NCBI GenBank assembly: GCA_937969495.1
Contig: CALBVY010000045.1
Span: forward strand, 1-64,000
Source of the DNA: an uncultured Verrucomicrobiales bacterium
GTDB taxonomy: Bacteria > Verrucomicrobiota > Verrucomicrobiia > Verrucomicrobiales > Akkermansiaceae
DNA length: 64,000 bases
Direction: 5' to 3'
Below are positions 1 to 64,000 of this stretch, one piece after another. Numbering within the stretch: position 1 is the first letter of the stretch; the number at the start of each line of letters is the position of its first letter. Made by a program: the position numbers and the translations under genes. Under the pieces are notes generated by a model, which did no database searches, was not told the origin of the DNA, and saw only the letters and a list, made by a program, of their open reading frames with translations.

Positions 1-956
1 TCATTGACGGCAGCAATGAGCAGCTTCGCTTCCGTGGAGGTGATGGTACCGCGTTTTTGGTAATCGCGCACAATGGAGAGTTTTTCGTTTAAGTAAGCCT
101 CACCGTATTTGTGGAGCCAGCTCACCGCAATTCCTTCTCCCACGCCGTATTTGATACACTCTTTAACGCATTGGTTTTCTAGGGCAACTCACAGCTCGTT
201 CTCAGGGATGCCTGGTATGCGCATTTGCACGTTTTTCGGGTTCTCGGTTACGCAGAATTGAATCGCGGTGACCTTGCGACCCATACGCTCTAGCTCGAAT
301 TCGAGGTGGATGTCTGAGTGCTCATTGATTTCCTGCACAGCAGGCTTGATGATCTTGCGGTTCAGCTCGCGGAATGACTCATAGTATTTCATGCCAGCCA
401 CGCCCATGAGTTTTCTAAAAGTCTCGATATCCCAGAAGGGGGTGAGTCAGGGAAAGGTTTTTTGTTTTTTGTAGCGCACGCAGTTCTCATAGAGATTGAG
501 CGAGTATTTGCTGCTGAAGTTTCTCTCTGCCACGAGGCTGATCTGAGCGAATATCTCGGGGTCGTAGAGTTTTTCGCAGAGTTCGTCATCGAATCCATAC
601 TCGAAGGAATCCGTTCACCACTTGATCTTTGGTGATGATAGATAGTTGTGGACTTGCCAGAGAGACTCTCTTCCCTGCTCATCGTGCTCGATCCATTCGA
701 TCTGAGTAACAGCGAGTTGTTTGAGGGCGTTCTTGATCGATTTGCGGTCTCACGAGTCGTAATCGATAAGCTCACAGAGTGCCGAATAGCGCATCTTGTG
801 ACGACGTTTTTTGAGGAGATTTGGATAAGCGTTGAGGAGGAGCGCATTAAACATTTTCCTCTCCAAGAAACTCAAGTTCGCCTCTACATGAACGGTAGCG
901 ATATGCTTCTTCACCATGTGATTCTGCTGAAGCATAGCTGGCACGGATGACTTCAT
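1..956 (-). CDS. Rep_3-family (iteron plasmid) replication initiator, truncated by the window edge; contains four in-frame TGA codons (recoded gene or pseudogene)
   Basis: Read 956->1 in one frame: MKSSVPAMLQQNHMVKKHIATVHVEANLSFLERKMFNALLLNAYPNLLKKRRHKMRYSALCELIDYDS[TGA]DRKSIKNALKQLAVTQIEWIEHDEQGRESLWQVHNYLSSPKIKW[TGA]TDSFEYGFDDELCEKLYDPEIFAQISLVAERNFSSKYSLNLYENCVRYKKQKTFP[TGA]LTPFWDIETFRKLMGVAGMKYYESFRELNRKIIKPAVQEINEHSDIHLEFELERMGRKVTAIQFCVTENPKNVQMRIPGIPENEL[TGA]VALENQCVKECIKYGVGEGIAVSWLHKYGEAYL... TGAs are at 750-752, 615-617, 447-449 and 189-191, all in the same frame. Motifs such as SSKYSLNLYENC, FRKLMGV and NRKIIKPAVQEIN are typical of Rep_3 initiators. Confidence 0.8.
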
Positions 957-997
957 AACTCTGTGGTTACTACCAATAATGAAGCCATTATATTTTT

Positions 998-1072
998 TAT
1001 TGTGCCCATGTCAAAGATATCGATAGGCACGAATCCAGCGACCTATATTTTTCTATTGTGCCTGTTTACAGT
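998..1072. promoter_or_regulatory. Inverted iteron copies next to the rep start (possible autoregulatory operator)
   Basis: TATTGTGCCC at 998-1007 and CTATTGTGCCTGTTTACAGT at 1053-1072 are reverse complements of the iteron core (ACTGTAAACAGGCACAATAG). Confidence 0.5.
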
Positions 1073-1154
1073 ATCTCGAAATGGGGCTTGATGGTGTTAG
1101 CGTGTTTGCATCCGCATGTTTATGGGAAAACAAGAGAGGTATCTCAGCTCATTT

Positions 1155-1293
1155 ACTGAAGACAGGCACAATACCTTTTTCTTCTAACTGTAGAAGGACA
1201 CAATAGAACTGCTAACAGGCACAATACTCACCGTAGAGGGGCACAATACCTACTGTAAAGGGACACGATAGTCACTGAAAACGGGCACAATAC
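1155..1293. repeat. Iteron array (direct repeats, ~22-bp period), likely plasmid-type replication origin
   Basis: Six copies resembling ACTGTARANRGGCACAATAC start at 1155, 1187, 1208, 1230, 1252 and 1274; the last four are ~22 bp apart. They lie upstream of the Rep_3-like gene. Confidence 0.8.
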
Positions 1294-1500
1294 ATCGATA
1301 ATTTCAGCAAGTAGCTCAGTAAACTAACAGCGGAAAGTATCTAAACCTCTTAAAGAATATAAACAACAGAGAGTGTTGTTTGATATTTGGGGAAAGGGGG
1401 AAGGGGGCATGAAGACACACTTCCCTATCAAATAAGAAGATATGAAAATACTCGACCGTGTCAAAGGTCGCTCGCCATGAGTCATGATGCTGAGTGTATT

Positions 1501-1713
1501 TTACCTTTCTAAATCATCGTCATAGTTCTCTCTAACTTGCTGGGCTTCGTCCTTGGCGCGGTAGAGTGCATCAAAGCTATTTTGTGTCTGCTCTTTGTCT
1601 TGATTCTTGATGTTTTCGAGAAGCTGCTCGACGTGCTTTTCCTGAGCAGGAGCATCGAATCCTCGGACTATATTCGTGAGGTCGTCATCGGTGAAAGTAG
1701 TTTTATCAGGCAT
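1501..1713 (-). CDS. Small acidic hypothetical protein downstream of a sigma factor
   Basis: 70-aa ORF ending TAA, 8 bp after the sigma-factor ORF on the same strand. Confidence 0.5.
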   Translation of the reverse strand: MPDKTTFTDDDLTNIVRGFDAPAQEKHVEQLLENIKNQDKEQTQNSFDALYRAKDEAQQVRENYDDDLER

Positions 1714-1721
1714 GGTCGTAG

Positions 1722-2255
1722 TTAGTTCGTGTTTTGTTCAAGGCGTTTACGGCACGCCAATTTAATTCTCTTTAGTTTATCATGTGCAGAAGACTTCGGG
1801 ATTCCTGTGATCTCAGATACCTCCTCCATCGTGTAGCCATAGCGCTCATGCAGCCAAAAAACGCGTTTGCTGTCCTCGTCATACTCATCGGGGTGGAAGA
1901 TCAGCCAGAACCGTTGATACGCCTCTAGCTCATCGTCATAGCTCTCTGCCTCTTGTCTTGTAGGCATCATGATTACTGGTGGCTCTGTAGGCTCTTCTGT
2001 GAAGTCGATATCGACTCGGCATTTAATCTTTCGATAGTAATCGATGAAGACTTGCTTCGCCTTATGGTAGAGTAAATTCTTCTGATCGATTTTATCGGTA
2101 TCAAAGTGCTTGTGAACGGTGCTCCATAAATTCTGGCTGAGGTCTTCAGCGATATGCCAATCATTGCAGAGGCTATAGAGATAATGCAGCATCGCACCGC
2201 TGTGTTCTTGCACGGCCTGGGTGAATAATTGCTCGCGGGAGGATGATTGATTCAT
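1722..2255 (-). CDS. RNA polymerase sigma-70 family (ECF-like) sigma factor
   Basis: Region 2-like (HYLYSLCNDWHIAEDLSQNLWSTVHKHF) and region 4-like HTH (ERYGYTMEEVSEITGIPKSSAHDKLKRIKLACRKRL). Confidence 0.75.
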   Translation of the reverse strand: MNQSSSREQLFTQAVQEHSGAMLHYLYSLCNDWHIAEDLSQNLWSTVHKHFDTDKIDQKNLLYHKAKQVFIDYYRKIKCRVDIDFTEEPTEPPVIMMPTRQEAESYDDELEAYQRFWLIFHPDEYDEDSKRVFWLHERYGYTMEEVSEITGIPKSSAHDKLKRIKLACRKRLEQNTN

Positions 2256-2270
2256 AGGTGAAGTTTGGTT

Positions 2271-2297
2271 GATGAAGAGGTGAGTTCACCCTTCATC
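2271..2297. promoter_or_regulatory. Imperfect palindrome in the divergent promoter region (candidate operator)
   Basis: GATGAAGAGGTGAGTTCACCCTTCATC: arms GATGAAG(A)GGTGA / TCACC(C)TTCATC between divergent ORFs 1722..2255(-) and 2417..2728(+). Confidence 0.45.
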
Positions 2298-2416
2298 AAA
2301 TAATACGGGGTGAGATAAACTTCATCCGAGAGAAGTGAGTTTTTTATTTTATCAATCAAAATGCAATAAACTCGGATAGCTCTAGGTGAAATCTCGTAAT
2401 CAACATCAGAAATCAT

Positions 2417-2728
2417 TTGCTGAAAATGGATATGACTACGAAAGAAAAAACCGACAAGTTACCGCCACTTGAAAAAATCACCACGCTCGTGAATGACTTA
2501 GATCAACTGCGTTTTGTGGTTCAAAATCAGGTGAAGCAGAATCAGTCACTTGATGAGCTTATTGATTACTTATATCTGGATGAATTGAGCGACGGTTTTG
2601 GGTTATCAGCTGCACTTATGAGAAAGCGATTATTAGCAGCAGGGGCTAAGATCTTCAAACTTGGGAAGCGATACGCGATTCGCAAAGTGGGGTTTCTGGA
2701 GGTCATCGAAAGGCTTGAGCAAGATTAA
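2417..2728 (+). CDS. Hypothetical small DNA-binding-like protein (excisionase/HTH-like)
   Basis: 103-aa ORF with a basic C-terminal segment (AALMRKRLLAAGAKIFKLGKRYAIRKVGFLEVIERL) convergent with the integrase. Confidence 0.45.
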   Translation: MLKMDMTTKEKTDKLPPLEKITTLVNDLDQLRFVVQNQVKQNQSLDELIDYLYLDELSDGFGLSAALMRKRLLAAGAKIFKLGKRYAIRKVGFLEVIERLEQD

Positions 2729-3861
2729 CTGGGAGGGAGGATTGCCCAAAATTCAGTAGCTTGTTTGGCTGGTCTCGCATTGCGATAATGCTGTTCGAAT
2801 GTTTGCAGCATCGTGTGTCCCATATTTTCGAGAACTTTTTGTTTCGAGTTTTCGCCAAGAGATCGCATGTGAGCCTCCAGATTAGAGCCATAGGTGTGAC
2901 GTGTGATGTCACGAGCCCAAGAGATAGTTTCAGGCACTACTTTAGCTTTTCGGTTTTTATGATTAGGTAGCTGTATTTTCCCAGACCTATCCTTGAATGG
3001 TAATAGCCATGCCATGAGCGTATCGCTGAGATCGACGAAGCGTTTGGTGTCAGTTTTGTTTCCAAACCCGACGCGAATCCATTTATCTTGAAAATTAATA
3101 TCGTCCCATTTGAGCCTACCCAACTCGGACTCAGGTCGAAGACCGGCAAATATGGCAATGGCAAACCAGGGAACTAATTCGAAATCTTTCTGCCATACAT
3201 TTTCAAGCAAGAGCTTTACCTCGGCATTGGAGAAAACTGAGACGGGCTTCTTTTTGATTTTCGCTGTGGGAATCGATTTGATCGGGTTCACGGAAAAGGC
3301 GTCAACCGCCTTAGGCATCGTATAGAGTGCTACGAGGAAAGATCGTAGATGATTGTAGGATCTGGCTGAATAAGCTCCTTTCTCTCGCCAAGCTGGTAGC
3401 CACTCCTGCCAGTAGTGAGAATCAAGCTTGTTGATAATCTCCTCGCCGATTGGTAAGAGGTGTTTTTTGACCCATTTATAGGTGTCTAGGTAGCCATCTG
3501 ACCATTCTCCACCTCGTGTTGCCTTATATTGCTCTAAGAGGTCTATGAGCGTTATAGAGCTGCTTCTGCGCTCAAGCTCCCTGATCCAGTCAGCGCATGC
3601 ATCAGCGAGCCCCTGATATCCGTAGAGCTGAAATGCGTCATCATAGTATTGAGCTTGATTGAGTAGGGCTTCGTCAAATTTGACAGGGTTTTTTGAATCA
3701 AGACTCTGTGATAGATTATTGCGATAATCCTGAGCCGCGGCTTTGGTCTGAAAGAGTTTCCGCTGCCGTTTTCCGTTGAGTGACAATTTTGCACTGACAT
3801 TGACGACCCATTTACGGGTCTGTTTATCGCGTGTAATCTGCAATTCTCCTTTCTTAGGCAT
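2725..3861 (-). CDS. Tyrosine recombinase / phage-type integrase
   Basis: C-terminal catalytic pattern: AGLRPESELGRLKWDDIN ... ITRHTYGSNL ... MGHTMLQTFEQHYRN; located next to a tRNA gene. Confidence 0.9.
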   Translation of the reverse strand: MPKKGELQITRDKQTRKWVVNVSAKLSLNGKRQRKLFQTKAAAQDYRNNLSQSLDSKNPVKFDEALLNQAQYYDDAFQLYGYQGLADACADWIRELERRSSSITLIDLLEQYKATRGGEWSDGYLDTYKWVKKHLLPIGEEIINKLDSHYWQEWLPAWREKGAYSARSYNHLRSFLVALYTMPKAVDAFSVNPIKSIPTAKIKKKPVSVFSNAEVKLLLENVWQKDFELVPWFAIAIFAGLRPESELGRLKWDDINFQDKWIRVGFGNKTDTKRFVDLSDTLMAWLLPFKDRSGKIQLPNHKNRKAKVVPETISWARDITRHTYGSNLEAHMRSLGENSKQKVLENMGHTMLQTFEQHYRNARPAKQATEFWAILPPS

Positions 3862-3875
3862 GACCTAAAAAAGCA

Positions 3876-3929
3876 CTATTGGTATAGTTTGACCAGTCCT
3901 ATTGGTAATCTATTGGTCATCTATTGGTA
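3876..3929. repeat. CTATTGGTA direct repeats upstream of the integrase
   Basis: CTATTGGTA / CTATTGGTA / CTATTGGTC / CTATTGGTA at 3876, 3899, 3910 and 3921 (spacing 23, 11, 11 bp). Confidence 0.7.
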
Positions 3930-3995
3930 ATAAAAAAATAACGATGTTAGAATTTTTTCGGTGACTCAAATCTCTAAAACCCTTGCAGTATCAAC

Positions 3996-4022
3996 AAAAA
4001 AGCACACCCGAAGGTGTGCTTT
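3996..4022 (-). terminator. Rho-independent terminator downstream of tRNA-Asn
   Basis: On the minus strand: AAAGCACACC TTCG GGTGTGCTTTTTT (perfect stem, UUCG tetraloop, T-run). Confidence 0.85.
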
Positions 4023-4036
4023 AATTGAATTGAAAG

Positions 4037-4111
4037 TGGCTCCTGCACTTGGGATCGAACCAAGGACCTAGTGATTAACAGTCACCCGCTCTACCGCTGA
4101 GCTATGCAGGA
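4037..4111 (-). tRNA. tRNA-Asn(GTT), CCA encoded
   Basis: Minus strand TCCTGCATAGCTCAGCGGTAGAGCGGGTGACTGTTAATCACTAGGTCCTTGGTTCGATCCCAAGTGCAGGAGCCA; cloverleaf with GTT anticodon and 7-bp acceptor stem TCCTGCA/TGCAGGA. Confidence 0.95.
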
Positions 4112-4296
4112 TTTGATTTCCATTGTGTCTCAGTCCAGTGGGCTGGGACGGGCGGGAAAATGCCAGATTTCCGAACCTTTGCAAGAAGTTTTCGTAGGAA
4201 AAATATCATTTTTTGATTCTGCTGATGAAGATATAAAAAAACGGCGACACCTTAGTGCCGCCGTAAAAACAATGAAATCTCAGATCTGTGCTCTGT

Positions 4297-6729
4297 CTAT
4301 GATTTAGCGGGGTTTACCTCTGCTTCAAGATTGGCATCAAGAAGCTCGCGGCGAAGGTTAACGCCACGCACTTTACTCCAGAGGTAGACGATCGGAGAAG
4401 CGATAAAGATGGAGGAGTAAGTTCCCACGATGACACCGAGCATGATGGTGAAGGAGAAGGCGCTGAGTGCCGCACCACCAAAGACAAAGAGCACGAGGAC
4501 GGCCACAAATGTTGTGAGCGAGGTCAGCACCGTTCTGGAGAGTGTCGAGTTAATCGCTTGGTTCATGACGTCTTTGACATCACCGCGTTTGGTCTTAAGG
4601 TCCTCACGAATACGGTCGAAGACCACAATGGTATCATTGATGGAATAACCTGCTAGGGTGAGGAAGGCACCTACGTGGATTAAGGTAAGCTGCTGGCCAC
4701 TTAGAATGACAATACCGAGAACAATGAGGATATCATGGAAAAGAGCAGCAAAGGCGCCCAGTGCAAATGAAAACTCAAAGCGGATGGTGATGTAGATCAT
4801 GATGCCAAAAAGGCCAATCAACAATGCCCATACCGCGGTGGTAAGAAATTCTTTACCTAGGCTAGCACTGATGGTTTCCCTTGATGGGGGATTTTTTTCA
4901 AGAATGTCATACTTGGCTAACATAGCCTCTTGGATGGTAGGCACATCGTTTTCAGCACAACGGATGGTGAGGAGCTCATCTCCACCAGTGGTTGTTTCTT
5001 CTTGTGAGGTTGCTGGCTTGCTCAACGAGAGGTTATTGACGAGTTCTTGGACTTCAGGTTGTGCGATATGTTGGTCTGGTAAGAGCTGATAGGAAAGCTG
5101 AGCACCACCGGTGAAATCAATTCCTAGAGCGTTCTCTTGTTTGACCATGATGGTGGAAATACCGGCAAGAAGAAGGATGATGGAGATGGTGAAGGCAAGT
5201 TTGCGAAGGCCAAGAAAATCAAAAGCTTTTTTAGGAATGAGGCTCATGAAGCTGAGCTTTTTGATAAGGCCTTTGTCAGATCCCCACCAGAACAGAATAC
5301 GGGTGCAGAGCAATGCCGCAATCAGTGTGCCGAGGATACCGATGGTGAGGGTGACGGCAAAGCCTTTGACCGTTCCACTGGCACGCCAGAAGAGGATAAG
5401 TGCTGTGATCAGGGTGGTGATGTTAGCATCAAAAATAGCTGAAAAAGCCTTGTCATAGGCTGCGGCAATGGCGGCTTTGACAGATTTACCTTTGGCGAGT
5501 TCTTCGCGTAAGCGCTCGTAGATTAGCACGTTGGCATCCACGGCTACACCAATGGTGAGGATGATACCTGCGATGCCTGGTAGCGTGAAGGTAAAGCCAA
5601 ACATGGCCATGGCTCCAAAGATGATGAGAATATTGAGCGCGAGACCAAAAAGAGCGATGATGCCTGCAAAGCGGTAGTAAAGTAGGACAAAGATCAGGGT
5701 AAGGCCCAGACCTGCCATACCCGCGGTGAGGCCTTGTTTGACTGTTTCCTTACCGAGTGTGGCTGAAACAGAGCGCTCTTCGTCCACGATGAGCTCATTC
5801 TTCAGCGGGTTCATGAGAGCAGAAGCGAGTGCCTTTGCTTCATTGGCATTTGGCATACCAGAAATTTGGAATTTTTTACTCAGAACAGCTTGGACAACGG
5901 GAGCACTGAGGACTTCACCATCGAGCACGATTGCTAGGCGGTCACGCTCGAGAGTCATCTTGCTGGTGGTGTCAAACATGACCTTTGCGCCATCGTTATT
6001 AAGGGTTACGGAGAGTTCCCCCTCATATGGCCCATAAAGTTCTTGGGCTTGGGTGACGTAAGAGCCATCAAGAGCGGCACGGCGGCTGATGAGGATGTTT
6101 TCTGAGGTGGCCTTGCCGTCTTCATCAGTATCACGGTAAACTTTAAGCTCGTAGCCTGGCACGATTTCATTGTCAGGGTCTGCCGCCACGCGATCGGCTA
6201 AAATGCGACTTTCTGGATGCACAGTTTTTAGCTCAAGTAGTGCAATCTGCTGCAAAGTGTCTTTGACGGCTGATGCCTCATCGGGGTCAATGCCGGGCAT
6301 CTGAATGAGGATGCGGTCTTCTCCTTGGGCAACGATCAGTAGGTCACTGGTGCCAAAGGCATTGAGGCGCTTTTCAATGGTGAGAATGGCTTGCTTCACT
6401 GCATTGGCAGTTACAGGAACAGGCTCGCCGTCATCACCAATGCTGGGTTGCACACGGAGGGTAAAGGAGGAACCACCAATGAGGTCAATACCGCCTTTGA
6501 GGTTGGTTGATTCTGAGAGTGTGGCTTTACCTGTTAAGACATCGCCCCACTTTTCCTTGGGGACGATAGACATCAAGCTGAAGACGGCAATGAGAGCTAC
6601 GATGATCGTGCCGATATTGCGTTTTTTACGCTCGAAGTCTGTGGCGAAGTACCAGAAAAAGAGCGCGAGTAAGCCGAGGCCGGAGAGAAAGACCAGAAGG
6701 CGGTCGTCACTGAAGAGAGAAGCAAGCAT
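4297..6729 (-). CDS. secDF: SecD/SecF fusion protein translocase subunit
   Basis: GGIDLIGGSSFTLRV, FTFTLPGIAGIILTIGVAVDANVLIYERLREEL (SecD) and DFTGGAQL, AGYSINDTIVVFDRIRED (SecF) in one 810-aa ORF. Confidence 0.95.
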   Translation of the reverse strand: MLASLFSDDRLLVFLSGLGLLALFFWYFATDFERKKRNIGTIIVALIAVFSLMSIVPKEKWGDVLTGKATLSESTNLKGGIDLIGGSSFTLRVQPSIGDDGEPVPVTANAVKQAILTIEKRLNAFGTSDLLIVAQGEDRILIQMPGIDPDEASAVKDTLQQIALLELKTVHPESRILADRVAADPDNEIVPGYELKVYRDTDEDGKATSENILISRRAALDGSYVTQAQELYGPYEGELSVTLNNDGAKVMFDTTSKMTLERDRLAIVLDGEVLSAPVVQAVLSKKFQISGMPNANEAKALASALMNPLKNELIVDEERSVSATLGKETVKQGLTAGMAGLGLTLIFVLLYYRFAGIIALFGLALNILIIFGAMAMFGFTFTLPGIAGIILTIGVAVDANVLIYERLREELAKGKSVKAAIAAAYDKAFSAIFDANITTLITALILFWRASGTVKGFAVTLTIGILGTLIAALLCTRILFWWGSDKGLIKKLSFMSLIPKKAFDFLGLRKLAFTISIILLLAGISTIMVKQENALGIDFTGGAQLSYQLLPDQHIAQPEVQELVNNLSLSKPATSQEETTTGGDELLTIRCAENDVPTIQEAMLAKYDILEKNPPSRETISASLGKEFLTTAVWALLIGLFGIMIYITIRFEFSFALGAFAALFHDILIVLGIVILSGQQLTLIHVGAFLTLAGYSINDTIVVFDRIREDLKTKRGDVKDVMNQAINSTLSRTVLTSLTTFVAVLVLFVFGGAALSAFSFTIMLGVIVGTYSSIFIASPIVYLWSKVRGVNLRRELLDANLEAEVNPAKS

Positions 6730-6998
6730 GAGTGTTGTTGTTCGTTATCTGTAAATGGAAAAAGTATCAGTCTGAGTTAAAGCTACTCAGACGAAGAATG
6801 CATGTAGTCGCAGAAAGCCTATTTGGCAAGTGAGGATGAAGAGTTTGCCGTTGGTGGGCTATCTACGTTTTTTAAAGGTAGGATGAAAGTAGGAAGTAGG
6901 AGTGTGGCTTACTTGGGTTCTTAAATTTTGTTTATCCTATCTAGAATCAAGCGCAGACCGTTGGTATACGCTATAAAGAAGGCTTATTTCTCCTTTTC

Positions 6999-7307
6999 CT
7001 ACTCATCTTCAGCCTTGGCTGTGAGGACGGTGGCGATGGCGGTTTTGTCGTATTTTACAAAAATACCTTCGGAGAGCTTGAGGCTGACGGTTTTTTCACT
7101 GACGGCATTTACGGACGCGTGCATGCCGCCTATGGTGATGACTTTATCGCCTTTTTTCAGTGCTGCCTGTTTGGCTGCGAGAGCTTTGCGCTGCTTCTGC
7201 TGTGGGCGAATGAGTATGACCCAGAAGATGACAAACATGAGAACCATCATGATGATGGGCTGGAGATTACCAAGATTGGCGACAAAGAGGTGAGGTGCGT
7301 TTTGCAT
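6999..7307 (-). CDS. yajC: Preprotein translocase subunit YajC
   Basis: Single TM then RPQQKQRKALAAKQAALKKGDKVITIGGMHASV; tgt-yajC-secDF order. Confidence 0.93.
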   Translation of the reverse strand: MQNAPHLFVANLGNLQPIIMMVLMFVIFWVILIRPQQKQRKALAAKQAALKKGDKVITIGGMHASVNAVSEKTVSLKLSEGIFVKYDKTAIATVLTAKAEDE

Positions 7308-7309
7308 AA

Positions 7310-8488
<1,179 letters not shown>

Positions 8489-8575
8489 CTAAGGAGTCAG
8501 AAAGGCACCAGGCAGCAAGCATCAGCATGCGGGAGTCAATGGCGCATGCGGGAGGGTGATGCTATCAGTGCTGAC

Positions 8576-8881
8576 TTACATACCAGGTAGGCCCATGCCT
8601 CCTGTGAGCTTGGACATTTCCTTGGCGGCCATTTCTTTTCCTTTGGTGGCAGCTTCTTGCACGCCTGAGAGGATGAGTTGCTCTAGGAACTCGACGTCAG
8701 AGGGATCGACTACAGAAGGGTCAATAGCAATAGACTGGATATCACCTGCGCCTGTGGCTACGACAGTGACTTTCCCTCCGCCGACGCTGGCTTCTACGGT
8801 TTTTGCGGCGAGTTCTTCTTGTGTTTTTTGCATGCCCGCTTGCATTTCTTGGGCTTGCTTCATGAGTTTTTGAATGTCCAT
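8576..8881 (-). CDS. YbaB/EbfC family nucleoid-associated protein
   Basis: MDIQKLMKQAQEMQAGMQKTQEELAAKTVEASVGGGKVTVVATGAGDIQSIAIDP. Confidence 0.92.
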   Translation of the reverse strand: MDIQKLMKQAQEMQAGMQKTQEELAAKTVEASVGGGKVTVVATGAGDIQSIAIDPSVVDPSDVEFLEQLILSGVQEAATKGKEMAAKEMSKLTGGMGLPGM

Positions 8882-8907
8882 AATAAGTAGTTGTTGTGAT
8901 GTGATGG

Positions 8908-10389
8908 TTATTTTTTCAGTGTGCCTTCGAAGATTTCGAGGGCTTTTTGGATGAGGGGATCTTGGTAAAAGCTATCGTCTGCTGCGGCTTCTTGCTTTGT
9001 TGGTTCAGCAGCTTGCTCGGTGGGTTTGTCGGTGGGGGGGCTGGATATGGGCTCGGGGATAGATGCAGGGGGCTCATCGGGAGCTTCATCGATGAGTGCT
9101 TCTAAGCCTTTGCTCACTGGGGTTTCTTGTTCAGGAGGGGGTGTTTCCTGCTTGGGTTGAGGGGGGCTTTCTGGAATGGTTTCCGCTGGTGGCTCATGAG
9201 CGGGCTCAGAGATGGGGAGAGTCTTTTCCTGAGAGGTGTTAGCGAGGCTCTCGATGCTGCCTGCTCCGGCTAAGGCTTTGATCACATCGCTGATGCGCGC
9301 ATCATTGAGAGATTGGATCGCTTTGATGAGGCCTATTTCGAAGTGTAGTCGCTTATTTGCCGCCCACTTCATGCGTCCCTCCGAGTCTGCTAGGGTGTCA
9401 ATGATGGCTAGTAAACGGTCCATTGGCACGTCTGCAGCCAGCTTTGTCAGAGGTTCCCAAACTTCCATGGGGAATCCCTCACTGCCTGAGCTGGAGTCTA
9501 GCCGCGTTACTAACAGTGCGCGTAGGCAGCCTATAAGTTCTGCTAGCAGCTGGCCAAGGTCTTTGCCTGATTTGGCCTGTTGGTGAATGAGATCGAGAGC
9601 AGTAGGGCTCTTTTTTTGCAAAAGGCTACTAGCGAGTGCCGCCACGGTTTCCCGTGAGGTAAAGCCAAAGATTTCCAGCACATTGGTCTCGGTAATGGTT
9701 TCGCCACAGAAGGCTACGAGCTGGTCTAACATGGATTGCGCATCGCGCATGCCGCCATCGGCACCTTTAGCGATCGCCCACGCTGCTGGATCATCCAGTG
9801 AAACGCCCTCCTCAGCGGCAATGAACTGGAGATGTTTGGCAATGGTATCTGTAGGGATGGGGCGGAGGTCAAATCTTTGACAACGAGAAATGATGGTGGG
9901 CAGGATTTTATTGGGCTCAGTGGTAGCGAAGATGAACTTCACATGCTCCGGGGGCTCTTCCAATGTCTTGAGCAGAGCGTTAAATGCTGCGGTGCTGAGC
10001 ATGTGTACCTCATCAATGTAGTAGATTTTAAATTTCCCATGAGAGGGGGCAAACTGAACATTTTCCCTGAGTTCACGGACTTGCTCTACGCCATTGTTAG
10101 AAGCGCCATCAATTTCTAGGACATCGAGGGAGCGGCCCTCTGCGATTTCCTGACAAATGGGGGAATCTGGATCAAAATCAATACTGGGTCCTTCTGGGCA
10201 GTTGAGAGCCTTGGCTAGAATCCTTGCCGTAGAAGTCTTCCCTGTGCCTCGTGGGCCTACAAATAACCAAGCATGCGCTAGCCGATCTCTCTTAATCGCA
10301 TTACGCAGTGTAGAGACAACATGATCCTGTCCAAGCACATCCTTAAATGTCTTGGGGCGGTATTTTCTGGCAAAGACCTGATAGCTCAC
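8908..10389 (-). CDS. dnaX: DNA polymerase III subunit gamma/tau
   Basis: YQVFARKYRPKTFKDVLGQDHVVSTLRNAI, VGPRGTGKTSTARILAKALNC, Pro/Glu-rich C-terminal region; next to ebfC-like gene. Confidence 0.95.
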   Translation of the reverse strand: MSYQVFARKYRPKTFKDVLGQDHVVSTLRNAIKRDRLAHAWLFVGPRGTGKTSTARILAKALNCPEGPSIDFDPDSPICQEIAEGRSLDVLEIDGASNNGVEQVRELRENVQFAPSHGKFKIYYIDEVHMLSTAAFNALLKTLEEPPEHVKFIFATTEPNKILPTIISRCQRFDLRPIPTDTIAKHLQFIAAEEGVSLDDPAAWAIAKGADGGMRDAQSMLDQLVAFCGETITETNVLEIFGFTSRETVAALASSLLQKKSPTALDLIHQQAKSGKDLGQLLAELIGCLRALLVTRLDSSSGSEGFPMEVWEPLTKLAADVPMDRLLAIIDTLADSEGRMKWAANKRLHFEIGLIKAIQSLNDARISDVIKALAGAGSIESLANTSQEKTLPISEPAHEPPAETIPESPPQPKQETPPPEQETPVSKGLEALIDEAPDEPPASIPEPISSPPTDKPTEQAAEPTKQEAAADDSFYQDPLIQKALEIFEGTLKK

Positions 10390-10540
10390 GCGGCAGAGCT
10401 TAGGTGACTTGTCGCTTTTGAAAATGGTGAAATGAAGAAATTAGCTAAAATGTTCGAGTAACAGAATCTAGAGCTTTCTCATTGAAAGTAGACTCTGGGC
10501 AGTTTATGCGTGGGTAGGCGCAGTAGCGCTAATTTTTCCT

Positions 10541-11935
10541 ATGAGTAAATTTCAACTTTTCCGTGATAAAATGCTGGCTGCGGAAGTCAGTGAAGCTGCT
10601 ATTCGAGCCTTTGAGCGTAATTATGAAACTCTTATTCGTGAAGAGAGTGGGATGATTACTGAGTGCGATATAGAGCCATGCCAGAGCGTGCCTAATATGG
10701 GTGATGTTACTCAAGGCAGGGCAGACTTTGATCCTAACTTACTTGCTCAGACGGTGGTGATTAAGCTGAACGGTGGCCTTGGCACTAGTATGGGTCTTCA
10801 GAAGGCGAAGAGCCTTCTGACGGTGAAGGGGAATACCACATTTCTTGACGTTATAGCCCAGCAGATTCTCTATTTGCGTGAGCAGACTGGAGCTAAGGTG
10901 AGATTTTTACTGATGGATAGCTTCAGCACATCAGAGGATACCATGGAGCATATGGGTGCATACGCAGATCAGGATCTTTCTGGTGCAGAAAATATTGAAC
11001 TCATGCAGAATCAGGTGCCTAAGATTGATGCGGAATCTTTGGAGCCGGCCACATGGGAAAAGAATCCATCACTTGAGTGGTGTCCTCCTGGTCATGGTGA
11101 TCTTTATGCGGCGCTTGAAGGAAGTGGTTGGCTTGATAAGCTGTTAGCCGATGGTGTTAAATACGCCTTTGTCTCTAATTCAGATAACCTTGGTGCTGTG
11201 CTCGATGCAGGGCTGCTCCGTTACTTTGCGGAATGTGACCAGCCTTTCCTGATGGAGGCCACACGCCGCACTGAGGCGGACAAAAAAGGTGGCCACCTCG
11301 CTGTCCGTAAGGTGGATAACCAAATGCTGCTGCGTGAAGTAGCCCAAACAGCGGATGAGGACCTAGCGGACTTTCAAAACATCGAGCGGCACCAGTATTT
11401 TAACACTAACAGTCTCTGGATTCGCCTCGATGTGCTGAAGGAATTACTTGAGCAAGAACATGGAGTACTGCCACTGCCGATGATTCAGAATAAAAAAACG
11501 GTAGACCCACGCGATAAAACATCCACCCCAGTGTATCAGCTGGAAATTGCCATGGGAGCAGCTATTGAATCGTTCCCTGGCTCCGGCGCTATCTGTGTGC
11601 CTCGCTCTCGTTTTGCTCCTGTGAAGACCACCTCAGATCTTTTGGCACTACGTTCAGATGCCTATGAGCAGACAGTGGATGGTCGGATTGCGCTACTCGC
11701 ATCACGGAATGGAAGGCCTCCCGTCATTGATCTTAGTGATGAATATAAGCTTGTTGATAGCCTCGAAGGTCTTGGTATGCCATCACTTTTAAAGGCTGAT
11801 AAACTGACTATCTCTGGGCCGGTAAGGTTTGCCGATGGCGTGACGATTGTGGGTTCTGTTCGTTTCAGTAACGAAAGCGGGGAGACTAAATGGGTAGCTG
11901 GTGGCACCTATGAAGATGAAGACATCGTGCTTTAG
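10541..11935 (+). CDS. UTP--glucose-1-phosphate uridylyltransferase (UDPGP family)
   Basis: VVIKLNGGLGTSMGLQKAKSLLTVKG, WCPPGHGDLYAALEGSGWLDKLL, FVSNSDNLGA. Confidence 0.9.
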   Translation: MSKFQLFRDKMLAAEVSEAAIRAFERNYETLIREESGMITECDIEPCQSVPNMGDVTQGRADFDPNLLAQTVVIKLNGGLGTSMGLQKAKSLLTVKGNTTFLDVIAQQILYLREQTGAKVRFLLMDSFSTSEDTMEHMGAYADQDLSGAENIELMQNQVPKIDAESLEPATWEKNPSLEWCPPGHGDLYAALEGSGWLDKLLADGVKYAFVSNSDNLGAVLDAGLLRYFAECDQPFLMEATRRTEADKKGGHLAVRKVDNQMLLREVAQTADEDLADFQNIERHQYFNTNSLWIRLDVLKELLEQEHGVLPLPMIQNKKTVDPRDKTSTPVYQLEIAMGAAIESFPGSGAICVPRSRFAPVKTTSDLLALRSDAYEQTVDGRIALLASRNGRPPVIDLSDEYKLVDSLEGLGMPSLLKADKLTISGPVRFADGVTIVGSVRFSNESGETKWVAGGTYEDEDIVL

Positions 11936-12049
11936 TGTGCGGTTTTTGATTTGTAGGTATTTAGAAATCAATGTGTCATTATCCACGGTCAAAAAAGACA
12001 TGTTTATGGTGTTGCAACACTCATTTAAACTAGGCATATCGGCCACGCT

Positions 12050-12661
12050 ATGGCGCACTTTACTTCTTTTGATATTCCACAAGACGGCTATGACGCCGTG
12101 ATTTTTGATCTTGATGGCACTTTAGTGGATTCCATGGGAGTCCACTTTACCGCGTGGTGTGAAGCACTGGCAAAACACGGTTCTGCCAATGTTTTTCAGG
12201 AAGATGTCTTCTATGCTATGGGGGGGCGTCCCACCACAGATATTGTTAAGGAGCTCAATGGTGAACTTGGTCTTAAATTAGATCCTGAAATGGTGGCTGT
12301 GGATAAACGGAATGCCTTTTTGAAAAATCTGGATCAAGTGGTCATTCATGAAGAGGTGGTGAGCTTTGCCCAGAGCCTTCGCGGTAAAATGCCTCTTGCT
12401 ATTGCTACGGGAGGAACGCGTATTGTGGTGGAAAAAACTCTGCAAATATGTGGACTCAGTGATCTTTTTGATGAGGTTGTCACCGCAAACGATGTGAAGT
12501 CGGGTAAGCCAGCTCCAGATGTTTTCCTAGAGGCTGCGGCTCGTATTGAGGTTGCTCCTGAGCGTTGTTTGGTATTTGAAGACGCTCCTGCGGGGATCAT
12601 GGCGGCACAATCTGCTGGTATGCAGGTCGTTTGTGTGCCAGCACCTGTGAGGGGCTACTAG
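12050..12661 (+). CDS. HAD-family hydrolase (beta-phosphoglucomutase-like)
   Basis: DAVIFDLDGTLVDSMGVHFTAWCEAL, ATGGTR, KPAPDVFLEAA, VFEDAPAGIMAAQSAGM. Confidence 0.9.
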   Translation: MAHFTSFDIPQDGYDAVIFDLDGTLVDSMGVHFTAWCEALAKHGSANVFQEDVFYAMGGRPTTDIVKELNGELGLKLDPEMVAVDKRNAFLKNLDQVVIHEEVVSFAQSLRGKMPLAIATGGTRIVVEKTLQICGLSDLFDEVVTANDVKSGKPAPDVFLEAAARIEVAPERCLVFEDAPAGIMAAQSAGMQVVCVPAPVRGY

Positions 12662-12675
12662 AGCCTGCTTACACG

Positions 12676-13515
12676 ATGTCCACTATCACCCGGAATGCAC
12701 CCGCCAAGGTGAACCTTACTCTCAAGGTTCTTGGTAAGCGTGAGGATGGGTTTCATGAGTTAGAGAGCTTGATGGTGCCGTTAGCGCTAGCGGATAAGCT
12801 GCATTTTGAAAAAGCGGATAGCTACTCACTCCGGTGTGATACGCCAGGAGTGCCGCTGGATGAGAGTAATCTTGTTAGTAAAGCGGTGAGAGTCTTTGAG
12901 CGTGTTCTTGGGAGATCGTGTCATTGGCGTATTACCTTAGAAAAAAAAGTGCCGCATGGTGCTGGTCTCGGTGGTGGGAGTAGTGATGCTGCTACCACAC
13001 TGTTAGTTCTTAATGAATTGGAGCAAGCAGAACTCTCCCAAGAAACGCTCGCTGAGATGGCGGCGGAGATTGGTTCAGATATTCCTTTTTTTATCTACCA
13101 GCAAGCCTGTCTGATCCAAGGCAGAGGTGAGCGTGTTCAGCCAGTCCACGTCCCAGAGATTTCTGGAGCATCGGTGTTATTACTCAAGCCAGAGTTTGGT
13201 GTGTCCACGCCAGATGCTTATAAGAGCTGCCTGAATGCTGATGCCTTACCAGGTGTTCATTACGCTCCTCAGTCATTGCCGTGGGGGGGAATTTTTAATG
13301 ATCTGGAGAAACCTGTTTTTTACAAACATCGCTTTCTTGCAGAGATGAAGGTATGGCTACTCGATCAACCAGAAGTATGTGCCGCGATGATGAGTGGCTC
13401 TGGCTCTACAATGATGGCGTTTTTATCTGATCCATCACAGGCCGAGATCGTGATCGACCGTGCTCATAAGGAACTCGATCCCACATTGTGGGCTGCAAGC
13501 ACCCGAATGTTGTGA
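12676..13515 (+). CDS. ispE: 4-diphosphocytidyl-2-C-methyl-D-erythritol kinase
   Basis: APAKVNLTLKVLGKREDGFHELES, KKVPHGAGLGGGSSDAATTLLVLN, MMSGSGSTMMAF; in-frame ATG at 12676 preferred over 12631. Confidence 0.93.
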   Translation: MSTITRNAPAKVNLTLKVLGKREDGFHELESLMVPLALADKLHFEKADSYSLRCDTPGVPLDESNLVSKAVRVFERVLGRSCHWRITLEKKVPHGAGLGGGSSDAATTLLVLNELEQAELSQETLAEMAAEIGSDIPFFIYQQACLIQGRGERVQPVHVPEISGASVLLLKPEFGVSTPDAYKSCLNADALPGVHYAPQSLPWGGIFNDLEKPVFYKHRFLAEMKVWLLDQPEVCAAMMSGSGSTMMAFLSDPSQAEIVIDRAHKELDPTLWAASTRML

Positions 13516-14483
13516 ATCCACTGGGCAAAAAAATCCTCAAAGATGTATCGAGGTCTTTTTACCTCAGTATGCGTTTGTTGCCGGAAGCGATGCGTGAGCC
13601 GATCAGCCTCGGTTACTTGTTAGCCCGTGCGAGTGATACTCTAGCAGACACGGAAACTCTCGATGCATCGTTGCGAGCGAAGATGTTAGGCGGTTTTCAA
13701 GATGTTCTTCATGGTGGCGATCGTAAAGCTTGGTTGCGGCGTGTAGCCGAAGAGGTTACCCCTAAGCAGAAACATGAGGGTGAAAAAAAACTCATGGAAA
13801 GTATGGAGGGGGTTTTTTCCTGGTTAGATTCATTACAAGTAGCATCAGGGAGTGAAAATATCCAGAGAGGTGGGTCTAACCAAAGCGAGCAGAAGGGGCG
13901 GAGTGCACGCCAACATGATGCAATACTCACCGTGATGGAGCATATTCTTCGCGGACAGAGGCTCGATATCGAACGCTTTGAACTCCGAGATGATTTCTGT
14001 TTTAAAAAAGATAATGAGCTTGAGGAATACTGTTATCTCGTGGCTGGTTGTGTGGGGGAGTTCTGGACTGAGGTAGGGTTGATTTCTTTGGAGGATTTCT
14101 CAAAGGAGAGTGCTGCTCAGATGAATCTCTGGGGGGCGAACTATGGGAAAGGGCTTCAGCTTATCAATATTCTGCGTGACCTTCCCAATGATTTTAAGGA
14201 CGGACGTTGTTATCTACCTGGGGTGGATATGACAGATCATGATGTAGTCATTCGTGAAGCTGCCCGATGGCGTTTACGGGCGCGGAGCTATTTAGAGGAT
14301 GGAAATAGTTATGCGGCTGCGTTAAAGCACCGGCGCACGCGTATGGCCACGGTGTTGCCAGGTATCATCGGTGCGCGCACGCTTGATCTTCTTGATCAGG
14401 CGGATTGGGAGCAGTTACAAGAGGGCGCTAAGATTTCTAGAAGTCAGGTGTATCTTGCCGTATGGGAGGCTTTTTGGTTTTAG
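13488..14483 (+). CDS. Squalene/phytoene synthase family protein
   Basis: SRSFYLSMRLLPEAMREPISLGYLLARASDTLADT, YCYLVAGCVGEFWTEVG, NYGKGLQLINILRDLPNDFKDGRCYLP. Confidence 0.9.
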   Translation: MGCKHPNVVNPLGKKILKDVSRSFYLSMRLLPEAMREPISLGYLLARASDTLADTETLDASLRAKMLGGFQDVLHGGDRKAWLRRVAEEVTPKQKHEGEKKLMESMEGVFSWLDSLQVASGSENIQRGGSNQSEQKGRSARQHDAILTVMEHILRGQRLDIERFELRDDFCFKKDNELEEYCYLVAGCVGEFWTEVGLISLEDFSKESAAQMNLWGANYGKGLQLINILRDLPNDFKDGRCYLPGVDMTDHDVVIREAARWRLRARSYLEDGNSYAAALKHRRTRMATVLPGIIGARTLDLLDQADWEQLQEGAKISRSQVYLAVWEAFWF

Positions 14484-14488
14484 AATAA

Positions 14489-15754
14489 GTGTTTAAGCTA
14501 CGAGATACACTTGCGCGAAGCTTGTGCATGGATTACATCAATGACGTGGCTACGATAGAAACCAAACAGCAACTCCCAGATGCCCATGGGCACTTTGGAA
14601 CCTACGGCGGAATGTTTGTACCAGAGACCCTCATGGATCCTATGCAGGTGCTAGCAGCGGAGTATGAGAAGACTAAGGCAGATCCTGAATTCCAGAAGGA
14701 GTTAGACTACCTCTTACGTCAATACTGCGGCAGACCCACACCTCTTTATTTTGCGGAAAGATGGACGGAAAAACTGGGTGGTGCAAAAATTTATCTCAAG
14801 AGAGAAGACCTCCTGCATACAGGAGCACATAAGATCAATAACGCGATTGGACAGATCTTACTAGCAAAGCGTCTTGGTAAAACACGTATTATCGCAGAAA
14901 CTGGGGCTGGTCAGCACGGTGTTGCCACAGCGACGGTCTGCGCTCGGTTTGGCATGGAATGCATCGTCTACATGGGGCAGGTGGATATGGAGCGGCAGGC
15001 TTTGAATGTAGCTCGTATGGAATTATTAGGAGCTAAAGTTGTGCCGGTAACTGGTGGTCAAGCGACTCTTAAGGAAGCGGTGAACGAAGCGCTCCGTGAT
15101 TGGGTTTCCTCTGTGGAATACACCCACTACATTCTGGGTTCAGCACTTGGTTCGCATCCATTTCCTATGATGGTGCGTGATTTCCACCGTGTTATTGGTG
15201 TGGAGGCGCGTGAACAAATTCTTGAGCAAGAAGGTAGGCTGCCGGATATGTTAGTTGCATGTGTCGGTGGTGGCTCCAATGCTATTGGCCTGTTTCATCC
15301 CTTTATCGAAGATGAAGACGTGCGTATGATCGGAGTAGAAGCTGGTGGCGATGGTATTATCCCTGAGCGTCACGCCGCCCGTTTTCAAGGAGGTAAGTTA
15401 GGTGTTTTACAAGGATCAAAAACCTGGTTGCTAGCTAATGATGATGGTCAGATCGAGCTGACTCATTCAGTGAGTGCGGGGCTAGACTACGCTGCGGTAG
15501 GTCCAGAACATGCCTATCTCAAAGACATCGGGCGTGCCGAATACACCTACGCTACGGATGATGAAGCGCTCGCGGCATTTAAAGAGCTGGCAGAAACGGA
15601 AGGGATCCTGCCTGCATTGGAGTCCTCCCACGCCATGGCCTACGTTTCTAAAATGGCACCTGATCTCCCTAAAGATACAATCATCGTGGTGAATCTCTCA
15701 GGCCGCGGTGATAAAGACGTCGAGCAGGCTGCGAAATACTTGCTCCCTAAGTAA
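14489..15754 (+). CDS. trpB: Tryptophan synthase beta chain
   Basis: [81 protein letters not shown]. Confidence 0.97.
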
Positions 15755-16569
15755 TGTCCCAGAGAACCATTGGTATCATTGCAGGTTCTGGAATTTATCC
15801 AGAAACTTTTATCCATGCAGCGCGTAAAAAAAGCGGTGGTGCTACGCTGGTTATGGCAGCGTTTAAAAATGAAACCCGTGCAGAGCTCGCAGAGCAGGTG
15901 GATGCTACGGACTGGTTCCGTGTGGGCCAGCTTGGGAAAATGATCAAATTTTTCAAAAAACAAGGAGTCACAGAGGCGGTGATGGTCGGGCAGATTGCGC
16001 CAAAGAATTTATTCGATCTTCGCCCTGATGTCCGCACCATGATGCTGCTCGCGCGGACCAAGGAAAAAAATGCAGAATCCCTCTTTGGTGGTATTGCTCA
16101 TGAGTTAGAAAAAGACGGCATCCATCTCCTTCTCGCGACGACTTTTCTGGAAGATATCATGCCCGCAGCTGGTCATGTTAGTGGGCCGGCACTTAAGGAA
16201 ACGGCACTGGATGATGCACGCTATGGCTTTAGGATTGCAAAAGAAACGAGCCGACTCGATATCGGTCAGACTGTAGTGGTGAGAAATGGCACCGTGCTCG
16301 CCGTTGAAGCATTTGAAGGCACCAATGAATGTATTCGCCGGGGTGGAGAGCTGGGTAAAGGGAAAGATATTACCTTAGCGAAAGTCTCAAAACCGAATCA
16401 GGACTTTCGCTTTGATGTCCCTGTGATTGGTCCAGATACGGTAAAAAACTGCGCCCGCTCTGGAGTCAGCACCATTGCCATTGAGGCAGGGAAAACACTG
16501 CTATTAGGTGGTGACGAGGTAGCCGCGATGTGTAAGGAGCATAAAATATCTATTTTGGCTTTAGAGTAA
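15754..16569 (+). CDS. lpxI: UDP-2,3-diacylglucosamine pyrophosphatase LpxI
   Basis: TIGIIAGSGIYPETFIHAARKKS, RVGQLGKMIKFFKKQGV, VVRNGTVLAVEAFEGTNECIRRGGEL. Confidence 0.9.
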   Translation: MSQRTIGIIAGSGIYPETFIHAARKKSGGATLVMAAFKNETRAELAEQVDATDWFRVGQLGKMIKFFKKQGVTEAVMVGQIAPKNLFDLRPDVRTMMLLARTKEKNAESLFGGIAHELEKDGIHLLLATTFLEDIMPAAGHVSGPALKETALDDARYGFRIAKETSRLDIGQTVVVRNGTVLAVEAFEGTNECIRRGGELGKGKDITLAKVSKPNQDFRFDVPVIGPDTVKNCARSGVSTIAIEAGKTLLLGGDEVAAMCKEHKISILALE

Positions 16570-16609
16570 ATTTTTATAAACTGGAACTGTTTCTGCTCTA
16601 TTATCACAC

Positions 16610-18028
16610 GTGCGCACTTTTTATTATGCATTATTTACAGCGAGGGGTCTTCCTAGATTTCGCCGTTCATGGGCTGTGCTGTGTATGGCTGCCATCGCCG
16701 TATGCTCATTAACAAACTGTGTGCAAACACCAGGGAACAAAGCCGGAGGAGCTCGTCAAAGTCTTCAGATCCCTCAACGCTATGACGCTAGCCAGCCCCC
16801 CGTCCCAGAGTTAGCGAGTGGACTTTTTCAGGTCTTTCAAGATCCTCGCATGCGCTCTTATGTCAATGCAGCACTGAGTCAAAACCCTCAGCTTCGTGAA
16901 AGCGCAGCACGTCTTGAGGAAGCTGGATTTAATATCCGCAGAGCACACTCAGCATCTATGCCGAGTCTGACGGGGAATGCCAATGGGCAGCGATCCAGAA
17001 CCAACCTTGCGGGCAGAAACACAGCCTTAAGCGCTGGTTTGGATGCCCAATGGGAAGTGGACGTATGGGGGCGCATTCGGGCTGGAGTCACTGCCGCCGC
17101 TAGTGATCGTAATGCCGCAGCCGCTGACTACGCCGCAGCGAGGCAGTCCATCGCCGCACAGACAATGCAGGCATATTTCCAGCTCGTGACTACCGAGAAG
17201 CGATTACAACTTTCTCAGAGGCGTCTTCAGAGTTTTGAAAAAACCCTCAAGCTCGTGGATCGTCGCTTCGAGGCTGGCACCGGTAATCTAGGTGATCTTA
17301 ATCTAGCGCGGGCCGATGTAGAAAATACACGAGCACAGGTCTCTGCGCGTGAAGATACACGTGATCAGGCAGCCAGAGCCTTAGCTGCACTCACTGGAGC
17401 TTATCCAGATGCTAAGAGAAGAGCCTCCACCTGGCCTGCGTTACGACGGTCTGTACCCGCGAATATTCCTTCTGAACTATTGCTGAAACGACCCGATATT
17501 GATGCCGCCTATCAGCGTATTCGAGCCGCAGATACTCGAGTAAAAATTGCCCACCGTGATCTTTACCCCCGTTTTTCACTGACCGCTAGTGCTGGGCAAC
17601 AATCTACCAAGCTCAGCCAGCTAGCGAGTTCTGGTTTTAGTGTCTGGTCGTTTGCTGGAGGTATCACAGCCCCTCTTCTTGATGGTGGTAATAGGCGTGC
17701 TGAGTTAGGTGCTACAAACGCAAGGGCAAAGCAGGCACTGGCGAGTTATCAGAGCACCGTGCTTAATGCATTTCGTGAGGTGGAAAATGCCCTTGGCTCC
17801 GAGCTTTACCTCAAGAGACAGCAGACGTCCTATGAAAGAGCACTCAAGGCAGCGCGCAGTGCTGAGTCTCGCGCCCAAAGGAACTTTGAACAAGGTGTGG
17901 TGGAAATCTTAATATTATTAGAAATCCAACGCCGCGCTTTTGATACAGAGGAGTCCTTACTAAATACTCAGTCACTGCGTTATCAGAATCGTGTAAGTTT
18001 GGCTCTGGCTCTAGGAAAAGGTATCTAA
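16610..18028 (+). CDS. RND efflux system outer membrane lipoprotein (NodT/TolC family)
   Basis: OMP factor signatures: WEVDVWGRIRAGV, LLKRPDIDAAYQRIRAADTRVKIAHRDLYPRFSL; followed by MFP and RND genes. Confidence 0.92.
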   Translation: MRTFYYALFTARGLPRFRRSWAVLCMAAIAVCSLTNCVQTPGNKAGGARQSLQIPQRYDASQPPVPELASGLFQVFQDPRMRSYVNAALSQNPQLRESAARLEEAGFNIRRAHSASMPSLTGNANGQRSRTNLAGRNTALSAGLDAQWEVDVWGRIRAGVTAAASDRNAAAADYAAARQSIAAQTMQAYFQLVTTEKRLQLSQRRLQSFEKTLKLVDRRFEAGTGNLGDLNLARADVENTRAQVSAREDTRDQAARALAALTGAYPDAKRRASTWPALRRSVPANIPSELLLKRPDIDAAYQRIRAADTRVKIAHRDLYPRFSLTASAGQQSTKLSQLASSGFSVWSFAGGITAPLLDGGNRRAELGATNARAKQALASYQSTVLNAFREVENALGSELYLKRQQTSYERALKAARSAESRAQRNFEQGVVEILILLEIQRRAFDTEESLLNTQSLRYQNRVSLALALGKGI

Positions 18029-18042
18029 CATAGTATTTCATC

Positions 18043-19218
18043 ATGAAAATTACCGTTAAAATCATCGTGCCTCTGCTTATTCTTGCAGGTGCTTTTTTGT
18101 TGGGGAAGTTCCTCGTTAGCACCAAAGAGGAGCCAAAGAGTCAACAGCCTAAGCCCATTGTGCCGGTAGTGGATGTTATCACGGTGTCGCCCGCTGATCA
18201 TACCTCTTCAGTGATTAGCTATGGCACGGTGCAGAGTTATTTTGAAACCACAGTTATCCCCCAAGTGACGGGCAAAATCACCAAGGTCTCTGAACAATTC
18301 AAAGTAGGAGAGCGGGTGAAAAAAGGGGAGCTGCTGGCTACGATCGATGCCACTGACTACCAAGCTGCTCTTGCAAGTCAGCAGGCGAATCTGGCCCTTC
18401 AGCAGAGAGCGCTTGCTGAAGAAAAGATCCTAGCCCAGCAAGCAGCCGAAGACTGGGTAGCATCAGGTAGAAAGCTAACAGAAGCCTCTGATTTTGTTTT
18501 AAGAAAACCCCAGCTCTCTACCGCGCAGGCTAATATCACATCCGCAGAAGCAGCCGTGGACAAAGCGATCATAGATATCGAGCGTACCCAGCTCACCGCT
18601 CCCTATGATGCGGTAGTGACTGCGCGCACGGCATCTGTAGGTAACTTGGCCACCCCCCAGGTATCTTTAGGCACATTGATCGCTACAGAAAAAGCCGAGA
18701 TCCGGCTGCCTCTTACTGCTCAGCAGACGGCACGTGTGGTCATGCCTGCCCAGGATCAAACAAGTCAGCAAACGATTAGCCTGACGAGTCCTAACAATCC
18801 AGGTGTGAAATGGTCTGCCACCTTGGCGCGTGCCGAGCCTACCGTTGATCCACAGAACCAAGTCAGCTACGTGATTGCTGAAATTACCAACCCCTACAGT
18901 GGGGAGAAGCCGTTGCTGGTAGGCACTTTTGTCAATGCCGCTATCCCTGCGTTACCGATTACCAATGCCTATGAGATTCCAGAGTCGGCATTAGTGAATG
19001 ATTCCTATGTTTGGCTTGTGAATGAAGAGGATAAGTTACTGCGAGCTTCAGCGGCGCGGATTCATAGTCATGCAGGTCATGTCTATGTAAGTATTTCCTC
19101 AGAAGAGATCACGCCTCCTTTACGTATTATCTCACGGCCTTTGAGTAATTTCCGTGCTGGAGTTACTGTTAAGCCTAGTAAGACTCCTGATCAGGATGAA
19201 GCCGAGCCTAAGGAATAG
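18043..19218 (+). CDS. RND efflux periplasmic adaptor (HlyD/MFP)
   Basis: VTGKITKVSEQFKVGERVKKGELLATIDATDYQAALA; middle gene of tripartite RND operon. Confidence 0.92.
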   Translation: MKITVKIIVPLLILAGAFLLGKFLVSTKEEPKSQQPKPIVPVVDVITVSPADHTSSVISYGTVQSYFETTVIPQVTGKITKVSEQFKVGERVKKGELLATIDATDYQAALASQQANLALQQRALAEEKILAQQAAEDWVASGRKLTEASDFVLRKPQLSTAQANITSAEAAVDKAIIDIERTQLTAPYDAVVTARTASVGNLATPQVSLGTLIATEKAEIRLPLTAQQTARVVMPAQDQTSQQTISLTSPNNPGVKWSATLARAEPTVDPQNQVSYVIAEITNPYSGEKPLLVGTFVNAAIPALPITNAYEIPESALVNDSYVWLVNEEDKLLRASAARIHSHAGHVYVSISSEEITPPLRIISRPLSNFRAGVTVKPSKTPDQDEAEPKE

Positions 19219-19235
19219 ACCTACCAGTATTTATT

Positions 19236-22200
19236 ATGTCGCCTTTGGAAAAACACCCCTTCATCACCTGGTTTGCCACCAATCCGGTGGTGGCTAATAT
19301 TTTGATGTTTAGCATCCTAGCGGCAGGTATATTCACTGCACTAACGGTGAGAAAAGAGGGGTTTCCAGCCTTCGCTGCGGAAAAGGTAACGGTGGTCGTA
19401 CCCATTCGTGGAGGCACGCCAGAGAACGTGGAGCGAGGGGTGGCGATTAAGATTGAAGAAGCCCTGCAGTCGGTAAATGGGATTGATCATATCAGATCGG
19501 TAAGCCAAGAGAGTATGGCTACTATTACCGTTCAGGCTAAGGAAGGTTACCCAATTTCTAAGCTGCTTGATGATGTCAAAATACAAGTGGATGCTATTCC
19601 CTCATTCCCTGAGCAAGCGGAAAAACCGGTGATCACGGAGACAAAACGTGAAAATACAGTGCTCTGGGTGGAGCTCTACGGTGATGCCTCAGAAGAAGTG
19701 CTGAAAGAAACTGCTAGACGTGTGAGAGATGAGCTTCTGAGACAGCCTGCTATTTCAAAGATCGAGACCTTTGGTGCGCGTGACTATGAGATTTCTATTG
19801 AGCCATCCGAGGAGAAGCTCCGGTTTTACAATCTAACATTTGGTGAGCTGGCTGATGCTATTGCAAATAATTCCATCGATCTTGGTGGTGGGGTAGTGCG
19901 CTCTCAGCGCGGGGATATTTCCTTACGTGCGCGTGATCAGGCATACCGGAAAAGAGATTTTGAGAATATTCCCGTGCGTATGAATTCAGATGGCACCCGC
20001 ATCTTTGTGAAAGATGTGGCGGATGTGAGAGATGCTTTTGTGGATCAAGAGTTTATGAATCGTTTTCGTGGGAAGCACACGGCTAGTCTACGCATCCTTA
20101 CTGAAGGGAGTGACGATATCGTGGATGCTGTGAATCAGGCCCGTAAGGTGGTGGAAGATTATGAAGACCTTCCAGAAGGAGTAGAGCTAGCTAGCTGGTT
20201 AGATGGCGCTACTAATATTCGCGACCGCCTTGTTCTGTTAGGTAAGAATGGAGGGTTAGGAGTGCTCTTAGTGCTGGGTATTCTCATGATTTTTCTTAAC
20301 CTACGTTTGGCCTTTTGGGTAGCCATTGGTATTCCTGTGTCACTGGCAGGGGCAGTTATCCTTTTTCCGATACCTGGACTAGACCTCTCGATCAATGTTA
20401 TTTCCGCCTTTGGTTTTCTCGTGGTTTTGGGGATTGTTGTTGATGATGCTATTGTTATTGGTGAGTCCATTTACTCGGAGAAAGAGAAACAAAAAAATAT
20501 TGATGATGAAGGTAGCCCATTGCGGGCTACTGTCCGCGGTGTTAGCAAGGTGGTCACTCCAGCCACCTTTGGGGTGATTACTACGATTGCCGCCTTTCTT
20601 CCACTCACTCAGGTAAGTGGGAGGATGGGGAATGTCTTTGGGCAGATCGCCACTACGGTGATCTTCTGTCTGATATTTTCACTGGTGGAGTCAAAGCTGA
20701 TTTTGCCATCCCACCTCGCACATATCAACGTGCATAAAAAACCAGGCAATGCCATTTCGCGCGCTTGGTCGAGATTTCAGAAAGCTGTTTCAAGAGGGCT
20801 TCTCTGGCTGATTGATCAAGTCTACCGTCCGGTGATTCGTTGTTTGATTCCATGGCGGTATGCGGTTTTAGCAGGGTTTATTGCTGTGTTGATGGTTGTG
20901 ATTTACCTGTTTCCCGCTGGGCAGTTACGCTTTGTCTTTTTCCCGAATATTTATCAGGATAATGCTTCGGTAAACTTGGAGTTAGAGCAGGGGCAGTCTG
21001 TGGAGTATTTACATGCTAATGCGGACCGTATTGCCAATGTCGCTAGAGAGTTAGGGGCAAGGTATAAAGAGCAATACGGCCATAATCCATTCCAAGAAAT
21101 TCAGATTTCCGCCAGTTCTAATACCAAGGCATCCATCGCGGCGGAGATGACACGCTCCACCACACGGGAGTTTCTTCCTACTGAAAAAATCATTAAGGAC
21201 TGGAGGAAGGCTGTGGGGCAGATAGCAGGAGCAAGATCGCTAACGCTATCATCACGAGCAGGGCCGCCAGGTGGAGATTTGGTGGTGAATTTGGAAAGCG
21301 AAAATCTTGAGGAGCTCAAGGCGGTAGCGGATGATATGAAGCGCGTCATTGCTACCTATCCGGGGGTCTATGATATTCTTGATACCTTTGATTCAGGGAA
21401 ACCAGAGATCCTTTATTCGATTACCCCTGAAGGGCAGGCGGCTAATTTGAATAAACGAGACCTTGCCCAGAATGTGCGTGATGCATTTTTTGGTAGAGAG
21501 GCTCAGCGAGTGCAGCGTGGGCGAGATGAGGTAAAGGTGATGGTGCGTTATCCTATCGAGCAACGAAGTTCTATTGATACGCTAAGGAACATGCGGATTC
21601 GTAAAGCGGATGGGACCACTGTGCCGTTCTCTGTGGTTGCTAATACAACCTATTCGGAATCGCTAGCTTCCATCGAACGATATGATAACAAACGCGTAGT
21701 GGCCGTGGAGGCATCCATTGATAAGGCTGTTACTTCTTCAGAAGAAATTCTCGCCAGACTAAAGGAGGAGTATTTTGATGAAATGAAAGCAAAGTACCCA
21801 GAGATTTCCATTAGCCAGAGTGGGGAGGCAGAGCAGAGGGCGAAGTCGATGAAATCTCTCTTGGTAGGTTTTGCATTCTCAATTATCTTTATCTACATCC
21901 TGATCGCTATTCCTCTGAAGAGTTATGCCAAGCCTCTCATTATTATGTCAGTGATTCCGTTTGGAGTGATTGGTGCTTTGTTAGGACATTATTTGATGGG
22001 GATTCCTGTTTCTATTTTATCAGTTTTTGGGATTCTAGCGCTCTCTGGAGTGGTGGTGAATGATTCACTGGTGTTAGTCTGCCGCGTGGGTGATCTGCGT
22101 GATGAGGGGATGAGTATGGTCGATGCTTGTCGCAGCGCTGGGGCAGATCGGTTTCGTCCTATTTTGCTAACGACGTTGACAACATTTTTTGGTCTTGCTC

Positions 22201-22367
22201 CTTTGTTATTAGAAAAAGAAGTGCAGGCACAGTTCTTAAAGCCAATGGCGGCCTCACTGGCATTTGGTATTCTCTTTGCAACTATTATAACGCTTATTTT
22301 ACTGCCCTTGTTGTTATTGATAGCTAAGGATATTAAAACTGGATTTCAAAGGTGGATGAACTGGTAG
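19236..22367 (+). CDS. RND family efflux transporter permease (AcrB/MexF-like)
   Basis: 1043 aa, NPVVANILMFSILAAGIFTALTVRKEGFPAF, FGFLVVLGIVVDDAIVIGESIY, ALSGVVVNDSLVLV. Confidence 0.95.
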   Translation: MSPLEKHPFITWFATNPVVANILMFSILAAGIFTALTVRKEGFPAFAAEKVTVVVPIRGGTPENVERGVAIKIEEALQSVNGIDHIRSVSQESMATITVQAKEGYPISKLLDDVKIQVDAIPSFPEQAEKPVITETKRENTVLWVELYGDASEEVLKETARRVRDELLRQPAISKIETFGARDYEISIEPSEEKLRFYNLTFGELADAIANNSIDLGGGVVRSQRGDISLRARDQAYRKRDFENIPVRMNSDGTRIFVKDVADVRDAFVDQEFMNRFRGKHTASLRILTEGSDDIVDAVNQARKVVEDYEDLPEGVELASWLDGATNIRDRLVLLGKNGGLGVLLVLGILMIFLNLRLAFWVAIGIPVSLAGAVILFPIPGLDLSINVISAFGFLVVLGIVVDDAIVIGESIYSEKEKQKNIDDEGSPLRATVRGVSKVVTPATFGVITTIAAFLPLTQVSGRMGNVFGQIATTVIFCLIFSLVESKLILPSHLAHINVHKKPGNAISRAWSRFQKAVSRGLLWLIDQVYRPVIRCLIPWRYAVLAGFIAVLMVVIYLFPAGQLRFVFFPNIYQDNASVNLELEQGQSVEYLHANADRIANVARELGARYKEQYGHNPFQEIQISASSNTKASIAAEMTRSTTREFLPTEKIIKDWRKAVGQIAGARSLTLSSRAGPPGGDLVVNLESENLEELKAVADDMKRVIATYPGVYDILDTFDSGKPEILYSITPEGQAANLNKRDLAQNVRDAFFGREAQRVQRGRDEVKVMVRYPIEQRSSIDTLRNMRIRKADGTTVPFSVVANTTYSESLASIERYDNKRVVAVEASIDKAVTSSEEILARLKEEYFDEMKAKYPEISISQSGEAEQRAKSMKSLLVGFAFSIIFIYILIAIPLKSYAKPLIIMSVIPFGVIGALLGHYLMGIPVSILSVFGILALSGVVVNDSLVLVCRVGDLRDEGMSMVDACRSAGADRFRPILLTTLTTFFGLAPLLLEKEVQAQFLKPMAASLAFGILFATIITLILLPLLLLIAKDIKTGFQRWMNW

Positions 22368-22427
22368 AGGGTATATTTTTCATCGTAGCTTCATCATCAT
22401 TTCACAAAGCTGAGCTATTGTGTGGCT

Positions 22428-22691
22428 ATGCAAAACGATAAAGAAGCTATCAAGAAGATTACCGTGCGCCTGCCTCACTCTGTTTACCACGTATTACGGA
22501 ATCAGGCGTATCAGCAGAACGTTTCCCTGCCTGATTTTATCCGGAGAAAAATGGATATCAAACCACGGAAAGAACCTGTGAAGACGGATGAGGGGCGTTC
22601 TTTGGCAGCTCTTCCATTACGTGAGATTCTAGCGCAAACTACCCCAGCTGGTTTTGATCCTGATGATCGATTGGATTTTTTCCATGGCTGA
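22428..22691 (+). CDS. Ribbon-helix-helix-like small protein
   Basis: KITVRLPHSVYHVLRNQAYQQNVSLPDFIRRKM resembles an RHH/antitoxin-type DNA-binding N-terminus. Confidence 0.55.
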   Translation: MQNDKEAIKKITVRLPHSVYHVLRNQAYQQNVSLPDFIRRKMDIKPRKEPVKTDEGRSLAALPLREILAQTTPAGFDPDDRLDFFHG

Positions 22692-22718
22692 TTTTTTGAG
22701 ACGTGATAGCTAGAGCGT

Positions 22719-23174
22719 ATGCCTATCGAGATTGAGCGTAAGTTTCTAGTGTCAGGAATTCCACCATTGGGAAATGGAGTGACGATGGTGCAGGGGTACT
22801 TGTGTCATGATCGTGATCGCACTGTCCGTGTGCGAGTGGAGGGGGGGCGTGCAGTTTTAACGATTAAGGGAGCAACGGTAGGGATTTCTCGGGCTGAATT
22901 TGAGTATGAGATTCCACTGAAGGATGCAGAGGAACTTCTCAAGCTGGCGGTAAGTCCCGTGGTTAAAAAAACGCGTTACTACCATCAGTTAGGTAAACAT
23001 GTCTGGGAGATCGATGTCTTTGAGGGAGAAAATCAAGGTCTCATCGTCGCAGAGATCGAACTTACTGCTGAACAGGAAGAATTTGAAAAACCAGAATGGA
23101 TCGGGCAGGAGGTGAGCCATGATGGGCGGTATTCAAATTCCGCGTTGGCTCAGCTTCCTTATTCACAGTGGTAG
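22719..23174 (+). CDS. CYTH domain protein
   Basis: MPIEIERKFLVSG ... VRVRVEGGRAVLTIKGATVGISRAEFEYEIP ... WEIDVFEGENQGLIVAEIELTAEQEEFEKPEWIGQEVS. Confidence 0.92.
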   Translation: MPIEIERKFLVSGIPPLGNGVTMVQGYLCHDRDRTVRVRVEGGRAVLTIKGATVGISRAEFEYEIPLKDAEELLKLAVSPVVKKTRYYHQLGKHVWEIDVFEGENQGLIVAEIELTAEQEEFEKPEWIGQEVSHDGRYSNSALAQLPYSQW

Positions 23175-23178
23175 AGGT

Positions 23179-26100
23179 CTAACTGAAGTAATCAACGCCA
23201 GCTTTGAACAGGGGCTGGATTTTTTCTCCTGGGATGTTTTTAGCGACGTCGTTACCGCGGCGTTCTGTGTGTCCCATTTTACCGAGAACTCTTCCACAGG
23301 GACTGGTGATACCCTCGATGGCGTAGAGTGATCCATTAGGGTTATAGCGGATATCCATGGAGGGATTTCCTGAGAGATCAGTGTACTGTGTAGCGATCTG
23401 GCCGTTTGCTGCTAGGGCTTTAATTTCCTCCTCAGAGGCATAGAATTTACCTTCTCCGTGAGAAAATGGAACGGTGTGTAGATCTCCTAGTGTGGTATGG
23501 GAGAGCCATGGTGACTTGGTGGAGGCAACGCGTGTGGTGGCGTAGCAGGCGATGTGTCTGCCGATGTCATTGAAGGTGAGTGTGGGTGCTCCTGCTTGAG
23601 GTTCACGGATTTCACCGTAGGGAACGAGGCCAGTTTTGATGAGTGCTTGGAAGCCATTGCAAATACCTAACACTAAGCCGTCACGATTATGAATTAAGTC
23701 CATGATGGCATCAGATACCATGGGGTTACGGATGACGGTGGCGATGAATTTACCTGAGCCGTCTGGTTCATCTCCTGCTGAGAATCCTCCAGGGATCATG
23801 AGGATTTGAGACTCGCGAATTTTAGCGGCGAGGGCAGTGAGGGAGTCTTCAACTGCGTCAGAGGTGAGGTTACGGAATACGAGGATCTCTGAGTCTGCGC
23901 CAGCTTCATTGAAGGCCTTCGCAGAATCGTATTCGCTATTGGTTCCAGGGAATGCTGGGATGATGACTTTGGGGGATGCGGCTTTGGTGCTGCCGATATG
24001 TGTCTCTCCCTCATAGCTGAAGGTGTTGATTTGACGATGGGCTGCTGTGATATGCGTCGGGTAGGTGGACTCTAATGGTGTGGCCCATGCTGTTAGTATG
24101 TCGCTGAGAGGTATACTTTCAGAACCAATGGTAATGCTAGCATCTGGATGGGTGGTGCCGATGTGCTGTGCGTCGAGTTCCGCAGGGAGAAGTTCCCCAT
24201 TTTGCACCTCAATGATGAAGTTGAAATAAGACTCTGTGTAGAGTGTTTCATCATGGATATTCAGTGTGGCTCCAATGTGGTTTCCGAGCGCCATGGTGCT
24301 AATACCTGCGGCAATACCGCCTGAGGCGAGCGTGTGCATTGCGCGGATTTTTCCATCTTTGTTAAGCGCGTGAAGGATATCGGCAATGCGGATGAGGGCG
24401 GCGAAATCTGGGATGTGGTTTTCATCGCGTGGCACCTTGATAAAGAAGAGGTCGCTGTCTGTTTCCTTAAACTCTGGAGAGATAGCGAGGGTGCTTTTTC
24501 CAGGGGCAACAGCGAAGGAAACGAGGGTGGGGGGGACATCAATATCATTGAATGATCCTGACATGGAGTCTTTACCGCCGATGGCTCCGAGGCGTAGTTC
24601 ATTCTGTGCGGTGAAAGCGCCTAACAGTGCGGCAAAAGGTTTGCCCCAGCGTGCAGGGTCAGTGCCTAGTTTCTCAAAGTATTCCTGCAATGTGAGGCGG
24701 ATATCACCGAGGTGTGCACCTGCGGAGACGATGCGGCAAACAGATTCGGTCACGGCATAGAGTGCGCCATGGTAGGGGGACCAGCTTGCGATGTGAGGAT
24801 TAAATCCCCACGCCATGTAGGAGCAGGTGGTGGTGTTTCCTTTTAGCAGTGGGATCTTGGCCACCATGGCATCTGGTGGGGTGAGCTGGTGCTTGCCTCC
24901 AAAGGGTGAAAGCACCGTGCCTGCGCCTACTGATGCATCAAACTGCTCACCTAGGCCTTTTTGGGAAGCGGTGTTGAGGTCACTGAGGATGGCGGTGAAT
25001 TTGGAATGATGCGTGGGTAGCTGTGAATGATTGATTGCTGGTAGCGCTCTGCCAAGTGGGCAGGTGGAGCTGTTGGGTGTGGTGACCTCCACTTGACTCT
25101 CTAAGGTCACGCCATTGGTATCGAGGAATTCACGGGAGAAATTGACGATTTCCTTACCGCGCCATTTGATGATGAGGCGGCCTGTGTCTGTGACGTCGGC
25201 CACATGGGAGCACTCTAAGTTTTCTAGAGCACATTCCGCCATGAAGTAGTCGATCTCAGAAGGGTGCACACAGATCGCCATCCGCTCTTGAGATTCTGAG
25301 ATGGCAAGTTCGGTGCCGTCTAGTCCGGCGTATTTTTTCTTAACAGCGTCGAGATTAATTTCGAGAGATGGAGCGATTTCGCCAATGGCTACGGATACAC
25401 CACCTGCTCCGAAGTCGTTGCAGAGCTTGATCTTCTTGGCCAGTTCGGCTTTGCGGAAAAGGCGTTGGATTTTACGCTCGGTAGGAGCGTCTCCTTTTTG
25501 CACTTCGGCGGAGTTATTAAGGGCGGTATCGGTATGTTCCTTTGATGAGCCAGTGGCGCCACCCACTCCATCGCGGCCGGTGCGGCCACCAATAAGCAGG
25601 ATGACATCACCAGCGGTGGGGGTGCCACGAAAGACATTTTCCTTGGGAGCGGCGGCAACTACGGCACCTATTTCCATCCGCTTGGCGACGTAGTTCGGGT
25701 GGTAAACCTCAGAGACCTGCCCTGTGGCGAGACCGATTTGATTCCCATAGGATGAGTAGCCATCGGCTGCACCCTTACAGATCTTGCGTTGTGGAAGTTT
25801 CCCTGGAATGGTGTCTGCAAAGGGTGTGCGGGGGTCTGCTGCACCCGTGACACGCATGGCCTGAAAGATGTAAGAGCGGCCAGAAAGGGGATCACGGATA
25901 CAGCCTCCGAGACAGGTGGCGGCACCACCAAAGGGTTCTATCTCGGTGGGGTGATTGTGCGTTTCGTTTTTAAACATCAGCAGCCACTCTTGTTCCTCCC
26001 CATTGATGTCCACGGGGATGACAATGGATGCGGCGTTGATTTCCTCTGAGATTTCTACGTTATCGAGTTCACCTGTTTTGCGCAGTTCTTTCATGCCGAT

Positions 26101-26967
26101 CAGGGCGATGTCCATGAGCGTTTCAGGGCGGGTGCTGATCTTATCACCGTAGACTTCATTACGGATTTCCTGATAGCGGTGGTAGGCATTTTGAATAACC
26201 TCGGTGCCGTTCTGGAATGTTACGGTATTAATTTTGGTCGCAAAGGTGGTGTGACGACAGTGATCAGACCAGTAGGTGTCCAACATTTTGATTTCCGTGA
26301 TGCTCGGGTTACGTTTTTCTTGATCACGGAAATAAGTCTGGGTGAAGACCATATCAGCCAGTGACATGGCGAGCCCCATCTCTGAGCGTTTGGCGGCGAG
26401 TGCTACTTCGTCTGCAGAGATGAACCACTCAAGGATCTCTACATCAGCGGGTGTGTCTGAGTGTGTTCCAAGAGTCTCAGGTAGTAGCATGGACGCCTCA
26501 CGTGAATCTACGGCATTGATGACGTATTGTTTGATTTCCGTAATTTCACTCTCTGTAAGTGAGCCTTTAAGCACGATAATACGGGCAGAGGCTACGAGGG
26601 GGCGTTCATTGTGGGTTAAAATCTGCACACACTGAGCGGCGGAGTCTGCACGTTGATCAAACTGACCGGGGAGAAATTCTACTGCAAAGGCTGTCTCATC
26701 AGCTGCAATGGAAAGCTCAGGAGTGGCTGACGCAATCTGTGGCTCAGAGAAGATTAGCTTGGTGGCATTGGCAAACTCCGCATCCGTTAGCCCCTCTACA
26801 TCATAACGTTGGAGGATCCGAATACCTTCGAGGCGATCGAGACTGAAATTTTCACGGAGATTGTGCAGGAGTTCGCGGGCAGGTGCATTGAACTCAGATT
26901 GTTTTTCGACGAAGACGCGGTGCATGATATGTGCTAGGTAGTGGCCGTATGAAACGGAAAACGGCAT
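23179..26967 (-). CDS. purL: Phosphoribosylformylglycinamidine synthase (large single-chain type)
   Basis: 1262 aa; LDTYWSDHCRHTTF, FKNETHNHPTEIEPFGGAATCLGGCIRDPLSGRSYIFQAMRVTGAA, C-terminal class-I amidotransferase (PGGFSAGDEPDGSGKF, GICNGFQAL). Confidence 0.96.
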   Translation of the reverse strand: MPFSVSYGHYLAHIMHRVFVEKQSEFNAPARELLHNLRENFSLDRLEGIRILQRYDVEGLTDAEFANATKLIFSEPQIASATPELSIAADETAFAVEFLPGQFDQRADSAAQCVQILTHNERPLVASARIIVLKGSLTESEITEIKQYVINAVDSREASMLLPETLGTHSDTPADVEILEWFISADEVALAAKRSEMGLAMSLADMVFTQTYFRDQEKRNPSITEIKMLDTYWSDHCRHTTFATKINTVTFQNGTEVIQNAYHRYQEIRNEVYGDKISTRPETLMDIALIGMKELRKTGELDNVEISEEINAASIVIPVDINGEEQEWLLMFKNETHNHPTEIEPFGGAATCLGGCIRDPLSGRSYIFQAMRVTGAADPRTPFADTIPGKLPQRKICKGAADGYSSYGNQIGLATGQVSEVYHPNYVAKRMEIGAVVAAAPKENVFRGTPTAGDVILLIGGRTGRDGVGGATGSSKEHTDTALNNSAEVQKGDAPTERKIQRLFRKAELAKKIKLCNDFGAGGVSVAIGEIAPSLEINLDAVKKKYAGLDGTELAISESQERMAICVHPSEIDYFMAECALENLECSHVADVTDTGRLIIKWRGKEIVNFSREFLDTNGVTLESQVEVTTPNSSTCPLGRALPAINHSQLPTHHSKFTAILSDLNTASQKGLGEQFDASVGAGTVLSPFGGKHQLTPPDAMVAKIPLLKGNTTTCSYMAWGFNPHIASWSPYHGALYAVTESVCRIVSAGAHLGDIRLTLQEYFEKLGTDPARWGKPFAALLGAFTAQNELRLGAIGGKDSMSGSFNDIDVPPTLVSFAVAPGKSTLAISPEFKETDSDLFFIKVPRDENHIPDFAALIRIADILHALNKDGKIRAMHTLASGGIAAGISTMALGNHIGATLNIHDETLYTESYFNFIIEVQNGELLPAELDAQHIGTTHPDASITIGSESIPLSDILTAWATPLESTYPTHITAAHRQINTFSYEGETHIGSTKAASPKVIIPAFPGTNSEYDSAKAFNEAGADSEILVFRNLTSDAVEDSLTALAAKIRESQILMIPGGFSAGDEPDGSGKFIATVIRNPMVSDAIMDLIHNRDGLVLGICNGFQALIKTGLVPYGEIREPQAGAPTLTFNDIGRHIACYATTRVASTKSPWLSHTTLGDLHTVPFSHGEGKFYASEEEIKALAANGQIATQYTDLSGNPSMDIRYNPNGSLYAIEGITSPCGRVLGKMGHTERRGNDVAKNIPGEKIQPLFKAGVDYFS

Positions 26968-27135
26968 CCTAGGAGGAAGTTTTCACTGGGCAAGACCAAT
27001 GCGCACTGAAATCACAAAACAATATTTGTTTTGAAAAACAAACTTATGGGAATAAACCCCTCCATGAATCATCTTACATGAAGATTACAGTCTATAACAA
27101 ACACAGAACCCATACCCAAAAATCCATACCCAAAA

Positions 27136-27729
27136 ATGAAAACAATCACTCAATTCTTATCTAGTGCCTTTATTCTCGGCTGCACGCAAGTCAGCATGGC
27201 TGCCGCTGATTGTGGTAGTGAAAAATGCGAGACCTCAAGTGCCGTAGCTCTCAAAGCAGTGGTGAAAAGCGCATGTGCGGACAAGGCCAACTGCGAGGAT
27301 GCAGCTCTAGCTGAAGGGCAAGAGCGTGTGCAATACCTTATTAAAGGAATGACCTGTGGTAGCTGTTCGAGCGCGGTAACAACTTCGCTTAAAAAGATAG
27401 CAGGCGTTACTGTGCAAAAAGTCTGTCACAAGTCAGGTATTGCGACCATTGACTTCGATGCTGCCAAGGTGAAAAAGGCAAACCTCATCGAAGCTATCAA
27501 TCAAGGTGATTTTACTATCACCGCTGAGCGCGTCACTGTGCCTGTATCAGGGATGACCTGCACATCATGCACAGGTAAAGTCACCAAGGCTCTCAATGCA
27601 ATTGAAGGGGTGACGGTAAAAACGGTCTGCCACAAAAGTGCTAAGGCAGTGGTGGATGTAGTTACCAGTAAGAGTAGCCGCGCTGCTGTTGTTAAAGCGA
27701 TCACAGCGAGTGGATATAAAGTCAGTTAG
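27136..27729 (+). CDS. Secreted protein with two heavy-metal-associated (HMA) domains
   Basis: N-terminal signal-like segment; two MTCxSC motifs (IKGMTCGSCSSAV and VSGMTCTSCTGKV), each followed by V(Q/K)(K/T)VCHKS. Confidence 0.85.
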   Translation: MKTITQFLSSAFILGCTQVSMAAADCGSEKCETSSAVALKAVVKSACADKANCEDAALAEGQERVQYLIKGMTCGSCSSAVTTSLKKIAGVTVQKVCHKSGIATIDFDAAKVKKANLIEAINQGDFTITAERVTVPVSGMTCTSCTGKVTKALNAIEGVTVKTVCHKSAKAVVDVVTSKSSRAAVVKAITASGYKVS

Positions 27730-27904
27730 CTATCTAGCGATTTGTTATCAAAGCAGATCGATAAAGCCTAGCCTAGAACGTAAAGCCGTTTTTTTTATTT
27801 GCTAAATACTCTGTACACGCCGATATAAAAGCCAATGAGCAACTGCTCATATCATCTTGGTAAAGGTGCAAGCCTTTCCCTCCAAAACCAATAACCAATA
27901 CAAT

Positions 27905-28111
27905 ATGAAAAAAGTAATTAACAACCTGTCTGTCATGTCCATTCTTGCCGTGTCAGCCTTTGCCCTGAGCTCATGTGCTGCTACTAAGTCAGATTGCACC
28001 AAGGCATGCTGTGGCTCTGCGAAAGCGGATAAGTCAAGCTGTGCTACAAAATGCTGCGCTAAAAAGTCCTGTGACACCGGAGCAGTTAAGTGTGGTACTA
28101 AAAAGCACTAG
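27905..28111 (+). CDS. Cysteine-rich small lipoprotein (metal-binding-like)
   Basis: MKKVINNLSVMSILAVSAFALSSCAATKSDCTKACCGSAKADKSSCATKCCAKKSCDTGAVKCGTKKH; lipobox-like LSSC and repeated CC pairs. Confidence 0.7.
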   Translation: MKKVINNLSVMSILAVSAFALSSCAATKSDCTKACCGSAKADKSSCATKCCAKKSCDTGAVKCGTKKH

Positions 28112-28139
28112 TCGGCGCTTCGTTTGAACGATTAATCAG

Positions 28140-28179
28140 ACTCGGCAGTAGAACGATGTGTTCTCTGCCGAGTTTTTTT
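28140..28179 (+). terminator. Rho-independent terminator
   Basis: ACTCGGCAGtAGAAC gatgt GTTCTCTGCCGAGT followed by TTTTTTT. Confidence 0.88.
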
Positions 28180-28249
28180 GTCTTCCCATCTGTCTACTCT
28201 GACGCGATGACTGCGGTGCGGTGAATTTGTTTCACCATGATACATAGGT

Positions 28250-29176
28250 ATGCATACGATCCATAGTCTCGAAGAAATCAAGTCCATCACTAGGGGATTA
28301 CACATTGCCCTTGGCGTCTTCGATGGTGTTCACATCGGTCACCAGGCTGTGATTAAATCGGTGGTGGATGCCGCTCAGCTGGATGGGGGGTGCGCTGGAG
28401 TGTTGACCTTTGACCCTCATCCTATTCAGGTGCTTGCGCCGCATGTAGCACCTAGGCGCATACTGGCTTCCCTGCAGCATAAGGAAGAATTATTATCTGA
28501 TCTTGGTATTGATTTTCTGTTAGTTATTCCTTTTACAGAAGATTTTGCAAAGCTGGATGCAGGATGTTTTCTGAAGAGTCTGAATGAGGCATGCCATGAG
28601 CTGCGAACTTTAGCGATGGGTGAAGACTGGAAATTTGGCAATCAGCGTGGCGGTGATGTTAGCTTGTTGAAAACCTTTGGAGCGCAGCACGAGATCGAGA
28701 TCAAGGCGATAGGTGCTGTTATGTTAGATGGGGAAAGGGTAAGCAGCACGAGGATTAGACAAGCTCTCCGTGATGGTAATTTAGATTCTGCTGCTGCTAT
28801 GTTAGGGCGTGAATATAAAGTGCTCGGGACGGTGGTGGAGGGGAGGAAGCTAGGAAGGGAGTTAGGATTCCCCACGGCAAACCTCCGGGTTCATAATGAG
28901 CAACTTCCGCCAGATGGTGTTTGGGCTGTTGATGTGACCTTGGATGATGGCTCTGTCTTTCGAGGTGCAGGAAACCTGGGTGTGAGACCTACCGTGGAGG
29001 GAGAAGAAGGCAGAAAGCTTTTGGAGGTTCATTTACTCGATTATCAGGGGGATCTTTACGGCAGAGATATGGTGGTGCATTTCCTAAAGCACGTTCGAAA
29101 TGAGCAGAGATTTGAGAGCCTGGATGAGCTGAAGGCGCAGATTCGGCGTGATGTGAAAATGTGCCGTGCCACCTGA
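28250..29176 (+). CDS. ribF: Bifunctional riboflavin kinase/FAD synthetase
   Basis: IALGVFDGVHIGHQAVI, TFDPHP, VVEGRKLGRELGFPTANL, GAGNLGVRPTVEG. Confidence 0.95.
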   Translation: MHTIHSLEEIKSITRGLHIALGVFDGVHIGHQAVIKSVVDAAQLDGGCAGVLTFDPHPIQVLAPHVAPRRILASLQHKEELLSDLGIDFLLVIPFTEDFAKLDAGCFLKSLNEACHELRTLAMGEDWKFGNQRGGDVSLLKTFGAQHEIEIKAIGAVMLDGERVSSTRIRQALRDGNLDSAAAMLGREYKVLGTVVEGRKLGRELGFPTANLRVHNEQLPPDGVWAVDVTLDDGSVFRGAGNLGVRPTVEGEEGRKLLEVHLLDYQGDLYGRDMVVHFLKHVRNEQRFESLDELKAQIRRDVKMCRAT

Positions 29177-29263
29177 GGGGAGGTATTTTTTAAACGTCTT
29201 TTGGTGATAACGCATTGACCTGAGACACTGGCTGTGGCTAGTAAATGCAGCTTCTTTTTTACT

Positions 29264-30250
29264 ATGAATCCACCTATCACAGTCTCCGTTACAGGTGCAG
29301 CCGGTCAGATCGGCTACGCACTTCTTTTCCGTATCGCATCCGGTGCCATGTTTGGCCCTGATCAACCCGTTAACTTGCGTTTGATTGAAATTGAGCCTGG
29401 TATGAAGGCTCTTCAGGGAGTGATGATGGAACTTGATGATTGTGCGTTTCCTTTACTTAGTGACGTAGTAGCTACCAGTGATCTCAATGAAGGTTTTAAA
29501 GGGGCTAACTGGGCATTACTGGTAGGTTCTGTACCTCGTAAAGCGGGTATGGAAAGAGCGGATCTACTTAATATCAATGGTAAAATATTTACCGGACAAG
29601 GGCAGGCTATTGCCGCTAACGCTGCTGATGATGTCAGAGTGCTGGTAGTTGGTAATCCATGTAATACCAATGCTCTGATCGCCATGAATAATGCTGAAGG
29701 CGTGCCCAATGATCGCTTTTTTGCGATGACTCGTCTGGATGAAAATCGTGCCAAATCTCAGCTCGCTGCGAAAGCTGGGGTGCATAACCGTGATGTCACC
29801 AACATGTGTATCTGGGGGAACCATTCAGCCACGCAGTATCCAGACTATACCAACGCAAAAATCAACCATGCCCCTGTAACTGATGCTATTTCTGATACGG
29901 ACTGGCTTCAGGGAGACTTTATTACCACCGTCCAGCAGCGTGGTGCTGCGATTATTGCCGCTCGTGGTGCTTCTTCTGCTGCGTCCGCTGCCAATGGTGT
30001 GGTGGACACTGTCCGTAGCTTAACCACGCCTACTCCAGAAGGTGATTGGACCAGTGTAGCAGTTTGTTCAGATGGCTCATACGGTATTGATGCAGGATTA
30101 ATCGCCTCCATGCCTATTCGTGTGGATGCAGATGGCCGGTGGGATATCGTCCCAGGAGTTAAGCTCGATGAGTTTTCACGTGAAAAAGTAGACGCCTCTG
30201 TGCAAGAACTTCGTGATGAGCGTGATGCTGTATCAAGCTTGTTGGGATAA
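29264..30250 (+). CDS. mdh: Malate dehydrogenase
   Basis: [64 protein letters not shown]-like ([11 protein letters not shown]). Confidence 0.95.
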
Positions 30251-30305
30251 TCTCGGTGGCGCACTCTGCATGGGGTAAAAACTTGCCTCATCGATGTGAA
30301 ATAGT

Positions 30306-30896
30306 ATGTTTATCTTTATGAATGGCCTTGCCATAGCACTTTTGATGTTGCTCTCCCTAGCATCATCTATTTCCTCGGTAAATGCTGAGGGGATGAAAAT
30401 TGCGTCTGTAGATGTTAGGAAGGTATTTAGCGGATGGGAATATGCAGCGGAGGTCGAAGCGAAGCTGGAAAAAAAACGACAGGCTCTTGAGGAGGACAAC
30501 AAGGATCGTTTAGCCGTGATTGAGCAGTATGAGCTGGAACGCAATGAAGTTTATCAGGCGTTTCAGGCAAAACGTGACTCAGTTAGCGTTGAGGAAAAGG
30601 CGAAGTTTCACAGTGAGTTGATGGAACTGCGTAGAAATGCCTTTGCCCTCGAAGAAAATCGACGGAATTTTTATGTAAAAGCGAAGCAGAATCTAGACCG
30701 TGAAGGAGCCATTCAATCAAGGCTCATGCTCGATCAGATTACGGAAGTGATCCAGGCATATGCACAGGCTGAAAGCTATGACATGGTCATCGAGATGGGT
30801 GGCCATACCACACAGCATCTTCCTTTTTTCCTACACCTTGATCATGCGGAAGATATTACGCAAGTGATCATCAAGCGCCTTAACGGCACAGAGTAG
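30306..30896 (+). CDS. OmpH/Skp family periplasmic chaperone-like protein
   Basis: Signal-like N-terminus, [30 protein letters not shown]..., long helical region; directly upstream of lpxD. Confidence 0.85.
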
Positions 30897-30934
30897 CGGC
30901 TCGTCATTTTTTTCAACATACTACCTACTTATAT

Positions 30935-31978
30935 ATGCACCTGACATTGGATGATCTTGTCTCACTCACCGGGGGACGGCTTGTTCGTTCTCAGAATGCA
31001 GAAAATGAGGGGCTCTTTTCCGGAGTAGCATCATTGGATGAGGCTGGAGTAGATGAGGTTTCTTTTTTAGGGAACGAAAAGTATTACCAAGATTTTCTGA
31101 GCACTACTGCTGGAGTTGTTCTTATCCCTCCCGGGGTGCCAGAGCAGCCCGCCTCAGCTGCATTAATCGAGGTGGAGAATCCCTCACTAGCATTTGGAGC
31201 AGTGGTGAAAAAGCTGATGACCAGTCACCGTAAATTTGAATCAGGTATTCAAGCTGGCGCCCATGTAGCAGAGGGTGTGCAGCTAGATGCTGCCAAAGTT
31301 TCTGTGAAAACAGGAGCCGTCATTGAGGCTGGAGCAAGTATAGGTGATGGCACAGAGATTGGTGCCGGAGTAGTGGTATGTGCAGATGCTGTAATCGGTG
31401 AGAACTGCATTCTGTATGCCAATTCCACGGTGCGTGAACGGTGTGTGTTAGGAAATAATGTGGTACTTCAGCCTGGTGCAGTGATCGGCTCAGATGGCTA
31501 TGGTTACACGCTGGTGGATGGTCGCCATGAGACCATTGATCAAGTAGGAATTGTTGTCTTAGAAGATGACGTAGAAATAGGAGCAAACTCTACCATCGAT
31601 CGTGCCCGATTTGGAAAAACAGTGATCGGGGAGGGGACCAAAGTTGATAACCTCGTCCAGATTGCGCACAATGTGCGCATTGGTAAGCACTGCCTCGTGG
31701 TTGCTCAGTGTGGGCTAGCTGGTAGCACACAGGTTGGAGATTACGTTACATTTGCAGCTCAATCAGGAACAGCTGGGCATGTCAAAGTGCACGATCAGGC
31801 TATTCTAACGGCCCGTGCCGTGGCTTTTAAAGACTTAGAAGGTGATGCTGTCTATATGGGGATGCCCGCGCGTCCCATCAAGGAGGAGCAGAAAAAAATG
31901 GCTCTCCAGTCACGCTTACCAAAGCTTGTGGCACAAGTGAAAGAGCTTCAGCGCAGGCTAGATGCCCTTGGGGAATAG
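30935..31978 (+). CDS. lpxD: UDP-3-O-acylglucosamine N-acyltransferase
   Basis: Left-handed beta-helix hexapeptides, [47 protein letters not shown]. Confidence 0.95.
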
Positions 31979-32274
31979 TCCTCTCGGTAAAGTTATTGCG
32001 GCTGTAGGTTAAATCCAGATTATACATTTAGATTTTCAGAAATATCGACATCTCTTCAAACACAAACTCGTCCACCAATTTTTCAATTTACCGATGAAGT
32101 GACATCAGTTTTCATTGAAAAAAAGGAGCTAAGAACTTATACTGATAGATCTGACAAGCACCCCCTTCAAAATCCACTGCCATCATCTGGATCTACTCGA
32201 GGCCGTGGAGTTGAAAATTTAGAGAGAATAGTTAGATCGTGACAAGTAAGCAAGCTCTTGTTCATAATTTCCAT

Positions 32275-32493
32275 ATGAACATTGAAATTGAATATTGCGA
32301 GCAGTGAAACTACCGTCCTGAGGCTGACCGTGTGTCGGCTGAGATTGAACAAGCGACTGGGCAAAAAGTAACCCTCATCGGTGGAGGAGGGGGTATTTTT
32401 GAAATCCGCAAAGATGGAAAATTACTGTGGAAAAAAGAACGAGGTGGCGCATTTCCTGCAGATGGTGAGGGTGCGGCTTTGTTTGAAGGTTAG
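32275..32493 (+). CDS. SelW/Rdx-like selenoprotein with CxxU motif (TGA at 32305-32307 read as Sec)
   Basis: ATG at 32275: MNIEIEYCEQ[TGA=U]NYRPEADRVSAEIEQATGQKVTLIGGGGGIFEIRKDGKLLWKKERGGAFPADGEGAALFEG*. Matches the Rdx/SelW layout CxxU-x-YRP...GGxFEIxxDG...FP; SECIS-like hairpin follows the TGA. Absent from the supplied ORF track because of the internal TGA. Confidence 0.88.
32322..32340 (+). promoter_or_regulatory. Bacterial SECIS-like hairpin
   Basis: GGCTGAC-CGTGT-GTCGGCT: 7-bp stem (two G-U pairs), 5-nt loop containing GU, loop starting 21 nt after the TGA. Confidence 0.7.
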
Positions 32494-32569
32494 AAAGTTA
32501 CAAGGCTAGCGGATTTGTCACCTTGGCAAATACTCGTCAGGCTATCAATTTTCAGCTTATCAATGGATT

Positions 32570-33595
32570 TTAAGGCACTGGCACACGTGATAAAATACGG
32601 TCGATCAATGTGTCAGTGGTAATATCTTCTGCTTCTGCTTCGTAACTGGGGAGAATACGGTGGCGTAGGACATCGTGTGCGAGATCTTTGATGTCTTGCG
32701 GAGTTACGAAGGAGCGGCTAGCCATGAAGGCTCTTGCGCGAGCGGCGAGAGCGAGGTTGATGGTAGCGCGGGGTGATGCTCCGGCGCGGATGAGGTTCTT
32801 TAATCCTGTGTCTACCTTAGCAGGGAAGCGTGTGGTGTGGACAAGTTCGACGATGTATTTTCTTACGGCGGGATCAATGTAGACGGAGTTCACTAGTTCG
32901 ATACTACGTGCGATGGTGGCTGCATCTACCACTGGAGATGTTTCGTAGATGGGTGCGGAGGTGGCCATGCGATCGAGAATAGTTAGCTCATCTTCGCGGC
33001 TGGGGTAAGAGACAGTGACCTTGAGGAGAAAGCGGTCTAGCTGCGCCTCTGGTAGCTGGTAGGTTCCTTCTTGATCGATTGGGTTTTGGGTAGCCAGGAC
33101 GAGGAAAGGGTCTGGTAGTTTATAAGTGGTGTCACCGATGGTGACTTGACGCTCTTGCATGGCTTCCAGTAGGGCGGACTGCACCTTGGCTGGAGCGCGG
33201 TTAATTTCATCAGCTAAGACGATGTTGCTAAAGATGGGACCTAATTTTGCGGAGAATGTAGATTCACGTGGGTTATAAATCATCGTGCCGATCAGGTCTG
33301 AGGGCAGAAGATCGGGAGTAAACTGGATCCGAGAAAAATCTGACTGCAAACAGCCTGAAAGAGCTTTGATAGCAAGTGTTTTAGCGAGACCTGGGACGCC
33401 TTCTAACAAGATGTGACTTTTGCACAGAAGTCCCACGATGAGCCTATCCACAAGATCCTCTTGTCCTACAAGGACTTTGGCCATTTCTTCTTTGACGAAT
33501 GGGATCCACTGGCAAGATGAGGCGATGTTATCTGAAAGTTCTTCGGTATTCATTGAGTGATACAGGTATTGTCTAGAGGAACGGAGTTCGCGCAA
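32570..33595 (-). CDS. MoxR-family AAA ATPase
   Basis: LLEGVPGLAKTLAIKAL, IQFTPDLLPSDLIGTMIYNP, LADEINRAPAKVQSALLEAMQERQVTIG, VLATQNPIDQEGTYQLPEAQLDRF. Confidence 0.95.
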   Translation of the reverse strand: MRELRSSRQYLYHSMNTEELSDNIASSCQWIPFVKEEMAKVLVGQEDLVDRLIVGLLCKSHILLEGVPGLAKTLAIKALSGCLQSDFSRIQFTPDLLPSDLIGTMIYNPRESTFSAKLGPIFSNIVLADEINRAPAKVQSALLEAMQERQVTIGDTTYKLPDPFLVLATQNPIDQEGTYQLPEAQLDRFLLKVTVSYPSREDELTILDRMATSAPIYETSPVVDAATIARSIELVNSVYIDPAVRKYIVELVHTTRFPAKVDTGLKNLIRAGASPRATINLALAARARAFMASRSFVTPQDIKDLAHDVLRHRILPSYEAEAEDITTDTLIDRILSRVPVP

Positions 33596-33632
33596 CGTCG
33601 AATGTGTAATAAATTTCGGCTGAAAGGTAGTC

Positions 33633-34925
33633 TTAGGATTTCTCCAGAGCCTTGAGTGCTTTTAAACGCACCAGCATTGGAGGGTGTGAGTAATCGAGGA
33701 ATACTGGCAGTGCATGAGGTGTTAGATTCGACAAATTATCGGCAGAAAGTTTTTTCAGTGCAGTGATGAGGTGGTTGGGCGTCCCTTGGATTTCGGCAGC
33801 ATAGGCATCTGCTTCAAATTCATGTTTGCGGCTGGAGATATTGCCAAATACAGAGAGGATTTTACTCACTGGGGAGAAGAGAAGCATAAAGAAAACCAGC
33901 CCTGCGTAAGTGGAAATTTGATTAACCCCAAAGGCATCAAACAGCTCACGAGCAAAGCTACTGGACTGATCTGTGACTAAGCCTAGAATGAAGAAAACAG
34001 CAGCGGTCTGGATAAAAGAGAACACCATACGCTGGATGATATGTTTCTTTTTAAAATGACCTACCTCATGAGCTAAAATTCCTAAAAGCTCGTCGACTTC
34101 ATGATTTTCTATCAACGTGTCAAAGAGAGCGATTTTTTTACGTTTCCCAAATCCGGTGAAAAAAGCGTTAGATTTGGTGGAGCGTTTTGAGCCATCCATG
34201 ACGTAAATTTCCGTGAGGGGGAAATCACACTTTTCGGACATTTCCTGAATCCGTGATTTCAACTCTCCATCTTGCATGGGTTCAAATTTATTAAAAAGAG
34301 GGAGGATATAGGTGGGGGCGAGGTAGGTCATTAACAGCTGGAACGCGGTGAATGCTAGCCAAGCCCATAGCCAAGCGTGATCGACTGCTCCAAAAATCCA
34401 CAGCACCATCGCGAGTAGTGGGATACCGAGGATGGCAGCTAGTAATAAGCCTTTGATTTGATCGATTACAAAAGTCTTAGGGGTGGTTTTATTGAAGCCA
34501 AAACGTTCCTCAATGATAAAGGTGTCATAAATTTGGAAGGGAAGACTTAGTAATGTGTTTCCGAGAAATAGAATACCGATGAATAGGATACCTGTCAGCG
34601 TGCTATTCCATCCGAAACTACGGAGCCAGTCATCGAGAAAGCCAAAGCCTCCTAAGAACCAAAATACTAAAAGTAAGGTTAGGCTGTAAGTGGCGGTAAT
34701 AATCCCGTAGCGCTCAGAGACACGGGTGTATTCTTGAGATTTAGCATATTTCTCATCATCATAGACGCCTTTAAATTCCTCGGGTAGCTGAGGACTGAGA
34801 GCCTTGAGGTTTAACAAAGACGCAATGAGGTCTAAGTTCCAAAGGCAGAAAAGGGCAATGACGATAAAAATCGCGGTCGAATTATCCATACGGTGGATGG
34901 TCAGTAGCCCAGAAGTATTAGTCAA
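33633..34925 (-). CDS. M48 family CAAX prenyl protease (Ste24-like)
   Basis: LLGILAHEVGHFKKKHI, SSRKHEFEADAYAAEIQ, DGSKRSTKSNAFFTGFGKRKKIALFDTLI, YSHPP. Confidence 0.95.
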   Translation of the reverse strand: MTNTSGLLTIHRMDNSTAIFIVIALFCLWNLDLIASLLNLKALSPQLPEEFKGVYDDEKYAKSQEYTRVSERYGIITATYSLTLLLVFWFLGGFGFLDDWLRSFGWNSTLTGILFIGILFLGNTLLSLPFQIYDTFIIEERFGFNKTTPKTFVIDQIKGLLLAAILGIPLLAMVLWIFGAVDHAWLWAWLAFTAFQLLMTYLAPTYILPLFNKFEPMQDGELKSRIQEMSEKCDFPLTEIYVMDGSKRSTKSNAFFTGFGKRKKIALFDTLIENHEVDELLGILAHEVGHFKKKHIIQRMVFSFIQTAAVFFILGLVTDQSSSFARELFDAFGVNQISTYAGLVFFMLLFSPVSKILSVFGNISSRKHEFEADAYAAEIQGTPNHLITALKKLSADNLSNLTPHALPVFLDYSHPPMLVRLKALKALEKS

Positions 34926-34998
34926 TGGCCAATGGCATCTAAAAATGGTGACTTTTCAGAATGGCGAGACCATCTTAGTCTTTAAGCAACCACTCCAT

Positions 34999-35652
34999 AT
35001 GAAGAAATTTTACTTATCAGCCGCCATTATCTCACTGTGTCTTAGTTCTTGCGGTCATATTTACACCAAGAGCCATTCGTATCAGAAGAGCGCCACGGTG
35101 AGCATCAATGGTGCGAGCGTAGGGAGCGCGGTAAAGCCAGAGGGTGGGAAAGGAGGCTTTAGCATGTCTGCGATGGTTTATATGGCTGGAGCCGCCACGC
35201 TGGATGGTCCGTTTCGATGGAGAATAGAAGCAGAGGGTAAAGAGGGTCTGCATCAGTCACTGAAAGTGCATCGGGTCAAAGTCATTACTAGCAAGACGAA
35301 GCGTAGTGAGTGGTATCCCAGCCAATATTTAGGTGAATCTGTGCCCTTTAAGACATATCGCAAGGAGCCAGGCAAGGTCTTTGCCAATTTTCAAATTCAA
35401 GGAAAGCTTAAAGTTTACCCACGGACTGATGGAGATATCACCATCATTGCTGATATTTCCGTTACCTCGACAGAAAAAACAGAGCGGCGGCAGGTTCGGT
35501 TTAAGTTAGCCTCAGGTACTCAGAAAGATTTAAAATTTATTAATCTCCCTGCGGAAATCATCAAAGGCTCAAGAAAAGATCCCCGTGAATGGGAGTGGGG
35601 TGCATGGCCAGTGCAGGAATCAACATGGAGAGATGATTATCGTTACTACTAG
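34999..35652 (+). CDS. Putative lipoprotein of unknown function
   Basis: MKKFYLSAAIISLCLSSCGHIYTKSHSYQKSATVSING; lipobox; in-frame ATG at 34999 preferred over 34804. Confidence 0.7.
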   Translation: MKKFYLSAAIISLCLSSCGHIYTKSHSYQKSATVSINGASVGSAVKPEGGKGGFSMSAMVYMAGAATLDGPFRWRIEAEGKEGLHQSLKVHRVKVITSKTKRSEWYPSQYLGESVPFKTYRKEPGKVFANFQIQGKLKVYPRTDGDITIIADISVTSTEKTERRQVRFKLASGTQKDLKFINLPAEIIKGSRKDPREWEWGAWPVQESTWRDDYRYY

Positions 35653-36357
35653 TTAGTCAAATGTGTAACCGAGGAGATCAATATCTCGCTGGTAGAGTGA
35701 TGAGACATAGCTGATGCTTTCCTCATCGTAGTATTCTTGCCAGCTATCGTAAGAAGGTATTTTGAGAGCGCCGATTTTTTCTAGCAATACAAAGAGTATT
35801 TCCTTCGATTTTGCATGTTTGAATGAGGAGTCTTTTTTAGAGATATTCACATGAGGGATTTGCGTCTGGGGCATACCTATTTTTTGACATACTTGATTAA
35901 ATCCATTTTGCAGGTCTTCAAAATAAATGATGTGATTGGTAAGTAAAACATCGTTGTCCGTATAGATAAAATCGCTTTGTGGCCTTACAAACCAATGTTT
36001 CTTATGGGATATTTTTTTCTCGAATTTTTTGAACAAAAAAGTTTTGAAATCACATTTTCTGTCAAAACGGAGGAATTTATAAAGTGATACCATTCTACTC
36101 CAAGGATTCCTAACAATGCAGAATTTAAAGTAATCATCGAACATCTCCTGCGTGAGGTAATGATAGCGAGTATACTCTTCTGCTCTGAGGTGACAAAGTC
36201 GTGGAGGCCCAAGTTCTGGGTGGCTGTTTTTACCTAGCAAAAGGGGGGCGCGGGTTTTCCATGTTAGGCCTAGGGACTTTATAAATAAGTGCTCAATACT
36301 CATTCCTGCATTTTTAGGAATATGAATAAAGACACATTTATTTCTGTGGCTGATCAT
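35653..36357 (-). CDS. Sulfotransferase family protein
   Basis: NKCVFIHIPKNAGMSIEHLF (PAPS 5'-phosphosulfate loop-like), FKFCIVRNPWSRMVSLYKFLRF. Confidence 0.85.
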   Translation of the reverse strand: MISHRNKCVFIHIPKNAGMSIEHLFIKSLGLTWKTRAPLLLGKNSHPELGPPRLCHLRAEEYTRYHYLTQEMFDDYFKFCIVRNPWSRMVSLYKFLRFDRKCDFKTFLFKKFEKKISHKKHWFVRPQSDFIYTDNDVLLTNHIIYFEDLQNGFNQVCQKIGMPQTQIPHVNISKKDSSFKHAKSKEILFVLLEKIGALKIPSYDSWQEYYDEESISYVSSLYQRDIDLLGYTFD

Positions 36358-36418
36358 CTGTTTTACTATTTTAAGCTCTTAGGGTATTCATAGTTAGATC
36401 GCTAGATAAAGCCTCTAT

Positions 36419-36955
36419 TTATTTGAGGATATAAATACCTGTAGCATTGATTAGCATGTTATCCGCTGTTGAGCCATCAGCTACGGTGCCGGTGACGACT
36501 AGTTGGCTTAGCTCCTTAATGCCGGCAAGTCCCTTGATGCCTTCTTTAATGAGATTGCCATCGGTGTCGAGAACCTGAACGGTAAGGGTAGAGGCTTTAA
36601 TGACGTCAGGATCATCACAGCAGACATCCCATGGTGTGGGGCAGCCGTCGTCATGGTTTAAGTCACAAGAGGTTATTTTGTTAGGATCTCCTAGCATCAT
36701 CATAGCGCGGCCGTTGACAAAGGGGTCTTTACGCCCCATGACCTTACCTTGGATGGTGACTGTATCGCCTTTTTTAGCGGTTTTTCTTACTGCGGCTATT
36801 TCGGCTGCGCCGTCGGGAGCTTCACTAAGAATGAGGGACTGGAGAGATCCGGAGATATTGAGAGATGTATCGGCCGTGTTAATATCTTTTTTATCACCGC
36901 AAGAGCTCAATGTTACAGCTGTAGCGAGTGTTAGGAGGAGTAAGTTAAATTTCAT
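36419..36955 (-). CDS. Putative lipoprotein of unknown function
   Basis: MKFNLLLLTLATAVTLSSCGDKKD lipobox; CDLNHDDGCPTPWDVCCDDP motif. Confidence 0.7.
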   Translation of the reverse strand: MKFNLLLLTLATAVTLSSCGDKKDINTADTSLNISGSLQSLILSEAPDGAAEIAAVRKTAKKGDTVTIQGKVMGRKDPFVNGRAMMMLGDPNKITSCDLNHDDGCPTPWDVCCDDPDVIKASTLTVQVLDTDGNLIKEGIKGLAGIKELSQLVVTGTVADGSTADNMLINATGIYILK

Positions 36956-36980
36956 ATTTTTATCTGGGTTAGGATGGGTT

Positions 36981-38129
36981 TTAAGATGAACGGAGTGCTT
37001 TTGGGAGTGAGGGAGAAAGACAGCGTATAGCAGGAGGGAGGGTTCCTATGGTGCCTAATAGAATCCCTGCGGCAAGACCTGTTAGTATGACTTGAGGTGT
37101 GAGGATTAGTGTAAAAGTGCCGACGGAAAAAGGCACAGTGCGGCCATCGAGCAAAAAATATGCAATAAGAAAAGCCAGTAATGTTCCAGTGAGAGTGGCG
37201 AGCAGAGATTCTTGAATCAAGGAGACTAAAAGAGCGCCGCGTGTGTAGCCGATAGACTGGAGAGTGGCCATCTCACGGATACGTGAAGCAAAGGCCGCAT
37301 ACAGTGTATTGAGACCACCAAAAATAGCACCCGCTGAAACTAGTGCGGCAGTCACCCAGATCATGACCTTGATAGGCTGATAGAAGGCTCCTAGCTTGCT
37401 GTAGTAGACATCTTCACGGATAGCGGCTAACTCTAAATCATTACGCTGGAGAGTGAAGACATGCACGTCATCAAACTCTGCATTATCCATTCTTAAAGTA
37501 ATAGCCGATAAGGTATCACGCTGAGTTAGTGAGGCTAAGTCATTACGGTCAAACCAGATCTCTGACTCTAAAACCGTGCCGGGAGCTGTAAAGATTCCGG
37601 AAACGTTCAGAGCTTCATTTTCAAAATAAATACGCTGCCCAAGAGCGAGCTCAGAGGCATCCACACCTAAGTTTCTATGTGCGAGCTTTCCCACCATCAC
37701 TTCACCTGGAGCAGGGAAGTGTCCTTCGAGTAAACGCACAGAACGATGAACTAGTAATGCCTTTTCTAACACGCCTCGTAGTAGTGCCTGATCTTCTTTG
37801 CCTGAAGCTGTGCGGATAGGTGCCTGGTAAGTGATTTCTCCAGAAACGGCAGGGGTGCCAAGTTGTTCTTCTAGACCACGAATGCTGGTGATGACGCTGG
37901 ACTCTGCATCCAGATGAACTTCTGAGCGCTCGATGGATTCTTCAGAGCCTTTTCCTACCAGAATGACATTCTTTGCTGAACCAGATGCCGAGAGCACACT
38001 ATCCATTCCTTGGTTTAACGCCACGGAAGCGATGAGTAATAAGACCACAAGTGCAGAGCCCCCCACGGTTTGTGCGAGCCGAGATAGATCACGAAACAGG
38101 TTTCGTAAAGCGTAAGTGAATGGTAGCAT
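36981..38129 (-). CDS. ABC transporter permease (FtsX/MacB-like)
   Basis: MacB/FtsX topology; AALVSAGAIFGGLNTLYAAFASRIREMATLQSIGYTRGALLVSLIQESLL. Confidence 0.88.
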   Translation of the reverse strand: MLPFTYALRNLFRDLSRLAQTVGGSALVVLLLIASVALNQGMDSVLSASGSAKNVILVGKGSEESIERSEVHLDAESSVITSIRGLEEQLGTPAVSGEITYQAPIRTASGKEDQALLRGVLEKALLVHRSVRLLEGHFPAPGEVMVGKLAHRNLGVDASELALGQRIYFENEALNVSGIFTAPGTVLESEIWFDRNDLASLTQRDTLSAITLRMDNAEFDDVHVFTLQRNDLELAAIREDVYYSKLGAFYQPIKVMIWVTAALVSAGAIFGGLNTLYAAFASRIREMATLQSIGYTRGALLVSLIQESLLATLTGTLLAFLIAYFLLDGRTVPFSVGTFTLILTPQVILTGLAAGILLGTIGTLPPAIRCLSPSLPKALRSS

Positions 38130-39266
38130 TTAGGAAGAAAGTGAATGGATCAAAGGTCTTGAGGTGGCTTTCCATGCTGGGTAAATGGAAGCAAGCATCC
38201 CTAGTAAAACAGCTACGCTGATGCCGCTGAAAATAATCGCAGGCTCAGGTGCTAGTGACAGTGTTAGACCTTCATTGCCAATGGTGATCGCACGGAAGTG
38301 AAAAAAGAGGTATGCACCGAGAATACCACTTAATCCTCCGAGGGCTCCTAATAGAATGCCCTCCATCAGAACGATGATGCCAATGGCTTGTCGTGAAAAT
38401 CCAAGGGTCTGGAGGATGGCGGTTTCCTTTACTCGACCACGGACGATGAGCAGCACGGCATTTGCTACAAGTCCTAACACAGCGAGCACGGCACCTAGCC
38501 CTAGCCAATGGGTGAAGCCTATGAGCTCGATCATTTGTTTAGCCGTTTCTGCGAAGAAGGCTTTTTCTGGTCGGGTATGCGTAGGTTGTTGATCAGCCTG
38601 AAATGTTTGATCAATTTCAGCAGCAACACTCTTGAGCAGATCAGAAGACTGCACCCTGACATTGAACTGAGTAACCACTCCTAGTCCTATTCGGGAAGCT
38701 TGTTGGAGAAAGGGGAGATGCACGTAAGCAACATTGTTATCCTGTGGTGAATCAGACTGAATGATGCCTGCCACCTGGACATTAACACCCACGGCTTCAA
38801 ATTTATCTCCAGGTGAAAGGTTTCGCCTTTGTGCAAAATTTTTACCAACCAGTGCGGCATCGCTACGGTTGGTGAAGTCCTTGTAAGAGCCGCTGATGAT
38901 TTCAATGTTAGGGTTATAGCTCATCAGGGTTTCTGCTGGCACACCGCGGAAGGTGATGACGTCAAGTGAGGCACCACAGTTATTTACGGCTATCTGAATG
39001 GGGATGACTTCTTTGACGCCGCGGATTTTTTTGATGGTCGCTAAGTAGTGTTCTGGGAGGCGAGAGGTGGAAGGGCAAAATCTATTTTCTCGATAGACTA
39101 CTAAGGTGGTGTCCGTGGCATTGGCTTCAGTAGCCTTCGCAAGCGAGCTCTGCATCGTCTGCACGGCGGTGTAGAGAAACATTCCTGCGGCTACACCGAG
39201 GATGGTTAGTAAGGATCTAAGCCTGTGTCTTGTTAGGTTTTTAAATGCTAGAGTCAGAAGTTTCAT
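38130..39266 (-). CDS. ABC transporter permease (FtsX/MacB-like)
   Basis: LTRHRLRSLLTILGVAAGMFLYTAVQTMQSSLA; VLIVRGRVKETAILQTLGFSRQAIGIIVLMEGILLGALGG-like C-terminus. Confidence 0.88.
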   Translation of the reverse strand: MKLLTLAFKNLTRHRLRSLLTILGVAAGMFLYTAVQTMQSSLAKATEANATDTTLVVYRENRFCPSTSRLPEHYLATIKKIRGVKEVIPIQIAVNNCGASLDVITFRGVPAETLMSYNPNIEIISGSYKDFTNRSDAALVGKNFAQRRNLSPGDKFEAVGVNVQVAGIIQSDSPQDNNVAYVHLPFLQQASRIGLGVVTQFNVRVQSSDLLKSVAAEIDQTFQADQQPTHTRPEKAFFAETAKQMIELIGFTHWLGLGAVLAVLGLVANAVLLIVRGRVKETAILQTLGFSRQAIGIIVLMEGILLGALGGLSGILGAYLFFHFRAITIGNEGLTLSLAPEPAIIFSGISVAVLLGMLASIYPAWKATSRPLIHSLSS

Positions 39267-39946
39267 TGTCTAGGATTGTTAATGAGTTGTCCTTTTTCCA
39301 GATGTAGAGTGCGGTGAGCAGCTTGGGCAGCTTTGGGATCGTGAGTGACCATGACAATGGTTTTGCCATGCTCGGTAGCGAGCTGCTGAAGGAGTGTGAG
39401 GATGGAATCAGCTGAATCACGATCGAGATCTCCTGTTGGCTCATCAGCTACCAGAAGTTCTGGATGGTGCACGATAGCTCTGGCAATGGCGACGCGTTGC
39501 TCTTGGCCTCCAGAGAGTTCTGCAGGGCGATGGTGAGCACGGTCTGAAAGGTCAACTAAATCGAGGGCCGCTTGGATTTTCATTCTGCGTTCAGCTTTGG
39601 TGAGTTTTCCTAATAAAAGTGGAAGTTCGATATTTTCATAAGCTGATAGAACGGGGACGAGGTGATAGAGCTGAAAGATGTAGCCTACATGTGTAGCTCG
39701 CCATTGGGTTAACTGACGTTGTGACAAGTCTGCGATATTGCGCCCATTAATTTCTAACTGACCACTGCTGGGGGTGTCGATACCGGCTATGAGATTAAGC
39801 AGGGTGGTTTTCCCTGAGCCGGAAGGCCCCATGAGAGCGAGGAATTCTCCCTGTGGAACATCGAGAGAAAGATTTTCCAAGGGGGTGACAGAGGTTTTGC
39901 CCTTGGTGTAAGACTTGGTGAGTGAGCGGATGGAAATAAAAGCCAT
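39263..39946 (-). CDS. ABC transporter ATP-binding protein (LolD/MacB-type)
   Basis: [26 protein letters not shown] (Walker A), [32 protein letters not shown]; stop TGA overlaps the next ATG (ATGA). Confidence 0.95.
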
Positions 39947-39948
39947 GA

Positions 39949-41343
39949 TTACTGGGAGATTTTGAGTCGGGTGCCGGGCTTAAGCTGATGATGAGGTGGT
40001 AAAATAACACGCTCGCCTGAGCGAAGGCCTGCGTTGACACGGCGATGGTTATCTTTTTTTTCACTGCTAAGCTGGATGGTGCGCAGCTCGGCTTTTTGAT
40101 GAGAGTTGACTACCCAGACTGTTTGTTCGTCGATGAGAGCTGCTTCTGGAATGTAGAGAGCCAAGCGATCCGAGCCTGATGATGGTGTGGCTGTGGATTT
40201 CCCTGTGGCGAAAAACTTACCTCGCACTAGCATCTCGGGTCTCAGCCGTAGGTCAGGGTTTTGAATAGAGACCTTGGCCTGGAGAGTATTTCTCTGCATG
40301 TCTGCTTCACCTGATATGCGAGTGATAGTCCCTTGGAAGGATATCTCAGGTAGTAAGTCTGAGCTTAGCTCAACGAGCTGTCCTGTTCTCATGTTAGCGG
40401 CTTCAGAGAGAGGGACGTCAATACGTGCTTGTAGATGGTTGGGATCGTAAAGCTCAACAACAACGGCTGATTTGGGATCATCCATTCCTAACATACGTTT
40501 TTTACCCGGAGCTACATGCAGGTGCAAAATAATGCCATCCATGGGAGAAGTGACCTGTGTTCTATCTAGTGCTAGTTGTGCGCGGTCTCGTTTAATCTCA
40601 AGCTCTTTGAGCTGGGCTGTCATAGCGATACGCTCTAGGTCAATTTGCTCGATACGTGCTTGGAGGCGGGGGATTTCAGCTTTGGCTACTGCTGTTAATG
40701 CTGCTTGTCGTTCCTGGTTCAATCGTGAGGCGGTGATCTGCTGCTGTGAGACGGCTCCATTTGAGCTTTTCTGGAAACGTTGGTATCTATCTTGAGCTTC
40801 TGCTAGCGAGGCTTTGAGGGCAGTTACTTTTTTTTGTGCACCTACTAGTTCGGCCGCGATCATGTTGGTGCTTTGGCAATGCGCATCAATGCGTTTCTGG
40901 TGTGTTTGGATATTCTGCTCAGCCTGTTGGAGATCTAGTTTAGCGTCATCATCGATTAAAGTTGCGATGAGATCATCTTTTTTAACCTGTTGACCTTCTA
41001 GCACTTTGACCTCTTTGATGACGCCATCTACGAGTGTAGGAACGTATACTGTATAGGGATCTGGTTCTACCCAACCGGAAGCCTGAAAAAGCATTGAGCC
41101 TTTTGAGGTGGAAGATGTTTTTTCTGAGCTTTGGCCTGCTTCTTGGCGTAAAGTGATGACAGGGGCTACGCTTACCTCGGTGGAAGGTATGAGCCGATCA
41201 CCAAAAAGCAGTGCCATGATAAGGATAAATCCAATAATCAGTCCTGATGGTAGCAGCCAAGCAAGTGATCGCCTAGTCTGTGGCTCAGAAGTATGAGCAC
41301 TGGTGTTAGGCTGAGTGAGTTGTTCGAGAGACATATGAGGCAA
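39949..41343 (-). CDS. HlyD/MFP-type efflux adaptor
   Basis: GVIKEVKVLEGQQVKKDDLIATLIDDDAKLDLQQAEQNI, SPMDGIILHLHVAPGKK; in an ABC exporter operon. Confidence 0.88.
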   Translation of the reverse strand: MPHMSLEQLTQPNTSAHTSEPQTRRSLAWLLPSGLIIGFILIMALLFGDRLIPSTEVSVAPVITLRQEAGQSSEKTSSTSKGSMLFQASGWVEPDPYTVYVPTLVDGVIKEVKVLEGQQVKKDDLIATLIDDDAKLDLQQAEQNIQTHQKRIDAHCQSTNMIAAELVGAQKKVTALKASLAEAQDRYQRFQKSSNGAVSQQQITASRLNQERQAALTAVAKAEIPRLQARIEQIDLERIAMTAQLKELEIKRDRAQLALDRTQVTSPMDGIILHLHVAPGKKRMLGMDDPKSAVVVELYDPNHLQARIDVPLSEAANMRTGQLVELSSDLLPEISFQGTITRISGEADMQRNTLQAKVSIQNPDLRLRPEMLVRGKFFATGKSTATPSSGSDRLALYIPEAALIDEQTVWVVNSHQKAELRTIQLSSEKKDNHRRVNAGLRSGERVILPPHHQLKPGTRLKISQ

Positions 41344-41476
41344 GTTAAAGCGAGATGAGAGAGGTATACAGCAAGGTAGAAGAGGGTGGCAGCTAGGAGG
41401 GTAACGCTAAGGTCACCAGAACTTGGTGAGAGCGAGAAACTGGTAGATCAGACAAGGTGATCTACTTCAAAAAAAA

Positions 41477-41926
41477 CTAAAGTCTCAGAGCGGAGTGCCT
41501 GATGTAAATAGGCGCCCTATTCCGAAGTGGATGATCTTCTTCTGAAGGGGGGCTCCCTCGGATAGCGATCGCTGTGCCTGCTAGTTCTCGCCAAGTCAGA
41601 AACTGGTTGGTGGCGAAGAATGGTGCAGGAGAACCATGCTCAGAGGATATTTTGTAAGAGTTATCCCAAACAAAGTCATCGGTATCAATGCTGAGAGACT
41701 GCATGCAGTCATCACAGGGTGTGGGGATGTTATCTTCTGAGGTATCTGAGGTTGAGCAGCAGCCTTGGCAGGTTGATTGCTCAGGTGTGGGGACGGCAGA
41801 CTGACAGAGGCAGTTACCGGCAAAGTAAGTGTCTAAACAGAGACAATAGCCGAGCACGGGGTGCTTGAGGGTGATGACCATAGCCATCACCAACATGAAT
41901 ATTACGGCTGATATCTTACGTAACAT
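41477..41926 (-). CDS. Cys-rich hypothetical secreted protein
   Basis: N-terminal hydrophobic segment; YCLCLDTYFAGNCLCQ ... CQGCC ... CDDC. Confidence 0.6.
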   Translation of the reverse strand: MLRKISAVIFMLVMAMVITLKHPVLGYCLCLDTYFAGNCLCQSAVPTPEQSTCQGCCSTSDTSEDNIPTPCDDCMQSLSIDTDDFVWDNSYKISSEHGSPAPFFATNQFLTWRELAGTAIAIRGSPPSEEDHPLRNRAPIYIRHSALRL

Positions 41927-41981
41927 AAGTGATTTACCATATTAGAGGTAGAGCTGATGATGTCAAACAGTAAGCTCTCCA

Positions 41982-43253
41982 CTAGGCTGCATCTGCACGT
42001 TTTTTTCGTAGAATGGGGGGCTTTTTACCCTCGACGACGGCACGGTTGATGGTGACGGATTCGATATCATCGCGGCCGGGGACTTCATACATCACATTGA
42101 GCATGATTTTTTCAAAAATGGAACGTAGCGCACGTGCTCCGGTGCCTCGTTTGATGGCTTCTTCTGCAAGTGCCTGAAGGCCATCTTTAGTGACCTTTAG
42201 CTTGACGCCGCTCATGGCAAGGAGCTTGGAATACTGCTTAATGAGTGCGTTCTGAGGCTGCGTGAGAACCTTGATGAGTTCATCACAGCTTAGCTCACGG
42301 AGAGAGGAAATGATAGGGAGGCGTCCAATAAACTCTGGAATGAGACCGAAGTGGAGGAGGTCTTCTGGTTCTGCCTTTTCTAATAAGTCAGCAGATTCGA
42401 GTGCTTTCTCTGAGTTCTCGTCACCTTCGTGGAATCCGAGCACATGTTTGCCGAGACGGCGGCTGATGATGTCATTTACACCCACAAAGGCACCACCACA
42501 GATAAAGAGGATACGTTCAGTATTGACTTGAATATATTCTTGCTGCGGGTGTTTACGTCCGCCTTGTGGTGGCACGTTACAGACACTGCCTTCGAGAATT
42601 TTTAGTAGTGCTTGCTGAACACCCTCACCAGAAACATCGCGGGTGATTGAGACATTCTGAGTGGTACGCCCGATTTTATCAATTTCATCGACGTAGATGA
42701 TACCTCGTTCAGCACGTTCAACGTCAAAATCGGCCGCCTGAAGTAGTCTGAGGATGATGTTTTCCACATCGTCACCTACATAACCAGCCTCGGTAAGCGT
42801 AGTGGCATCTACGATGCAGAAAGGAACATCAAGGACTTTGGCTAGGGTGCGTGCAAGCAACGTTTTTCCAGAACCGGTGGGTCCGAGTAATAGGACGTTT
42901 GATTTTTCTATATCCACATTACTATGCTCGGCAGAGGATGGAACTTGGTCCTGACGTAGGCGCATGTAGTGATTATACACGGCTACTGCGAGGACCTTTT
43001 TGGCGCGCTCTTGCCCGATGACAAAGTCGTTTAGCTTAGCATTGATCTGTTCGGGAGTAAGTACGGCATCTTTAGCTGTCTTGGCGTCTGCTGCGGAGTT
43101 GCTTTTCTGGCGGAGTTCTTTTTCTATGATCGAGGAGCAGACGTCGATGCACTCGTTACAAATATAGACAGATGGCCCAGCAATGAGTTTTTTTACCTCT
43201 GAGTGGCTTTTGCCGCAGAAGGAGCACATGGTGAGATTTGATGTTCGTGCCAT
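41982..43253 (-). CDS. clpX: ATP-dependent Clp protease ATP-binding subunit ClpX
   Basis: Zn finger [55 protein letters not shown]. Confidence 0.98.
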
Positions 43254-43290
43254 AATGTGATAGGAGAATTATAATTGTGGATGATAGATA

Positions 43291-43326
43291 GAAAAAGACA
43301 TCGGAGGAGAATGACCATCCGATGTC
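43291..43326 (-). terminator. Hairpin with T-run between clpP and clpX (terminator/attenuator)
   Basis: Minus strand GACATCGGA-TGGTCATTCTCC-TCCGATGTC followed by TTTTTC. Confidence 0.7.
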
Positions 43327-43355
43327 TTGAGAATACCTTAAATTAGAAATTTGTG

Positions 43356-44012
43356 CTATTTTTTTCCGTCATTCTCACCGGGAGCACCGTCAGGCAGTTC
43401 CTTGCGGCTTTCGAGAACTTTATCGACAAGTCCGTAGGCGGCGGATTCTTCAGCGGACATGTAGTTGTCACGGTCAGCATCTTTTTCCACCTGCTTTTCT
43501 GATTTTCCAGTGTGTTTGGAAAGGATGGTGTTAAGACGCTTCTTGAGATTAAACATGAAGCCGATGGTGCGTTCTACATCAGCTGCGGTGCCCTGAGCGC
43601 CACCGGATACCTGATGAATCATCACGTGTGAGTTGGGTAAGCAGAAGCGTTTGCCCTCGGTACCAGCGGTGAGGAGGACGGCACCCATGGATGCGGCGAT
43701 GCCAATGCAGTAAGTGTTTACATCACAAGTTAGAAACTGCATAGTGTCATAGATCGCAAGACCCGCAGTTACGGAGCCACCAGGGGAGTTGATATAAATG
43801 TGAATGTCCTTCTTAGGATCTTGCATCTGGAGGAAGAGCATCTGTGCGATGACGGAGTTTGCCATCCCATCATCGATACCTGTGCCAATGAAAATAATCC
43901 GATCTTTCAGTAGGCGGGAGTAGATATCAAAGGCGCGCTCGCCACGGCCGTCAGATTCAATGACGGTGGGGATGTAGTAGTTATTTTGAGGGGTGCTAGA
44001 TTCGTTAAACAT
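43356..44012 (-). CDS. clpP: ATP-dependent Clp protease proteolytic subunit
   Basis: [56 protein letters not shown]. Confidence 0.98.
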
Positions 44013-44053
44013 AACAAAAATTAATTAATTAAAAATGAAAGAGGCAAGGTGGA

Positions 44054-45388
44054 TTATTCAGCTTCTGCGGTGACTTCCTCCACCTTCGCGTTGTCTACGA
44101 GGAAGTCAATCGACTTACCAATGAGAATGGAGTTTCTCAGGCTGGAAACACGACCTGATTTCTGGAGTTCACGCATTAGGGCCTTGGGCGCCTTTTTCTG
44201 CTGCTGAGCGATAGCTGCTACACGTTGGGCGACTTCGTTATCTGTAACGGCGATCTTTTCTGCGTGAGCGATCTCTTGGAGGATAAAGTTTGTCTTTAGA
44301 TTGTTCCGTGCCTGCACCTGCGCAGAGGCAATGATTTCTGCCTGTTGATTGGCGATTTCCTCATCACTCATACCTGCCTGTGCACCACGAGCGACCATGT
44401 CATCCGCGCTACCTTGAGCTTCTTGATTGACAAGTTCTTCAGGAAGATCGAAATCAACACGGCTGAGGAGGGTCTCTACGACCTGATTAACCTTGTCCTC
44501 CTCGATTTGTTTTTTCTTCTGCATGGTGATCTGCTCTTTGATGAGCTCTTTGAGATCATCCACCGTCTTATCTTTACCAAATTGAAGAGTTTCTTCTACA
44601 AATTGATCATCCAGCTCAGGTAGGAGCTGATCTTTTATACCCTTTACCGTGACCGCAAAGAGGATATCTTTACCGTGAAGTTCGGTGAGAGGGAAGTCCT
44701 CTCCCACGGTACTAGTGACCTCGCGAGTTTCATCCTTAGCAGCGCCTTCAAGCTGTTTGGCAAAGCCGGGTAAAAATGCGTCGTCTTTAATCTGCACCCA
44801 ATAATCTTCTTTGCCCGCGAGAATACCGACAGGTTTTCCAACAGCTTCCTCGAGAGGCTTGCCGTCAAGCGTGGAGGTGAAATCAATAATAGCAATATCA
44901 CCGGACTTCAGAGCACGATCTTCCACATCTGTGTAGTCCGCGTAGCGCTCTAAGAGCCCGTTGATCTCTTGCTCTAACTCCTCATCCGTGGCGTCTGCAG
45001 AGGCGGCTTTGATTTCAATTTCTTTGTAATCAGGGAGTTCGAACGTGGGAGCGAGAATCAGAGGCATGGTGAAATTAAATGCACCATCATTCGTGAATTC
45101 TGCACTCTCTGGGTTTTTGAAATTAAGCACTTTAAGATCTTCATTCTGCTCCATTGCTTCACCACAAGCAGAGCTAATGAGGCGTGATTCGAGCTCAGCT
45201 TTGATGTCATTAGCAAAACGTTTTTCGATGACGGAGATGGGTGTTTTACCTGGACGGAAGCCTGGGATCTTGGCCTGAGAGCCAAATGCTTTAACGATGT
45301 TCTTACGTTCGTTCTGAACCTTCTCGGCTGGGATTTCCGCACGGAGAGTGGCGGTGCATTCGGGCTGTTTATCGACAGTGATATTCAT
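44054..45388 (-). CDS. tig: Trigger factor
   Basis: KIPGFRPGKTPISVIEKRF; FKBP-like domain (GDIAIIDFTSTLDGKP); tig-clpP-clpX order. Confidence 0.96.
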   Translation of the reverse strand: MNITVDKQPECTATLRAEIPAEKVQNERKNIVKAFGSQAKIPGFRPGKTPISVIEKRFANDIKAELESRLISSACGEAMEQNEDLKVLNFKNPESAEFTNDGAFNFTMPLILAPTFELPDYKEIEIKAASADATDEELEQEINGLLERYADYTDVEDRALKSGDIAIIDFTSTLDGKPLEEAVGKPVGILAGKEDYWVQIKDDAFLPGFAKQLEGAAKDETREVTSTVGEDFPLTELHGKDILFAVTVKGIKDQLLPELDDQFVEETLQFGKDKTVDDLKELIKEQITMQKKKQIEEDKVNQVVETLLSRVDFDLPEELVNQEAQGSADDMVARGAQAGMSDEEIANQQAEIIASAQVQARNNLKTNFILQEIAHAEKIAVTDNEVAQRVAAIAQQQKKAPKALMRELQKSGRVSSLRNSILIGKSIDFLVDNAKVEEVTAEAE

Positions 45389-45560
45389 GGTGGATTTGAA
45401 TGGTTGAAAAAATAGGAACGAGGGCGGAAGTAGCTCCTCGGAAGGCGGAAACTAGAGCTGCCACCGCGATGAGTCAAGAACCATGACTACGATGTAATAG
45501 GATGCCACTGTCATAAAACTCCATGTTGGCAAAAATGAGATCATACCGCATAATAAAACC

Positions 45561-47003
45561 ATGAAAATCCTCATCACTGGCGCAAACGGCTACATTGGCA
45601 TGCGCCTACTCTCCTCACTGGCTGCTACTGGTCATGAGGTGGTAGCTGTGGTGAGGAATGCTGATCGGATCCCAAAAGCTATCCGCGAGCTTTATGGCGT
45701 CAAACTTTCCATTGTGGAAATCGACTTCATGGAAGACCTCAGCGAGAAGGAACGATGCCCTCGTGATATTGATGCGGCTTATTACCTCATTCACTCAATG
45801 GGAGGTGCAGATTTTGAAAAACGAGAGGTCTGCTGTGCTGAGAGCTTTTTGACATGGGTGAAGCCCACCAGCTGCCGCCAGATCATCTATCTTTCAGGCC
45901 TAATTCCAGAGGGGGAAAAGCTTTCAAGCCATCTCGCATCACGACAAAGGGTATACGAGATTCTCTCCTCAGGAGCGATTCCTCTAACGACATTAAGGGC
46001 TTCTATCATCGTAGGTAGCGGCTCCGCCTCTTTTGAGATTATTCGTGACCTCATTGAGAAGCTACCTGTGATGATCACTCCGAAGCGAGCTCTGACTGAC
46101 TGCCAGCCCATTGCCATTCGGAATGTGTTAGAATATCTCACTGGGGTACTGCTGCGTGATGATTGCATGGGGCGTAACTTCGATATCGGAGGGCCGAGGG
46201 TGATGTCCTATCTCGATATGCTACGAGATTTTGCAAAAGTCAGAGGGCTCAGGCGCTGGGTATTCTGGCTGCCATTTTTTACCCCACGTCTTTCGTCTTA
46301 CTGGCTTAGTTTGGTAACGGTTACTAACTACCGACTGGCACGTACACTGGTGGGGAGTTTGCATATGAAAACAGTCTGCCGTGAGTGTGAAATCCAGAAG
46401 GTCATCCCCACGGAGTTAATCACCTATGAGGAAGCGATCGATAGGGCGTTTTCAAAAATCGCGCAAAATCGCGTGCCCTCCACCTGGTATGGTGCGCTAT
46501 CAACGGGGCGCCTAAGCCTAAGGGAAATCCGCAACATTCAAGTGCCTGAATACGGAACTCTCGATGATCGTCAAACGGCGCCGCTTGAAGCAAGTCATGA
46601 AGAAATCTCCAATGCTCTCTGGTCCCTGGGCGGTAAGTGTGGCTGGCCTAATATGCTGTGGGCGTGGAAACTTCGAGGATTGTTAGACACCATGGTCGGA
46701 GGCATAGGCATGCGCCGGGGCAGACGTAGCGTGGATGAGCTAAAGCCTGGAGATGCACTAGATTTCTGGCGCGTCATTGTGGCTGATAAGAATGCAGGCA
46801 GGCTTATGCTTTATGCTGAGATGAAATTACCAGGTGAGGCTTGGTTAGAATTTGCGATCAAAGATGGAGAGCTACATCAGACAGCTACATTCCGCCCTCT
46901 GGGGGTTCTGGGGAGAATCTATTGGTATGCCACCTATCCTTTTCACCTGATTCTTTTTCCCGGTATGGTAAAGGTTCTCGCTAGTGGGTGGAAAGCGCGC
47001 TGA
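45561..47003 (+). CDS. SDR-family NAD(P)-binding protein with DUF2867-like C-terminus
   Basis: KILITGANGYIGMRLLSSLAATGHEVVAVVR; YYLIHSMGGADFEKRE; C-terminal DALDFWRVIVADKNAGRLMLYAEMKLPGEAWLEF. Confidence 0.88.
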   Translation: MKILITGANGYIGMRLLSSLAATGHEVVAVVRNADRIPKAIRELYGVKLSIVEIDFMEDLSEKERCPRDIDAAYYLIHSMGGADFEKREVCCAESFLTWVKPTSCRQIIYLSGLIPEGEKLSSHLASRQRVYEILSSGAIPLTTLRASIIVGSGSASFEIIRDLIEKLPVMITPKRALTDCQPIAIRNVLEYLTGVLLRDDCMGRNFDIGGPRVMSYLDMLRDFAKVRGLRRWVFWLPFFTPRLSSYWLSLVTVTNYRLARTLVGSLHMKTVCRECEIQKVIPTELITYEEAIDRAFSKIAQNRVPSTWYGALSTGRLSLREIRNIQVPEYGTLDDRQTAPLEASHEEISNALWSLGGKCGWPNMLWAWKLRGLLDTMVGGIGMRRGRRSVDELKPGDALDFWRVIVADKNAGRLMLYAEMKLPGEAWLEFAIKDGELHQTATFRPLGVLGRIYWYATYPFHLILFPGMVKVLASGWKAR

Positions 47004-47010
47004 CTTCATT

Positions 47011-47418
47011 TCAGCGTTTCATCTCACTTTTTCGCATCGGCATAGTATCGATGAGCTTGAACCACGTCTTCAAATTGAGCGCGCCGGTTTGCCTGTCTTT
47101 GACACCACCATCTTTGCCAATGAGGATATGAGAGCCTTTGGTTAGTTTGTATTTTTTGATCAACGCTTCACGCTGGGATTTACTGAAGTCTTGCATAGCT
47201 GCATCGAGTCTCAGAATGATCAAATCACGGTCACGAACTTCTGCGTGGAGCTTACGCTGCATGTTAAGCTGCTCTGCCCACACCTTGGAGCTACTGGGGT
47301 AGGTGAGGATGATTCTTTTTTTCCACTGATATTGATGGAGATGATCCTTTTCTTTTTCTGCAAAAACAGGAGTCATTAATACGAATAAAAAACCAGTAAG
47401 TAGAGGTGAAATACGCAT
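47011..47418 (-). CDS. DUF4174-like secreted protein
   Basis: HQYQWKKRIILTYPSS ... RDLIILRLD ... HILIGKDGGVKDRQTGALNLKTWFKLIDTMPMRKSEM. Confidence 0.75.
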   Translation of the reverse strand: MRISPLLTGFLFVLMTPVFAEKEKDHLHQYQWKKRIILTYPSSSKVWAEQLNMQRKLHAEVRDRDLIILRLDAAMQDFSKSQREALIKKYKLTKGSHILIGKDGGVKDRQTGALNLKTWFKLIDTMPMRKSEMKR

Positions 47419-47510
47419 AGTTTATATTCTCACAGCCTTTTAAAAAATCAATGGCACACATAGAGCAATAATGATTGCGGAATCCCTGATATAGGTGAAT
47501 ATCGACTCCG

Positions 47511-48137
47511 ATGAGTCGGATCGTGGAACCAGAAATACTGGACGGGCTATCGCCTGAAGACCCTGCTGCTATTCGTAGTAGGCGTGATCTTCGGCTCATC
47601 AATAAGCTTATGGGAGGGCAGGAGTGGATTCTTAAACAGCTTGCTGAAATGACAGATGTGACGCGAGTTGTGGAGCTGGGTGCAGGCGATGGTGCATTGA
47701 GTATCCGAATCAAGGATCAATTACCTGAATGTGATGTGGTGGCACTTGATCTTGTGCCACGCCCTGATTCTGTGAGAAAAGACATCCAATGGGTGTCAAG
47801 CAGTGTGCTTGATTACCATGGTTATGATGCCCAGAGTATTATCGTAGCGAATCTCTTTATTCATCATTTACAGGAGGAGGAGCTCCGTTTGTTAGGTGAG
47901 ATCTTAAAGGATGTTAAGTGCGTTCTTTTTGCTGAGCCCTACCGAGGTGACGTAGCGTTGTGGATGAGTAAAGCCATGATTCCTTTTGTAAACCACGTTA
48001 CTCAGCACGATATGGTGGTGAGTATTAGAGCTGGATTTTGTCAGGGAGAAATTGATGGATTGCTAGGAACTAACCATAGGTGGGATGAGCAAAGAAGTCT
48101 TTTTGGCGGTATTAGAATGAAAGGGCTAAAGGAGTGA
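47511..48137 (+). CDS. SAM-dependent methyltransferase
   Basis: VVELGAGDGALSIRIKDQLPECDVVALDL; first gene of the type III PKS cluster. Confidence 0.85.
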   Translation: MSRIVEPEILDGLSPEDPAAIRSRRDLRLINKLMGGQEWILKQLAEMTDVTRVVELGAGDGALSIRIKDQLPECDVVALDLVPRPDSVRKDIQWVSSSVLDYHGYDAQSIIVANLFIHHLQEEELRLLGEILKDVKCVLFAEPYRGDVALWMSKAMIPFVNHVTQHDMVVSIRAGFCQGEIDGLLGTNHRWDEQRSLFGGIRMKGLKE

Positions 48138-49147
48138 ATGCTATCCAGATTAACGGTGGAGGGCTCGCAGGTTTGGCTTTGGGGGTGTTTCTTCGTAAAC
48201 ATGGTGTGGAGACGAAACTCATCGAGGCGGGTCACTACCCTAAGCATAAAGTTTGTGGAGAGTTTATCTGTGGAGTAAGTTTAGATATTTTATCAGATCT
48301 GGGTATTGCTGAAGTGATTGCGCAATCTGCCGTCCACCGTAAAATGGCATGGTGGATGGAGGAGTCTAAGGTGCTTGAGGATAATTTACCCACTGCCGCG
48401 TGGGGACTATCACGGTATAAAATCGATAATGACCTCGCGCGCCTTTTTGTTGATTTGGGAGGGCAGCTCAGCACTGGTGAAAGATTTCATAAACAAGACG
48501 CTCCAGGGTATGTATGGGGGACGGGGAAGAGAAAGAAACGAGGCCGATGGATCGGTTTGAAAATTCATGCTCTAGATACTGAGATCGAAGGTTTGGAAAT
48601 GCATGTGGGGAAGAGGGGGTATATTGGACTCTGTGGGATTGAAGATGGTAAAACAAATTGCTGTGGTCTGTTTCGTGTTGATAAATCGGTAAAAGGTAGT
48701 GGGGGTGAGTTGATTTATAACTACCTCAAAGCAAATGGTTTATTGGGATTATCGGCAGCCTTTAAAAAGTGGCAGAAAGATGAGGCCTCCTTCTCAGCCA
48801 CGGCAGGGTTTTCCTTTGGTAGCCAAGAGCAAGTGGGAGAATTTTGTGTTGGAGATGCCTCCTATCTTATTCCTCCATTTACTGGCAATGGCATGAGTAT
48901 GGCGCTAGAGTCCTCATGGTTAGCTGGTCCCCATCTGATCAAGTATGCTAAACAAGAAATCGCATGGGAGCAGGCTGTCCGTGGTTATCGTCAAGACTGT
49001 GCTGATTTTTTCCAGAAACGTATGAAGCTCTCAGGAGCGATGCAGCCGTTGTTATTTCATCGCCTAGGTAGAACTCTCCTCAAAACAACCGCCAAGACGG
49101 GTATCCTCCCTTTTGAATTTTTATTCCATCAGTTAAGAACACCATGA
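48134..49147 (+). CDS. FAD-dependent oxidoreductase (geranylgeranyl reductase-like)
   Basis: INGGGLAGLALGVFLRKHGVETKLIEAGHYPKHKVCGEFI; GDASYLIPPFTGNGMSMALES; ATGA overlaps on both sides. Confidence 0.88.
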   Translation: MNAIQINGGGLAGLALGVFLRKHGVETKLIEAGHYPKHKVCGEFICGVSLDILSDLGIAEVIAQSAVHRKMAWWMEESKVLEDNLPTAAWGLSRYKIDNDLARLFVDLGGQLSTGERFHKQDAPGYVWGTGKRKKRGRWIGLKIHALDTEIEGLEMHVGKRGYIGLCGIEDGKTNCCGLFRVDKSVKGSGGELIYNYLKANGLLGLSAAFKKWQKDEASFSATAGFSFGSQEQVGEFCVGDASYLIPPFTGNGMSMALESSWLAGPHLIKYAKQEIAWEQAVRGYRQDCADFFQKRMKLSGAMQPLLFHRLGRTLLKTTAKTGILPFEFLFHQLRTP

Positions 49148-50166
49148 ACTTACTATCCCTAGCCTCTGCATTTCCTCCTCATTCATTTACTCAAAGCGAG
49201 TGCCTTACCGCGATGCGTGAGGCTGATTTCTGGGATATTCTAAATGATAGATCAAGAGTGCTACTTACTAAAGTATTAGAAGGGGATGGCGGTATCGCTA
49301 AAAGACACTTCATGTTAGATGAGCTGTCTGATGCTTGGACGCGTGATGCTCAAGCACTGAATGAAGCCTATGAAAAAGCGGCACCAAAAATGGCGGCAGA
49401 TGCGGTGATGAAGGCTTTGGCTGGATCTGGGTATGCTATCGAAGATGTGGATGCCTTATTTGTGTGCTCCTGCACCGGCTATCTCTGCCCCGGAGTGAGT
49501 GGTCATGTGGCCGAGCAGTTAGGTATGCGTGAGAATGTTTTTCTACAAGATATGACTGGGCTGGGATGTGGTGCTGCGGTGCCTCTCATGCGTGCTGCAA
49601 GTGCTGTGGTGGCTGCGGATCCAGAAGCCGTGGTGATCACTGTAGCGGTGGAAGCCTGCTCTGCGGCTTTTTATGTGGAGGATGATTTTGGGGTGTTGAT
49701 AAGTACCTGCTTGTTTGGTGATGGTGCTGCTGCGGCACTTTGGTCTGGACAAGGAGGAGAGTGGCGAGTGGGTGACTTTGAGTCGCTTCATGTGCCAGAA
49801 CACCGAGAAAAAATCCGTTTTACCAATGCCAAAGGAAAATTGAGAAATCAGCTGCATAAAAGTATCCCTATCCATGCTGGTGATGCTGTTAGTAAACTTT
49901 ATGCTAAACGTCGGAGTGAACCGCAAGCTTGGGTGACACATGGAGGTGGGCGAGATGTGATAGATCAACTCGAGAAGGTGCTACCCAGTGGTGATCTTCA
50001 CTATGCCCGAAGTGTCATGCGTGATTATGGTAATCTCAGTAGTCCTTCTGTGCTTGTGGCTCTAGAGAAATTTCTAGAAGAAAGCGATGGATCTGAAGAT
50101 CGTATTTGGCTATGCGCCTTTGGAGCAGGTTTTTCTGCACATAGCTGTGAGATGGTGAGGTTGTAG
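49144..50166 (+). CDS. Type III polyketide synthase (chalcone synthase-like)
   Basis: KAS/CHS fold with candidate Cys-His-Asn triad: VEACSAAFY, WVTHGGGRDVIDQLE, RDYGNLSSPSVL. Confidence 0.9.
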   Translation: MNLLSLASAFPPHSFTQSECLTAMREADFWDILNDRSRVLLTKVLEGDGGIAKRHFMLDELSDAWTRDAQALNEAYEKAAPKMAADAVMKALAGSGYAIEDVDALFVCSCTGYLCPGVSGHVAEQLGMRENVFLQDMTGLGCGAAVPLMRAASAVVAADPEAVVITVAVEACSAAFYVEDDFGVLISTCLFGDGAAAALWSGQGGEWRVGDFESLHVPEHREKIRFTNAKGKLRNQLHKSIPIHAGDAVSKLYAKRRSEPQAWVTHGGGRDVIDQLEKVLPSGDLHYARSVMRDYGNLSSPSVLVALEKFLEESDGSEDRIWLCAFGAGFSAHSCEMVRL

Positions 50167-50271
50167 TTATCTAGCAGATTTCTGACAATGTTTTCGACAC
50201 TCTGTTGATTAGATTATTTGTTTATTAGGCTCAGAATATGCATTTTTAGAAGTCTAAATACATCATCTGGA

Positions 50272-51306
50272 TTAAATGGAATGAACGATGATTTTATGGA
50301 GATGTTTTTCGTGTGTATCTACTTTAATAGAGACACTATCACCTAGAAAGGCATGAATAACTTCGCTATTAGTTTGGGTGTGATTTGAAGGGCTAGTGAT
50401 GATCATACTGCCGCCTCCAGCGAGAGCCATGGGGAGAAGGAGTTGGTCTGCTAGGTGATGGCTTACGACGGCTCCAGAGCAGAGGTGGTTATTCATGGAT
50501 TTTGCAGCTGTTTTAGCGACAATATCACCTGATTTTCCATGTGCTCCGTATGAGGTGACGATTTCACTGACATGCTCGTAGTGGACTCCGATTGCGAGGC
50601 AGTTTCCTGGGCCAGAGGAATTGTTAGCATGAATTGTTCTGATATCAGCTGGTGGATTTAGATCATGCCATTTGAGGTGTTCCTGAGCAGTTTTGATTTC
50701 TCTATCCGCGACAGAGTTTTTGACGTGTGCTAGGTGGCAGTGGATATGGCGTGAGAGTTCTTTGCCTTTTTCTGTGAGATGAAGGGCTGTTATCTTTTTG
50801 TTGGGTTCTATTACGACTTTGATTTTACCTCCTCCTGCTGGTGCGAAGCCATGTTGGAGGAGTTCTAGATGGACGGTTGCGCCCATGCGCTTGAGTTGAG
50901 GTAGAAAGACCTGTTGGAGGTAATCTGTAGTGGGTGCCATTGGGTTATGGGTACCACCTTCGAGTATCAGGGTGGAAGGTGCATCAGCATAAAGTAGGAC
51001 AGGGATGAGAGTTTGGGTGAGGAGTGAGGTGCTGCCTGCTGTGCCGATGCTGAAGTGGTAATCACCTGCGATGATTTTGCTAGGATTAAAGAGGAGTTCG
51101 CTTGAGCCGATCGTTGAGCCATCGGTGGAGGCATCTGAAATCGCTGTAGCGGCTTGCACACAAGTGAGATGCTGACGTTGAAGACCGCCTTTGCGCCGTT
51201 TACCCCGGATATTGGTGATGTGGAATGCTTTACCTGTGATGATAGAGAGACTGAGTGCAGAGCGGAGAATCTGTCCTCCGCCATTTTCGCCGTTAATTTG
51301 AATCAT
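50272..51306 (-). CDS. rtcA: RNA 3'-terminal phosphate cyclase
   Basis: INGENGGGQILRSALSLSIITGKAFHITNIRGKRRKGGLQRQHLTCVQA; next to rtcB. Confidence 0.95.
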   Translation of the reverse strand: MIQINGENGGGQILRSALSLSIITGKAFHITNIRGKRRKGGLQRQHLTCVQAATAISDASTDGSTIGSSELLFNPSKIIAGDYHFSIGTAGSTSLLTQTLIPVLLYADAPSTLILEGGTHNPMAPTTDYLQQVFLPQLKRMGATVHLELLQHGFAPAGGGKIKVVIEPNKKITALHLTEKGKELSRHIHCHLAHVKNSVADREIKTAQEHLKWHDLNPPADIRTIHANNSSGPGNCLAIGVHYEHVSEIVTSYGAHGKSGDIVAKTAAKSMNNHLCSGAVVSHHLADQLLLPMALAGGGSMIITSPSNHTQTNSEVIHAFLGDSVSIKVDTHEKHLHKIIVHSI

Positions 51307-51333
51307 ATGAGATGTGTTGGTGATAGGGTGAAG

Positions 51334-51361
51334 CCCTTACCTGCTGAGTAACAGGTAAGGG
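51334..51361. repeat. Perfect 10-bp inverted repeat between rtcB and rtcA
   Basis: CCCTTACCTG ctgagtaa CAGGTAAGGG. Confidence 0.85.
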
Positions 51362-51372
51362 TATATTAGGGG

Positions 51373-52860
51373 TTAGTCATCTGCCTTGCTGGCGTCTTTG
51401 ATTACGAAACGTGCTTTGAGCTTTGCTACAACGCTGGCGAGTCCTGCCTGCTCAACGCTATCAAGAACTTCTTGGAAGTCCTTGTAAGCGTCAGGAGCCT
51501 CATCGCGTGGATAGGCGCGACTGTTATGCATGATGTCATGGTTATCAAGATCGGTATCAACGTCTTTTTGGTCAAGCTCGCGGAATGCATGTTTACGCCC
51601 CATTCTGCGACCTGCGCCATGGTTTACTGAGTAGCAGCTTTTTTCAGCACCTGGGAGCGCAGTCATGATTACTGATCCATCACGTGGATTCCCTGGGAGG
51701 AGGATGGGGTGTCCAGTTTCATAAAATGGAGTCTCTGATAGATCATGATGGCCAGCAGGAAAGGCGCGAGTAGCGCCTTTACGGTGAATCCATTGCTTTT
51801 GGTTGTGGATAATTTCCTGACGGGCGATGTTATGACTGATGAAGTAGATGAAATTACCCTTGGATCCAGGGAGGACTTCTTGGAATGCCTCGAGGACGAG
51901 TTGGTTGATAAACAGATGGTTGACAGTCGCAAAGTTTGCGCCCATTGCCATGTCATCGATGTAATCGTTGGCTTCCTGAGTTCCCAGCGGAGCATAGACG
52001 AGCTTTTTGTCGTTTGCAGGATAGGGAATTCCCCAAGCATCAAACTTCTGCTCCAGTGTTTTAAACTGTCGAGATGCTAGATCGTGGCCAAATCCACGCG
52101 ATCCACAGTGGGAGAGAAAAGCGATATGCTGGTCTTTCAGTCCAAATACCTCAGCCGCTCTTTGAGCGTCGGATTCTTTGATCACTTCAACACGTTCGGC
52201 CTCCCCAAAGTGATTTCCTCCTCCGTAGGTTCCAACTTGTTGCATCTTCCCAAGAAAGCGATCACGGTATCCGGTATTGAGCATAAGATCGAGGCGCTTC
52301 TGGAGTGCTCCCGTAGAGCCATCGTGACCAAAGTGGTAGCTGTCTTCACAGCGCGTTGCCCACTCGGGGGGGATACCTAACTGATTACAAACCCATTCGC
52401 TGGCTCCTTCTGTGGCCATACGGTAGCCGAGTTCGTGATTAATTTCACGACCATGCTGAGAATGGCGTTGGCCTTTACCTGCACCAGTAGGGGTGCGTTT
52501 ACAGATGGCATTAATCAGGGCGCGGCGTGTTATTTTGTCATCAATTACCTCATCGAGAATATTAAATTGGATGAGGCTCATGGAGCACTTGATATCAACA
52601 CCAACTGGGCCAGGATAAATATGTGTGGGTGATGCCATGACACAGCCGATGGGTGCACCGTAACCTGCGTGCGCATCTGGGTTAAGAACGACTTCTGTGA
52701 CGCCAGGAGCTCCGCGTGAATTTAGAGCCTGTTTTAAGCAAGTGGAATCAAAGCTTTCCATAATTGATTTGTTGCCGATGACGGTGATGGGTTTTCCGTT
52801 ATTGTTAGGTGCAGGAATAAAGCCAGTGGCTGAGCCTGTAGTATGGATAAGATGTTTCAT
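51373..52860 (-). CDS. rtcB: RNA-splicing ligase RtcB
   Basis: NPDAHAGYGAPIGCVMAS, GTYGGGNHFGEAERVEV, SHCGSRGFGHDLA, NHGAGRRMGRKHA. Confidence 0.97.
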   Translation of the reverse strand: MKHLIHTTGSATGFIPAPNNNGKPITVIGNKSIMESFDSTCLKQALNSRGAPGVTEVVLNPDAHAGYGAPIGCVMASPTHIYPGPVGVDIKCSMSLIQFNILDEVIDDKITRRALINAICKRTPTGAGKGQRHSQHGREINHELGYRMATEGASEWVCNQLGIPPEWATRCEDSYHFGHDGSTGALQKRLDLMLNTGYRDRFLGKMQQVGTYGGGNHFGEAERVEVIKESDAQRAAEVFGLKDQHIAFLSHCGSRGFGHDLASRQFKTLEQKFDAWGIPYPANDKKLVYAPLGTQEANDYIDDMAMGANFATVNHLFINQLVLEAFQEVLPGSKGNFIYFISHNIARQEIIHNQKQWIHRKGATRAFPAGHHDLSETPFYETGHPILLPGNPRDGSVIMTALPGAEKSCYSVNHGAGRRMGRKHAFRELDQKDVDTDLDNHDIMHNSRAYPRDEAPDAYKDFQEVLDSVEQAGLASVVAKLKARFVIKDASKADD

Positions 52861-52888
52861 ATTGTTATGGGTTGTGTTGGCGTAGATA

Positions 52889-52905
52889 TAGAAATATGTG
52901 TGCCA
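52889..52905 (-). promoter_or_regulatory. Candidate sigma-54 (-24/-12) promoter of rtcBA
   Basis: Minus strand TTGGCACACATATTTCT resembles TGGCACG-N4-TTGCW (the -12 GC is TC here), ~30 bp upstream of the rtcB start. Confidence 0.55.
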
Positions 52906-53053
52906 ACTTGTAATTTATGGATTTATTTTTTAATCAACTAATTTACAGTGAATGACTTACGTTTTTACTAGCATGAATCTTTAAGTTGTGTATTTTTTAT
53001 TTTTACGATAAAAATATATCGTGTTTTATATTTTATTCTCTAAATTTTAATCT

Positions 53054-54652
53054 GTGCAAGATAAGAAAAAGACACGCGTGATTGGGTTTTTGGGTACCAA
53101 CTTGGATTCTGCTCAAGGGCCCGAGCGTTGGAGGAAGTGGCGACCCACGGTAGATGTGTGCTCTAGAGAAGATTTTCTCGTTGATCGGTATGAGCTGCTC
53201 TATGAGGAAGATTTTACTGAACTTGCCATAGAGGTTATGGCCGATATTCGTCAAGTATCACCAGAGACTGAGGTGATTGGTAGGGTTTTGGGAATTAAGA
53301 AGGCTTGGGATTTTGAGGATGTTTTTGCTAAGTTGTATGATTATTCACGACAGCAAGAATATGATGCTGATGTATGGAGTAATTTTATACATATTACTAC
53401 TGGAACACACGTGGCTCAGATTTGTTTATTTTTACTAACTGAATCGCGTCATTTTCCTGGGCGTTTGATACAGACTTCACCTCCACGTGGGCGTGGGCAA
53501 GGGGGAATGACATTCATTGATCTGGACCTTTCAAAATATGATAGATTGGCAACTCGTTTTAATGAAGAGAAGGAGGAAGCCAGAGATTTTTTGAAGTCCG
53601 GTATTGCGACGCGTAATGAAGCCTTTAATCGATTAATTGAAGAGGTCGAAGTGGTGGCTTTGCGTTCTCATGCCCCGATATTATTGACTGGGCCCACGGG
53701 TGCAGGCAAATCTAGATTGGCGCGAAGGATTTATGAACTTCGTCAGCAGCGTTGTGGAGTAGAGGGTGCTTTTGTAGAGGTGAACTGTGCTACCTTGCGT
53801 GGAGATACAGCGATGAGTGCTCTTTTTGGGCATAAAAAAGGAGCGTTTACTGGTGCGCAATCTGATCGTCCAGGACTCCTGCGAGAAGCGCAAGGTGGGT
53901 TATTGTTTCTTGATGAAATAGGAGAGCTTGGCACTGATGAGCAAGCAGTTCTACTTCGTGCCGTTGAAGAGGGAGTTTATCTGCCTGTAGGGAGTGATCG
54001 CGCAGTGAAAAGTAAGTTTCAGTTGATTGCTGGTACAAATAGAGACCTGCGTCAAGAAGTGGCAAATGGAGGTTTTCGTGAAGACTTGTTAGCGAGGATT
54101 AATACATGGACATTTGAGCTTCCAGGTTTGGCGCAGAGAAAAGAAGATATTGAGCCGAACCTTGATTTTGAGTTAGAAAAGTTTACAGCCGTTTCAGGGC
54201 GGCAAGTGACCCTTAATAAAGAGGCGAGAAAAACATTTCTCCAGTTTGCCACATCTAAAGATGCGTCTTGGAGAGGTAATTTTAGAGATCTTAATTCAGC
54301 TGTAATCCGTATGGCAACTCTTGCTCCGCATGGAAGAGTTCGTGTGGACGAAGTGATGGCAGAGCAGCAGAGGTTATCTGCGGCTTGGTATCGTGATGAG
54401 AAAGATCAATCTGAAATTCTATTACGAAGTGTATTAGGTGAAAGGCGTTATCTAGAGATTGATCCATTTGATCGAGTTCAGCTTGCTTACGTAGTTGAGA
54501 TTTGTCGTTCCTCGAAGAATGTTAGTGAAGCGGGGCGACAACTATTTGCAGTATCCAGAGTAGGAAAAAAATCATTGAACGATTCAGATAGACTGAGAAA
54601 GTATTTGGCGAAGTATGGATTGATTTTCTCAGAGGTTTGTTCTGTTAGTTAG
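53054..54652 (+). CDS. rtcR: Sigma-54-dependent transcriptional regulator RtcR
   Basis: RtcR-like N-terminal domain (VIGFLGTNLDSAQGPERWRKWRPTVDVC...), AAA+ (LLTGPTGAGKSRLARRIYELR; GAFTGA motif; LFLDEIGELGTDEQAVLLRAVEEG); GTG start, divergent from rtcB. Confidence 0.95.
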   Translation: MQDKKKTRVIGFLGTNLDSAQGPERWRKWRPTVDVCSREDFLVDRYELLYEEDFTELAIEVMADIRQVSPETEVIGRVLGIKKAWDFEDVFAKLYDYSRQQEYDADVWSNFIHITTGTHVAQICLFLLTESRHFPGRLIQTSPPRGRGQGGMTFIDLDLSKYDRLATRFNEEKEEARDFLKSGIATRNEAFNRLIEEVEVVALRSHAPILLTGPTGAGKSRLARRIYELRQQRCGVEGAFVEVNCATLRGDTAMSALFGHKKGAFTGAQSDRPGLLREAQGGLLFLDEIGELGTDEQAVLLRAVEEGVYLPVGSDRAVKSKFQLIAGTNRDLRQEVANGGFREDLLARINTWTFELPGLAQRKEDIEPNLDFELEKFTAVSGRQVTLNKEARKTFLQFATSKDASWRGNFRDLNSAVIRMATLAPHGRVRVDEVMAEQQRLSAAWYRDEKDQSEILLRSVLGERRYLEIDPFDRVQLAYVVEICRSSKNVSEAGRQLFAVSRVGKKSLNDSDRLRKYLAKYGLIFSEVCSVS

Positions 54653-54668
54653 TGTGATTTTTTGATGA

Positions 54669-54974
54669 TTATGGGGAACAAAAGACGGATCGCTTTTTGG
54701 GAAGCCGACACCGAGCGAGCGGCTCGAAGTTTTTTCAGCTTTGCCAAAAGGAGAAAAGTATCAAGTTGTTCTGAAAGATGCCGAGCATCATGCCTTTGCA
54801 GATCAAAGACTAGGTAGGGGGAAGGTGAACCCTAATCATCACCGTGTGATCAAAGCGCTGAGTAGTGCATTCTGGGATAGTTCATTGAAAAAAAATGAGG
54901 CAGCAAAAGAATGGCTGCTAGGTAAAAAGCCAAAATTACTTATGCAGGATGGTGATCTCTGGCAGTTGAAGTGA
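54669..54974 (+). pseudogene. 5'-truncated alpha/beta hydrolase-like remnant
   Basis: Frame opens directly after tandem TGA TGA: LWGTKDGSLFGKPTPSERLEVFSALPKGEKYQVVLKDAEHHAFADQRLGRGKVNPNHHRVIKALSSAFWDSSLKKNEAAKEWLLGKKPKLLMQDGDLWQLK*; looks like only the C-terminal third of a hydrolase (GTKD...AEHHAF). Confidence 0.65.
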
Positions 54975-54996
54975 TTACAGTTAACGCTTATTGTGT

Positions 54997-55524
54997 TTAA
55001 TAAGAGATCACAGCATTTACTGGTGTATCTCCTAGTAAGTCTCGCCCTTTGAGATCTGTCAGTTCAATAAGAAAAGAGGCGGCTACAAGGTGAGCATCGA
55101 GTTCTTTAATTAGCTTAATGGCTGCGGCGGCTGTTCCTCCGGTAGCTAAGAGATCATCGATTAGTAAGACGTTTTCACCGGGAAGGATGGCATCTTTATG
55201 GATTTCTACCACGTTTTCTCCATATTCTAGTGAATAGGCGATGCTGTGAGTTTGCCACGGAAGTTTTCCCTTTTTCCTCACGGGGATAAAGCCTGCGTTT
55301 AGATTGAGAGCTACAGGAGTGGCGAAGATAAACCCACGGGCATCGATACCGACGACTTTATCGATTTTATTTTCTCCTGCAGTGGCAATGAGCTCATCGA
55401 TCGAGTGTTGTAGCAGGATGGGGTCTGAGAGGATAGGGGAAATGTCTTTAAAGAGGATACCTGGCTTGGGGAAATCTACGACGTCACGGATATGATTGCG
55501 GAGGAGTTGAGAAATATTTTCCAT
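54997..55524 (-). CDS. apt: Adenine phosphoribosyltransferase
   Basis: IRDVVDFPKPGILFKDISPIL, VGIDARGFIFATPVA, VLLIDDLLATGGTAAAAIKLI. Confidence 0.96.
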   Translation of the reverse strand: MENISQLLRNHIRDVVDFPKPGILFKDISPILSDPILLQHSIDELIATAGENKIDKVVGIDARGFIFATPVALNLNAGFIPVRKKGKLPWQTHSIAYSLEYGENVVEIHKDAILPGENVLLIDDLLATGGTAAAAIKLIKELDAHLVAASFLIELTDLKGRDLLGDTPVNAVISY

Positions 55525-55629
55525 GGCTGCTTTTAGCTGGTGAATGCTGGAGATAAAATCACAAAAGTCATTTACACGATGTTTACAGACAAAATACTCT
55601 CTGAATGCTAGCTTCAGCTCGGATTACTG

Positions 55630-56325
55630 ATGAAAGAGCAACCTGTTATACTCGTGGTAGAAGATGATGCAGCTGTGCGCCAAGGTATCGTGGATGCCTT
55701 AGGCTTTGCTGGATATGAGGTGATCTCGGCGTCTGATGGACGCGAGGGGATGGAAAAGGCCTTACGAGCATCGTATCAGCTGATGTTATTAGATCTTGTT
55801 ATGCCGTATCACAGCGGTTTCGAAGTTCTAGAGGCGTTAAGAAAAGAACGCCCTGGCCAACCTGTGATTATTCTTTCTGCACGTGGTGAAGAGGCGGATC
55901 GCGTAAAAGGCCTAACCATGGGTGCGGATGATTATGTGGTGAAGCCATTTAGCGTTAGGGAGCTTCTCGCTAGAGTGGATGCTGTGCTCCGCCGTAGTTC
56001 TGAGCGTTCTGTGGGTGCGGAGATCTATCAATTTCAAGGAGGTAAGATCGATTTTTCCCGTAGAGAGGTAGCCCTTGAAAATGGGCAACGCCATGAACTT
56101 TCTGAGCGGGAGTGTGAGCTTATGCAATATCTGGCATCTAACTCTGGACGGGCGATTGCACGTGAGGAGCTACTGCGTCATGTGTGGCGGATAGATCCTA
56201 AGAATATTGAGACGCGTACGATCGATATGCACGTCGCCCATTTACGAGAAAAGCTCGGAGACTGTGGGAATGATGTGGTGATTACGGTTCGAGGCAAAGG
56301 TTATCGAGTAGGAGGAATGTTATGA
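55630..56325 (+). CDS. Response regulator (OmpR family)
   Basis: Receiver: VVEDDAAVRQGIVDALGFAGYEV, MLLDLVMPYHSGFEVL, MGADDYVVKPFSVRELLARVDAVLRR; winged-helix C-terminus. Confidence 0.93.
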   Translation: MKEQPVILVVEDDAAVRQGIVDALGFAGYEVISASDGREGMEKALRASYQLMLLDLVMPYHSGFEVLEALRKERPGQPVIILSARGEEADRVKGLTMGADDYVVKPFSVRELLARVDAVLRRSSERSVGAEIYQFQGGKIDFSRREVALENGQRHELSERECELMQYLASNSGRAIAREELLRHVWRIDPKNIETRTIDMHVAHLREKLGDCGNDVVITVRGKGYRVGGML

Positions 56326-58298
56326 ATAAGCCGTGGATCATTTGGAGTCTATCAGTGTTCTGTGCCGTTCTGGTATTTGGTGCTATGGGAGTGATTACCC
56401 AGCACACTTTGGGATTAGAAAAAGATCGGGCGCAGGCAGAGGCGCGTGCTGAACTGGAAGAGCGTATTAGGCTCTCACTTTGGAGAATGGACACTGCGGC
56501 GGCAGGTGTTCTAGCTGAGGAAAACAACCGACCAGCTTGGCATTTCAGAGACGTTAGGTTTACAAAACGAGATCACCTAACACCTTTAAATCTCAATGTG
56601 CCAGAAAAAATCAAACTTCACTTTGAGGTGAAGGGTAACAGTCTGAGTACACCGCAGGTGAATCGTTGGAGTGAGGCTGCCGGTGATGGCTTTCTTAATC
56701 CAAGTCAGATCGAACGTGGCTCGGAGTTATCGCGGAAAAAAGAGGAAGATTGGGGGTATTTTCAAAACCTTCTTCTTAATGATCAGGATTACAGTGGCTG
56801 GCAATCTAAGGGGAATATGCAAAATGATCGTGCAGGGGCTAATTTAGATCTACTCCGTGAGATAGTTAGTCGAGATGAGGTAGAAATGATGCTTCCGCCC
56901 AGAGATAAAAATGCGGTGAAGCAGGCAGTGCAGCAGCGAACAGCTAATCCGAACAGGGATGTTAGGTCTCAGTCAGATTATCAGGAAAATTACAGTGTGG
57001 CCGAAAAAAATAAACGCCAGGAAATTGTCCAGAAATCAGTCAACAATAGTAGTGTTAATAAAAAGTGGGCAATGCCGGAGATGAAAAAGCCGGCAGTCAA
57101 AAAAGCGGTAGACGCCAAGGAGTCTGGAGTAAGTGAGCCAAGCCTTACGGTGAATGATAGCGGATCTGTTGAATCCAAATTTCCTACTGACAGTGAATCT
57201 CTCGTAAGCGGCTATCTGTCTCGGTTACGCCCTGTTTGGTTAGGTGGAGATCTTATTTTGGTCAGGGGTCTGCAAGATTCTCGGGGGAAGAAGTTACAGG
57301 GCGTCTGGTTGGATACTGAAAAACTGAAGGTTTCTTTGTTAGGTGATATTGTTGATCTTTTACCGAATGCGCGTCTGGAACCAGCGACTCAAAGTTTGCC
57401 GATCATTTTAGAAGGGCAGGTAGATCCTAATGCCAGTGATCCTATGGTGCTAGCGGCTTTACCTTGGCGGCTTATTCCTGGTGAGGTAGCCACGGTGGAG
57501 CCAGTGGGATGGACCCCGATGCGTAAAACACTTGGCTTAGCCTGGATGGGGGTTTTGTTAGCCGCATTAGCAGCGGGTATACTTCTGCGTGGAGTGGTAA
57601 AGCTCAGTGAGCGGAGGGCTGCATTTGTCTCCTCCGTGACGCACGAGCTGCGTACGCCATTGACTACGTTTGGTCTTTATTCAGATATGCTGGCAGAGGG
57701 GATGGTGAAGGATGAGGAGAAACAAAAAGACTACTTACAGACTCTGCGTAAGGAATCTACACGGCTAACGCACCTAGTGGAGAATGTGCTGGCATATTCA
57801 AGGATTGAACGCGGTAGCGCTCGTGCTCGCGTGGAGAAAGTCAAGATCGGGGCGATGATTGATCGCATCGATGACCGACTAAGATCACGGGCGGAGGAGG
57901 CTGGTATGGAGCTAAATTGTCGCGTTCTTCCAGAAGTGGCTGATCGAGAAATCCATGTGGATACTACGGCGGTGGAGCAAATTCTCTTTAATCTCGTAGA
58001 TAACGCTAGCAAGTATGCCAGTGGTAAAAATGATGGTAAAGTGATAGAGCTCCGCGTATTGGAGAAGTTCAAGGGGATTGCATTTCATGTCTGTGATCAG
58101 GGGCCAGGTATTGCTAAGTCTGAGCATCGTAAGCTTTTTCGAGCTTTTCATAAATCGGCACAGGAAGCGGCTCATAGTAAGCCTGGTGTAGGGCTTGGCT
58201 TAGCGCTCTGCCGTCGGCTTGCGCGTGCATTGGGCGGAGATTTACGGATTCTTAAGCAGAAGAAAGGTTCGTGTTTTGAGTTTTCATTACGATTCTAA
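56322..58298 (+). CDS. Sensor histidine kinase
   Basis: VSSVTHELRTPLTTFGLYSDMLAEG (H-box), LVDNASKYASG (N-box), GPGIAKSEHRKLFRAFHK, PGVGLGLALCRRLA; overlaps RR stop. Confidence 0.94.
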   Translation: MNKPWIIWSLSVFCAVLVFGAMGVITQHTLGLEKDRAQAEARAELEERIRLSLWRMDTAAAGVLAEENNRPAWHFRDVRFTKRDHLTPLNLNVPEKIKLHFEVKGNSLSTPQVNRWSEAAGDGFLNPSQIERGSELSRKKEEDWGYFQNLLLNDQDYSGWQSKGNMQNDRAGANLDLLREIVSRDEVEMMLPPRDKNAVKQAVQQRTANPNRDVRSQSDYQENYSVAEKNKRQEIVQKSVNNSSVNKKWAMPEMKKPAVKKAVDAKESGVSEPSLTVNDSGSVESKFPTDSESLVSGYLSRLRPVWLGGDLILVRGLQDSRGKKLQGVWLDTEKLKVSLLGDIVDLLPNARLEPATQSLPIILEGQVDPNASDPMVLAALPWRLIPGEVATVEPVGWTPMRKTLGLAWMGVLLAALAAGILLRGVVKLSERRAAFVSSVTHELRTPLTTFGLYSDMLAEGMVKDEEKQKDYLQTLRKESTRLTHLVENVLAYSRIERGSARARVEKVKIGAMIDRIDDRLRSRAEEAGMELNCRVLPEVADREIHVDTTAVEQILFNLVDNASKYASGKNDGKVIELRVLEKFKGIAFHVCDQGPGIAKSEHRKLFRAFHKSAQEAAHSKPGVGLGLALCRRLARALGGDLRILKQKKGSCFEFSLRF

Positions 58299-58346
58299 TT
58301 CCAATGATGTCTTGATTGTTAGGTCTGAGCTAAGCAGTTTCACAGC

Positions 58347-59933
58347 GTGTCTAGTAACGGATGGATCAGTGATGTGGTGGGTGCCTGTATAGCAGCTGGT
58401 ATTCAGGAGTATGTGGTGTGTGCTGGGGCCAGAAATTTGGACTTAGTGGTGGCCTTAGCTGATTATGCAGAGAGCGAGGATGCTGGAGAGATCCGTGTGT
58501 TTTCCCACTTTGATGAACGTGCGGCTGGATTTTTTGCCCTTGGTCGTTGTATGGATAGTGGAGTTCCTTGTGCAGTGGTTACCACCTCTGGTACGGCAGT
58601 GGCAGAGCTTTTACCTGCCGTGATTGAGGCGTATTACCAGCAGCGACCATTGATCGTTATCTCGGCGGATCGGCCGGTGCGATTTCGCGGTAGTGGAGCA
58701 CCTCAGGCGATCGAACATGTGGGTATTTTTTCTAACTATGTGCAAGGGTGTGAAGATCTTGAGTGGGCAGACACCCTAAAGCTCTTCGAGGGCTGGAGTG
58801 GGAAGTTGCCATGGCATTTAAATCTATGTTTAGAGGAAAAAGAGAACGCTGCGCAACTTTCAAAAGTTAGACTAGCTGAGCCGGTGATGGACTCTGAAAA
58901 TATTGATGTGCGTCCTGTGTTAGAATGTATCCAGAATGCTTGGCGTGGCATGGTAGTTATGTTAGGTGGATTAGAACCAGAGGATCGAGAAGAGGTTTGG
59001 CATTTTCTCCGTGATCTTGGTGCGCCTGTATTACCTGATAGCACTAGTGGTCTTCGTGAGACTTTGGGTAGGCTGGCGTTGATGGATGGAGATCGTCTAC
59101 TACGTCAAGAGCCGCCAGCTTATATTCTTCGCATTGGTGAAATTCCTGTAGGCCGATACTGGCGTGATTTAGAAGATTTCCCTGAAGTAAACGTCGTGTC
59201 AATGAGCCGAACTGGTTATTCTGGTCTCGCTCGTGAGAGCTCCGTGGTTAAGGGGGATATTTCGCGTAGCGTGAAAGCGCTTGGTGAGATTAGCTCTGTG
59301 GGAGACTCCATGGATCACCTCAAGCTGGCTAACAAGAGGCGAGGGAAAATTAACGATCTGCTAGACTCTTTCCCCGAGAGTGAGCCTGGGATGATTCATA
59401 CGCTCTCTGTGATGGCGACGGTGGGTGGCAGTTTGTATTTGGGGAATAGTTTACCCATCCGGGAGTGGAATGACTTTGCGCAGCGTGATGCTCCTTATGA
59501 GATTGTAAGAGCTAATCGAGGTGCTAACGGGATTGATGGCCAGCTAGCCACTTGGCTGGGAGCGACGGTGGACGAGGAAGATGCTTGGGGGGTCTTTGGT
59601 GACCTTACGGCACTCTATGATCTTGCGGCTCCCTCTTTGTTAGGTCAAGTGCAGGGTAAGGGGCGTATGCTGGTGATTATCAATAACGGAGGTGGAAAAA
59701 TTTTTGATCGTTTACCTGTAGTGCAGCAGCTTGATGAAGGTGTCACGGAGATGGTAACCAATGAACATCAGCATGGCTTTCAAGCATGGGCACAGATGTG
59801 GGGAATGGATTATGTCTGTGTAAAAGGTATTGAAGATTTTGATTTTGAGCCTGGAGAAAAGGCAATGGTAATCGAAGTTGTACCGAGTTCAGAGCAGACC
59901 GAGAAGTTTTGGGAGAAGTTTGATGCCATGTGA
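58347..59933 (+). CDS. menD: 2-succinyl-5-enolpyruvyl-6-hydroxy-3-cyclohexene-1-carboxylate synthase
   Basis: ThDP enzyme; EYVVCAGARNLDLVVALA, HFDERAAGFFALGRC, VVTTSGTAVAELLPAVIEAYYQQRPLIVISADRP, GANGIDGQLATWLG; GTG start. Confidence 0.92.
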   Translation: MSSNGWISDVVGACIAAGIQEYVVCAGARNLDLVVALADYAESEDAGEIRVFSHFDERAAGFFALGRCMDSGVPCAVVTTSGTAVAELLPAVIEAYYQQRPLIVISADRPVRFRGSGAPQAIEHVGIFSNYVQGCEDLEWADTLKLFEGWSGKLPWHLNLCLEEKENAAQLSKVRLAEPVMDSENIDVRPVLECIQNAWRGMVVMLGGLEPEDREEVWHFLRDLGAPVLPDSTSGLRETLGRLALMDGDRLLRQEPPAYILRIGEIPVGRYWRDLEDFPEVNVVSMSRTGYSGLARESSVVKGDISRSVKALGEISSVGDSMDHLKLANKRRGKINDLLDSFPESEPGMIHTLSVMATVGGSLYLGNSLPIREWNDFAQRDAPYEIVRANRGANGIDGQLATWLGATVDEEDAWGVFGDLTALYDLAAPSLLGQVQGKGRMLVIINNGGGKIFDRLPVVQQLDEGVTEMVTNEHQHGFQAWAQMWGMDYVCVKGIEDFDFEPGEKAMVIEVVPSSEQTEKFWEKFDAM

Positions 59934-59972
59934 TTCATGGACATACATTGAGACTAAAGCCAAAGTATGATC

Positions 59973-60812
59973 TTAGTTGAGCTCAATGTTGTCGATTAGC
60001 CTTACATTTCCGTAGAAAACTGCTGTGGCAAGAAGCGCGGGACGTGAAATCTTTGTGATAGGTTGCAGAGTTTCTGAATCCAGGAGTTCTAGATAATCGA
60101 TCTGAGCACTTTCATCTGAACGATCGATGATTTCACGTGCGCTGGATATTAATTTTTCAACGGTCAGTTCACCATTGGAGCATAATTTTCGTGCTGCCAA
60201 GAGGGCACGGCGGATACGTGGTGCATCCGCGTGCTGTGCTTTGGTTAATCGGGTATTCCGTGATGACAGTGCTAGACCACTTGGCTCGCGGACAGTTTCG
60301 ACACCTTCGATTTGCACAGCGAGATTGAGATCTCTGACCATTCTTCGGATGATTGCCAGCTGCTGAAAGTCTTTTTTGCCGAATACACCAATATCTGCAC
60401 GAGTGATATTAAAGAGCTTAAGCACCACTGTGCAAACCCCTTCAAAATGCCCTGGACGCGTGGCACCGCAGAGCCTATTTGAGAGTGAACCTTCGATGAT
60501 ATTCACCGAATGATCTGAATAATAGATAGCATCTGGGGCTGGGGTAAAAACAACATCAGCACCTTGTTCTCGGCATAGCTCTAGATCTTTTTCTAGAGTG
60601 CGGGGATATTTTTCAAGATCACTAGGGTTATTAAATTGAGTGGGGTTTACAAAGATAGTAACGATAACCTCACCTTTTTTTCCGGCTAATGCGCGTGCGC
60701 GGTGGATGAGTTCTAAGTGTCCCTTGTGTAAGGCTCCCATGGTGGGAACGATGATCCGTGGTGCGGTGGTTGTTTTTTTGCAGAAATCGATAGGTTGAGA
60801 AATAACTTTCAT
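59973..60812 (-). CDS. panC: Pantothenate synthetase
   Basis: VPTMGALHKGHLELIHRAR, VTIFVNPTQFNNPSDLEKYPRTLEKDLELC, GVFGKKDFQQLAIIRRMVRDL, LALSSRNTRL. Confidence 0.96.
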   Translation of the reverse strand: MKVISQPIDFCKKTTTAPRIIVPTMGALHKGHLELIHRARALAGKKGEVIVTIFVNPTQFNNPSDLEKYPRTLEKDLELCREQGADVVFTPAPDAIYYSDHSVNIIEGSLSNRLCGATRPGHFEGVCTVVLKLFNITRADIGVFGKKDFQQLAIIRRMVRDLNLAVQIEGVETVREPSGLALSSRNTRLTKAQHADAPRIRRALLAARKLCSNGELTVEKLISSAREIIDRSDESAQIDYLELLDSETLQPITKISRPALLATAVFYGNVRLIDNIELN

Positions 60813-60955
60813 GCTGAGGTGAGGGGATTGGGTGATTCACATGGATAGGAGTTGACGTCACACCCGGTTTTGTGCAGCTTTACGCCGTTCAGCATCTGCG
60901 CGCTTTGCGTTGTGACGTGCTTTAATTATCATCTGAATTATTAAACTATTCCATC

Positions 60956-61570
60956 ATGAAAAAATACCTTAAATTTTCCGCCATGTTTTGTGCGTTGGCT
61001 ATCGTTACTGTCATAGGCGCAGGCAATGCCCAAGCTCAGAAACTTAAAATCGCTACTGTGGATATACAGAAGTTGTTTGATGGTTATTACCGCACAGCAG
61101 AGCAGAATCAGAAGTTTAGTGAAGAGTTTGCCAGGATTCAGAAAGAGGGGAATGAGCGTCTTACAGGTATTCGTGCTCTGGAAGAAACCCTTGTGAAGCT
61201 TAAGAAAAAGATAGAAGATCCTACGCTTTCAGAGAATGTTAGAAAAGATGCTGAAATTGAGTTTAGAAAAAAATTCGATGATGTAAAATCAATGAGAACT
61301 GAGCGAGGTGAGTTTCTTGGCCGCCGTGATCGTGCTTTGAAGGTAAGAAAGCAAGCTAGTCTAAAGGCAACTCTGGAAGAAATCCGGAAGCACATCATTG
61401 ATTACTCGAAAAGTGAGGACGTAGACTTTGTGTTTGATAAATCAGCAGTTAATTTAGGCACGTTACTTTACAGCAAGGATTCCACTGATATTACCCCGGT
61501 GATTTTGAAGATGATCAATAAAGATGCACCTGCTGCGCCTACTGAGCCAGCTGCGCCTGCCGGGCAGTAG
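60956..61570 (+). CDS. OmpH/Skp family protein
   Basis: Signal peptide; LKIATVDIQKLFDGYYRTAEQNQKFSEEFARIQKEGNERL. Confidence 0.88.
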   Translation: MKKYLKFSAMFCALAIVTVIGAGNAQAQKLKIATVDIQKLFDGYYRTAEQNQKFSEEFARIQKEGNERLTGIRALEETLVKLKKKIEDPTLSENVRKDAEIEFRKKFDDVKSMRTERGEFLGRRDRALKVRKQASLKATLEEIRKHIIDYSKSEDVDFVFDKSAVNLGTLLYSKDSTDITPVILKMINKDAPAAPTEPAAPAGQ

Positions 61571-61602
61571 TGTGAACTTCGCCGTATTGTTAAAATTTCA
61601 CC

Positions 61603-61638
61603 ATACCCTTTCCCTGGCTTGGGAGAGGGTATTTTTTT
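61603..61638 (+). terminator. Rho-independent terminator
   Basis: ATACCCTTTCCC-tggctt-GGGAGAGGGTAT followed by TTTTTT. Confidence 0.8.
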
Positions 61639-61743
61639 ATCATCGCCTAGCTTATACGCAGGAGATGCTATTGACGCGAAGGCCGAAAGTATGCACTTTG
61701 AGGGTAAACCAAGATGGTTTTTCGAAGCATTTGATCAGTCAAG

Positions 61744-62343
61744 ATGAACAACGATAGAAAATGGCCCATGATTTTGATTTTGCTGCTTTTAGCTAGTGGT
61801 ATATCTCTGGCGGAAAAGCCAGTAATAGCCACTGTCGATATGCAGAAGCTCTTGAAGGAACACCACCTTACTCTAGCAGCACAAAAGCGTTTTAGTGCCG
61901 ATTATGCCCGTATTCAGAAAAGTATAGATGAGAAATCTGATGAGGTAAAGAAGATGAGGGCTAAGCTGCAGAGTATTGCAGCAGAGATAAAAAAAGAAAA
62001 AATCAGTGAAAAAACTAAGCTGGCTAAGCAGCAAGAGGGGAAATTCATCGCTCAGGAGATAAAAATGACTCTCCGTTTGATAGATGATTTGACTCGTATA
62101 GAGCGGGCTAAAGTGGCTCAGAAAAAAAATACAAGCAAGCAAGCTATCATGGCAGAAATTAAAGAAACCGTGGTGAGCCTCGCTGAAAAAAAGGGCTATG
62201 ATTACGTCTTTGATCAATCAGGTCTCAATACAAACCAAGTAAGCTTTTTTCTTTATTTGAAAGATACCCCTGACATCACCACCTCTATGCTCAAAGAACT
62301 AAATAAGCCTGCACTTGGAGTATTCGAGGCAGACGCTGAGTAA
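61744..62343 (+). CDS. OmpH/Skp family protein
   Basis: Signal peptide; VIATVDMQKLLKEHHLTLAAQKRFSADYARIQKSIDEK; tandem with 60956..61570. Confidence 0.85.
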   Translation: MNNDRKWPMILILLLLASGISLAEKPVIATVDMQKLLKEHHLTLAAQKRFSADYARIQKSIDEKSDEVKKMRAKLQSIAAEIKKEKISEKTKLAKQQEGKFIAQEIKMTLRLIDDLTRIERAKVAQKKNTSKQAIMAEIKETVVSLAEKKGYDYVFDQSGLNTNQVSFFLYLKDTPDITTSMLKELNKPALGVFEADAE

Positions 62344-62350
62344 TTATGCC

Positions 62351-63532
62351 ATGACTCCGCTATTGCGAAAAATTCTTGGAATGAACTGGCTGCTGGTGTT
62401 AACCATGCTGGGTTTGTGTATTTTTGGAGTTTATGCTATTGAAAGTGCAGCGCGTCACTTACCTAATGGTGGTGGCTATTATGCTGAGCGACAGAAAATC
62501 TGGATCATAGGTGGTTGTGTGGTGTTTATGATCACTTCACTTATTGATTATCGTTGGATTCGTTGGCTAGGAATCCCTATGTATCTCGTAGGCCTTACTT
62601 TAATGGTGCTCGCTATGATCAAGGGCAGTGAGGTACATCAGTTGACCTTTGGAGGGTTGTCATTTCAGCCTACTCAGTTTGGTATTGCTGGTGGAATTGT
62701 GCTGATAAGTTCCTTGTTACAAGATTTACCTCGATTACATCCTTTTTTCAGACTGCCTTTTGTTAAAGTAGGTATTATCGCGATACTTGCCGGTCTTCCT
62801 TTTTTGATTGTTGTTAAAATGGGAGATATGGGATCGGCTATGGTCTGGCTCCCTGTGACGGCAGTGATCATGTTTGTTGCTGGGATTCCATACCGTTATT
62901 TGCTAACAATGATGATCATTGGTTTCGGTTGCATTGCTCTGGCTTATTACATCGTTTTACCAAAAGCCTCTGAGCGTGGAGCGGGAAGGATAGAGCTCTA
63001 TCTTGCTATGATGAATGGTCGTGACGTCGATATCAATGGTGACGCTTACGCTCCTCACTGGGTTTCTACCGCAATCGGAAAAGCTGGCTGGAAAGGAGAG
63101 GGCTGGAACGCTACCAAGGAAAACGGATCTTTACATGATAAGAAATACATACCATGGAAAACGGCGCACAATGATTTTATCTTTGCGGTGATTGGTGAAG
63201 AGCAGGGGTTTCGAGGTAGCATGATGCTACTAACAGCTTATTCGCTGCTTTTGATCCAATGTTTGTTTATTGCCTTCTACAGTAGAGATAGCTCTGGACG
63301 TATTATTGCTGCTGCAGTTGTGGCACTTTTATTTGCCCATATTTTTGAAAATATCGGCATGTGTGTATTACTGACCCCGATTACAGGTATTCCTCTGCCT
63401 TTGGTGAGTTATTCGGGAACTTTTGTGCTGATGTGTATGTTCCTGTTAGGTTTGGTGCAGAGTGTCTGGGTGCATAGAAACAAAAACTTGTCAGAAGATA
63501 AGGAAGAAACATCAGGACGTTTTCATTTCTAG
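62351..63532 (+). CDS. RodA/FtsW/SpoVE (SEDS) family protein
   Basis: Multi-TM; YYAERQKIWIIGGCVVFMI, HNDFIFAVIGEEQGFRGS, ENIGMCVLLTPITGIPLPLVSYSGT; in-frame ATG at 62351. Confidence 0.92.
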   Translation: MTPLLRKILGMNWLLVLTMLGLCIFGVYAIESAARHLPNGGGYYAERQKIWIIGGCVVFMITSLIDYRWIRWLGIPMYLVGLTLMVLAMIKGSEVHQLTFGGLSFQPTQFGIAGGIVLISSLLQDLPRLHPFFRLPFVKVGIIAILAGLPFLIVVKMGDMGSAMVWLPVTAVIMFVAGIPYRYLLTMMIIGFGCIALAYYIVLPKASERGAGRIELYLAMMNGRDVDINGDAYAPHWVSTAIGKAGWKGEGWNATKENGSLHDKKYIPWKTAHNDFIFAVIGEEQGFRGSMMLLTAYSLLLIQCLFIAFYSRDSSGRIIAAAVVALLFAHIFENIGMCVLLTPITGIPLPLVSYSGTFVLMCMFLLGLVQSVWVHRNKNLSEDKEETSGRFHF

Positions 63533-63575
63533 CACTTTCAGATTTGTGGGGCATAAGGTTGTTATCCTCTGCTCC

Positions 63576-63629
63576 TTTAACCCAGAGTATGCATTGGATT
63601 TTGAAGGAAATACATAATCTTGGGTTAAA
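63576..63629. repeat. Imperfect inverted repeat
   Basis: TTTAACCCAGAGTATG ... CATAATCTTGGGTTAAA. Confidence 0.55.
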
Positions 63630-63774
63630 CGGTTGCTTCAAATCGGCACCATCCCCGAGTAATTCCCGACTTAGGTTACTAAAGCTGTGAAATGATATTG
63701 CTCTAGCCAAGATCAGCGACATTAGCAAAGTGGCTCTGATCCAAATTTATAAGTTAGGAATTACATTCTAGATT

Positions 63775-64000
63775 CTACTGACCAGATAATTTTTCAGCTC
63801 GCTGCTGGCTCTCTTCTGATAGGAGTGAAAGCTTAAATGTCAGGGTTTTTCCATCTTCTTTTCTCAGGGTGATTAGTTCGCCATTGAGAGAAATGAAAGT
63901 AGCACGAATAGACTTTCCGCCTTGGGCGCTTTGCCACTCCTCAATCTCGGCTTTTTCTTTAGGCGTGGACTCTTGACCACTGCCAGAGAGAAAACGTGCG
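63775..64000 (-). CDS. C-terminal part of an SHD1-like domain protein (runs off window)
   Basis: Minus frame ARFLSGSGQESTPKEKAEIEEWQSAQGGKSIRATFISLNGELITLRKEDGKTLTFKLSLLSEESQQRAEKLSGQ*; W-S-x-x-G-x-x-I-x-A-x-F plus DGK pattern. Confidence 0.6.
   Translation of the reverse strand, partial: ARFLSGSGQESTPKEKAEIEEWQSAQGGKSIRATFISLNGELITLRKEDGKTLTFKLSLLSEESQQRAEKLSGQ

Follow-up and report, generated by a model that had tools for sequence, protein, structure and literature searches.

Does a plasmid-type replication initiator gene that is interrupted by four in-frame TGA codons, and by nothing else, encode a functional protein, and if so, how is UGA read? The window, which is the whole 64,000-nucleotide stretch of Verrucomicrobiales DNA analysed here, opens with such a gene (rep) on its minus strand (Table 1). 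Translation of the frame from 956 to 1 gave 318 residues in which the only stops under translation table 11 are the four TGA codons, exactly as the sequence-only reading had described them. The frame matched both Rep_3 domains in Pfam, Rep3_N at 1.7e-17 and Rep3_C at 4.5e-20 (PF01051, PF21205; WH1 and WH2 domains), and the predicted fold (pLDDT 74) resembles RepE54 of plasmid F (E ~1e-6 to 1e-8). The family assignment made earlier from the letters was thereby borne out: by its domains, the gene is a Rep_3 (RepE/RepB-type) plasmid initiator with a predicted function in replication. Since window base 1 is also base 1 of the contig (G000:C45, 72,384 bases), rep cannot be followed further to the left.

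Table 1. Positions of the features discussed in the text (window positions unless a contig is given).
Feature	Position	Strand	Remarks
Rep_3-family replication initiator (rep)	1..956	minus	ATG at 954-956; 3' part lost at contig end
TGA, residue 69	750..752	minus	UGA or Gly for most clade members, Asn for two
TGA, residue 114	615..617	minus	Gly in 28/28 standard-code homologs
TGA, residue 170	447..449	minus	Gly in 28/28 standard-code homologs and in every sense-coded clade member
TGA, residue 256	189..191	minus	Ala in most clade members, Asp in outside homologs; not informative by itself
Predicted sigma-70 promoter of rep	987..1014	minus	TTGACA-16-TATAAT, 12/12 matches
Predicted origin with iterons	1054..1295		22-nt direct repeats at 1155, 1208, 1230, 1274; core GGCACAATA
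Conserved non-coding stretch	1334..1393		upstream of iterons; 82% identity to the G066 element
Small acidic ORF, 70 aa	1501..1713	minus	no sense TGA; stop TAA
ECF-type sigma factor	1722..2255	minus	Sigma70_r2, Sigma70_r4_2; no sense TGA; stop TAA
94-aa ORF	2444..2728	plus	no family match; possibly DNA-binding; stop TAA
Tyrosine integrase	2725..3861	minus	no sense TGA; stop TAA
tRNA-Asn(GTT), presumed attachment site	4037..4111	minus	
Structured RNA copies	L012:2921-3110, L013:11216-11405, L014:16215-16403, L015:17446-17636, L074:7395-7567	minus	
Structured RNA copies	L016:1-183, L322:2616-2805	plus	
IMG/VR contigs with UCA tRNA-like genes	L250, L251, L267, L282, L297		not linked to the rep element

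UGA-rich rep genes form one clade

Searches of related genomes and of the order found relatives in five further genomes, of which G072 and G073 contain two copies apiece. Together with the window's gene, this makes eight UGA-rich reps in six genomes of the host family (Rubritalea relatives, Verrucomicrobiales), and the named records of some of these genomes are uncultured Rubritalea sp. and Verrucomicrobiales MAGs. The eight frames align over their full length and hold 4-10 in-frame TGA codons each, 59 in total, with no TAA, no TAG and no frameshift; TAA and TAG are common in the remaining two frames of the same genes. Among the homologs outside the clade, 51 loci (from Rhodobacteraceae, Poribacteria, gammaproteobacteria and other groups) have no TGA in the matched region; the one Patescibacteria homolog has none. 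The pattern is beyond chance, because 59 TGA stand against no TAA or TAG in eight homologs and against no TGA in 51 outside loci, and its recurrence in six genomes with differing UGA positions rules out an error in a single assembly.

In the tree, the UGA-rich reps are a single clade (support 100/100), and they are confined to one Verrucomicrobiota family. The clade also takes in a nearly UGA-free contig of doubtful binning (L074:1-10312, from an 'Alteromonadaceae' MAG). The only TGA in the rep of this contig falls at a non-Gly column, yet a DUF2958 paralogue there has four; a host change or misbinning may account for this contig.

UGA in rep is almost certainly read as glycine

Alignment columns were scored in the manner of Codetta, with either the 28 standard-code homologs or the sense codons of the other clade members as references. 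Against the standard-code homologs, UGA scored +6.4 bits for Gly, followed by Ala (-12.0), Trp (-65.5) and Cys (-66.7), so that Gly leads by ~18 bits over Ala, ~72 over Trp and ~73 over Cys. Against the clade's own sense codons, the scores were +25.9 bits for Gly, -6.5 for Ala and -71.8 for Trp. As controls, GGA, GGC, CGA, TGG and GAA returned their own residues; TGC, TCA and AAA were uninformative or drifted to a similar residue, which marks the limits of the method. Residues 114, 170 and 185 of the window's protein are Gly in all 28 outside homologs, and each is UGA in some clade member. Between related reps, UGA exchanges with GGA, GGC, GGG and GGT; in each of the eight genes it makes up 23-47% of all Gly codons, and UGG is kept for Trp. 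The idea that the window's TGA codons fall at usual glycine sites held for residues 69, 114 and 170, which are Gly or Gly/Asn columns, and failed for residue 256. With column scores that favour Gly and with UGA swapping with GGN, the earlier proposal that UGA means glycine is upheld, and we regard the recoding of rep as close to certain.

The column scores rule out Trp, Cys/Sec and Arg. UGA as tryptophan (through a near-cognate tRNA-Trp), an alternative that the sequence-only reading had kept, or as selenocysteine, is hardly credible here: UGA does mean Trp in certain bacteria, one Verrucomicrobiota lineage among them (PMC13092985), and three of the genomes have tRNA-Sec genes (G000, G072 and G073), but the UGA codons do not sit at Cys/Sec columns, and Trp and Cys both fall more than 70 bits under Gly.

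The frame, its promoter and its origin are maintained

With UGA taken as Gly, dN/dS of rep was 0.14 for G066/G091 and 0.10 for the two G073 copies (G073a/b). In the G072b/G372 pair dS was saturated (pN 0.12), and the G072a/b pair, at 0.45, looks recombinant. The two low ratios show purifying selection over the full-length frame. The TTTGACA box and an iteron-like half-site are kept in 8/8 aligned elements, and the iterons, which adjoin rep and include an inverted copy at 1054-1073, are conserved across elements, showing the predicted origin and the host-type promoter to be intact.

These data bear directly on whether rep has become a pseudogene through TGA mutations alone, for instance by the CGA-to-TGA decay considered in the sequence-only reading. 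Neither relaxed selection nor mixed disruptions are seen: dN/dS is 0.10-0.14, every one of the 59 stops in the eight genes is TGA, the codons lie in Gly columns where they swap with GGN, and the origins are conserved. Although no decoder was found (see below) and the G059 element has lost its rep, the selection values and the TGA-only pattern rule out decay of any kind for practical purposes, and we consider it very improbable.

UGA has two meanings within one integrative element

The elements share the order tRNA gene, tyrosine integrase, (HTH-like ORF), ECF sigma factor, small ORF, origin and rep, and the start of the window is best explained, from its sequence, as the left end of a plasmid-like integrative element. 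Related elements are located at tRNA-Tyr, tRNA-Lys and tRNA-Val genes, and in them the small acidic ORF stays beside the sigma factor. The G066 and G059 elements share one tRNA-Tyr site, next to a gene that we take to be queG. The G066 element also carries cargo resembling a defence module (L013:14249-19315), with a DNA methylase, PRTase-CE, an ORC-CDC6-like ATPase and a CARF-type protein.

As had been noted from the letters, the four other ORFs of the window's element all terminate with TAA and TGA is a normal stop elsewhere: it ends 9 of the 48 long non-overlapping ORFs of the window, and thus is an ordinary stop in the host genome. Such UGA stops imply a UGA-reading release factor in the host. 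In the rep genes of clade members, the base after a sense UGA is U in 3 of 59 cases, compared with 18 of 111 after GGN; this scarcity of U fits loosely with competition with the release factor or with avoidance of strong release contexts.

Sense UGA is absent from the integrase, the sigma factor and the small ORF of the elements. The DUF2958 gene downstream of rep has three TGA in G066, three in G059 and one in G091, and none in either G073 element or in 13 other copies in the family. A further gene, 'GQY', carries a pair of TGA codons whose positions coincide in G066 and G091 and are presumably glycine positions in wider homologs; its protein has no homolog in PLSDB. In three of the same elements the stop codon of DUF2637 is TGA. 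Since DUF2637 stops at UGA and rep, DUF2958 and GQY read through it, UGA has two meanings inside one element. These sequences are best explained if UGA = Gly applies only to rep and to a small number of genes near it, with UGA remaining a stop in the host and in the rest of the element; the earlier expectation of gene-specific rather than genome-wide recoding is thus supported, and in related elements the recoding extends to DUF2958 and GQY.

The G059 element is a decaying copy. Its locus (L322:1-5000) has lost rep and retains the structured RNA described below, together with a DUF2958 gene with several TGA, some of them at non-Gly columns.

A recoding partner outside the phylum is unlikely

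UGA = Gly is known only from Absconditabacteria/Gracilibacteria (PMC8629427, PMC10746230), and the UGA-free genes of the element are those for integration and regulation. Both facts would suit an element that shuttles between two hosts, with rep and its UGA-containing neighbours translated only in a code-25 partner and with Verrucomicrobia as silent carriers, for which the integrase and the sigma factor are standard-coded. Yet the UGA-rich reps all come from a single Verrucomicrobiota family, the one Patescibacteria homolog has no TGA, the rep genes have a GC content of 0.42-0.51, and a perfect sigma-70 promoter precedes rep. A pattern-based scan covering genomes of 84,980 species turned up no relative with code 25, and queries of IMG/VR with Rep, its profile, GQY and the core of the structured RNA returned no close relative. 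Acquisition from a code-25 lineage, one of the origins first suggested for the gene, is disfavoured by the single clade, the GC content and the lack of a code-25 relative, and we consider shuttling quite unlikely.

Search for the decoder

The sequence-only reading had proposed looking for a tRNA with a UCA anticodon in the element and the host. All RF00005 matches above the cut-off in G000, G066, G072 and G073 were assigned anticodons and read singly, and they included no UCA tRNA besides tRNA-Sec (in G000, G072 and G073). A canonical UCA-tRNA pattern, which demands a canonical T-loop, gave only chance-like matches in 260 family genomes, in numbers similar to the control. The element region G066:C14:18000-62969 yielded no tRNA except the tRNA-Tyr of the attachment site, and so no suppressor tRNA was seen there; the window's own element is truncated. 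ARAGORN in relaxed and intron modes returned only noise, and a suppressor-tRNA pattern scan returned tRNA-Glu(UUC) and chance matches. Since the genomes are drafts of 92-98% completeness, a decoder gene carried by a plasmid or phage outside the bins would escape these searches.

Phage-type tRNA arrays with unusual T-loops are present in G000:C74 (L178:857-2154), G073:C36 (L181:10919-13767) and G066:C15 (L180:9160-9900); read by hand, none contained UCA. The G073 array adjoins a GOLLD RNA (153 bits). In IMG/VR, the UCA-tRNA pattern matched some phage tRNA-like genes with a UCA (or UCA-containing) anticodon, whose amino-acid identity is uncertain. A MsrA-like gene of G073 (L015:810-1589, minus strand) has an in-frame TGA in its GxFWG motif and is likely a selenoprotein gene.

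A structured RNA accompanies rep

On the opposite strand, downstream of rep or of its former place, lies a structured RNA of ~190 nt, which is invisible in the window because the contig ends inside rep. In the elements that reach past rep, this block is conserved far better than the coding genes. It folds into an unbranched rod of ~41 pairs in seven helices; double compensatory changes occur at 17 of 41 pairs, 93.7% of cells pair, and none of 500 shuffles matched this covariation. There is no match in Rfam. The model found one copy in each of the seven elements whose contig extends past rep and nothing above noise elsewhere among the 260 family genomes. The RNA is a candidate for a role in recoding, copy control or transfer. 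A TTTCAGT hairpin on the opposite strand, tried as a UCA tRNA, was rejected since it is not conserved.

Its restriction to the elements and its covariation raise the question of whether the element encodes its own decoder, as a non-canonical RNA such as this one or as a tRNA too divergent for the finders. UGA would then be read as Gly in the replication module only and without a UCA glycine tRNA, which, if true, would amount to a novel kind of stop codon decoding, one that controls plasmid replication. We consider this unlikely: the RNA is a rod that lacks both a tRNA fold and a conserved UCA loop, and its co-occurrence with rep is expected simply from membership of the element.

Proposed mechanism

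We favour, with a probability of about 0.6, a reading in which UGA is translated as glycine in the Verrucomicrobial host itself by a putative conditional, glycine-inserting suppressor; the mechanism is modelled on recoded phages (PMC10746230, PMC9523058). Host RNA polymerase would make the rep mRNA, but full-length Rep would need a decoder that inserts glycine at UGA. In this way the in-frame stops would lock replication at the level of translation until such a decoder enters the cell or is turned on. Most likely it would be a Gly-tRNA(UCA) supplied in trans, by a helper plasmid, a phage or an unassembled part; an unusual RNA encoded by the element itself is less likely. We infer conditionality solely because UGA-stop and UGA-Gly genes coexist. 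The failure to find a Gly-tRNA(UCA) and the two G073 copies of DUF2958 without TGA count against this mechanism. An initiator whose synthesis depends on stop-codon suppression would represent a novel means of gating plasmid replication.

Comparison with known systems

The element shares with genetic code 25 (Absconditabacteria SR1, Gracilibacteria BD1-5) the use of UGA for glycine at sense positions alongside GGN, in element genes only. Code 25 itself is genome-wide and served by a tRNA-Gly(UCA), whereas here host ORFs and the element's DUF2637 end in TGA and no such tRNA was found in genomes that are 92-98% complete. Stop-recoded phages (codes 15 and 4) likewise have in-frame stops in a subset of the genes of a mobile element within a standard-code host, a recoding thought to time expression, and rep, DUF2958 and GQY, set beside the integrase, sigma factor and small ORF, show the same division. 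Those phages use UAG = Gln or UGA = Trp with suppressor tRNAs, in contrast to glycine, a plasmid initiator and no suppressor seen here. The WH1/WH2 domains, iterons and sigma-70 promoter are shared with Rep_3 (RepE/RepB) iteron plasmids, of which the nearest are RepB plasmids of Rhodobacteraceae (~40% identity to the Sulfitobacter and Roseivivax initiators). The outside Rep_3 homologs examined have no in-frame TGA, unlike the window's element, which is integrated and UGA-recoded.

Candidatus Pinguicoccus supinus, of the same phylum, is a reduced endosymbiont. Its UGA is also reassigned, in this case genome-wide and to tryptophan (PMC13092985). In the literature consulted, Absconditabacteria and Gracilibacteria are the only bacteria for which UGA = Gly has been reported as a genome code (PMC8629427, PMC13092985). 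A large screen for altered codes left out mobile genetic element models (PMC8629427), and recoding at the level of single genes could therefore be widespread yet unseen. Here UGA = Gly recurs in a different phylum, restricted to some genes of a mobile element and retained over deep divergence, in hosts that keep UGA as a stop.

Follow-up and report, generated by a model that had tools for sequence, protein, structure and literature searches.

A SelW-like selenoprotein gene with a predicted UGA-encoded selenocysteine in an Akkermansiaceae bacterium

Results

An overlooked SelW-like gene with an in-frame TGA

Positions 32275-32493 of the 64,000-nucleotide stretch of DNA analysed here (the window) are read as a functional gene for a SelW-like selenoprotein (SELENOW/Rdx, PF10262), a reading to which, judging from sequence comparisons, we assign a probability of about 0.96. 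In this Akkermansiaceae-type bacterium, the internal TGA almost certainly specifies selenocysteine. The assignment is built from the gene itself, the conservation of the TGA, the covariation of a SECIS hairpin, the selenocysteine machinery of the same genome, and the co-occurrence of such genes with selA.

The reading frame starts with an ATG at 32275, contains a single internal TGA, and ends with a TAG at 32491-32493. Readthrough would give a product of 72 aa (MNIEIEYCEQUNYRPEADRVSAEIEQATGQKVTLIGGGGGIFEIRKDGKLLWKKERGGAFPADGEGAALFEG). An earlier note on this DNA had given the coordinates, translation, and TGA position exactly; its peptide was right in sequence but ended at DGEG, where the full protein goes on with AALFEG. 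The note had also stated that the gene was missed by the ORF track, and table 11 ORF calling indeed lists no ORF of at least 60 aa in this frame, so that the present assignment corrects an Akkermansiaceae gene overlooked by standard gene calling. A point against the assignment is that no clear Shine-Dalgarno sequence was seen on inspection of the sequence upstream of the gene. The coordinates of the gene, its recoding elements, and its neighbors are collected in Table 1.

Table 1 Features of the SelW-like locus within the window
Feature	Position	Strand	Basis
selW-like gene, Rdx-family selenoprotein, CxxU (C8-E-Q-U11)	32275-32493	+	Pfam PF10262, TIGR02174, homologs
In-frame TGA, predicted Sec codon at the second redox Cys position	32305-32307	+	TGA conservation, selA/B/C/D
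Bacterial SECIS hairpin (stem halves 32322-32328 and 32334-32340; loop CGUGU, 32329-32333)	32322-32340	+	MFE, covariation, RNAalifold, bSECIS constraints
lpxD-like gene, neighbor	30935-31978	+	Name read off the sequence, not from a profile search
MoxR-type AAA ATPase gene, neighbor	32570-33595	-	Name read off the sequence, not from a profile search

The gene is flanked by the lpxD-like gene and the MoxR-type AAA ATPase gene. The latter, which lies downstream, stays close by in ten loci of close relatives, some of which are the same contig represented twice, and no functional link to the SelW-like gene follows from this conservation. When the window was scanned for TGA-crossing frames outside the ORFs, 11 candidates were obtained, among which only 32275-32493 was tested against family profiles; none of the other ten looked real when judged by eye. 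An Rfam search of the whole window at gathering thresholds gave a tRNA as the sole match.

The encoded protein belongs to a described and abundant family

The Rdx family and the CxxU motif named in the note were both borne out by profile searches. The protein matches Pfam Rdx (PF10262) with an E value of 2.7e-16 and 59.9 bits against a cut-off of 22.6, the domain spanning the TGA, which falls at the second Cys of CxxC. It also passes the cut-off of NCBIfam TIGR02174 "CXXU_selWTH" (47.6 bits against 34.2). The best NCBIfam match is to NF041051 (SelT/SelW/SelH family (seleno)protein) at 74.7 bits, below the equivalog cut-off of 88, which places the window gene outside that curated set. Its closest named relatives are found in Akkermansiaceae and other Verrucomicrobiales assemblies, and homologs reach up to 84% identity.

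SelW-like CxxU proteins are among the commonest known bacterial selenoproteins in marine data and ranked first in the surveys of the Sargasso Sea (PMC1088965) and the GOS dataset (PMC2398784). Their function was called unclear in the Sargasso paper (PMC1088965), and a review describes bacterial SELENOW-like proteins as CxxU with one Sec (PMC13188914). The window gene shares with these the PF10262 domain, the CxxU motif, a lone Sec occupying the second redox position, and a bacterial SECIS right behind the UGA; it differs only by sequence divergence and by its host from the Akkermansiaceae (Verrucomicrobiota), a lineage not singled out in PMC1088965, PMC2398784, or PMC13188914. Because the CxxU SelW-like family is already known, the gene is an unannotated new member of a described, abundant bacterial selenoprotein family and not a new kind. 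The Rdx structures 2fa8 (Atu0228), 2p0g ("Selenoprotein W-related protein"), and 2obk are homologous over approximately residues 3-64 but are distant relatives, and Atu0228 has CxxC in the alignment where the window protein has CxxU.

The genome encodes the complete selenocysteine machinery

The note had implied that the host possesses selenocysteine machinery, and a genome search for it was set as a test beforehand. The assembly (2.47 Mb in 98 contigs, 96% complete) contains selA (500.8 bits in the profile search), selB (308.4 bits, with an open frame of 641 aa), selD (376.9 bits), and tRNA-Sec (selC) with the anticodon UCA (57.6 bits), on which ARAGORN concurs. The selD gene of this genome (L018:1387-2550, minus strand; contig C22) carries an in-frame TGA of its own, in the context SCAG-U-ASKL, at what we take to be the position of the catalytic Cys/Sec of SelD, and the genome would therefore encode at least two predicted selenoproteins. 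It also holds a second Rdx-family gene (L023, C55:3962-4183, minus strand; 98.9 bits) with no in-frame TGA, so that Sec-type and stop-free Rdx genes occur side by side in one genome.

The TGA is conserved and co-occurs with selA

Alignment of homologs at the TGA column, a check proposed in the note, placed a TGA at the redox position in every homolog above approximately 42% identity and Cys in distant homologs only. The TGA is common to homologs from Akkermansiaceae, Gammaproteobacteria, SAR324, Neomarinimicrobiota, and Rhodospirillales. TGC or TGT occupies the column in the distant homologs L022, L095, and L097-L099. Cys codons are present in distant Demequina-type sequences and in a Cys-type Rdx of genome G012. 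Downstream of the TGA, past the hairpin, the sequence is under purifying selection, with a dN/dS of approximately 0.09-0.12 in the three pairs with unsaturated dS; the value for L052 was discarded because a one-codon deletion makes it invalid.

A TGA-type Rdx gene is present in 46 of 145 genomes of the same family, and 44 of these 46 contain selA; the two without it are incomplete assemblies (G095, 83%; G106, 70%). Among the 99 family genomes with no TGA-type Rdx, selA is absent from 78 (odds ratio 82, p 1.2e-18), a p value that overstates the case because related genomes are non-independent samples, although the pattern is clear nonetheless. Across the family, selA was found in 65 of the 145 genomes, and a large part of the Akkermansiaceae would, on this gene content, use selenocysteine; the remainder shows no selA. 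Two genomes in which no selA was found (G100 and G140) gave tRNA-Sec model matches barely above the cut-off (49.3 and 51.2 bits), which may be spurious or may be relics of a Sec system.

A covarying SECIS hairpin follows the TGA

The hairpin GGCTGAC-CGTGT-GTCGGCT, which the note had pointed out as having the bacterial SECIS layout, folds into a 7-bp stem closed by a loop of 5 nt, which is separated from the TGA by 21 nt, with a local MFE of -8.5 kcal/mol. The bSECIS model specifies a loop of 3-9 nt, a stem of 4-16 bp, a G among the first two loop nucleotides, a spacing of 16-37 nt, and an MFE of -7.5 kcal/mol or lower (PMC13188914); the window hairpin, with G as the second loop nucleotide, lies within all of these bounds. 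When codons were shuffled synonymously, a stem as long or longer arose in 13.5% of cases and an MFE as low or lower in 4.4%, and the hairpin taken from the single sequence is mildly unusual and not convincing alone.

It is covariation across relatives that makes the hairpin convincing. Among 46 distinct homologs, both sides have changed at six of the seven pairs, with compensatory swaps such as GAC..GTC to GAG..CTC, and 93.8% of cells are paired. The covariation score is 0.431 versus 0.164 when shuffled (0 of 500 reach it), and slid partners give at most 0.086. RNAalifold recovered the same hairpin from the alignment, with six pairs. The stem is interrupted in a few close relatives (L051, L058, and L035), and the few Cys homologs have stems of only 2-4 pairs at the same spacing.

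Alternative explanations and proposed mechanism

The frame could in principle be a pseudogene, a CxxC Rdx gene in which a nonsense mutation turned the Cys codon into TGA: TGC and TGT each lie one substitution from TGA, and the stop-free paralog L023 is present in the same genome. Against this, the same TGA recurs in dozens of genomes from several phyla, dN/dS is low after it, the hairpin covaries, and TGA-type Rdx is coupled to selA. Retention of the TGA across phyla together with purifying selection downstream in effect rejects a pseudogene, which we consider very improbable. We give even less weight to genome-wide reassignment of TGA (e.g., to Trp) or general readthrough. The frame would be open with TGA read as any residue, but neither the neighboring genes nor selA or selB contain an in-frame TGA, and here the TGA sits exactly on the Cys column, accompanied by a SECIS and the full Sec machinery; with no internal TGA in the ordinary genes of the genome, this explanation is in effect dismissed. 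An assembly or sequencing error is equally implausible: the draft assembly is split into 98 contigs, but independent assemblies share both the TGA and the hairpin, as does the named strain Roseibacillus persicicus KCTC 12988 (L080), and these independent occurrences effectively dispose of it.

If the gene is a SelW-like selenoprotein gene, the ribosome would meet the UGA at codon 11, and SelB charged with Sec-tRNA(UCA) would bind the hairpin 21 nt downstream of the UGA, with the proposed result that selenocysteine is inserted and termination does not occur. The product would be a small thioredoxin-fold protein in which Cys8 and Sec11 form the CxxU redox center, probably acting as a selenenyl-sulfide thiol oxidoreductase on thiol partners. 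We infer Sec insertion in this host, the fold, the redox reaction, and the partners, the redox role by analogy with the family, for whose bacterial SelW-like members the role is itself a prediction.

UxxU relatives within the same order

SelW-like genes in which both redox Cys positions are TGA (UxxU) were also observed (L026, L028, L042, L102, L103, and L105-L119). They are found in 17 related genomes, 3 from Akkermansiaceae (G021, G087, and G103) and 14 from another family of the same order, and the rest of the Rdx protein is intact. The three Akkermansiaceae genomes all contain selA, as do 13 of the 14 from the other family, the exception being 53% complete. The starts of the two UGA codons are 9 nt apart, and the loop of a single hairpin follows at approximately 21 nt from the second TGA and approximately 30 nt from the first. 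Both spacings fall inside the published range, and the two UGAs apparently share one SECIS. On a poorly resolved tree of 73 columns, the UxxU label would need approximately three changes.

For these relatives, and not for the window gene, it is likely that one order contains two forms of the SelW redox pair, CxxU and UxxU. The latter would be a recurrent bacterial double-selenocysteine SelW capable of forming a diselenide. In the literature consulted, UxxU SelW is known only from eukaryotes, with UxxU SELENOW in amphioxus and Ostreococcus (PMC7539508), which the bacterial genes would parallel; a literature search that was thin on subscription journals found no report of a bacterial UxxU SelW. 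If this reading is true, recoding of two close UGAs by one hairpin becomes testable, and CxxU and UxxU proteins in close relatives would offer a natural comparison for the effect of a second selenocysteine. The pattern hits L101, L104, L122, L124-L126, and L129 were set aside as chance matches in sequences that are not Rdx genes.
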